Positions 1 to 29,735 of a stretch of DNA of 29,735 nucleotides are shown piece by piece (position 1 is the stretch's first letter; each line of letters opens with the position of its first letter). A program made the translations under genes and the position numbers. The DNA is from a virus: IMG/VR virus record IMGVR_UViG_3300049855_000121, positions 1-29,735 of that record; one strand, 5' to 3'. The notes beneath the pieces were generated by a model. It saw only the letters and a list, made by a program, of their open reading frames with translations, was not told the DNA's origin and ran no database searches.

Positions 1-927
1 AAAGGCGACACGATAAACGTATAAGTCGCAAGTTGATGTTGGCACTTGATAGGTATAGTTCTTTTGAATAGGTGCTCCTGTAGGAGTCCACCCGATAAGC
101 TCTCCGTAGACTAAGAAATTCTCTGGCAATAGTCCCTCAAGCTTTTTACCCTCTTCGGACCATATATCGGTCTCGTAGAAGTGGTTCTGGTTTGGATTAT
201 TAACGTCCTTAATTACTTTTCGGGATCCGAAGACATAATCGAATTCGGTCTTTGGTATGCGTACTCCAAGTAACGATACAATTCGTTCAAGATACGTTGG
301 TTTTGTTGCGACAATCGTATTTCCGACTCTGATGGATGTGCCGTGTATCTTTTGTGTGATAATGACTTCGCGGCCTTCTGGTATGACTCCAACATTTCTA
401 AAGTAGTTATCCGAGTCATAGTGTTCTGGTAGGAACTTCCTGTCAACGCGGACGAATTTGTTCTTGTTCTTTTCGATCTTCTTTTCTCGGCTGGTACTCT
501 TGACGACATATTTATTACATATTAGATGGTCGCCAATACGGTCGAACACATCCCCTTCTTTTAGTTCTTCCCATCCTTTAATGTATGACAATGACTCAAG
601 TGGCATAAATAGCGAGTCTGATCTGTGACCACGAAACTTCATAGCCTTTACTCTTCGGTTATCTTCTAAGTAGCCTGCGGCCTCTTTGTCTTTATTAAAT
701 TCTTTGTGTCTGAATAAGTTATTGTTACTCGCATACTCTTCGCTAAGTTGTGACTCTGCAGGAAAGAATACGCCAAGGTCGCCCTCTTTAACGTCTTTGC
801 TTACTATAGACTGGAACCCGTAGATTGGTGTACCTACGACGTTATCGCAGCCTTCTAGTTCGTTAACGGCTTTAATAGCCACGACAACTGCTGCGTAGTT
901 ATCATTTTCTGGTTTTTGTAGTTTCAT
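1..927 (-). CDS. RNA ligase, DraRnl/Rnl5-like (3' end cut by window edge)
   Basis: The 309 readable residues resemble ATP-dependent RNA ligases of the Deinococcus DRB0094 (Rnl5) type. That family has an N-terminal OB-like module followed by a nucleotidyltransferase domain. The catalytic motif I is KIHGTS with Lys193 as the expected adenylated lysine, and a motif III-like VYGELIGW lies at 273-280. Residues 45-110 (GDLGVFFPAESQL, VKAMKFRGHRSDSLFMPL) fit the OB-like part. The C-terminal end is beyond position 1. The ATG shares an ATGA overlap with the upstream gene, so the two are probably translationally coupled. Such ligases seal nicked RNA, and in a phage they often counter host RNA-cleaving defences, which is an inference here. 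Confidence 0.8.
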   Translation of the reverse strand, partial: MKLQKPENDNYAAVVVAIKAVNELEGCDNVVGTPIYGFQSIVSKDVKEGDLGVFFPAESQLSEEYASNNNLFRHKEFNKDKEAAGYLEDNRRVKAMKFRGHRSDSLFMPLESLSYIKGWEELKEGDVFDRIGDHLICNKYVVKSTSREKKIEKNKNKFVRVDRKFLPEHYDSDNYFRNVGVIPEGREVIITQKIHGTSIRVGNTIVATKPTYLERIVSLLGVRIPKTEFDYVFGSRKVIKDVNNPNQNHFYETDIWSEEGKKLEGLLPENFLVYGELIGWTPTGAPIQKNYTYQVPTSTCDLYVYRVAF

Positions 928-1268
928 ATTCTCTCCTCGAATAAATCATCTAACTCTGGTTTGTTTTCTTCGTACCACATAAGAGCGAAAGCGTTCCACG
1001 CTACCGCCGCTAAATGATCTTCTGTGCGCTCACCCTCACGCCATGCTATAAGATGACGGAATAATGATGCGTAAGCCCGCGACATAGGCTGGCCCTTTTG
1101 CCAGTTATTGTCATCGTACTTCTCTGCCCCCCTTGCGTATAGGTCTGCTAAGCGCTTAAGGGGCTGTACCGGTATAAGGTCGTATCGAGGCTTGCCCGTC
1201 TGAGTGTCTCGGACCATACCTGTTTCAAATGATTGGCGTTCGCCGGAGTCCTTAGTAATAAAGGTCAT
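924..1268 (-). CDS. dATP/dGTP pyrophosphohydrolase-like protein (DUF5664)
   Basis: This 114-aa protein matches the DUF5664 (dATP/dGTP diphosphohydrolase N-terminal) pattern. It has TGKPRYDLIPVQPLKRLADL (25-44), then an ARGAEKYDDNNW block, SLFRHLIAWREGE, and the acidic helix EDHLAAVAWNAFALMWYEE. The paired acidic helices are typical of all-alpha NTP pyrophosphatases. Related phage proteins cleave dNTPs to dNMP and pyrophosphate, adjusting nucleotide pools. It overlaps both neighbours by 4 nt (ATGA). The family is fairly clear, but the substrate is inferred. Confidence 0.75.
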   Translation of the reverse strand: MTFITKDSGERQSFETGMVRDTQTGKPRYDLIPVQPLKRLADLYARGAEKYDDNNWQKGQPMSRAYASLFRHLIAWREGERTEDHLAAVAWNAFALMWYEENKPELDDLFEERI

Positions 1269-1471
1269 AGCTGATTCCTATAATCATCTAATACAACCAC
1301 TCCGAGTAATCGTATAATTGTGCCTTTGTGCTCTTGCAGGACCATCTCTTCGAGGTCCAGTTCTGCCCTGCGGCCGTGGAGTTCGCTAATCTCACCTTCG
1401 AGTGCTTCGAGGTGTAGTTCTAATTCATATGGCGGCATTTCGTCATAGAAACTTTCGGGAGTGTCTTCCAT
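1265..1471 (-). CDS. small acidic coiled-coil protein, unknown function
   Basis: This 68-aa protein is rich in Glu and Leu. A helical segment at about 14-50 (PPYELELHLEALEGEISELH) has coiled-coil spacing, followed by a hydrophobic LLGVVVLDDY end. I do not recognise a family. It is the first gene of the three-gene unit with DUF5664 and the RNA ligase, joined by ATGA overlaps, and is preceded by a purine-rich AAGAGAAAAG stretch. A structured leader and a promoter lie upstream. Confidence 0.6.
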   Translation of the reverse strand: MEDTPESFYDEMPPYELELHLEALEGEISELHGRRAELDLEEMVLQEHKGTIIRLLGVVVLDDYRNQL

Positions 1472-1491
1472 GCTTTTCTCTTTTCTCTTGT

Positions 1492-1591
1492 AGATAGATA
1501 CGGCAAGAGGCCCCGGAAGGATAACAGAGCTTTTTACCCGGGCATACTGCTAATAGCCTAGAACCTGTACGGCCTCTAGCTATATCTATCT
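1492..1591 (-). promoter_or_regulatory. structured 5' leader: long imperfect inverted repeat
   Basis: Positions 1492-1512 and 1571-1591 form an inverted repeat: AGATAGATA pairs with TATCTATCT and AGAGGCC with GGCCTCT, around a 5x5 internal loop. Inside lies a second hairpin (CCCGG/CCCGGG near 1511-1542). It sits between the promoter at 1622-1650 and the ATG at 1471, so it would be the mRNA leader. No ligand class is recognised. It could be an attenuator or a stability element. Confidence 0.4.
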
Positions 1592-1613
1592 TTATTTTAT
1601 TAAGGAGTGTTAC

Positions 1614-1621
1614 CTAATTAG
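1614..1621. promoter_or_regulatory. CTAATTAG palindrome beside the -10 box (possible operator)
   Basis: This perfect 8-bp palindrome immediately follows the -10 hexamer (1622-1627) of the minus-strand promoter. The same palindrome ends both copies of the repeat at the ribbon-helix-helix gene (9814-9821 and 9835-9842). It may be a distant site for that regulator, but this rests on sequence identity alone. Confidence 0.35.
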
Positions 1622-1650
1622 AGTGTACACTACTTGTGCTTATTGTGCAA
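1622..1650 (-). promoter_or_regulatory. sigma70-type promoter for nucleotide/RNA-ligase unit
   Basis: On the minus strand TTGCAC (1650-1645) and TACACT (1627-1622) are separated by 17 bp. It would drive the genes at 1471 to 1. It lies just downstream of the lysin stop codon. Confidence 0.45.
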
Positions 1651-1654
1651 ACGG

Positions 1655-1663
1655 TTATCCACA
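1655..1663 (+). promoter_or_regulatory. DnaA-box-like 9-mer TTATCCACA
   Basis: This is an exact match to the DnaA box consensus TTATNCACA, next to the lysin stop codon. It is one of four copies in the window, all in the same orientation and all at gene boundaries. Confidence 0.4.
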
Positions 1664-1666
1664 GGT

Positions 1667-2302
1667 TTAGTACCAGTGTGGGCTGCGTGATTGCCACGTA
1701 GACAATGCGTTTTCCCAAGTACCGTACCTAGCCTTAACATAGCCGTTCATCCAACGTAGCTGACATACTGCACCAGCTTCGTCTAGTGTACAGGGTAGCT
1801 TACTGCAGGGCAATGCTTGCGGTATTCCACAGGCCCCACTTGTAGGGTTCTTGGCGTTATAGCGACAACCACTTTCGTTTAATATAAGACGGGTAGAGGC
1901 TGCGGTAATTGGTATACCAGCCTGTTCCATCCATACTAAACACTGAGGGTTGCTTACTTTAGCTCTTACTGGAGCTGCTTCTGCGAGTACCCTAGCGGTG
2001 TTGCGTTTGGCCTGTAGTTGTTTATTAAGCTCTTCTTTTTCTTTGTTGAGCTGCTCGATCTGCTTCTGCTGTTCAGTAGTTAGATCGTTCTTCTTATTCA
2101 ATTCTTGTAGTTGAGACTGTACTTGTGTCTTTTTAGAGTTAAGTTCAGCTTCGATTTTTGCCTGGTATGTATATTGCTGCAATAGCATGTATACAACGAT
2201 ACCAAGTGATGTTAGCAATGCGGCAATGATTGCTTTCTTGGTGTGGGAGTTTTTCACAATCCGGCTCTTAGAGCCATCTGTTCCTTTTTTACTTGTACTC
2301 AT
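1667..2302 (-). CDS. membrane-anchored lytic transglycosylase (SLT-like endolysin)
   Basis: The 211-aa protein has a basic N-terminus, one membrane segment (about 24-42), a long coiled coil (about 47-105) and an SLT-like lysozyme domain. The domain's ESGCRYNAKN (catalytic Glu143), SGACGIPQALPCSKL and RWMNGYVKARYGTWENAL follow the secreted transglycosylase pattern. Four to six Cys suggest disulfides outside the membrane. It would cleave peptidoglycan glycan strands. It follows a two-helix holin candidate by 9 nt, making a holin-lysin pair. The signal-anchor design suggests Sec export with membrane retention. The Cys-rich SLT form resembles Actinobacteria and Saccharibacteria proteins, which is only a weak host hint. 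Confidence 0.75.
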   Translation of the reverse strand: MSTSKKGTDGSKSRIVKNSHTKKAIIAALLTSLGIVVYMLLQQYTYQAKIEAELNSKKTQVQSQLQELNKKNDLTTEQQKQIEQLNKEKEELNKQLQAKRNTARVLAEAAPVRAKVSNPQCLVWMEQAGIPITAASTRLILNESGCRYNAKNPTSGACGIPQALPCSKLPCTLDEAGAVCQLRWMNGYVKARYGTWENALSTWQSRSPHWY

Positions 2303-2311
2303 ATGATAACA

Positions 2312-2491
2312 CTAACGGTTAATAAATGCAATATAAGTAAGCGAAGAAACGAGTGCGAAAGCTATACTACCACTGATTACTGCGTTAACTGGTTGTACAA
2401 AGTACATTGCTCCAGCTACTGCCAGTATGTCCAGTACAAGCATCACAAGTACGAACGCTGTTGTTTGACCTTTAGTTGTTGATTTTGCCAT
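2312..2491 (-). CDS. holin-like small two-helix membrane protein
   Basis: This 59-aa ORF has two hydrophobic stretches: about 13-31 (FVLVMLVLDILAVAGAMY) and 35-56 (NAVISGSIAFALVSSLTYIA). It has a charged N-terminus (MAKSTTKGQ) and a C-terminal NR. Size, topology and position just before the lysin fit a class II holin. A good Shine-Dalgarno AGGAG precedes the ATG, and a strong promoter lies directly upstream. No sequence family is recognised, so the function comes from context. Confidence 0.6.
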   Translation of the reverse strand: MAKSTTKGQTTAFVLVMLVLDILAVAGAMYFVQPVNAVISGSIAFALVSSLTYIAFINR

Positions 2492-2531
2492 TTTGCTTTT
2501 CTCCTAATTTATGTTATTAAATGACACTAGG

Positions 2532-2560
2532 AGTATAGCACTAGCGGAATGGTTTGTCAA
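2532..2560 (-). promoter_or_regulatory. strong sigma70-type promoter for holin-lysin
   Basis: Minus-strand TTGACA (2560-2555) and TATACT (2537-2532) with a 17-bp spacer is near consensus. It lies between the NinG-like stop and the holin start, so lysis genes can be transcribed independently. Confidence 0.65.
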
Positions 2561-3045
2561 TACCAAGAGTTTGGTTTATCTGGGAAAATGCCATTCTCAG
2601 CATCTTTTATCTTAGCTTTGTACTCTATCTTAATGTTTTCTAGTTCTTCTCTGGTCCACTTCTTTGGCCCTGCAGAGGCTTCAAGATCATCAAGTCCATC
2701 TCGTCCCAGCTTCTTTTCAAGCCCCCTAAAGTATCCCCTGAGATTTGCATGTAAGAAACGGTTGCATCTGTGGCATTGGGCATTAATATTTCTCTCGTCA
2801 AAACGAGTCGAAGATACGGTTGTTGGTATATAGTGACCGCCATCCAGCTCGGGATAAGGGAACCACTTTCCGCATGATATACAACCCGCTCCGTCCGATC
2901 CACCACAATCCCTGAGCCTTGCATACTTATTCGCTAACGCCTGGACTGAGCTCACCAGCTTCGAGTATGGCTGTAAGTTCTTCCGCCGTGTAGTAGACGG
3001 GCTCTTCTTGCTTATACTCTTCTTTTGTTTGGTGTCTTTTTTCAT
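2557..3045 (-). CDS. NinG/Rap-like recombination endonuclease
   Basis: The protein has the lambda NinG (Rap) pattern. Near the start is NKYARLRDCGG, then a zinc-binding CISCGKWFPYPELDGGHYI, then STRFDERNINAQCHRCNRF, then LRGYFRGLEKKLG. In lambda, Rap is a junction-specific endonuclease acting in Red recombination. The frame is open up to 3120 (187 aa), but that part overlaps the HNH gene's 3' end. I place the start at ATG 3045 (162 aa), which leaves a Lys-rich tail before the domain. The overlap suggests the upstream HNH gene displaced or rewrote the original 5' end. The start is uncertain. Confidence 0.7.
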   Translation of the reverse strand: MKKDTKQKKSISKKSPSTTRRKNLQPYSKLVSSVQALANKYARLRDCGGSDGAGCISCGKWFPYPELDGGHYIPTTVSSTRFDERNINAQCHRCNRFLHANLRGYFRGLEKKLGRDGLDDLEASAGPKKWTREELENIKIEYKAKIKDAENGIFPDKPNSWY

Positions 3046-3658
3046 TTTGTCTTTTGTTTCTGCATATTTTACAGTTGCGCTTTCCGTTGTATATAAGCGT
3101 ATTTTCTTCGTTAAATTCATGACCTAATTTGCAATGAGTTTTTTGTGAGTTTATTCTCGCTGGCCCCCAATTTTTTACAGAAGCATTTTTTATATTTTCT
3201 GAACGATTCACGGACCTTAGATTACTTCTTCGGTTATCGAGCTTGTCGTGATTTATATGGTCTGTGTCTAGTCCCTCTATAGTATCGTTGATTACTCTGT
3301 GCATACGAACAGTGGTTTTCTTGCCATTAATTATCGGCCTGCGTACCGCATACCCAGTAGAAGAAAGATACCACGGTCCCATACTTGATATATATTCATA
3401 GTCCTCTATTGATACCTTTGCGAATGTATTTCCTACGGGCACTAACTTGTGATAGTCGCTCTTTTTCCTTGAACCACCAACTTTGGCATACTCAACAACC
3501 TTTTCTTTTGGTATTAGTGCAAAGCCTGTTTTGCGGCTTCTATTTGGGTTTTTCCAAGATTTAGAACCTATGTTCTTATAATAATCTTTACCATATTTTA
3601 ATTCGTTTGTCAACTTACCTTTTAAAGCCCCCTCTTTAGTGCCTGCCACGTTTTTCAT
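2927..3658 (-). CDS. HNH homing endonuclease
   Basis: The 243-aa protein has an N-terminal KYGKDYYKNIGSKSW segment (about 21-35), often found before phage HNH domains. A beta-rich region VSIEDYEYISSMGPWYLSSTG follows. The HNH core is MHRVINDTIEG then DHINHDKLDNRRSNLR (133-148), and a C-terminal CKLGHEF and CKICRNK form a possible zinc knuckle. Its 3' end overlaps the NinG-like frame by about 120-190 nt and its start overlaps the preceding gene by 23 nt. This fits a free-standing selfish endonuclease inserted in the recombination operon. Confidence 0.75.
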   Translation of the reverse strand: MKNVAGTKEGALKGKLTNELKYGKDYYKNIGSKSWKNPNRSRKTGFALIPKEKVVEYAKVGGSRKKSDYHKLVPVGNTFAKVSIEDYEYISSMGPWYLSSTGYAVRRPIINGKKTTVRMHRVINDTIEGLDTDHINHDKLDNRRSNLRSVNRSENIKNASVKNWGPARINSQKTHCKLGHEFNEENTLIYNGKRNCKICRNKRQNEKRHQTKEEYKQEEPVYYTAEELTAILEAGELSPGVSE

Positions 3659-3899
3659 CCTTTTCTAATGCTTTTAAAAATGCTTGAGCCGTTTTAAGTT
3701 CGCCCGCATCGGTGGCCTGTTCGATAATCTCTTCCATAAGCATCACATATGTCTCATACACAAGCTTTGTAAAGGTGATTACTTCTTCCAGGTCGCCATT
3801 TATATTTGTAATGCTAGCGGCTTTTTCGCCGTGATCTACTAATAGGAAATAACTACCTGATGTTATTAGTTTCCATATTGCCTTGATTCGGGTACCCAT
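3636..3899 (-). CDS. small hypothetical protein
   Basis: The ORF gives 87 aa from ATG 3899, or 93 aa from ATG 3917. The later start has a purine-rich AGAAGAAAA before it. The protein has a short beta-like N-terminus (YFLLVDHGEKAASI), then helices (VYETYVMLMEEIIEQA, KTAQAFLKALEKDEK). No family is recognised. It overlaps the helicase end and the HNH start, which suggests translational coupling within the replication operon. Confidence 0.5.
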   Translation of the reverse strand: MGTRIKAIWKLITSGSYFLLVDHGEKAASITNINGDLEEVITFTKLVYETYVMLMEEIIEQATDAGELKTAQAFLKALEKDEKRGRH

Positions 3900-4771
3900 T
3901 TTTCTTCTAGTCTCCATTCGTTTTGTGTTAATTTTGCTGCTTCCTGTTTCAGTGGACGGGAACGGTTCTTCTTTAGATAAAACTCAAGCTCATTTGGGTT
4001 CTTTTCATCTCTGAATACAAAACCAACCATATCTGAATCCTGTTCTATAGAAGAGCTGCCCTTTAGATTATGTAGCCCGGGCTTGTATACCTTCTTAGTA
4101 GAGCCATCGGGGTTCATAATTCTTGTTGGGGTGACGTGTGATAAAAGGATAACGGGTAAGTTATTCTCTACGGCGCACTCTTTAAAGTGCTTCATAATAC
4201 GGCTTATCTCTTGCGTAGTGTTGTCTGCAGTACGAGAAAAGAAGTGTAGGTGGTCAATAATAACCAAACAGGCACCCTCTTCTTTAGCCTTCTTCATTAA
4301 AACGTCAATGTCCCTGTAGGTGACTGCAGGAGCTCTCTGAACCATTATTCCCGCATAGTCGTGTTCTTCACCACTTAGGTTATAAAACCGCTGTACAGCC
4401 TGATTACGCGTTAATTCAAGGTTTACCATAAGAACAGGCTTCTTTTCTTTCATATAGACGTTCTGGGCTATGTTCATAGCAAATAGTGATTTGCCGTGGC
4501 CCGTATCGCCGCCTATTGTTAAGAGTTCGCCTGGCTCAAAAGAGCCAAGTAGCCTGTCAACATCTGGATAACCCGTAGATATACCTGAGTACCTATGGCC
4601 ATTCTTAATGTACTCCATAGCATCTTCTTCGAATTCACTAAGGTATGCTATTTCGGTATTTTCAGAAAGCTGAGCGAGTTCTTTAGCTGCGCCATCTTCA
4701 ATAAGATCAAAGATGTGGTCAACTTTCCTCTTCTGTAGGTAGACCGGATTTTTCTGGTAGCCCATAGACAA
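3866..4771 (-). CDS. DnaB-type replicative helicase (short form)
   Basis: The 301-aa protein has a RecA-like ATPase core: TGYPDVDRLLGSF, Walker A GDTGHGKS (88-95) and Walker B LVIIDHLHFF (Asp173). It also has VILLSHVTP and LKGSSSIEQDSDMVGFVFRD with the DnaB-type arginine and switch regions. DnaB proteins are about 450 aa. This one lacks most of the N-terminal helical domain, as in some phage helicases. It would unwind DNA at the phage fork as a hexamer. No primase is seen in the window. The start overlaps the small gene upstream; ATG 4765 is an alternative. Confidence 0.8.
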   Translation of the reverse strand: MSMGYQKNPVYLQKRKVDHIFDLIEDGAAKELAQLSENTEIAYLSEFEEDAMEYIKNGHRYSGISTGYPDVDRLLGSFEPGELLTIGGDTGHGKSLFAMNIAQNVYMKEKKPVLMVNLELTRNQAVQRFYNLSGEEHDYAGIMVQRAPAVTYRDIDVLMKKAKEEGACLVIIDHLHFFSRTADNTTQEISRIMKHFKECAVENNLPVILLSHVTPTRIMNPDGSTKKVYKPGLHNLKGSSSIEQDSDMVGFVFRDEKNPNELEFYLKKNRSRPLKQEAAKLTQNEWRLEEKWVPESRQYGN

Positions 4772-4940
4772 CTCTCCTTAGTTTCTCGTAGTATTTCTGT
4801 TCTAACGGTTGCAATGTTCTTACAAACTCTTTGTCGCCCTTCTCTAAGGCTATTCTTATGCTTACTTCTAGGCCGCCAATCATCTTTAAGATGTCGTCTA
4901 TTCGCTTTTCTTTTTCTGGTATGGGGTCCGTAGAGCTCAT
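4719..4940 (-). CDS. small helical protein upstream of helicase
   Basis: This 73-aa protein is charged and mostly helical (EKEKRIDDILKMIGGLEVSI, FVRTLQPLEQKYYEKLRRVV). It ends 53 nt inside the helicase frame. No family is recognised. A helicase loader or accessory factor would be a natural guess from position, but nothing in the sequence proves it. Confidence 0.45.
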   Translation of the reverse strand: MSSTDPIPEKEKRIDDILKMIGGLEVSIRIALEKGDKEFVRTLQPLEQKYYEKLRRVVYGLPEKSGLPTEEES

Positions 4941-4955
4941 ATTGATTCCATTTCA

Positions 4956-5342
4956 TTAGTATTGGTTCTTATCCGAGCCTATTTGTACCTTTAAGACGCT
5001 TTGTATAGAGCTACACAGACCATCTGTGTACTTCATATAGCCACGCAATCTCTCTACTTCAATGGCATATTCAATTAGATCTGCCTCGAACTCAAGAGCA
5101 TCTTTTGCTGGCGACTTCTTCATTCCTTTTTCTATGAACCCATCATATCGAGCTGCCTTTTGGTGGCGATATTGCCTTTCAGCGTCTGCCACCTTGTCCA
5201 CTAGCTGTACCAATAGCCCCCTAATAAGTAAGAGGTTATTGGCAAGCGTAGTAGGATCTGCAGGCTCCACACCATGAGCACCACGCACAAATAAGTTTGT
5301 TTGGAACTTATTAAGCTGGTTGATGATGTCTTCGGTCTTCAT
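4956..5342 (-). CDS. hypothetical protein in replication operon
   Basis: The 128-aa protein is helix-rich. It has NNLLLIRGLLVQLVDKVADA (34-53), a basic middle (RQYRHQKAARYDGF) and DALEFEADLIEYAIEVERLRG. It starts where the gene at 5342-5824 stops, in a 1-nt overlap. No family is recognised. Its place between a putative ssDNA-binding protein and the helicase suggests a role in replication or recombination. Confidence 0.6.
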   Translation of the reverse strand: MKTEDIINQLNKFQTNLFVRGAHGVEPADPTTLANNLLLIRGLLVQLVDKVADAERQYRHQKAARYDGFIEKGMKKSPAKDALEFEADLIEYAIEVERLRGYMKYTDGLCSSIQSVLKVQIGSDKNQY

Positions 5343-5824
5343 TAGTTAGGAAAAATAGCCTGAATATCTTGTGGTGTTATTGCTTCTGTGGTACCAACTG
5401 TGGCCTCAACAGGCGCCGTGAGCTCTTCTAGGGCCGTCTGCAGGCCTCCAGTCTGGTAAAGTGCCTCTGCATACTGGTGAACAGCATTTGCCCAGTCTAG
5501 GGGCTTTAGAGGGTTAGGAGATATTGCCAAAACATAGTTTGCTGCATTTGTCAAACAGTTACCTTGTCGTTGGCCATCTGAATTATCTTTCCAAGCCGGT
5601 TTCTGGTCCTGTAGCGGTACATCACGCACAAACGGGTCTTTTTTAAAGTATGCGCCAAATTTACTATCTACAATTTGACCATTCTCTTCTTGGCCGAGTT
5701 CAACGGGCTTTTGGCGGCTCAATTTTACTTCTCGTATATCTTCGTTAAAGTGTACGATGTACTCTGTGCCGAACTTTGGGTCTACTTTACCTGTTGGAGT
5801 TGCCGATTTTACTGTGTATTTCAT
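5342..5824 (-). CDS. possible ssDNA-binding (OB-fold-like) protein
   Basis: The 160-aa protein begins with beta-rich sequence (YTVKSATPTGKVDPKFGTEY, IVHFNEDIREVKLS). It continues with FKKDPFVRDVPLQDQKPAWK, QGNCLTNAANYVLAI and an acidic C-terminal region ending IQAIFPN. A beta barrel with an acidic hydrophobic tail is the layout of SSB proteins, and the gene lies next to a PD-(D/E)XK nuclease. No signature motif is certain, so this is a structural guess. Confidence 0.45.
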   Translation of the reverse strand: MKYTVKSATPTGKVDPKFGTEYIVHFNEDIREVKLSRQKPVELGQEENGQIVDSKFGAYFKKDPFVRDVPLQDQKPAWKDNSDGQRQGNCLTNAANYVLAISPNPLKPLDWANAVHQYAEALYQTGGLQTALEELTAPVEATVGTTEAITPQDIQAIFPN

Positions 5825-5826
5825 TC

Positions 5827-6732
5827 TTAGTCTCTCTTTTTAAATTTGTAATCTGCGTTTAATATTGTATGGTATGTATTAAAGCAAGATATATAAGCTC
5901 TTGCACAATCTACTGGACTCATACCAAAGTCACTCGCCCAAACTATTCTCGGCTCTTCTCCCTTCTTATCAAAGTTTACTGCTGCAAGGTCGTCTACCCA
6001 CTTACCAGTTCTTTCGAACTCTGCCTGTGCTAAACCGCCTAATTGGAAAAAATAACTAATGTCAATACCGTCTGTATTAGACGATGATCTGTTGGTTGAC
6101 TTCCAGTCTGCTATGCAGTGTTTACCACCTATATAGCCCTTAAAGTCTCCCTGCCCTGAATAGCCAAATTGCATAGAGTATACAAAGAATTCTAGCTCTT
6201 CGGCGTTTGGCTTAAAGTAATTATCAAACTGTATAAATGAATCCCACATACCCTTTGTATCTTCTGTAATGATCGGTATGGTCTTGCGGTCTGTCTTGTA
6301 ATAGGCTTCTATGGCCGAATGAATCCAAGTACCCAACTCTTTACCTGTGTTACTCTTACGCTTAAATGCCGCCTTAGCCTCTGAATACCAGGGGTAGTTC
6401 TTTTTAAAGCGGTAGTAGCTCATCACTGGCTTATTGTTTTCATCTCGCCTATTTTCTTCGTAGGCTTCTAGGTCTTCAAAGAATTTTGGTAATCTCTCTA
6501 CATCTGACGGGGTATTTAAAAAGTGCATTAAAATAGCGTTGACCGCTTCTTTTGCGGCCCACGCTTTTAAATAATCTTTTGGCACAACTGCAAGGGGCGT
6601 TGTTGCCCCGTGAGTTGGCCTGTAATTGCTAAATTGTCCGTCTGCTAGTTTGTGAGCCACTGCATATGAGTGAGCTGTGTCATCAAACTGAACATCTACC
6701 TCTGCACCGTTTGGGAATGTTAAAACAGGCAC
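5827..6732 (-). CDS. PD-(D/E)XK exonuclease (RecB/Cas4-like)
   Basis: The 301-aa protein has the ordered motifs of RecB-family nucleases. They are GTWIHSAIEAYY with His138, then GYSGQGDFKGY with Asp196, then the D-x-K pair CIADWKST (Asp209, Lys211), and a downstream FFQLGGLAQAE with Gln230. These residues bind Mg2+ and catalyse phosphodiester cleavage. The likely role is end resection for recombination together with the neighbouring putative ssDNA-binding and NinG-like proteins. It starts with GTG at 6732 after a weak AAAGAG. It ends 2 nt before the next ATG. Confidence 0.75.
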   Translation of the reverse strand: MPVLTFPNGAEVDVQFDDTAHSYAVAHKLADGQFSNYRPTHGATTPLAVVPKDYLKAWAAKEAVNAILMHFLNTPSDVERLPKFFEDLEAYEENRRDENNKPVMSYYRFKKNYPWYSEAKAAFKRKSNTGKELGTWIHSAIEAYYKTDRKTIPIITEDTKGMWDSFIQFDNYFKPNAEELEFFVYSMQFGYSGQGDFKGYIGGKHCIADWKSTNRSSSNTDGIDISYFFQLGGLAQAEFERTGKWVDDLAAVNFDKKGEEPRIVWASDFGMSPVDCARAYISCFNTYHTILNADYKFKKRD

Positions 6733-6832
6733 TTTTGCTCTTTTCGTGTTTCTTGAGGTGGGAGTTACCTCTTGCTTTTCTCCTATCTCTATACTAGCAC
6801 AAACACGATTAAAATGCTAGCCCTTTATTGCT

Positions 6833-7057
6833 TTATTTATCCACAGTTTTATGGCTTAGCTGTGATTGAAAAGCGCCTGCCTCGGCCATACGTCGCATTT
6901 TCTTATTAGCCTTCTCATAGATATTGACAATGTGTGTATGCGACAAGCCTAGTCTCTCTCCTAAATTGCGGTAGCTCATACCGGATTCGATTAAAAGGTA
7001 TATAATCACCTCTCTCTCGCTAAGTTGTGTACTAACTATCTGATTTATTGTGTCCAT
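6833..7057 (-). CDS. HTH regulator resembling sigma factor region 4
   Basis: From ATG 7057 this is a 74-aa protein. The ATG has an AGAGGGAAG Shine-Dalgarno, and the longer frame to 7120 has none. LSEREVIIYLLIESGMSY, then RNLGERLGLSHTHIVNIYEKA, is a helix-turn-helix of the sigma70 region 4 and LuxR type. No region 2 is present, so it is not a full sigma factor. It may bind DNA or act on host RNA polymerase. It ends the small-gene string and precedes a break of about 100 nt before the nuclease gene. Confidence 0.65.
   Translation of the reverse strand: MDTINQIVSTQLSEREVIIYLLIESGMSYRNLGERLGLSHTHIVNIYEKANKKMRRMAEAGAFQSQLSHKTVDK
6837..6845 (+). promoter_or_regulatory. DnaA-box-like 9-mer TTATCCACA
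   Basis: This is an exact DnaA consensus match overlapping the last codons of the HTH gene at 6833-7057. It is the second of four copies. Confidence 0.4.
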
Positions 7058-7139
7058 TCTCTTCCCTCTTTTTCTTCTTAGGTTTCTTACTCGGGTAAAA
7101 TGCAAGCACGACGGCTGCAAGTGCCAGCAATATCTCCAT
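7032..7139 (-). CDS. 35-aa single-helix membrane peptide
   Basis: The peptide has a hydrophobic N-terminus (MEILLALAAVVLAFY) followed by a Lys-rich tail (KKPKKKKREE). Its ATG overlaps the upstream TAA (TAATG), and its end overlaps the HTH gene start. The polarity predicts one membrane helix with a positive cytoplasmic tail. Function is unknown. Confidence 0.5.
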   Translation of the reverse strand: MEILLALAAVVLAFYPSKKPKKKKREENGHNKSDS

Positions 7140-7360
7140 TACTGTACTCGTGCGGTGGCTTGTACTTGTTCGGTGTACTGTACGCGCTCTGTGATCTGTG
7201 GCTTGGCTGTTTGCTGTACCTGTTCGGTATACTGTACTGGTTGTGGCAAGTCGGCTAGTGCCCACGCCTCAAGTGCCATTGCTATCATATAACCAGTGAA
7301 TGCTGCAGTTATTATTATAAATACTGTAAACCATACCCACACATTATTAAATACTTTCAT
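7139..7360 (-). CDS. 73-aa single-pass membrane protein with Gln/Thr-rich repeats
   Basis: The start at ATG 7360 has a clear AAGGAG Shine-Dalgarno. One membrane helix (about 9-33, VWFTVFIIITAAFTGYMIAM) is followed by a tail with repeated QVQYTEQVQ-type units. It is coupled to the next gene by TAATG. The pairing with the 35-aa peptide might hint at a spanin-like or inner-membrane pair. It is far from the lysis genes, so function is left open. Confidence 0.55.
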   Translation of the reverse strand: MKVFNNVWVWFTVFIIITAAFTGYMIAMALEAWALADLPQPVQYTEQVQQTAKPQITERVQYTEQVQATARVQ

Positions 7361-7362
7361 TA

Positions 7363-7467
7363 CTATCTCCTTGTTACTGTTATTACAAATGCTATTATTG
7401 TTACTATAACCACCCCGGCGGTAAATATATCCCACCATAATCGATCGCTTAGGTTTTTTCTACTCAC
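7363..7467 (-). CDS. 34-aa single-helix membrane peptide
   Basis: It starts with GTG, overlapping the upstream stop region. The sequence has MSRKNLSDRLWWDIF followed by a 17-residue hydrophobic stretch and TRR. It ends 2 nt before the next ATG. Frame, hydrophobic pattern and tight coupling support it, but it is very short and unrecognised. Confidence 0.45.
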   Translation of the reverse strand: MSRKNLSDRLWWDIFTAGVVIVTIIAFVITVTRR

Positions 7468-7594
7468 TGTTTGACCCCCATTTCTCTATTAGTTGCGTTA
7501 TCTCTTTAATATGCTCATCGGTTAATCTTAATTTAGTTTGTAGCTCTCCATTTGCATAGAATTCTACAGTCCATAATTGTTTTGTTGTTATCAC
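7460..7594 (-). CDS. 44-aa hypothetical peptide
   Basis: A GTG start follows a double purine-rich ribosome binding site (AAAGGAGAAAAAGGA). It has a small beta-then-helix pattern: LWTVEFYANGELQTKLRLTD then HIKEITQLIEKWG. It is soluble and of unknown function, and it overlaps the next gene by 8 nt. Confidence 0.5.
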   Translation of the reverse strand: MITTKQLWTVEFYANGELQTKLRLTDEHIKEITQLIEKWGSNSE

Positions 7595-7607
7595 TCCTTT
7601 TTCTCCT

Positions 7608-7679
7608 TTAGTTTAGAAAACCGCTTAATATAAATGTTGCAAATAGCAGTCCAACGAGTAATTTATCTTTATTGCTCAT
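7608..7679 (-). CDS. 23-aa hydrophobic micro-peptide
   Basis: The peptide is MSNKDKLLVGLLFATFILSG plus FLN. A GAGG lies 8 nt before the ATG, and the start overlaps the end of the zinc-knuckle gene. It is a candidate membrane micropeptide. At this length it could also be chance. Confidence 0.35.
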   Translation of the reverse strand: MSNKDKLLVGLLFATFILSGFLN

Positions 7680-7785
7680 TGTCAACCTCGCTTACTGAAT
7701 AACAATCGTCGCACAGTGGCTGTGTTTGTTCGTCTGGTATAGTCGCCTCACTCGCACCGCATACATCACAGTTATAGAATTTCAT
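7669..7785 (-). CDS. 38-aa zinc-ribbon peptide
   Basis: Two CxxC knuckles (CDVCG at 6-10 and CDDCY at 25-29) can bind one zinc ion. The ATG has AGAGG upstream and follows the 128-aa gene by 4 nt. Minimal zinc ribbons of this kind in phages are usually of unknown role, perhaps contacting nucleic acid or host polymerase. Confidence 0.55.
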   Translation of the reverse strand: MKFYNCDVCGASEATIPDEQTQPLCDDCYSVSEVDNEQ

Positions 7786-7789
7786 AGTG

Positions 7790-8176
7790 TTATACCTCTA
7801 AATCTTCTACTAAATAAGGTGCGTCAATATTATCAAACATATCTATTGCGGTTTGAATAATGTCGTCTGCGCCGTCCTCTAGCTCTTTAGCATACTGATA
7901 ATCGTTTAAACTCTCTAAATTGCCGTATCCATTAAAACGTATATATTCATCTAGCCAATTTTGAATAGTGCCAAAAAATGTTGCTCTTGCGACTTCTTCT
8001 TTACTCTCAAAATATGTATCAAAAAAGTCATCATCAAACTCATGGACAACATATTCTTCAAGACTACCGTCATAACTGTTGCACTCTTGCACAATAGACT
8101 TTAATAAACTTGTATTGTCTTTATTGTCTTTTAATAACTTGCTAAACTTCTCTAAACTTATTGTTACGTGTCCCAT
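7790..8176 (-). CDS. very acidic hypothetical protein
   Basis: The 128-aa protein is dense in Asp and Glu (HEFDDDFFDTYFESKEEVAR, ELEDGADDIIQTAIDMFDNI) and has few basic residues. A conserved-looking block FFGTIQNWLDEYIRFNGYGN sits at about 67-86. A good AAGGGGAT Shine-Dalgarno precedes the ATG. High acidity in an early phage protein is compatible with DNA mimicry or anti-restriction, but no family is recognised. Confidence 0.6.
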   Translation of the reverse strand: MGHVTISLEKFSKLLKDNKDNTSLLKSIVQECNSYDGSLEEYVVHEFDDDFFDTYFESKEEVARATFFGTIQNWLDEYIRFNGYGNLESLNDYQYAKELEDGADDIIQTAIDMFDNIDAPYLVEDLEV

Positions 8177-8213
8177 AATTAATCCCCTTGTCTTTAATTA
8201 GTAGTGGGGCGCG

Positions 8214-8420
8214 TTATTGCGCCACCACCTTAAAATCTTTTAATTTAGCCCATTCAAACGCTGTTATATGCCCAGCCACCACCACGCCATTATCATCAAC
8301 AATAACTGGGGTGCTATACTGAAACTCTTTATTATCTAGCATTTGCCACAAGGTAACCAAATCATCACTGGTAGCAAATGGCACTTGTCGCGCATTATTT
8401 ACATTGATTAGCTTATACAT
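8214..8420 (-). CDS. 68-aa protein with a ParB-box-like segment
   Basis: The start at ATG 8420 overlaps the upstream stop (ATGTATAA) and has AAGGTGG before it. The sequence PVIVDDNGVVVAGHITAFEW then AKLKDFKVV resembles the ParB/Srx fold box with its GH motif, but the rest of a ParB protein is missing. It could be a minimal ParB/Srx-like domain or a chance likeness. A GC-rich hairpin (GGCGC/GCGCC, about 8212-8227) covers its stop codon. Confidence 0.5.
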   Translation of the reverse strand: MYKLINVNNARQVPFATSDDLVTLWQMLDNKEFQYSTPVIVDDNGVVVAGHITAFEWAKLKDFKVVAQ

Positions 8421-8568
8421 CGTTGCCACCTTGCCAAACAGGGCTATAGTTAGCTTGTATACCTTTGGTTGCTAATCTTGCTACGGCTTGCGTTGCTGTG
8501 TTCATACTTGCGTAATACTTAGTAACAATCGCGCCCCGTCCACTCTTATAACTTACTTGCCAGTTCAT
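8413..8568 (-). CDS. 51-aa hypothetical protein
   Basis: The protein MNWQVSYKSGRGAIVTKYYA continues with ASMNTATQAVARLATKGI and ends WQGGNDV. This is a beta hairpin then helix pattern. AAAGGCGG lies upstream of the ATG. It overlaps the next gene by 8 nt. Unrecognised. Confidence 0.5.
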   Translation of the reverse strand: MNWQVSYKSGRGAIVTKYYASMNTATQAVARLATKGIQANYSPVWQGGNDV

Positions 8569-8581
8569 TTTGTACCGCCTT

Positions 8582-8668
8582 TTAATTAGTTACATTTATA
8601 TAATTCTGGTGGCACGGGCGGGATCGAACCGCCCCAGACTGGGTTTCAATCTGTCCCCAGATAGCCAT
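8582..8668 (-). CDS. 28-aa ORF containing a tRNA 3'-end-like sequence
   Basis: The ORF (MAIWGQIETQSGAVRSRPCH and so on) begins in a TAATG overlap with the 29-aa ORF and stops 13 nt before the next start, so it fits the coupled string. However, positions 8607-8633 inside it look like the 3' end of a tRNA. It has no Shine-Dalgarno of its own. It may be non-coding. Confidence 0.3.
   Translation of the reverse strand: MAIWGQIETQSGAVRSRPCHQNYINVTN
8607..8633 (-). other. tRNA/tmRNA 3'-end-like element (T-arm plus CCA); possible attachment site
   Basis: Read on the minus strand there is a perfect 5-bp T-stem (GGCGG/CCGCC) around the loop TTCGATC, then CGTGCC, A, CCA. This is what the end of a tRNA or tmRNA gene looks like, though the acceptor strand is one base short. 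No matching 5' half, D-arm or anticodon arm is visible upstream. A phage attP core copying a host tRNA 3' end is one explanation, and a decayed tRNA another. No integrase lies in the window. Confidence 0.35.
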
Positions 8669-8757
8669 TATTTACTTGTAAACACAAAAGGGGTAACGCT
8701 CGTAACTTTAATGCCCTTATGGTCAAATATTACGGGTGTATTAATTGTTATTTGCAT
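8668..8757 (-). CDS. 29-aa peptide, first ORF of the early string
   Basis: ATG 8757 has AAAGG 8 nt upstream. The peptide MQITINTPVIFDHKGIKVTS plus VTPFVFTSK looks beta-rich. It is the first ORF after the early promoter and leader. It could be a leader peptide or a small protein. Confidence 0.4.
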   Translation of the reverse strand: MQITINTPVIFDHKGIKVTSVTPFVFTSK

Positions 8758-8848
8758 TACTTGCCTTTCGTGTTTATTTACTGCTTAGTTGCTTAAGGTT
8801 GACCTGTTGCCCGTTTCGGTGCTGTTTGTGCAGGTGCTTTTATAAGTA

Positions 8849-8860
8849 ACTGTAAACAGT
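8849..8860. promoter_or_regulatory. palindrome ACTGTAAACAGT at the early -10 (possible operator)
   Basis: The 5-bp arms ACTGT and ACAGT flank AA and overlap the first bases of the minus -10 box. The position suits repression of the early operon. No second full copy was found in the window. Confidence 0.35.
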
Positions 8861-8886
8861 GTATATCAAATACTGTTATATGTCAA
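8858..8886 (-). promoter_or_regulatory. main early promoter (minus strand)
   Basis: TTGACA (8886-8881) and TACACT (8863-8858) with a 17-bp spacer. It would drive the small-gene string and possibly the replication genes. The leader of about 90 nt holds ACCTG/CAGGT and CCG-AAA-CGG pairings that may fold. It is back-to-back with the rightward promoter at 8940. Confidence 0.65.
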
Positions 8887-8939
8887 CTATATTTTACATA
8901 GCATATGTATAAATAGTGTAAATAAGACCTAGTAAATGC

Positions 8940-8968
8940 TTGTATTACAGGGGTAAATGTGGTATAAT
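8940..8968 (+). promoter_or_regulatory. promoter for terminase small subunit
   Basis: TTGTAT (8940-8945), 17 bp, TATAAT (8963-8968), with an extended TGG before the -10. The gene starts at 9025. Confidence 0.6.
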
Positions 8969-9024
8969 GTAAGTAAATAGATTTATAAGCGAAAATGTTA
9001 CATAATATATAAATACGGTAGAGT

Positions 9025-9519
9025 ATGCAAAAACCAAACAACAATAGACCGGATCGTGGCAAGAATAGAAAAGCAGGCAATGCCCCGAAATTGACAGCCG
9101 AACAAGAGAGAGATTTGCTTGCCAAACAGCTACGGCTTAAGCCTAAGAGCAAGGCAACTATAGACGAAATACTAGCTAATCCAGATATAAGTAATACAGA
9201 GGCTTATATAAGACACCATAAAACAGATAATAGAGCGAGTGCAAGGGCAAGTGTAGCAAAATTACTAGCTAAACCTAATGTTATAGGGTATAAAGATGCT
9301 GCTGTTAAGAAGGCAAAGAATCGTATAGTTGAATTGGTAGACAGTAACAACGATAATACCGCGTTAAAAGCTGCACAGGATATAATAGACCGTAACGAGG
9401 GTAAAGCTATCCAAAAGAGTGAAAACGTAAGCAGAGTTATAGAAGTCAAGCTAGACCTCACAGGAGTCCGTATAGGCGCTCATTATGTAGCACCTGAACT
9501 ACAAGACGGCTCAGACTAA
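9025..9519 (+). CDS. terS: terminase small subunit
   Basis: The 164-aa protein has a basic N-terminus and then LTAEQERDLLAKQLRLKPKS. The DNA-binding pattern follows as ANPDISNTEAYIRHHKTDNR, ARASVAKLLAKPNVI and KNRIVELVDSNNDN. The block ALKAAQDIIDRNEGKAIQKS is typical of the TerS oligomerisation region. TerS recognises packaging sites and feeds DNA to TerL. It is unusual that terL lies 4.7 kb away. The ATG has only a weak GGTAGAG upstream. Confidence 0.75.
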   Translation: MQKPNNNRPDRGKNRKAGNAPKLTAEQERDLLAKQLRLKPKSKATIDEILANPDISNTEAYIRHHKTDNRASARASVAKLLAKPNVIGYKDAAVKKAKNRIVELVDSNNDNTALKAAQDIIDRNEGKAIQKSENVSRVIEVKLDLTGVRIGAHYVAPELQDGSD

Positions 9520-9782
9520 ATAATCAATGTCGCACAATCTATCTTATACGACATAAACCACAGGGGTGACGCTGTATATACGCATATATATGTATGAGTA
9601 CACTACATATAGTGTAGGTTGCGAGATGTATGTTGCGTAGCTAGTGGGTATATATACGAATTTTTGAGGGTAAAAGGCAGCACCCCAGCCGATTGATTTG
9701 GTACCATCTACCTGTACAAGAGAAAGACTACCCCCATCTACATACATTACAAAAACAAAAGGGTCCCATCTAAAAAAGCCAC
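9520..9782. other. AT-rich gene-poor stretch after terS
   Basis: No convincing gene was found. A minus-strand frame at 9544-9747 is low-complexity (many Tyr, Val) and has no ribosome binding site. The stretch contains TACACTA/TAGTGTA, a 7-bp hairpin at 9599-9616 that may end or protect the terS transcript. It also has alternating TATATA runs. Confidence 0.5.
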
Positions 9783-9811
9783 TTGAAAAAAATTCTAATC
9801 TAATATATAAT
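9783..9811 (+). promoter_or_regulatory. promoter of the ribbon-helix-helix gene
   Basis: TTGAAA (9783-9788), 17 bp, TATAAT (9806-9811). The -10 box overlaps the first copy of the operator-like repeat by 4 nt. Confidence 0.65.
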
Positions 9812-9842
9812 TACTAATTAGTGAGTAGTAATTACTAATTAG
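9808..9842. repeat. two 14-bp direct repeats at 21-bp spacing (operator-like)
   Basis: TAATTACTAATTAG occurs exactly at 9808-9821 and 9829-9842, each ending in the palindrome CTAATTAG. The 21-bp period is two helical turns, so bound dimers would lie on one face of the DNA. They cover the -10, the start of transcription and the edge of the AGGAG of the gene at 9851. This is the layout of an autoregulated repressor. Confidence 0.6.
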
Positions 9843-9850
9843 GAGAACGT

Positions 9851-10096
9851 ATGCCCCACGTAAATATATGGATAAGAAAAGCCGATTACGACAAATGGCA
9901 GAAACTACCAAACAAGCCAGAAGCTATTTCTAAAATGCTTCGCGGAGAGACGCTACAAGCCGTTTATGTAAAAGAAACGGTACTTGACCAAGGTTTTTAT
10001 AAAGAACCCGTTAGAACGCCTGTACGTGCGTCAGGTAAAGTATGTAAAGAACATCACGTAGATAAGTCTATATGTGCTTTAATGAAACATAAATAA
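9851..10096 (+). CDS. ribbon-helix-helix-like DNA-binding protein
   Basis: The 81-aa protein begins MPHVNIWIRKADYDKWQKLP, a beta strand of alternating residues, then NKPEAISKMLRG. This matches the ribbon-helix-helix start seen in small phage proteins. The C-terminal part has CKEHHVDKSICALMKHK, which could bind a metal (Cys, His, His, Cys). It has a strong AGGAG and sits beneath a repeated operator, so it is probably a self-regulating transcription factor. Partners and targets are inferred. Confidence 0.6.
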   Translation: MPHVNIWIRKADYDKWQKLPNKPEAISKMLRGETLQAVYVKETVLDQGFYKEPVRTPVRASGKVCKEHHVDKSICALMKHK

Positions 10097-10103
10097 CTCA
10101 ATT

Positions 10104-10132
10104 AAAAAAGGACCCCGACATAAGGGGGTCCC
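10104..10132 (-). terminator. terminator of the minus-strand structural cluster
   Basis: On the minus strand the GGGACCCCC...GGGGTCC hairpin is followed by six T (10109-10104). It closes transcription from the gene at 10174-10368. Confidence 0.75.
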
Positions 10133-10138
10133 ATAGAG

Positions 10139-10167
10139 ACACACCCCAAACTAAGGTGTGTTTTTTT
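10139..10167 (+). terminator. terminator of the ribbon-helix-helix gene
   Basis: ACACACC (10139-10145) pairs with GGTGTGT (10155-10161), followed by a run of T to 10167. It is back-to-back with the opposing terminator. Confidence 0.75.
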
Positions 10168-10173
10168 ATTATA

Positions 10174-10368
10174 CTAGTATCTTACTTTTATGTCATCCCC
10201 AAGATAGTTAATAGTAGGGTTGTTTGCGGGCGGGCGTTTATTTAAAGGAACCCTTGCTTCGTATTCGGCCTGTGTTTCTTGTGGTTCTTTTGGACGGTAA
10301 GGATCAATAGGCTGAGGCTTTGGTGGGCCGAGTATTTTCAACATGAGCTTAGCAAATAAAACTTTCAT
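10174..10368 (-). CDS. 64-aa proline-rich protein at end of structural cluster
   Basis: The ATG at 10368 overlaps the upstream TAA (TAATG). The protein has a short hydrophobic, basic start (MKVLFAKLMLKILG), then Pro-rich sequence (PPKPQPIDPYRPKEPQET) and ends YLGDDIKVRY. Unrecognised. It is likely a small virion-associated or assembly protein from its position. Confidence 0.55.
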   Translation of the reverse strand: MKVLFAKLMLKILGPPKPQPIDPYRPKEPQETQAEYEARVPLNKRPPANNPTINYLGDDIKVRY

Positions 10369-11705
10369 TAGTTTGGAATGTAGTTGTAAGTAATCGAGGT
10401 AATTGTGAATGAAGGCGTGGTACCGCCAATAGTCCACACTACACGCCATGAGCGAGGAAGAATACCACTTGCGGTAGCTGTTGTACCTGTGGTTGTAGTG
10501 CCAGCAGTGACTGCTTGTCCAGGGTAAACTGATATACCCACGTTCGTTGAGGCGGTAAGCGAAGCGGTAGTAGCGCCTGGAATATCATAAAAGTTGGTAC
10601 CGTCTACCGAACCCTGTAGCTTAAACGTACAGGTTGGGGTTGTACCCGTAACCGCACCGAGAATAATAAAGACTTGTACGCCTTTGTTGCCTACGTTGGT
10701 AATGGTAGCACCGTTACCCGTTGCTGTTTTAGCACCTGTGTCACCTGTTGTGGCAGATAGACCCATTCCTCTTTGGCGGTCCCAGGTTGTTCCGTTGAAA
10801 ACCATGTTATCGGCACCAATTTGAGTAATTGTAGGGTTGGCAAGTGCGTCTGCACCGGCGGCTGCCGTTGGGTATCCAGTAACACCAACAGTTCCAGATA
10901 CGGGCTGTGTACCGCTAATCTGTGCGGCAGGGATCGGTTCGGTAGCGTACGAGCCGGGCTGTATTCTCCATGCTTGAGTACCGGAAGTCCACGCAGTAGA
11001 GCGCAGCCTAAAGTTTGTAAGGCCATTAACTGACGCTTCCCACGCATAGGCAGGAGCGGCGGATAGGTTACCTGTAGTTGTTTCAATAGTGTTTGCATTT
11101 GACCTAACCGCCTGAATAGCGAACCAAGAAGTACCGCCATCAATAGAGCCTTCAAAGGCACAGTTAACGGTAGAGAATGTACCCGTACAATAGAACATAA
11201 TATTAGAAGAACGCGATACGTCTACGGAAACAGTCTGGCTAATACCTGTTATGTTGCCCGTGGTTGCAGCTATTGAAGCTGGTGCAGTACCGACCTTTAG
11301 ACGGCCGACCTCGTCAAATATAAATGTGTGAAAGTCGCCAGAACCCGAAACGGGTGAGGTGTCAGAGTCTTGCCTAACGCCAAGTACAAGCTCACCCTTT
11401 TCTCCACCAGAAGACAAGGCATCCTCCGTAAAGTGCGTTTCAAGCAAACTAACGTCCTTAGCAAGCCCAGTTTCTGGGTTTGTGGTGGGGTTTGCTACAG
11501 TAACTGTTCCCGATACTGGTTGGGTAACAGCAGACCCATCTACTTTAGCAGCGCCCGCAGCAGTAACTACAAGTGCGTTGGTGCTATCTGATGTTGCATC
11601 TAGTATTTTCCCATAGCCAACTTTAACCGTATTCCCGCCAAGGGACACTTCGTCCATTGCTATGTTTGCGCCGGTGCCTGGTGTTACTGATAGATTATCT
11701 GCCAT
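10368..11705 (-). CDS. virion structural protein (decoration/fibre-like)
   Basis: The 445-aa protein is Gly-, Thr- and Ser-rich with beta-strand character. The start MADNLSVTPGTGANIAMDEV followed by GGNTVKVGYGKI resembles phage capsid-decoration or fibre proteins. Two related segments (TQPVSGTVTV at about 61-70 and TQPVSGTVGV at about 268-277) suggest repeated beta modules. Further repeats such as FEGSIDGGTSWFAI and LQGSVDGTNFYDI look like two copies of an adhesin-type fold. AGGAAC lies before the ATG. The exact virion location is not shown by the sequence. Confidence 0.65.
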   Translation of the reverse strand: MADNLSVTPGTGANIAMDEVSLGGNTVKVGYGKILDATSDSTNALVVTAAGAAKVDGSAVTQPVSGTVTVANPTTNPETGLAKDVSLLETHFTEDALSSGGEKGELVLGVRQDSDTSPVSGSGDFHTFIFDEVGRLKVGTAPASIAATTGNITGISQTVSVDVSRSSNIMFYCTGTFSTVNCAFEGSIDGGTSWFAIQAVRSNANTIETTTGNLSAAPAYAWEASVNGLTNFRLRSTAWTSGTQAWRIQPGSYATEPIPAAQISGTQPVSGTVGVTGYPTAAAGADALANPTITQIGADNMVFNGTTWDRQRGMGLSATTGDTGAKTATGNGATITNVGNKGVQVFIILGAVTGTTPTCTFKLQGSVDGTNFYDIPGATTASLTASTNVGISVYPGQAVTAGTTTTGTTATASGILPRSWRVVWTIGGTTPSFTITSITYNYIPN

Positions 11706-11715
11706 GTTTGTGTTC

Positions 11716-12051
11716 CTATTGTGGGATTATAAAGAAGAAGACTGGTACTTCTGTTGTTGATTCTGTTGGTGGGTCTACATTGACAATACTATCAAAATAT
11801 TTTCTTATATTGTCTAAGAATACGTTGCCTGTGTATATAGTAGTAGACAAGAAAGTTGACCACCTGTCAAATATAGTTCTACCGCCGCTGTTTAAATATG
11901 ATTGTTCTAAGTCGTGAAAGGTGCTGCCTGTCCCGCCGTGGTCCTGTAAGTATTTCTTCCAGTTGTCTCCGGCGGTTCCGATTAAAGAGCTCGGGAAGTT
12001 ATTCTTGAGCCACTCGTTGACTTTTGATGGTCTAACGAATCGGAAAATCAT
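11716..12051 (-). CDS. structural-cluster protein, paralogue B
   Basis: The 111-aa protein MIFRFVRPSKVNEWLKNNFP, then SSLIGTAGDNWKKYL, then GGTGSTFHDLEQSYL aligns along its first 60 residues with the adjacent gene at 12051-12323. The two are tandem paralogues. The C-terminal half has a second helical unit (FDRWSTFLSTT) and ends with a hydrophobic VPVFFFIIPQ. Its ATG overlaps the paralogue's TAA. Such FRFVRP proteins occur next to phage tail or fibre genes. Function unknown. Confidence 0.6.
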   Translation of the reverse strand: MIFRFVRPSKVNEWLKNNFPSSLIGTAGDNWKKYLQDHGGTGSTFHDLEQSYLNSGGRTIFDRWSTFLSTTIYTGNVFLDNIRKYFDSIVNVDPPTESTTEVPVFFFIIPQ

Positions 12052-12323
12052 TACTTATACTTGTTTCTAGCTTTTTCGGCCGTGGTATTTCCGGCTGTGC
12101 CATCTACATTAGACCGGCATTTTTCATTAGAGCTGGACCCAGTAGCCCCAAGTGCAGTAAATGCAGTATCCTCAAGCTGTGCCAGGCTCTGGCCTGTCCC
12201 GCCACTTGCGAGAAGGTAGGCCCTCCAGCTTTCTTTGGCGGTATTTCTTAAAGATCCTGGAGCATTAGCTGCTATCCAAGACTGAATATTCTGCGGGCGT
12301 ACATAACGAAGTATGAATGACAT
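12051..12323 (-). CDS. structural-cluster protein, paralogue A
   Basis: The 90-aa protein begins MSFILRYVRPQNIQSWIAAN, with APGSLRNTAKESWRAYLLAS then GGTGQSLAQLEDTAF. It shares the RxVRP...W...SL..TA...W..YL...GGTG pattern with its neighbour. It has a short charged tail (EKARNKYK). No Shine-Dalgarno is evident before its ATG; the leader there is A-rich and preceded by a hairpin. It is the first gene of the cluster. Confidence 0.6.
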   Translation of the reverse strand: MSFILRYVRPQNIQSWIAANAPGSLRNTAKESWRAYLLASGGTGQSLAQLEDTAFTALGATGSSSNEKCRSNVDGTAGNTTAEKARNKYK

Positions 12324-12497
12324 GTTTTTATTTTATATCAAGTATTTACGTAGGATACTTGAAAACTTAGATGCCCGGAGTCGGGAGGACCGATAATTTC
12401 TGCTCCGGGACTTTTGCCCATAGGGACTTTGTTTGTTTTCGACGCGAACGTCATTTTTCGAAACGCTTTATAAGGTTTATACCTGGGAGTGTTTCTA
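12324..12497 (-). promoter_or_regulatory. leader of the structural cluster, with hairpin and possible peptide
   Basis: The leader of about 170 nt has a hairpin CAAGTAT/ATACTTG (12338-12361) just before the first gene. A 38-aa frame at 12338-12454 (MTFASKTNKVPMGKSPGAEI and so on) is open in it but has no ribosome binding site. It could be a leader peptide or chance. Confidence 0.35.
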
Positions 12498-12503
12498 CTA
12501 TCT

Positions 12504-12532
12504 ATAGTATCATACTGGGGTGAATAATGCAA
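12504..12532 (-). promoter_or_regulatory. promoter of the minus-strand structural cluster
   Basis: TTGCAT (12532-12527), 17 bp, TACTAT (12509-12504) on the minus strand. Confidence 0.55.
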
Positions 12533-12549
12533 GCACAATCTTTATAAAG

Positions 12550-12558
12550 TTATCCACA
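12550..12558 (+). promoter_or_regulatory. DnaA-box-like 9-mer TTATCCACA
   Basis: Third exact copy, between the structural-cluster promoter and the terminator of the putative minus-strand small RNA. Confidence 0.4.
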
Positions 12559-12559
12559 A

Positions 12560-12611
12560 TAAAAGCCCCCTCAAGAGAAGATCTATACAGAATCGGGTTT
12601 GAGAGGGGGCT
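12560..12611 (-). terminator. terminator-like hairpin of the minus-strand small RNA
   Basis: AGCCCCCTC (12564-12572) pairs with GAGGGGGCT (12603-12611), with further TCAA/TTGA pairing past a 2-nt bulge. On the minus strand it is followed by a T-rich end. The loop contains TCTATACAGA, which recurs at about 12765. Confidence 0.5.
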
Positions 12612-12686
12612 AGTGCCTTTTGCTTTTTACGCAGTCCCGGTGTATGCTTTTAGGCGAAACATACCCCATAGGGCTCTGATAGTGCA
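12562..12686 (-). ncRNA. candidate small RNA of about 125 nt
   Basis: A minus-strand promoter (12692-12719) and a strong terminator-like hairpin (12564-12611) bound a stretch with no plausible ORF. Inside is a GGTATG/CATACACC-type hairpin, then the terminal stem AGCCCCCTCTCAA with TTGAGGGGGCT followed by TTTATT. Promoter, internal structure and terminator together suggest a discrete small RNA. The target is unknown. Confidence 0.4.
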
Positions 12687-12691
12687 TTTTT

Positions 12692-12719
12692 ATAATAACA
12701 CAAATAAAAAAAATGTCAA
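12692..12719 (-). promoter_or_regulatory. promoter of the candidate minus-strand small RNA
   Basis: TTGACA (12719-12714), 16 bp, TATTAT (12697-12692) on the minus strand. Confidence 0.5.
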
Positions 12720-12787
12720 GACTTGTTTTTAAAATTGTTTTAGTGTAGTGTTAAAGTAAGTAAATCTATACAGATTCACTCCCAAAT

Positions 12788-13053
12788 AATAAAGTTAAAG
12801 CAGTCTTTCCGGTTCACTGACTAAATGCAACCGGCAGCCTTCAACCTAGCTATAGCGGCAATGTTTTTTCGGTACGATAACCGCACGAAGTGGCTCCGTA
12901 AGGAGATATAGAGGGAAGAAGAGTACAACCGCCTAAGCGCTTGGTCCACGAGGTGTCTGAACCGTTAACCTCCCACAGACATAAAGAAGTATTAAGAAAG
13001 TCCCAGGCCCGACCAATACTCACCAAGATAAGCTTTAGGAATTTAACTTTATT
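12788..13053 (+). ncRNA. structured RNA A, about 265 nt, family not recognised
   Basis: No plausible ORF spans this stretch. An 11-bp perfect helix (AATAAAGTTAA 12788-12798 with TTAACTTTATT 13043-13053) closes it. Inside are CCGGTT/AACCGG (12810-12835) and a three-way-junction pattern: CTATA/TATAG around GCGG/CCGC and a CTCC-GTAA-GGAG GNRA-capped hairpin. Also present are TGTCTG/CAGACA or GAGGT/ACCTC, CTTGGT/ACCAAG (about 12938-13027) and AGTATT/AATACT. The 10-mer ATTCACTCCC flanks it directly on both sides (12774-12783, 13051-13060). A weak promoter (TTGTTT-16 bp-TAGTGT) precedes it. It may be a stand-alone RNA or the leader of the glutaredoxin gene. Confidence 0.55.
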
Positions 13054-13058
13054 CACTC

Positions 13059-13091
13059 CCTCCCCACTCCTCCACGAGAGAAGATGGGAGG
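13059..13091 (+). promoter_or_regulatory. hairpin covering the glutaredoxin Shine-Dalgarno
   Basis: CCTCCC (13059-13064) pairs with GGGAGG (13086-13091), the ribosome binding site of the gene at 13095. It sits right after structured RNA A, so RNA folding could gate translation, as in a riboswitch expression platform. Ligand unknown. Confidence 0.4.
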
Positions 13092-13094
13092 ATA

Positions 13095-13343
13095 ATGCCA
13101 AAAAAGGAAACAAGTATGGTAACAGTGTACACCCGCAATACATGCGGTCCCTGCAGAACAGTTAAACACTGGTTGCAGTCAAAAAATGTTGAGTATGTCG
13201 AGAAAAATATTGACGAAAACCCAGAATTATTGTCTGATATAGTAGAAAAGACTGGCATGATGGTGGTTCCTGTTATCCTCATAGATGAAACCGTCATTGC
13301 TGGCGCTAATCTGGCTTTACTTTCTAAAGCACTTATGGTATAA
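13095..13343 (+). CDS. glutaredoxin/NrdH-like redoxin
   Basis: The 82-aa protein has a thioredoxin fold: VTVYTRNTCGPCRTVKHWL with active site CGPC (17-20), then the strand VEYVEKNIDEN, and the cis-Pro segment MVVPVILIDETVIAGAN. Glutaredoxin-like proteins reduce ribonucleotide reductase or other disulfides. No reductase is in the window. A second ATG at 13116 (with AAGGA before it) begins exactly at the fold. The upstream start has the stronger GGGAGG, which may be masked. Confidence 0.8.
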   Translation: MPKKETSMVTVYTRNTCGPCRTVKHWLQSKNVEYVEKNIDENPELLSDIVEKTGMMVVPVILIDETVIAGANLALLSKALMV

Positions 13344-13344
13344 T
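13316..13344 (+). promoter_or_regulatory. promoter of the tRNA transcript
   Basis: TTTACT (13316-13321), 17 bp, TATAAT (13339-13344), with TGG before the -10. The -10 contains the glutaredoxin stop codon. Transcription would begin about 70 nt before the tRNA. Confidence 0.55.
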
Positions 13345-13346
13345 AG

Positions 13347-13412
13347 CGTTGTTCAGTCGCCGTGGGCTGAACGCTTTTCTCCTTCCCCTCAGCGATTCGC
13401 TTGCTGGGGGGA
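13347..13412 (+). other. two hairpins in the tRNA precursor leader
   Basis: GTTCAG/CTGAAC at 13351-13372 (extended by AGC/GCT, followed by TTTTC) may partly end the glutaredoxin mRNA. TCCCCTCAGC (13384-13393) and GCTGGGGGGA (13403-13412) form a 10-bp stem just 8 nt before the tRNA. This could guide processing or be part of a larger RNA. Confidence 0.45.
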
Positions 13413-13420
13413 TCTCTCTA

Positions 13421-13495
13421 GCCGGGATAGAGAAGTAGCGTCTCGGGGGCCTCATAAGCCCCAGATCGCTGCTGCAAATCCAGCTCCCGGTACCA
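13421..13495 (+). tRNA. tRNA-Met-like (CAU), initiator-like with aberrant elbow
   Basis: The 75-nt cloverleaf has acceptor GCCGGGA/TCCCGGT (G1-U72 wobble), discriminator A and encoded CCA. The D-stem is GAGA/TCTC (A11-U24, as in bacterial initiators), and the anticodon stem is GGGGC/GCCCC. The loop CTCATAA is identical to that of E. coli initiator tRNA, with anticodon CAT at 13453-13455. Oddities are a 7-nt D-loop AGTAGCG lacking GG, a T-loop TGCAAAT (G instead of U55), and a C-C mismatch at the T-stem's conserved 53-61 pair. The elbow contacts are therefore weakened. It could work in initiation or elongation, read AUA if modified at C34, or act as a decoy for tRNA-cleaving toxins. Confidence 0.8.
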
Positions 13496-13500
13496 ATTTC

Positions 13501-13530
13501 TTGACATCTGTGTTATAATGTGCATATAGG
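13501..13530 (+). promoter_or_regulatory. promoter after the tRNA
   Basis: TTGACA (13501-13506) with TATAGG 18 bp on. An alternative is the extended -10 TGTTATAAT (13511-13519), whose TGTGTTATAAT 11-mer recurs at the terL promoter. Either would make a transcript of about 70-80 nt ending at the terminator at 13587-13610. Confidence 0.45.
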
Positions 13531-13610
13531 TTTTCTTTGTCTCGGTTCTTTCCTCCTCCCATAATTAAAGTAACCGGCCTCTTATCAAGTTATCCACAGA
13601 TAACTTTTTT
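13531..13610 (+). ncRNA. candidate short RNA with anti-Shine-Dalgarno sequence
   Basis: A promoter and a terminator enclose about 75 nt without an ORF. TCCTCCCAT (13554-13562) is exactly complementary to ATGGGAGGA at the glutaredoxin ribosome binding site (13084-13092). Base pairing could block translation. It may equally be just the trailer of the tRNA transcript. Confidence 0.3.
13587..13610 (+). terminator. terminator with TTATCCACA in its hairpin
   Basis: AAGTTATC/GATAACTT (8 bp) around the loop CACA, followed by six T. The left arm and loop contain the fourth exact DnaA-box-like 9-mer (13590-13598). Confidence 0.7.
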
Positions 13611-13618
13611 ATTTTAGC

Positions 13619-13647
13619 TTGACTTTTATAATCCACTGTGCTACTAT
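13619..13647 (+). promoter_or_regulatory. promoter of structured RNA B
   Basis: TTGACT (13619-13624), 17 bp, TACTAT (13642-13647). Transcription would start near 13654, about 30 nt before the closing helix of RNA B. Confidence 0.6.
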
Positions 13648-13653
13648 TAGTGT

Positions 13654-13991
13654 AGTTAGAGAAAAGAAACAGTTCATTAAAATCTGCTCGTAGTAACATA
13701 ATAAGTTGCTACGCACGGCTAATGTCATCATCACGCCCGAAAGGGTCGAAGCGAACCCGTAATAATCAAAGGGGCAAGTGGAGTTAATTGTGGTGAGGTG
13801 CCGACCCTACTATACAAATTACATTATCGTTTGGTTACGATGCAAATTAACTAGCATAGTGCGGAGGGGTTGGTGATGCGTCTAAATTATTGTCGTCGTC
13901 TGATGACCGTAAGCGAACTCTGGGGAAGCCTGGATAGTAGCCTCTGCGGTAGGAAGCTTCGGGGGTAAGGATTCGCCTACGAGCAGTTTTT
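13654..13991 (+). ncRNA. structured RNA B, about 310-340 nt, family not recognised
   Basis: A 10-bp perfect helix (CTGCTCGTAG 13684-13693 with CTACGAGCAG 13977-13986) followed by TTTTT closes the RNA. Inside: GTAAC/GTTGC (13693-13709); CGCAC/GTGCG and GCTA/TAGC (13712-13721 with 13852-13863); GTTAATT/AATTAAC (13783-13789/13845-13851) stacked on it; and ATCGT/ACGAT (13826-13841). Also a CCC-GAAA-GGG hairpin (13736-13745), AGGGTCG/CGACCCT (13742-13748/13802-13808, possibly a pseudoknot), GTCGTC/GATGAC (13892-13907) and GCGAA/TTCGC (13913-13917/13972-13976). It has its own promoter and no ORF. It is not RNase P, tmRNA, 6S or group I/II intron by signature. It is shorter than GOLLD or ROOL, which are also phage RNAs near tRNAs. 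Confidence 0.7.
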
Positions 13992-14005
13992 AGTGAATTA
14001 AAATT

Positions 14006-14176
14006 ATGAGTAAAAGAAAAGCTAAACCAGTTAAAAATCCATTTCTTGTTAGAGGCACTTATAGTCCTGTTGCCCCAAGTATGTATTTGGTGCGGGTTGA
14101 TAAAACTATGCTTGCCTTCTTAAACAAGATGGTTGGCGATCCTCAATTCCGCGAAAAAGTTACTAAGTTACTCTAG
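14006..14176 (+). CDS. 56-aa basic protein between RNA B and terL
   Basis: The sequence MSKRKAKPVKNPFLVRGTYS continues PVAPSMYLVRVDKTML and ends FREKVTKLL. It has a basic N-terminal tail and one helix. It begins 15 nt after RNA B's T-run and has no clear Shine-Dalgarno. Given the position it may bind RNA B or belong to packaging. Unrecognised. Confidence 0.5.
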   Translation: MSKRKAKPVKNPFLVRGTYSPVAPSMYLVRVDKTMLAFLNKMVGDPQFREKVTKLL

Positions 14177-14183
14177 TATAATA

Positions 14184-14212
14184 TTTACAATTCGGCAAAA
14201 GTGTGTTATAAT
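14184..14212 (+). promoter_or_regulatory. promoter of terL and the late operon
   Basis: TTTACA (14184-14189), 17 bp, TATAAT (14207-14212) with an extended TGT. The -10 is framed by an inverted repeat TGTGT-TATAAT-ACACA, a possible operator. Confidence 0.65.
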
Positions 14213-14255
14213 ACACATAATATAAAAATGTAGAAATGATAAATGGTACGCTCCT

Positions 14256-15593
14256 ATGGCTTTATTATTGCCCAACCCTCACCCCAAACAAGCTGAATTT
14301 TTAGGCGACAGCCACCGATACCAGGTCCTTAACTGGGGCCGTCGTACAGGTAAATCAGTTGCCGTATGGGAAAAGGTTGTACTCCAGGGAATGCTGCGCC
14401 AAGGCACATACTACATTATTGCCCCGACCTACAAACAGGCCAAGGCTATTTACTGGCGAGACATTTGTAAGCGTTATAAGGGCGACTTTATGACGTTCAA
14501 CGAGCAAGAGCTCTCGGTAACGTTTGACCACTTATCCAACATTACTATACCGACACAAGCCGGTGATATTACTATTTCCCACGACCCAGATCTTCCACCT
14601 ACTCGCATTGAGCTAAAAGGTGCAGACAACCCTGACTCGCTCCGTGGTACAGGTATCATGGGTGCCGTACTTGACGAGTACGCTTTTATGCCTGATGGCA
14701 AATACTTATATGACACGATTATCCGCCCTGCTCTTGCTGACCGCAATGGCTGGGCTGTTTTTATTTCTACTCCGAACGGTGTCGTTAATCACTTCTACGA
14801 CCTTGTAAAGACCGCTCAAGAAGACCCAGAACGATACTACTTTTCTCACGCAACAGCCCTTGATAACACCTACTTCCCACAAGAACAGTTTGAAGAAGCT
14901 AAGCACGAGTATGAAAAAGAAGGCAAACTAGAACAGTTTAACCAGGAGTGGATGGCCGAGTTCGTTAACCCATCACAACTCATATACAGCAACTTCAATC
15001 ACGACGTACACGTATTCAGGGATATGGATGAAATCCCACAAGAGGGCACATACAATCTTACCATTGACTTCGGTATGACCGATCCTACGGCTGCTCTATT
15101 TGTCAAAATAGATTACTCAGGAACCTGGTGGATATTTGACGAGATATATAAAACCGACCTCCACCTAGACCAACTTATTTACGTACTCCGCGACAAGATG
15201 GGCGACGATCGCTACACTCGCATTGTAGGCGATGGTGCCGCCCGGTTTGAGCTGGAGTCACTCCGCAAGCGCCGCTTTAGAATTACTGGCGCAAAGAAGG
15301 GTGCCGACTCTATTGCTAACGGCATTAGAGAACTTAAATCATTACTTGAAATCAGGGAAGCCACAGGCAAGCCAAAGCTGTTTATACACGCTAAGTGCAA
15401 AGAAACAATCAAAGAGTTTGAACGATACTCTTGGGAGCGTGACTCGAACAACGAGATTATGAACACTCCAGAAGACACGTTTAATCACTCCATGGATGCA
15501 CTCAGGTACCTAGCCCTTGATAAAGCAAACCCAATAAGTAAAACAAAAAGGAAACGATATTATGACCCCGATACCGGACGAAGTCTCAACTAG
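14256..15593 (+). CDS. terL: terminase large subunit
   Basis: The 445-aa protein has both TerL halves. The ATPase has Walker A GRRTGKS (28-34), a Q-motif-like PNPHPKQAEFL and Walker B GAVLDE (136-141, with Asp140-Glu141). The RNase H-like nuclease has LTIDFGMTDP (Asp271), VGDGAARFE (Asp326) and NHSMDALRYL (Asp414). TerL pumps DNA into the prohead through the portal and cuts it. Length is typical. It overlaps the next gene by 32 nt. It is separated from terS by a minus-strand cluster and the RNA region. Confidence 0.92.
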   Translation: MALLLPNPHPKQAEFLGDSHRYQVLNWGRRTGKSVAVWEKVVLQGMLRQGTYYIIAPTYKQAKAIYWRDICKRYKGDFMTFNEQELSVTFDHLSNITIPTQAGDITISHDPDLPPTRIELKGADNPDSLRGTGIMGAVLDEYAFMPDGKYLYDTIIRPALADRNGWAVFISTPNGVVNHFYDLVKTAQEDPERYYFSHATALDNTYFPQEQFEEAKHEYEKEGKLEQFNQEWMAEFVNPSQLIYSNFNHDVHVFRDMDEIPQEGTYNLTIDFGMTDPTAALFVKIDYSGTWWIFDEIYKTDLHLDQLIYVLRDKMGDDRYTRIVGDGAARFELESLRKRRFRITGAKKGADSIANGIRELKSLLEIREATGKPKLFIHAKCKETIKEFERYSWERDSNNEIMNTPEDTFNHSMDALRYLALDKANPISKTKRKRYYDPDTGRSLN

Positions 15594-15849
15594 TCTACCG
15601 GAACCATATCGCACTAGTGATACGCCCTACGCGGCATACCTTCACTTCTGCGGCATTAAACTAGTAGGCACCCGCCAAGACCCAAACGACTATAAAAGAG
15701 AAGTGTGTGTTTTTATATACACTGACGAAATACCAAAACTAGAACAAGAGTGGCGGTATGGCAAAGCGACAGGCGACCTAAAAAAGTACCACCGATCGCT
15801 AAAGATAGTAAACAGATTTGTAAATGAAGCAAGGAAAAAGAGGGACTAG
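15562..15849 (+). CDS. DUF5659-like small protein
   Basis: The 95-aa protein contains YRTSDTPYAAYLHFCGIKLV, then QDPNDYKREVCVFIYTDE, LEQEWRYGKATGDLKKYHRS and LKIVNRFVNEARK. This matches a small phage family I know as DUF5659, of unknown function, often near terminase and portal genes. It has a good AAGGAAAC ribosome binding site inside terL. Its stop abuts the next ATG. Confidence 0.65.
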   Translation: MTPIPDEVSTSLPEPYRTSDTPYAAYLHFCGIKLVGTRQDPNDYKREVCVFIYTDEIPKLEQEWRYGKATGDLKKYHRSLKIVNRFVNEARKKRD

Positions 15850-17511
15850 ATGACAAAGGGAAAAACGATTAGCCTACAGATGATTGTTAAAGACGAGTTT
15901 GACCAGGTTGCTCAACTTGTCACAAAGGCACAAGACTGCAACGCCTTTAATGAAATAAACCTTACTGTTTCCGACAAGACAACCGTCAATAAATTAAAAA
16001 AGTTATTTGGAAATGAAGTAAATGTCGTATGGCGTACCTGGACTGACCGCTTCGACGAAGCTCGCAACGATAACTACGCCATGTCTACCACAGACTACAC
16101 ATTCTGGTTGGACGCAGATGACGATTTCGACTTCTCTACCATCCCCGAAATACTTGACATAGCTGTAAAAAATGATATAGATGCTATATTCCTTCCATAC
16201 AACTATGCTCAAGACGAAAACGGTAACTGCATTACCCGTCACTGGCGCGAACGCCTTGTCAAGAATGGCAAGGGATTCTCATGGCGCGGCTGGGTACACG
16301 AGACCTATATTTCAGACGAACCATACACTAGCCATAAGGTAAACGTAGAAGTCGTCCATAACGCAGACCCTTCACACGCCGCAGACTCAGTGGAACGCAA
16401 CCACGACATTCTCGTGAAAGCATACGAAGCCGAAAAAGACCCTCGCTACCTTCACTACCTAGGTATGTCATACTTTACTCACGGCGAATACAACACCGCA
16501 GCAGAGCTACTTAGTGAATACTTAGAAGTTGGCGGAAGCCTCGAAGACACCTATCGAGCGCTTGCAGTTCTTTCCGAGTGTGCATATCACCTTAAGCAAC
16601 ACGACCTAGCCCTAGAGTACGCTACTAAATGTGCAACCCTGAAACCAGAATACCCACAAGCCTACTGGCTACTTGCTCAGTATGAGGCAGATCAAAACAA
16701 CTGGGAAGAGGCGCTAGAATGGATACGCGTATCAGAAACAAAACCAGACCCACAGACGCTATCCGTATGGGACCCAAGCTCGCGTGAACGTGCTGCACTA
16801 ATTGGTGCTCAATCCGAGTTCATGCTTGGCAACTACAATGCCGCCTTAGCGTGGCTACGCAAGATCCCGAATAACCCACAAGCTAAAGAACTCTATGAAG
16901 ATTTTCAGAATGAAGCAGACGCTGAAACGTTTGTTAAACTACTGCCAAAGATTATAAAGTTCTTTGCAAGCCCAGTTGTTTTATGGAAAGCACTTGCTCC
17001 AGATTTACAATACGACACCAGATTATTGCAATTACGTCAAGCAGCGACGACTCCTACAAAATGGGATGACAATTCGGTTGTTATCTTCTGCGGCCAGGGC
17101 TACGAAGAATGGGGACCGCACACACTCGATAAAGGCATGGGCGGCTCAGAAGAAGCCGTAGTGTATCTATCGCAAGAGCTATATAACTTAGGATACAAAG
17201 TTACGGTTTACGGGGAACACGACAGCGGCCTAAATAGTCAGGTTGTGTGGCGGCACTGGAAGGAGATAGACCTCCGCGACGACTTTAATATATTCATCTC
17301 TTGGAGAACCCCTCAGTACCTAGAGAAAGTTAAAGCTAAGCGCAAGCTATGCGACCTACACGATGTCATGCCCGAAGAACTTGTCAAGGATTACCCAGAT
17401 GTCACCTACCTGGTCAAGTCACAATACCACCGCGACCTATACCCTCACTTACCAGACTCAAAGTTCCGCATAATCGGCAATGGTATTAAAAAGGAACAGT
17501 TCCATGAATAA
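15850..17511 (+). CDS. two-domain glycosyltransferase: GT2 - TPR - N-terminal half of GT4
   Basis: The 553-aa protein starts with a SunS-like GT2 domain (about 5-165). It shows ISLQMIVKDE, the metal/sugar-binding FWLDADDDFD (DAD 88-90) and RGWVHE (146-151). TPR-like helices fill about 195-350. From about 408 to 553 is the acceptor-side Rossmann domain of a GT4 enzyme: VVIFCGQGYEEWGP, GMGGSEEAVVYLS, FNIFISWRTPQYLE, LVKSQYHRDL and FRIIGNGIKKEQF. It ends exactly where the donor-binding domain should begin. That missing half is encoded at 19184-19741. It probably glycosylates virion proteins or host surface sugars. Confidence 0.75.
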   Translation: MTKGKTISLQMIVKDEFDQVAQLVTKAQDCNAFNEINLTVSDKTTVNKLKKLFGNEVNVVWRTWTDRFDEARNDNYAMSTTDYTFWLDADDDFDFSTIPEILDIAVKNDIDAIFLPYNYAQDENGNCITRHWRERLVKNGKGFSWRGWVHETYISDEPYTSHKVNVEVVHNADPSHAADSVERNHDILVKAYEAEKDPRYLHYLGMSYFTHGEYNTAAELLSEYLEVGGSLEDTYRALAVLSECAYHLKQHDLALEYATKCATLKPEYPQAYWLLAQYEADQNNWEEALEWIRVSETKPDPQTLSVWDPSSRERAALIGAQSEFMLGNYNAALAWLRKIPNNPQAKELYEDFQNEADAETFVKLLPKIIKFFASPVVLWKALAPDLQYDTRLLQLRQAATTPTKWDDNSVVIFCGQGYEEWGPHTLDKGMGGSEEAVVYLSQELYNLGYKVTVYGEHDSGLNSQVVWRHWKEIDLRDDFNIFISWRTPQYLEKVKAKRKLCDLHDVMPEELVKDYPDVTYLVKSQYHRDLYPHLPDSKFRIIGNGIKKEQFHE

Positions 17512-17638
17512 AGAGAAGCTACTTGGCCAACTTGAAATCATTCGTGATATGACCGAACAAGAGGGCGTAAAGCAAATCTGCTACGTGCTCGAAGAGCTTA
17601 TCAACGGACTAGCAAAAAGTGAAATAGGATTTAAATAA
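17504..17638 (+). CDS. 44-aa helical peptide between the GT half and GroEL
   Basis: The ATG overlaps the glycosyltransferase's end (8 nt), and its TAA overlaps the chaperonin's ATG (TAATG). The sequence MNKEKLLGQLEIIRDMTEQE then GVKQICYVLEELINGL is a pair of helices. It is too short for GroES and has no mobile loop. It may be a linker of the inserted cassette or a cofactor of the chaperonin. Unrecognised. Confidence 0.5.
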   Translation: MNKEKLLGQLEIIRDMTEQEGVKQICYVLEELINGLAKSEIGFK

Positions 17639-19200
17639 TGCAGAAACAAATTATAACTGGCGATGCCGCTAAAGAACAGCTCCTAGAAGGGGCGAAGCTG
17701 CTATACGAAGCAGTCTCTACGACACTCGGTCCCAAGGGACAGAACGCCGTTATTGAAGCTTACGGCGAACCGATTGTAACGCATGATGGCGTAACGGTTG
17801 CCAAGTCAATAGAAGATATTAAAGATGCTTCTCCCGGTGCCCGAGTTGGCATTGAAATGATTAAATCATCTTCAAGCAAAACAAACGACAACGTAGGCGA
17901 CGGCACGACAAGCTCAACCATTCTAGCCTACCACCTTATGGAAGATGGTATGAAGCGAATCAAGTCTGGCCAGAACGCTATGGTGCTCCGTAAGCAACTA
18001 GACGAAGCTGCCGAAGAAGCACTTGCTATACTTGAAACTCTAGCCGAGCCTATTGAGACCGAGAAACAAACCATAGAGATCGCTACTATTAGTAGTGAAG
18101 ATAAAGAGGTCGGTAATAACGTTGGCCACATGTACCACGAACTAGGCAAGAACGCTATGGTTGTGGTAGAGATAGGCACCAAGCCAACAGTAGAGTACGA
18201 AATAGTAGAGGGCTATAGCTTTGATACGGGGCTACTTAGTCCAATGATGATTAGCGATACCCGAACCCAGAGTACGACATTTAAGAACCCTGCGATACTT
18301 TTAGCGCACCAAACTGTCGGGTTACGCGACGTAGCCCACCTGTTTGACGACCTTTACAATTCTGGAAAAGATGGCATAGTAATCATAGCCGATGACTTCA
18401 AGGCTGACTTAATTGACGAAGCACTACTGCGCCTTGGCCAGTTCGAGATTATCGGTATTAAAGCCCCGGGCTTTGGCGATAACCGCATTGAATTACTCAG
18501 AGACCTTGGAGCATTGACGGGCACTCAACCAGTAGGCAATAAGCTACCAAAGAAAATAGACACGACCACAGCAAAGGACCTTGGTACTTGCGGCGAGCTA
18601 GTCACCACCAACACTGAAACAGTTATTACTGGTGGCCAGGACGTAGCGGAGTACATTAAAGACCTTGAGGCTAAGCTAGAGGCTACTAAGTCAGAGTTCG
18701 ACAAAGACAAGGTTGCTAAGCGTATTTCAAAACTTCACGCTAAAGTAGGCCAAATTCGAGTAGGTGGCAACACTGAAATGGAGGCCGAAGAACGAAAGTA
18801 TTTAATCGATGACGCTGTAGCGGCCACAGAAGCCGCTCTAAAGGACGGAATAGTCCCAGGCGGTGGAACTACCTATATTGCACTCGCAAACGCCCTGAAG
18901 GGCTCTACAGAGGGCACAGAGCTACTTAAAGAAGCACTACTATCACCCTTCAAGGTTCTAATGACAAATGCGGGCTTGCGCTATGGTCAAAAGCTGGAAG
19001 AACTCCAGGAATATGACTTTGGCTATGGCTTCGATGTCATGGGCGACGATGCCGTTGTAAACCTTAAAGAACATGGTGTAATCGACCCCGTCATGGTGAT
19101 TAAGCAGGCCATCACCAACGCAACGTCTGTAGCTGGGTCTGCCTTAACTACTGGCGTTCTAATAACAACTGAAAAGGAAAAAAATGAAAAGGAAGAATAG
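17638..19200 (+). CDS. groEL: GroEL-type chaperonin (phage-encoded)
   Basis: The 520-aa protein follows the group I chaperonin sequence from end to end. It has TTLGPKGQNAV (28-38), THDGVTVAK with Asp50 (E. coli Asp52), NVGDGTTSST with Asp88 (Asp87), the apical-to-intermediate KAPGFGDNR (275-283), DDAVAAT with Asp392 (Asp398, ATP hydrolysis) and GIVPGGGTTY. It is about 28 residues shorter than E. coli GroEL and lacks the Gly-Gly-Met tail, ending in a charged KEKNEKEE. No GroES gene is in the window, as in some phages whose GroEL works alone. It probably folds virion or packaging proteins. It sits inside a split glycosyltransferase gene. Confidence 0.9.
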   Translation: MQKQIITGDAAKEQLLEGAKLLYEAVSTTLGPKGQNAVIEAYGEPIVTHDGVTVAKSIEDIKDASPGARVGIEMIKSSSSKTNDNVGDGTTSSTILAYHLMEDGMKRIKSGQNAMVLRKQLDEAAEEALAILETLAEPIETEKQTIEIATISSEDKEVGNNVGHMYHELGKNAMVVVEIGTKPTVEYEIVEGYSFDTGLLSPMMISDTRTQSTTFKNPAILLAHQTVGLRDVAHLFDDLYNSGKDGIVIIADDFKADLIDEALLRLGQFEIIGIKAPGFGDNRIELLRDLGALTGTQPVGNKLPKKIDTTTAKDLGTCGELVTTNTETVITGGQDVAEYIKDLEAKLEATKSEFDKDKVAKRISKLHAKVGQIRVGGNTEMEAEERKYLIDDAVAATEAALKDGIVPGGGTTYIALANALKGSTEGTELLKEALLSPFKVLMTNAGLRYGQKLEELQEYDFGYGFDVMGDDAVVNLKEHGVIDPVMVIKQAITNATSVAGSALTTGVLITTEKEKNEKEE

Positions 19201-19741
19201 CGTTGGATACTTCTCCGCGTACTATCGCGGGCTAGAATGTCTACTCAAAATGTGGCCGGAGATCCGCCGCCAAGTACCCGGTGCAACACTTGATGTTTAC
19301 TACGGCTGGGAAAGCTGGACCGCCCTACAAGGCGAAGATGATTTCTATGATCGTATGGAAACATTGTTTAAAAAGCTTAAGAAAGAAGGCGTAACCGTCC
19401 ACGGTCGCGTCAGTCACACAGAACTAGCAAAGGCAATGTCTGAAATCCAAGTATGGGCTTACCCTACTGAGTTCCCAGAGATCCACTGCATAACCGCTCT
19501 TAAGGCACAAGAAGCTGGCTGCTATCCTGTCACTACAAATGTCGCAGCACTTGCAGAAACAGTACAGTCTGGTACAAAGATTGCTACTCGCAAGATATAC
19601 ACCGATGAATACAAGCAAACTAAATTTATAGAAGCTGTTGTCAAGGCTCTTAAAGAAGGTCTTACGGGTACTCCAGTACCGAATACAGACTGGACAGACG
19701 TAGCCAAGCAATGGCAAACAGTATTTGAGGAAACAAAATGA
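19184..19741 (+). CDS. donor-binding (C-terminal) half of a GT4 glycosyltransferase
   Basis: The 185-aa protein is a single Rossmann-like domain. It begins VGYFSAYYRGLECLLKMWPE, then TLDVYYGWESW, VTVHGRVSHTELAKAMSEI, WAYPTEFPEIHCITALKAQE and AGCYPVTTNV. It has the C-terminal GT4 layout without the N-terminal half, which lies 1.7 kb upstream. It has AAGGAAAAAA before the ATG and overlaps the end of groEL by 17 nt. The two halves probably form one enzyme in trans. Confidence 0.75.
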   Translation: MKRKNSVGYFSAYYRGLECLLKMWPEIRRQVPGATLDVYYGWESWTALQGEDDFYDRMETLFKKLKKEGVTVHGRVSHTELAKAMSEIQVWAYPTEFPEIHCITALKAQEAGCYPVTTNVAALAETVQSGTKIATRKIYTDEYKQTKFIEAVVKALKEGLTGTPVPNTDWTDVAKQWQTVFEETK

Positions 19742-20430
19742 TAGGTAAAAAAGAATTTAATGATAGAACATTTAGCTTAGATAGCTATGAGGAGTTTTAT
19801 GAACACCACCACTTCCAACCAATCCCCGAATCGGTCGCCACGAGCGTACACGAAGTTATCCCGCGTTTTGGCTGGGCTTTTGATAAAGTTGAGGAGCTTA
19901 AACCAAAAAGTCTTTTGGACCTTGGTTGCTTGGACGGTTCTTTTGCAAATACTATTGCGCGACACTTTGGAATCAGTGTTGTCGGGGTTGACCTCACAAG
20001 AGATGGAGTTGAAATTGCTCAAAGAAGAGCTAAAGACAATAAGCTCCCCGCCGAGTTCTACCAAGGCTTCGTCGAAGACTGGCTCGAACGTTTCGTATCC
20101 GAAGGTAGAAAATTTGACTGTGTCACGTTCTTCGAAATCATAGAACACGTAGAAGATGTTCAGCGAGTTCTAAAGCTCATAGATCAGGTACTAGCACCAG
20201 GCGGCTTTGTGCTCGTTAGCACACCAGACTTTGAGTCGCCGCTGTATGGTAAAAACGATGAAGACAATAAATGTCACATCAGGCTCTATACCACAGCAGA
20301 CGAAGACTATGAGGCCGAAAACATCTACGGCAATGTTCGCAAAGCTACGTCTATTACAAAAGAAATAGGCAAAGAACGCATTAAAGAAATCGGTGTCTAT
20401 TCAGAGTTAATTAACGTTTTATACCAATAA
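19738..20430 (+). CDS. class I SAM-dependent methyltransferase
   Basis: The 230-aa protein has motif I SLLDLGCLDGSFAN (DLGCLDG 61-67), the acidic end of strand 2 VVGVDLTRDG (Asp85), motif IV-like FDCVTFFEIIEHVEDV and LAPGGFVLVSTPDFESP. The EIIEHVED pattern is common in sugar and small-molecule methyltransferases. Overlapping the glycosyltransferase by 4 nt (ATGA), it may methylate the sugar that enzyme adds. The acceptor is inferred. Confidence 0.8.
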   Translation: MIGKKEFNDRTFSLDSYEEFYEHHHFQPIPESVATSVHEVIPRFGWAFDKVEELKPKSLLDLGCLDGSFANTIARHFGISVVGVDLTRDGVEIAQRRAKDNKLPAEFYQGFVEDWLERFVSEGRKFDCVTFFEIIEHVEDVQRVLKLIDQVLAPGGFVLVSTPDFESPLYGKNDEDNKCHIRLYTTADEDYEAENIYGNVRKATSITKEIGKERIKEIGVYSELINVLYQ

Positions 20431-20433
20431 AGC

Positions 20434-20462
20434 TTGCAATTACTTGACAAATTTGGTATAAT
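20434..20462 (+). promoter_or_regulatory. promoter of the portal-capsid genes
   Basis: TTGCAA (20434-20439), 17 bp, TATAAT (20457-20462), with TGG before the -10. Confidence 0.6.
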
Positions 20463-20512
20463 ATTAGTTAAAGATACAACACTCTCTATCTCTGAAACAA
20501 AAAGGAAACTAC

Positions 20513-22504
20513 GTGGCCAAAAAAGAAAAACAATATACTAGTGCTAGTACATGGAAGCAACGGTATGAGAACAGAAAAATCAAACAGCAAAAGATGTTTG
20601 AAGACGCTAAAAAGTACTACGACATTATGTACGCGGTACAAAATACAACCAAAATATCTCCATGGAAATCTAAAGTATATGTTCCTGTTCTAGCCTCAAA
20701 GGGCTGGGACCTTATTGCCCGAATGTCAGACGTAGTGCCTCTCTATAACGTTACCGTTAAGGGTGAAGTAACTATTGACGATAATGGTGCCTTTATCATA
20801 CCCGAAGACGTTAGGGAGCGTGAGCGCCGTGTTGAGGCGAAGCTCCACTACGACTACGTATCGTGTGGCGAAGAGCCAATGAAGCTCCGAGTATTTGATC
20901 CATTAGTTGATGCAGTTGTCGCAGGAACAGGCTATGCTTACGCACCATGGGTACACGAAACCAAGGTAAGCAAGGCTCGCAAGTTCTTTGCAAGCGGTAT
21001 GATGGATAACGAGAATATCGTTACCAAAAAGCAACAAACTGGCCACAACGGATTCGAAGGCATTAACTTCTTTAACGTATTTGTAGCCGATAGCTCAAGC
21101 TTCTTTAAAGCTCCTTATTTTATTGTACAAGGCCAGAAGCCGCTAGTAGATATGGAATCTTCTGGGCTATACCAAGACCTAGACAAAGTAGATACTTCAG
21201 TACGCAGCCAACTAGAGTTTGAGTCATATAACGAATCTCGTAACCGTGTTGTGAATGAAAGTGAATCGTTTACTAAAGACGAAACAGTAGAGACTGTCAC
21301 ATACTACGAGTGCTACGAACGCACCGCCGAAGGCGTAACACTAACTACTTTTGCAGAAGGCGCAGAACTTACTGGCGAAGAAGAAGCTGGCTGGGTTGAA
21401 ATCCGACCAACTACAATACCTTACTGGCACAACATGTTCCCAGTCGTACCGTTCTACTGCCGCAAGAAGAGCTACTCAGTATTTGGTGAGTCTCTATTTG
21501 AAAATAACCGAACACTGCAGTCTGCTACTAACGACTTATTCAACCACTACCTAGACAACTGGAACCTATCCATTGACTCTATGCTTATGTATGAAGACGG
21601 CTCGCTTACTAACGACTTTGTTATTGAACCGGGTGGCGAAATTACCTTTACAGGTGAACCGCCAAAGCAGTTTAAATTCCCCGAACCAAACCCTCAACAA
21701 CTTAGCGTCGTTATGAACGTGCTTGAAAAGGGCATTGACGCAGCTACATTTAGTCCATACGCAACAGGTACTCCTAATGACCAGAACGATAAGACTCAGG
21801 GCACCAAGTATGGTGTTCAGAAGATTAGCGAAGCAGCAACAACTAAGATAGGTTTCTTCCGAGATAACTTCAAGCAGTCTATGAAAGTTGTTGGCCAAAT
21901 ATGGCTTTCAAACCTTCAGCAGTTTGCTGATGATCCAGAAGAGATCCGCCGCACCGTAGATGGTAAGGAAATCCCTGATGTTGTTATGCCAAGTGATTAC
22001 CAGGGTGAAATAGAGCTCGATATTGACGATGACTCAATGACCCCACTTAGCAAACAAGACAAGCGAGAAATGCACCAGCAGTTCTTGGGCGGCCTAGCAG
22101 CCACACAAAAACTTGCTATTACCCAAGCAGGCATATTCAAAGACATGAAAGATATACCTCGCTATAACTTCCACGAGATCAACCAGGATACCGCCGAGCT
22201 ATTTTCAAAGAAAGACTTTGACCGATACCTACTTGACCACACAGCAGAAATACCACAAGAGCCACAACCGGACAACACAAAAGAGCTTCTTAACTTTAAC
22301 TATAAAGATGCTCCAGCAGACATCCAGGCTCAAATCGAAGCTATGTATGGCCTAGAGCCATCAGCTATGCACGACACAGCGCTAACACACGAAGCAATTA
22401 AAATGGGTGCTGAACAAGCACAGATAGAAAATGGAGACCCCGACGGTGGAAGACTTAACCCAACAACAACAGGAACACCAGGAACTTCTGGAAGCCCAGC
22501 TTAA
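20513..22504 (+). CDS. portal protein
   Basis: The 663-aa protein starts at GTG with AAAGGAAAC upstream. It has portal features: KSKVYVPVLASKGWDLIARM in the wing region, HNMFPVVPFYCRKKSYSVFG then ESLFENNRTLQSATNDLFNH, the crown/stem segment ATGTPNDQNDKTQGTKYGVQ, and a long helix toward the C-terminus. Size fits podovirus portals. It forms the dodecameric DNA gate bound by TerL and the head-tail adaptor. Its Gly/Thr-rich C-terminal tail overlaps the next gene. Confidence 0.85.
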   Translation: MAKKEKQYTSASTWKQRYENRKIKQQKMFEDAKKYYDIMYAVQNTTKISPWKSKVYVPVLASKGWDLIARMSDVVPLYNVTVKGEVTIDDNGAFIIPEDVRERERRVEAKLHYDYVSCGEEPMKLRVFDPLVDAVVAGTGYAYAPWVHETKVSKARKFFASGMMDNENIVTKKQQTGHNGFEGINFFNVFVADSSSFFKAPYFIVQGQKPLVDMESSGLYQDLDKVDTSVRSQLEFESYNESRNRVVNESESFTKDETVETVTYYECYERTAEGVTLTTFAEGAELTGEEEAGWVEIRPTTIPYWHNMFPVVPFYCRKKSYSVFGESLFENNRTLQSATNDLFNHYLDNWNLSIDSMLMYEDGSLTNDFVIEPGGEITFTGEPPKQFKFPEPNPQQLSVVMNVLEKGIDAATFSPYATGTPNDQNDKTQGTKYGVQKISEAATTKIGFFRDNFKQSMKVVGQIWLSNLQQFADDPEEIRRTVDGKEIPDVVMPSDYQGEIELDIDDDSMTPLSKQDKREMHQQFLGGLAATQKLAITQAGIFKDMKDIPRYNFHEINQDTAELFSKKDFDRYLLDHTAEIPQEPQPDNTKELLNFNYKDAPADIQAQIEAMYGLEPSAMHDTALTHEAIKMGAEQAQIENGDPDGGRLNPTTTGTPGTSGSPA

Positions 22505-22748
22505 AGAAGCACTAGCTGCAGAAAACTTTTTTGAAACGGCTTCAGGAAAGCTAGTAACGGAAATACTCACTAAAGAGATTACTAAGCAGACCCGGCTTAT
22601 TCTTGGCGACAAATTTCTTAAAGACCACATGGGCTATATAGTTGCTGTATCAAAACTACAGGCAAACCAGAACCTACTTAAACGACTCCAGTTAGCCGCC
22701 TCACCTAAGCGCAAGGAGTTAATTAAGTCTCATTTAAGTGAAGAATAA
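22431..22748 (+). CDS. small helical protein after portal
   Basis: The 105-aa protein is Gln-, Glu- and Leu-rich with coiled-coil character (TQQQQEHQELLEAQLKEALA), followed by ILTKEITKQTRLILGDKF and LLKRLQLAASPKRKELI. It begins within the last 74 nt of the portal gene and has no strong Shine-Dalgarno. It may be an assembly factor. Unrecognised. Confidence 0.6.
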   Translation: METPTVEDLTQQQQEHQELLEAQLKEALAAENFFETASGKLVTEILTKEITKQTRLILGDKFLKDHMGYIVAVSKLQANQNLLKRLQLAASPKRKELIKSHLSEE

Positions 22749-22749
22749 A

Positions 22750-22956
22750 ATGTTTGACAATATTGAAGAAATAAGTTATAATGAGGATAATGATTCATAT
22801 GAGATTGTCAAGATGGACGAACAACGCCCCATCAACGACACCACTTGTCAGCACGAAACGCTAATCGCTGACCCGGAAGACACCATTGGAAACGCAATTT
22901 TCCATTCGTGTAGCAATCCAAAGTGTGGTATAGGCTTCTATATCAATAGCAAATAA
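22750..22956 (+). CDS. 68-aa protein with Cys/His zinc-site pattern
   Basis: The start at ATG 22750 follows the upstream stop by 1 nt; GTG 22738 is possible. The N-terminus is acidic (FDNIEEISYNEDNDSYE). The C-terminal part has CQHE and CSNPKCG, fit for one zinc ion. A promoter lies inside, and an in-frame ATG at 22813 would give a shorter zinc-domain form (47 aa). Confidence 0.55.
   Translation: MFDNIEEISYNEDNDSYEIVKMDEQRPINDTTCQHETLIADPEDTIGNAIFHSCSNPKCGIGFYINSK
22754..22782 (+). promoter_or_regulatory. internal promoter before scaffold and capsid
   Basis: TTGACA (22754-22759), 17 bp, TATAAT (22777-22782) is a full consensus, within the 68-aa gene. It may boost scaffold and capsid expression. 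Confidence 0.6.
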
Positions 22957-22996
22957 AAACATTACGTAAGGCTTTTATAGCTTACATGGAGACTAA

Positions 22997-23830
22997 ATGG
23001 ACCCCAATGAACAAGTCGATGGTCTTTTTGACACAATCGCAAACGAAGAACCAGGTGCAGCAGTACCTGAAAAACAAAAAGAAGGTGAAGAGCCAAAACC
23101 GCTCGATCCGAACATACAAACAGCAGAAGAAGATGTAATAGGGGACGACTCGCAGGATTACTCGCGAAAAGAACAACCGAAACAATCTGAAGAAGCTGAA
23201 AACACAGAACCTTTAAAAGAAGAAATAAAAACAGAAACAGACACTCAAACAGAGACTGAAACAGAAACAAAAACAGAAACTGAAGTAGATTGGAAGCAAA
23301 ATCTTCCGCCTGCACCTCAGCCGTACAATGGTCCTGCTCCGCAGATAGACCCAGAAACTGGTAACATTACCAATATGTCTCCAGAACAGTACGAAGAGTA
23401 TATACTCCAAAAAGCTGAAGCAAGGGCAGCAGAACGTGCCTACTCTAGCCTTGTTGAGAATAAAGCCTTAGAAGCAGCAGAAGCAATTCTGCCAGAACTT
23501 AAAACAAACGTAGCAGTACGTAGGCTTGTAGAAAACGCTCGTGTAGCTAGTATCATCAACGGGGAACAAATCGACTCATATGAAGCCGCTAAGCTTGTAA
23601 AAGAAGCTCTTGGCATTTCACCAGAGAAGATAGACGAAGCCCGAGCCCAAGGCGCACAAAACGCCAAGGTATCCATTACTACATCAAAAGCCGCCGCTGT
23701 CGAGACCGGAGCATCCGCCCCTAAAGCATCTCCAACAAAAATAGACAAGCTGGACAAACGCCTGAAATCTGGCGATGACGAAGCGTTCGCAGAACTCTTA
23801 GACATCTGGTCAGAAGAAGGTAAAATTTAA
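22997..23830 (+). CDS. scaffolding protein-like
   Basis: The 277-aa protein lies directly before the capsid gene. It is acidic and mostly disordered or helical, with a Thr-Glu repeat (ETDTQTETETETKTETE near 77-93), a Pro-rich part and then helices (EYILQKAEARAAERAYSSLV). A C-terminal KIDKLDKRLKSGDDEAFAEL segment could contact capsid protein. Position and composition are those of scaffolds, which guide prohead assembly and then leave. There is no sequence-family proof. Confidence 0.65.
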   Translation: MDPNEQVDGLFDTIANEEPGAAVPEKQKEGEEPKPLDPNIQTAEEDVIGDDSQDYSRKEQPKQSEEAENTEPLKEEIKTETDTQTETETETKTETEVDWKQNLPPAPQPYNGPAPQIDPETGNITNMSPEQYEEYILQKAEARAAERAYSSLVENKALEAAEAILPELKTNVAVRRLVENARVASIINGEQIDSYEAAKLVKEALGISPEKIDEARAQGAQNAKVSITTSKAAAVETGASAPKASPTKIDKLDKRLKSGDDEAFAELLDIWSEEGKI

Positions 23831-23840
23831 ATTAGTTAAA

Positions 23841-23883
23841 CCCGGTCCGCCGGATTAAAAATAAAAACACTGGTTATACCAGT
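23841..23883 (+). other. two small hairpins upstream of the capsid gene
   Basis: CCGG-TCCG-CCGG (23842-23853) and ACTGG/CCAGT around TTATA (23869-23883) precede AAAAAGG and the capsid ATG. They could be a partial terminator or an mRNA stabiliser for high capsid expression. Confidence 0.35.
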
Positions 23884-23900
23884 AGAAAAAGGAAAATAAA

Positions 23901-24830
23901 ATGGCTGTAGGTGGTTATGTATATACCTATCCTGACGTAGCTCGCCGAGAATCACTTCTTGACGCTATGAACATGTTGGAACCAACAGATACTCAACTTT
24001 TAAGTGGTATCATGCAAGGTCCAGCAAACAACACTCTTCACGAGTGGACAATCGACACACTAGAGGCTGTAGGCGACAACGCTCAAGCTGAAGGTGCCGA
24101 CGCTCCTGCCGACGCTTCTAACGACCCAACCCGTCCACAGAACGTTACGCAAATTTTTGCTAAGACTGCTAAGGTTACAGGTTCTGAGAACGCTGACAAC
24201 CTAAAGCGTGTTAGCGGCAAGCGCATGAACCGCGAACTTGTCAAAAAGATGAAAGCACTTAAGAACGACATCGAGTTCGCATTAGTACGTGGTACTATCG
24301 CATCTGGTGTTGCATCGAACAGCGCTGCATCTGCTCGTCGCCTTCGTGGTGTTAAGAGCTGGATCACAACTAACACTAGCAACTACTCTGGTGTCTCACT
24401 TACCGAAACTATCCTTAACGATATTTTTGAAGTACAGTGGGGTGCTGGTGCTCAAGCAGACTCTGTCTACTCAAGCATGAAGGGTAAGCGACGCGTTTCT
24501 AGCTTTACCGCTGGTGCTACCAAGCAAGTTGATCTTAAAGACCGCCGCCTAGTACTTGCAGTAGACGTTTACCAAAGCGACGCAGCAAAACTAGTTAAAT
24601 TGTTCCCTCACCGTCACGTTACGGTTAGTGGTGACTACGGTACAACTGCTACTCCTGGATTTGACTTGCTTAGCCTTGTTGAAGACACTTGGGGTACTGC
24701 ATGGTATCGCCGTCCATTCACTAAGGACTTAGCTGAAACTGGTGACTTTACAGCGAAAGAACTCATCACTGAGTTAACGCTTGAAGCTCGTAACCAAACA
24801 GCTAACGCTCAAGGTCGCGTATTCTTCTAG
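23901..24830 (+). CDS. major capsid protein, SU10-like family
   Basis: The 309-aa protein matches the SU10 major capsid family (HK97 fold). It has SLLDAMNMLEPTDTQLLSGI, an E-loop region HEWTIDTLEAVGDNAQAEGA, QIFAKTAKVTGSENAD, the spine-helix-like MNRELVKKMKALKNDIEFAL and C-terminal VEDTWGTAWYRRPFTKDLAE. AAAGGAAAATAAA precedes the ATG. It builds the icosahedral shell. It stops with TAG just before a GC-rich hairpin. Confidence 0.85.
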   Translation: MAVGGYVYTYPDVARRESLLDAMNMLEPTDTQLLSGIMQGPANNTLHEWTIDTLEAVGDNAQAEGADAPADASNDPTRPQNVTQIFAKTAKVTGSENADNLKRVSGKRMNRELVKKMKALKNDIEFALVRGTIASGVASNSAASARRLRGVKSWITTNTSNYSGVSLTETILNDIFEVQWGAGAQADSVYSSMKGKRRVSSFTAGATKQVDLKDRRLVLAVDVYQSDAAKLVKLFPHRHVTVSGDYGTTATPGFDLLSLVEDTWGTAWYRRPFTKDLAETGDFTAKELITELTLEARNQTANAQGRVFF

Positions 24831-24841
24831 GACTCCTAGAA

Positions 24842-24859
24842 CCCCTCTCCTCGGAGGGG
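24842..24859 (+). other. hairpin after the capsid gene
   Basis: CCCCTC/GAGGGG with a 6-nt loop follows the capsid stop by 11 nt. No T-run follows, so it is more likely a partial attenuator or a 3' stabiliser of capsid mRNA. Confidence 0.45.
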
Positions 24860-24878
24860 GGAACGCTGGAGGATTAGC

Positions 24879-25253
24879 ATGGAACTCACCCCGGAACAAA
24901 AAGACAAGTACCTTAAACAAATTGCAAAAATAGAAAAGATGAAGCGCCCCGAGAAATGGCGTGAAATCAAAAAACTTACTCTTGAACTTAAGCCTTGGTA
25001 CAAACTACTAGAAGCCGAACACAGCGAAGCCTGTAAAGAGCTTAGGCTAAAAAATGATAATAAATTCGCTGCTTCCAAAAGCGGCACAATGCGGAACTCA
25101 ATGAAGCTGTTTAACCCTGTCTACCAGAACATTATAAAGCTTGACCCAGAAATTCAAGTTGAACTAAGCGGTAAGAATAAGGGAAGTCAAGAAATAATAG
25201 GTAAACAACTTTGGGATGCTTTCCCAGAGTGGCGTATCTGCAGGGAATACTAA
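24879..25253 (+). CDS. hypothetical late protein
   Basis: The 124-aa protein is Lys- and Glu-rich and helical (LTPEQKDKYLKQIAKIEKMK, REIKKLTLELKPWYKLLEAE). The C-terminal part (NSMKLFNPVYQNIIKLDPEI) is more globular. It has a strong GGAGG before the ATG. Position between capsid and adaptor suggests a head-completion or minor capsid role. Unrecognised. Confidence 0.6.
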   Translation: MELTPEQKDKYLKQIAKIEKMKRPEKWREIKKLTLELKPWYKLLEAEHSEACKELRLKNDNKFAASKSGTMRNSMKLFNPVYQNIIKLDPEIQVELSGKNKGSQEIIGKQLWDAFPEWRICREY

Positions 25254-25891
25254 TGCTATATCAATCAAACATACTCGTGACTCTCGCTTACCTTATGGGG
25301 GAACGATCAGTCAACGCCTCAACGTCAACTCCCCGAGCTGACTTCATCCAGGAAACACTTAACGATGTATACTCAGCCTACCCATGGCGCTTTGCATCAG
25401 CTACCGCTACACTCAGCATCTCAAACGGCATAGCTACACTTCCTACGAACTACGACGATAACCATGCGTCTTTTGTTAAATTCGGTGATATTTATGAAAC
25501 TAGACTTGACCCAATACACCAAGACGACGCAAACCAAGTAGTTGACGGAGACCGCGCTCAGTGGATCTCTGTATTAGATGACGGCGTTACTTACTTGCTT
25601 AACACCAAAGATAGCGATGCTACAACTGTTTCATTCCGCTACCAAAAGCAAGCACCTATTCTCGACACAGCAGGCACTATCGGCACACCATACCCTAGCA
25701 AGATGACTCTTGCATACGGTGCCCGCCGCTTTGTTAAGCTTGGCCAAAACCCTGATGCTGACCTATCGCAAGATCAGAAGCTTTACGAAAAAGCCCTACA
25801 AAGCGATATAGCTGCTCACCAAGTACCGGCTGCACGTAAACGTCGCCGTACTGCTCACGGGCAAACAGGAACCGCCACAGGGGACTTTTAA
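25253..25891 (+). CDS. head-tail adaptor-like protein
   Basis: From ATG 25253 (TAATG overlap, AGGGAAT upstream) the protein has 212 aa. The N-terminal helices NILVTLAYLMGERSV and ADFIQETLNDVYSAYPWRFA, then TATLSISNGIATLPTNYDD, then a beta core, match the podovirus adaptor type that joins the portal to the nozzle. The C-terminal tail is basic (PAARKRRRTAHGQ). A frame open upstream to 25211 is not needed. Confidence 0.7.
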   Translation: MLYQSNILVTLAYLMGERSVNASTSTPRADFIQETLNDVYSAYPWRFASATATLSISNGIATLPTNYDDNHASFVKFGDIYETRLDPIHQDDANQVVDGDRAQWISVLDDGVTYLLNTKDSDATTVSFRYQKQAPILDTAGTIGTPYPSKMTLAYGARRFVKLGQNPDADLSQDQKLYEKALQSDIAAHQVPAARKRRRTAHGQTGTATGDF

Positions 25892-27555
25892 TGTCTCGCC
25901 GTAACCAAGAATCGCTACCTAGCAAAAAGGTTATCCCACCTAAGCGCCTCGTAGTCATGAACCCTTCTAAGGGTCTCAATAACCTCGTATCTCCCTCGTT
26001 AATTGATAACAGGGAATTTTCTGATTTAATGAATGTTGAATACGACGAAGGCGGTGTAATCCGCAAACGTGCTGGCTATGTAGCCCGTGGTGGTGCATTG
26101 ACCGCCGCAAAAGGACTTGGCGTATATGCTACTGAATCATCTCGTGTGATGGTTACTGTAGACGGCACGGCATTAAAGTATTATAACGGTGTAGCCTGGG
26201 CCTCGGCCACAGGAGCTACATTCACGACTGGCAAAGAAACCTCATTTACACAAGCTCGCCTTAAGCTATACGTCTGGAACGGGACAGATGGTGGCGCATA
26301 CTTTGACTCTACCAATGCTGTTACTCGTCCAGGAACTATGCCAAAAGCCAAGTTTTCGGTTTATTACCAGAACAAACACATTTGCGCAGGAGTAGACGGC
26401 CAACCATCAAGGCTATACATATCGAACCTTACAGACGCTTCTGACTTCACAGTAACTACGGGTGGTACTCAACCACAGCCTGACAGCACAACAGATGCTG
26501 AAAACGGTATAACCAACGTACCGGGTGCTACTGTATTTGCAGGAACCCCAGCCCTTAGCGAAGCAAACGTTATTGACATACGTAAGAACGACGGTGACAA
26601 GATCACTGGGCTTGGTGTATTCAAAAACCTTCTTATAGTGTTTAAAGAACGCTCAATCTACCAAGTATCATTTGCCACAGATGGCACCCCGACAGTTACT
26701 CCAATTACCTATGCTACTGGTTGCGTATCGCACAAGAGCATTAAGGCTGTCGAGAATGACCTATACTTCTTGTCTCGACAAGGTATCCGCGTTATCGGTA
26801 ACGAAGCACAATACTACGACGCTATCCGTACTACGGTCCTATCTATTAAGATAAGCCCAGTTATTGATAGCATCAACAAAGCATACTACTCTCGTGCTAA
26901 CGCTGAATACTTTGACAATAAGTACATGCTTGGCGTACCTACTGGTAGCTCCACTATTGACCGTGTAGTTGTATATGACAAAAGGTTCCAGGCATACACC
27001 GTATGGAGCAGCTTCGATGCGGCAGACATGGCAGTGTTTATTAACTTCACAACCAATGCTGAATCACTATTCTTTATAGACACAGACGGTACCCAGCTCT
27101 ACGAAAGAGTACCGGGAACCTATGCCGATAACGGCGCAGCTATTGAAGCGTGGGTAACTGGAAAAGCACAAGACATTGGCAACCCCGATCTTATGAAGTT
27201 CTGGGTAGACTGGCGACCAATATTCCGCCGACTTGCAGGCTCTGCAACTATTAAGATATACAGTGACGATAACACGCTTGTTGGTACCGCTACCATATCA
27301 AACTCCTCTACTCGCGGTATGGGTAGGGTAGGATTCGGTCTATACTTCTTAGGTAGCGACGGCCTAACCACGACTTCTACGGAGTCATTCTCAGATACCC
27401 CACAGTCAATCGGCCTTAACCTCGACTCCCGAACCATTAACTTCAAGATATACAATAATAACGTTAACGAAAATTTCGTTCTACTTGGCTTCGTATACGC
27501 ATACTATCCAAAGAGTCACTTCGTATTTGATTCAAGCAGAAAGATATATTTGTAG
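25891..27555 (+). CDS. tail nozzle-like / DNA-stabilising tail protein
   Basis: The 554-aa protein has NPSKGLNNLVSPSLIDNREF followed by GGVIRKRAGYVARGG near the N-terminus. Beta-rich repeats follow, such as AAKGLGVYATESSRVMVTVD, LKLYVWNGTDGGAYF and LGVFKNLLIVFKERSIYQVS. This pattern fits the beta-propeller nozzle or packaged-DNA stabilisation proteins of short-tailed phages. It starts in a TAATG overlap with the adaptor gene. Its place after the adaptor agrees with tail order. Confidence 0.7.
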   Translation: MSRRNQESLPSKKVIPPKRLVVMNPSKGLNNLVSPSLIDNREFSDLMNVEYDEGGVIRKRAGYVARGGALTAAKGLGVYATESSRVMVTVDGTALKYYNGVAWASATGATFTTGKETSFTQARLKLYVWNGTDGGAYFDSTNAVTRPGTMPKAKFSVYYQNKHICAGVDGQPSRLYISNLTDASDFTVTTGGTQPQPDSTTDAENGITNVPGATVFAGTPALSEANVIDIRKNDGDKITGLGVFKNLLIVFKERSIYQVSFATDGTPTVTPITYATGCVSHKSIKAVENDLYFLSRQGIRVIGNEAQYYDAIRTTVLSIKISPVIDSINKAYYSRANAEYFDNKYMLGVPTGSSTIDRVVVYDKRFQAYTVWSSFDAADMAVFINFTTNAESLFFIDTDGTQLYERVPGTYADNGAAIEAWVTGKAQDIGNPDLMKFWVDWRPIFRRLAGSATIKIYSDDNTLVGTATISNSSTRGMGRVGFGLYFLGSDGLTTTSTESFSDTPQSIGLNLDSRTINFKIYNNNVNENFVLLGFVYAYYPKSHFVFDSSRKIYL

Positions 27556-27578
27556 ATTATGATAAAATGTGATATAAT
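27550..27578 (+). promoter_or_regulatory. promoter before the internal virion genes
   Basis: TTGTAG (27550-27555), 17 bp, TATAAT (27573-27578). It starts at the nozzle stop codon and precedes the gene at 27617. Confidence 0.55.
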
Positions 27579-27616
27579 ATGAAGAACAATAAAGATAAAA
27601 ACTCAAGGAAATAATA

Positions 27617-28588
27617 ATGGACCCAAATCAAATTTGGCTTACGGGTACACAGGTTGCTAATGGCGGCACACTCAACAATACGGGTGGGTCTATTGCAACT
27701 CTCAATGGTACCGTTGGTCAGGGCGGAACAAGCCCTCAGCAAGCAGCACGAGTACAAACTACTGGTGGACAACAGCCTGCATACAACCCTAACAACCTAG
27801 TGGACCCTGAAGTCGCTGGTACCGTAGACACTACCTACACAGCGGAACAAATTGCTGCTCAGCAAAGAGCTGCTAAAGCAGGAGCCCTACGTGGCGACAT
27901 TACTCGCTTAGTAAATAGCGTAAAAGACATATTTAACAGCCGCTACGGTCAAGTTGACGCATCGGCCGGTGAACAAGTAGGCAAGCTTAACGAACGCTTC
28001 GCTAACGAGTCTGGAGACCTAGCTCGACAAGTATTAGACACTAACGATAAGGTTAACGCAGGCGCAGCAGCAGGCGGAACATTCGACAGCTCTTACCGTG
28101 GGAACAATAACGACACTGTATCCCGAGAAGGACAGTCTCAAATCAGAGACCTTGGTACTGGCTTACAAGACGATATTGCTAAAATCGCTGCTTGGGTATC
28201 TCAGCAAAAAGCCGGATATGACGCAGAAAGAACTTCTGCAGACCAAACACTTGCAGCACTTCAACAAAGCACAGATCCTGACGAACTCGCTTCAGCCAAA
28301 GCTACACTTGAGTCTCGCATTGCACAATTACAAGCTAGCTCTGCAGACAACAACACAGCAGCTCAGAATGCTTCAGCACTCGCATCTATTGCACCATCTA
28401 ACGCCCGTGCAGTAAAACTACAAACTACCCTAGCTCAAATTGCTGGTGGTAATGGTGACTCCGCTCAGAAACTAGCTATCGGCCAACGACTTATCGGTAG
28501 CGCCGGATTATCTCCAGAAGACCAACAGAGATTAGCCCTTGCTTTCCAAAGCGATGTAAGCGAACCAAAACAAGAACAAATAGCCTAA
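27617..28588 (+). CDS. internal virion/tail protein, Gln- and Ala-rich
   Basis: The 323-aa protein has a disordered Gly/Gln/Asn-rich N-terminus and then long helices (AEQIAAQQRAAKAGALRGDI, LASAKATLESRIAQLQASSA). Coiled-coil helices and low complexity are usual in podovirus internal or ejection proteins. There is no family match. AAGGAAATAATA lies upstream of the ATG. Confidence 0.55.
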   Translation: MDPNQIWLTGTQVANGGTLNNTGGSIATLNGTVGQGGTSPQQAARVQTTGGQQPAYNPNNLVDPEVAGTVDTTYTAEQIAAQQRAAKAGALRGDITRLVNSVKDIFNSRYGQVDASAGEQVGKLNERFANESGDLARQVLDTNDKVNAGAAAGGTFDSSYRGNNNDTVSREGQSQIRDLGTGLQDDIAKIAAWVSQQKAGYDAERTSADQTLAALQQSTDPDELASAKATLESRIAQLQASSADNNTAAQNASALASIAPSNARAVKLQTTLAQIAGGNGDSAQKLAIGQRLIGSAGLSPEDQQRLALAFQSDVSEPKQEQIA

Positions 28589-28600
28589 AAGGAGAATCCT

Positions 28601-29735
28601 TTGAACCCTCAGAAACGACTACAGGTACTTAACCAGTCGAACCCATCATTACGTGTTGCTGCCGCTCCAGCACCACAGATTAAAGTTAATCAAACACCTC
28701 AAGCTCCTCTGAGGGTGTCTACTCCTTATGTAAAACCACAGGCACAACCTAAAAGCCCCGGCTTCTTAGACGACGTTACTCGACCGTTCCAACAGTTCGG
28801 TAACATGGTTGTAGCTGGCGGCAAGGGCGTTAATGCCCTTATAGACGTTGCACAGAAACAGAAAACAGCAGCTCAGGCGAATGCCGACCTAGACAAATAC
28901 TTACGCGGACCCGGTACCTTTGGTGCTGGTCTACCTGGCGGCTTTACTTCTGGTGAACAAGCTTCTAAGAGCTTCTTTGATGACCCAAAGAAAGTAGCCT
29001 CTATGGTGGGTACTGGTGCTCAAATAGGATCATACGTTGTTCCTGGTAGCATCGGCTTCAAGGCCGCTACAACAACCCTACCTAAGATTGGTGGCTCTGT
29101 CATCGCTGGTGGTATCGGTTCTGGTATTGGATCTCTTGGTGAGCAAATAGCCAACGAAGGTAAAATAGACGCTAAGAAAACAGCTACAGCTACCGCCGCA
29201 GGTGGCGTGGGTGGTGGTGCTCTATTCGGCTTAGGCCGTTTCGCTGGTAAGTTTATCAATAAGCTAAAAGGTAACAAGGCAACTAAGTTTGCGACTAACC
29301 TAGCATCAGTCACCGACCCAGAAGAAGTCAGCAGAATAACCGGACTAGATTCGGAGTTGTCTCAGTTTATAGCAAATCAAGATAACCCTGAACTTATTAA
29401 GAGTATCTTAGAAACAGGCGCAGACACAGCTACCGACAGTACAATGAAGGTATATACTGCACTTCACCCAGATCCTACGCAGCTACCCGAAGGCTATATG
29501 GTTGATGGAGTACCGACTGGTCCTTCACGAGCAGAACAAGCTGACGAGTATCTACGCTCAACAGACGTTCGCCCAAATGCGGTCGATACTACAAAGAACC
29601 CCGCCAATGCTAATGCAGTATTCCGTGGTGCTTCAAAAGAAACAACCGACCCGCTTAACACAGTTATTAACTCGCTTGCTAAATCTCCAAACAAAGGCGA
29701 GGTCAGACGACTCATTGAAGGCGTACTACCAGAAC
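28601..29735 (+). CDS. large virion protein, possible ejection protein (cut by window end)
   Basis: The frame starts with TTG at 28601 behind a strong AAGGAG and runs 378 codons without a stop to the window edge. The N-terminus is Pro/Gln-rich. A Gly/Ala-rich hydrophobic part follows (about 140-215, IGGSVIAGGIGSGIGSLGEQ and TAAGGVGGGALFGLGRFAG), able to enter or cross a membrane. Then comes LASVTDPEEVSRITGLDSEL. Podovirus ejection proteins show such features. The remainder may hold enzymatic domains. Confidence 0.65.
   Translation, partial: MNPQKRLQVLNQSNPSLRVAAAPAPQIKVNQTPQAPLRVSTPYVKPQAQPKSPGFLDDVTRPFQQFGNMVVAGGKGVNALIDVAQKQKTAAQANADLDKYLRGPGTFGAGLPGGFTSGEQASKSFFDDPKKVASMVGTGAQIGSYVVPGSIGFKAATTTLPKIGGSVIAGGIGSGIGSLGEQIANEGKIDAKKTATATAAGGVGGGALFGLGRFAGKFINKLKGNKATKFATNLASVTDPEEVSRITGLDSELSQFIANQDNPELIKSILETGADTATDSTMKVYTALHPDPTQLPEGYMVDGVPTGPSRAEQADEYLRSTDVRPNAVDTTKNPANANAVFRGASKETTDPLNTVINSLAKSPNKGEVRRLIEGVLPE

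Follow-up and report, generated by a model that had tools for sequence, protein, structure and literature searches.

An SU10-like phage encodes a structured RNA of roughly 320 nt that is almost certainly a real, conserved molecule. It was found in the window, by which we mean the whole stretch of DNA analysed (29,735 nt or 29.7 kb; positions 1 to 29,735 of IMG/VR virus record IMGVR_UViG_3300049855_000121). The RNA, at positions 13675-13995, has a closed, multi-branched fold. It is sealed by a closing helix, P1, and contains a kissing pseudoknot, a GNRA hairpin and covarying helices. Copies are often located by tRNA islands. On sequence comparison, we rate it as a new family within the broad kind of structured phage RNAs at tRNA islands.

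In the window, the RNA follows a tRNA-Met gene and precedes a 56-aa ORF that is itself followed by the terminase gene (Table 1). No ORF of at least 60 aa crosses the RNA, and no conserved ORF spans the stretch. The phage also carries a GroEL gene. Positions 15850-20430 hold a glycosyltransferase with TPR repeats, adjoining the phage GroEL and a methyltransferase; this is unusual cargo between terminase and portal genes.

Table 1. Features of the RNA and its surroundings, in window coordinates.
Feature	Position	Strand	Remarks
tRNA-Met	13421-13495		single tRNA of the window
Promoter-like TTGACT-N17-TACTAT, TG before -10	13619-13647	+	9 of 12 positions match; predicted start near 13654
Closing helix P1, 5' strand	13675-13693	+	17 of 18 pairs with both-side changes in at least one homologue
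Helix PB	13696-13699 / 13722-13725	+	4 of 4 pairs changed on both sides; 100% paired
Box A hairpin PA (AGUUG / CGGCU)	13704-13720	+	loop CUACGCA, 13709-13715; in all 12 copies
GNRA hairpin CCC-GAAA-GGG	13736-13745	+	by reading
Box B, AAUAAUCAAAGG	13761-13772	+	apical loop of hairpin in most long copies; invariant alignment columns
Second small hairpin	13780-13793	+	3 of 3 pairs covary; loop UUAA
Helix P2	13801-13874	+	CCGACCC (13801-13807) with GGGGUUGG (13867-13874); 4 pairs counted, plus reading
Central variable arm within P2	13808-13859	+	degenerate or absent in window
Box C, UGCGGAG	13860-13866	+	pairs with box A loop; N/N' covaries in 12 copies
3' domain helix P3	13887-13900 / 13956-13968	+	9 of 12 pairs changed on both sides; 85% paired
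Box D hairpin CUGGG-GAAG-CCUGG	13920-13933	+	4 of 5 pairs changed on both sides; 100% paired
Closing helix P1, 3' strand	13977-13995	+	contains U-run
56-aa ORF	14006-14176	+	directly 3' of RNA; neighbour, outside RNA
Terminase	14256-15593
Portal	20513-22504
SU10-type capsid protein	23901-24830

The RNA is conserved among uncultured phages

We identified 11 further copies, eight long and three compact, in IMG/VR and one GenBank phage. Together with the window this gives 12 copies, all from uncultured phages. The nine long copies (window, L010, L006, L022, L033, L035, L052, L055 and L056) span 321-410 nt; the compact copies (L004, L005 and L078) are of about 230 nt. Relatives of the terminase (74-78% identity) yielded long L003/L010 and L006/L013, and compact L004 and L005. 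Exact patterns of the conserved boxes yielded L020/L022, L033, L035/L039, L052, L055 and L056. Here, L039 is a repeat of L035 and was counted once. The compact copy L078/L093 belongs to MW202497, a phage in GenBank that came from Manatee Spring. When cultured phages and plasmids were searched by DNA, MW202497 was the only result besides tRNA or chance matches. No cellular homologue was found in a genome scan with one strict pattern. Other than the copies named above, the pattern matches in L024-L050, L054, L057 and L060-L077 were judged spurious by reading, as were the genome_contigs matches L058 and L059; the other boxes are missing.

RNAalifold, applied to a MAFFT alignment of the nine long copies, gave 62 pairs, 48 of them with compensatory change. 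The named structure, including the pseudoknot, comprises 57 pairs. Across the same nine copies 95.8% of cells are paired, and both sides change in 40 of the 57 pairs. When partners were slid as a control, pairing fell to 35-48%; the covariation score was 0.595 for the 57 pairs, against at most 0.13 for slid controls. The outer ends of P1 were set by eye. Hence, we repeated the count without the closing helix (94.9% paired, 23 of 39 pairs changed on both sides, score 0.527 against at most 0.132). A model trained on the nine long copies also recovers all three compact ones, which were outside its training set, with E values from 1.7e-6 to 2.5e-9.

Taken alone, the single-sequence fold statistic is weak evidence: the window RNA folds to -104 kcal/mol (z = -2.8), and 1 of 100 shuffles was equally good. 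Chance folding of a non-conserved sequence would sit well with so modest a z, but is refuted by covariation over nine diverged copies, with all controls passed. We regard it as having practically no chance of being correct.

Internal helices and a kissing pseudoknot

A reading of the window made earlier from its sequence alone (the sequence-only reading) had proposed internal helices, one GNRA-capped, and a possible pseudoknot. All are borne out, the internal helices by covariation in the homologues. By reading, box A is followed in nearly every copy by a GNRA loop (GAAA, GUGA, GUAA or GGGA). The box B hairpin forms in most long copies and is above chance, copy by copy, in only a few. In most relatives the second small hairpin is GNRA-capped, in place of the UUAA found in the window. 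The 3' domain holds CUGGG-GAAR-CCYGG within a covarying helix across copies; that of L052 differs.

Box A has the consensus AGYYG-loop-CGGCU, with loop YUANGCA, and box C reads UGCN'GAG. The pair N/N' is C/G in the window, L010, L006, L022 and L033, A/U in L055 and L056, and U/A in L035, L052 and the compact L004, L005 and L078. In the three compact copies the box A loop is one base shorter. N and N' are complementary in 12 of 12 copies. Since these positions change, yet match in every copy, comparison of the sequences argues that the pairing is a real kissing pseudoknot. N/N' differs within apparent sister copies (L033 and L056; L055 and L035), so the double change is likely to have happened several times.

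The closing helix and the ends of the transcript

The perfect 10-bp core of P1 (13684-13693 with 13977-13986) had been recognised in the sequence-only reading. The helix is longer still, continuing outward to 18 pairs. In a separate test, the flanks of each copy were searched for their best contiguous helix, which was compared with those of 200 shuffles. For eight of the nine long copies, no more than 2 of the 200 did as well; the flank helices of L033 and of the compact copies had no significance on their own. In L010 and L006, this test picked the outer portion of P1.

The ends suggested earlier fared less well. A match to the claimed dedicated promoter is present, but it is ordinary, with about two equally good expected by chance in the stretch. 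The T-run had been taken as the end signal of the RNA. We rejected it as a terminator: a terminator scan found none, and the U-run pairs inside the closing helix, opposite an A-run.

A variable central arm resembles tRNA in two copies

The arm within P2 varies in content from copy to copy, which argues that it is a variable domain upon a constant core. In L035 it reads ACGGG-UUCGAUU-CCCGU, CGGCCCC-U-CCA, CAU and GGGGCCG. In L055 it reads GCGGG-UUCAAUU-CCCGU, CCGGCCC-G-CCA, a linker and GGGCCGG, and matches a phage tRNA-Ala. Both follow the permuted order T-arm, 3' acceptor, encoded CCA, linker, 5' acceptor, with two compensated pairs distinguishing their acceptor stems. The central arm of L010 and L006 retains a T-loop, UUCGAAU; that of L033 and L056 contains an acceptor-like hairpin with GCCA, and no good T-loop. 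The permuted arm is missing in most copies, including the window. Judged by sequence, it is certain only in the two related copies L035 and L055.

Against Rfam, L035 matched cyano_tmRNA (E 9e-5) and tmRNA_permuted (E 0.001) over the T-arm and acceptor only. The best permuted-tmRNA score was 26.5 bits, compared with a gathering score of 47 for RF04321, and no copy tested reached the threshold of RF04321 or RF01849-51. ARAGORN called no tmRNA in the records run, no tag reading frame was seen by reading and no conserved tmRNA D-loop was found. The G3:U70 alanine identity pair is missing, with G3-C70 in L035, L055, L033 and L056. On the lack of a tag and of G3:U70, and the sub-threshold scores, we rejected tmRNA.

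Genome context and transcription

tRNA genes occur near 8 of the 12 copies. The terminase is downstream on the same strand in the window, L010, L006, L004, L005, L035, L052 and L055, at a distance of about 4.5 kb in L055. In MW202497 a gap of 1.3 kb separates the RNA from the terminase, and the RNA, on the opposite strand, points away from it. The RNA of L022 adjoins an endolysin gene. The RNA is absent from three relatives of the window phage that are near full length (L009, L014 and L015; terminase 74-78% identity); to judge by sequence, phages of that group can do without it.

In L004, L005 and MW202497, the compact copies, a promoter match precedes the RNA and a hairpin with a U-run follows it; in MW202497 the promoter match is TTGACA-17-TAATAT. 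These motifs show the compact copies laid out as putative transcription units of their own. Given its orientation, promoter and terminator, the MW202497 RNA is not a terminase leader, and we rejected that candidate. The annotated 31-aa hypothetical protein UOF78017.1 (MW202497 42435-42530) sits inside this compact copy; it probably does not correspond to a gene.

A short ORF begins 1-19 nt past the RNA in seven of the nine long copies (window, L010, L006, L033, L056, L052 and L055). These seven may therefore be co-transcribed with the ORF or cis-acting. The downstream ORFs have no homology between lineages, and a fixed protein partner next door was rejected on these grounds. The 56-aa ORF of the window is kept only beside L010 and L006; no relatives were found near compact copies at the loci examined.

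Other candidate elements were seen. Window positions 13339-13412 hold a second candidate small RNA (fold z = -4.25), laid out as TATAAT, a hairpin, single-stranded CUUUUCUCCU and a terminator-like hairpin. The layout recurs, with different stems, in L009, L010, L011, L014, L015 and L078. Its exposed UUCUCCU could pair with Shine-Dalgarno sequences. An element 'GGGCTTCGG..GGTAA' is common to L010 (255-345) and L078 (1393-1510), upstream of the RNA or terminase, and 'CTTTCGGT..TTCTGT.CTAGA.CAG' to L002 (about 4300) and L005 (about 4130). Both are possible further structured RNAs.

A trans-acting RNA is favoured

The layout in MW202497, the endolysin neighbour in L022, the absence from L009, L014 and L015, and the unrelated downstream ORFs speak more for an accessory RNA acting in trans than for a leader or a component of the packaging machinery. 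We consider action in trans probable. The fuller account, of a new structured phage RNA family acting as a trans-acting scaffold, with two-piece processing where the arm is present, has about an even chance of being correct. The molecular mechanism that we infer is as follows. The RNA would work in trans as a compact scaffold, not as the leader of one gene. In L035 and L055, RNase P and tRNA 3' processing would split the transcript in two and leave a CCA end, a scheme modelled on permuted tmRNA. The cut RNA would offer the translation or tRNA machinery a tRNA minihelix. In the window, where the arm was lost or never present, the copy would act via its fold alone. A role touching tRNA or the translation machinery is possible, though we lean against it. 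Less likely again is an undescribed class of phage RNA, distinct from tmRNA, that host tRNA-processing enzymes cut in some lineages, at the permuted tRNA mimic within it, to leave two pieces and an aminoacylatable CCA end.

The short ORF beside seven long copies could mean that the RNA is a cis-acting, riboswitch-like leader. The closing helix would hide the ribosome-binding site until ligand or tRNA binding opened it; in L006 an AAGGA is found where the 3' strand of P1 ends. However, a cis-acting leader would always be upstream of related genes on the same strand. The adjoining ORFs show no relationship from one lineage to another, none adjoins the RNA in L022 or the compact copies, and the compact copies are followed by terminator-like hairpins. 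We consider a leader, opened in this way, unlikely. The permuted T-arm, acceptor and CCA of L035 and L055, with their sub-threshold model matches, would also suit a degenerate, tagless relative of permuted two-piece tmRNA, acting as a tmRNA decoy or inhibitor. There are precedents: aquatic phages have two-piece tmRNAs (PMC9004378), and tmRNA is inhibited by a phage RNA that resembles it but has no tag (PMC11915505). The failed tmRNA calls, sub-gathering scores, missing tag frame and D-loop, and G3-C70 in place of G3:U70 speak against this. Furthermore, most copies have no tRNA-like arm and boxes A to D of the core have no tmRNA counterpart. A decoy is thus improbable. The sequence-only reading had favoured DNA packaging or the capsid, and a downstream terminase on the same strand in eight copies agrees with this. 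The strand and 1.3 kb separation in MW202497, the endolysin gene beside the L022 copy, the 4.5 kb gap in L055 and the three copy-less relatives do not, and we hold such a role to be very improbable. That reading's proposal of a new RNA family stands, since none of the three outcomes that it named as refuting (an Rfam hit, absent covariation or a conserved ORF) was seen; the packaging or capsid role is not supported.

The RNA is of a size that can be made, probed and solved, and its pseudoknotted core is backed by covariation. Few large structured phage RNAs are known, nearly all without a function. This one spans phages with diverse terminases, and in a single molecule it joins tRNA islands, a permuted tRNA mimic and phage RNA. 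The finding also corrects the annotation of a probable non-gene in MW202497.

Comparison with known RNA families

No family in Rfam 15 matches the window RNA at gathering score, and the other records scanned (L033 left out) gave only tRNAs. Permissive scans gave nothing coherent outside the tRNA-like arm. On this ground we rejected RNase P, 6S and group I/II introns. The result agrees with the earlier remark that no signature of these or of tmRNA is visible and, together with the covariation, supports a new family. No description of such an RNA was found in open papers. The GOLLD and ROOL models had no match at gathering score, nor in a permissive scan of the window. Homo-oligomeric RNA-only cages are a hallmark of these two families.

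The packaging RNA (pRNA) of phi29 has 174 nt. It is likewise a phage RNA, linked to packaging; it is shorter and gives no match, and the place and strand of the new RNA are not tied to the terminase. Permuted two-piece tmRNA shares the order of T-arm, 3' acceptor, CCA, linker and 5' acceptor inside a helix with L035 and L055. In contrast, the new RNA has no tag, alanine identity pair or tmRNA D-loop, its core differs and the window copy has no arm. GOLLD is a large structured phage RNA beside tRNA islands, some members of which hold tRNAs in a linker (PMC12286853). It is alike in its setting and in the tRNA found in a variable region of some members. However, GOLLD exceeds 800 nt, compared with about 320 for the window RNA, and the tRNA piece of the new RNA is permuted and inside a stem. 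ROOL, a phage or prophage RNA near tRNA islands with multiple pseudoknots (PMC12286853), is similar in setting and pseudoknotting, but the example that has been solved measures about 660 nt. What the new RNA has in common with GOLLD and ROOL is its setting, not homology; it is unrelated to them and smaller.
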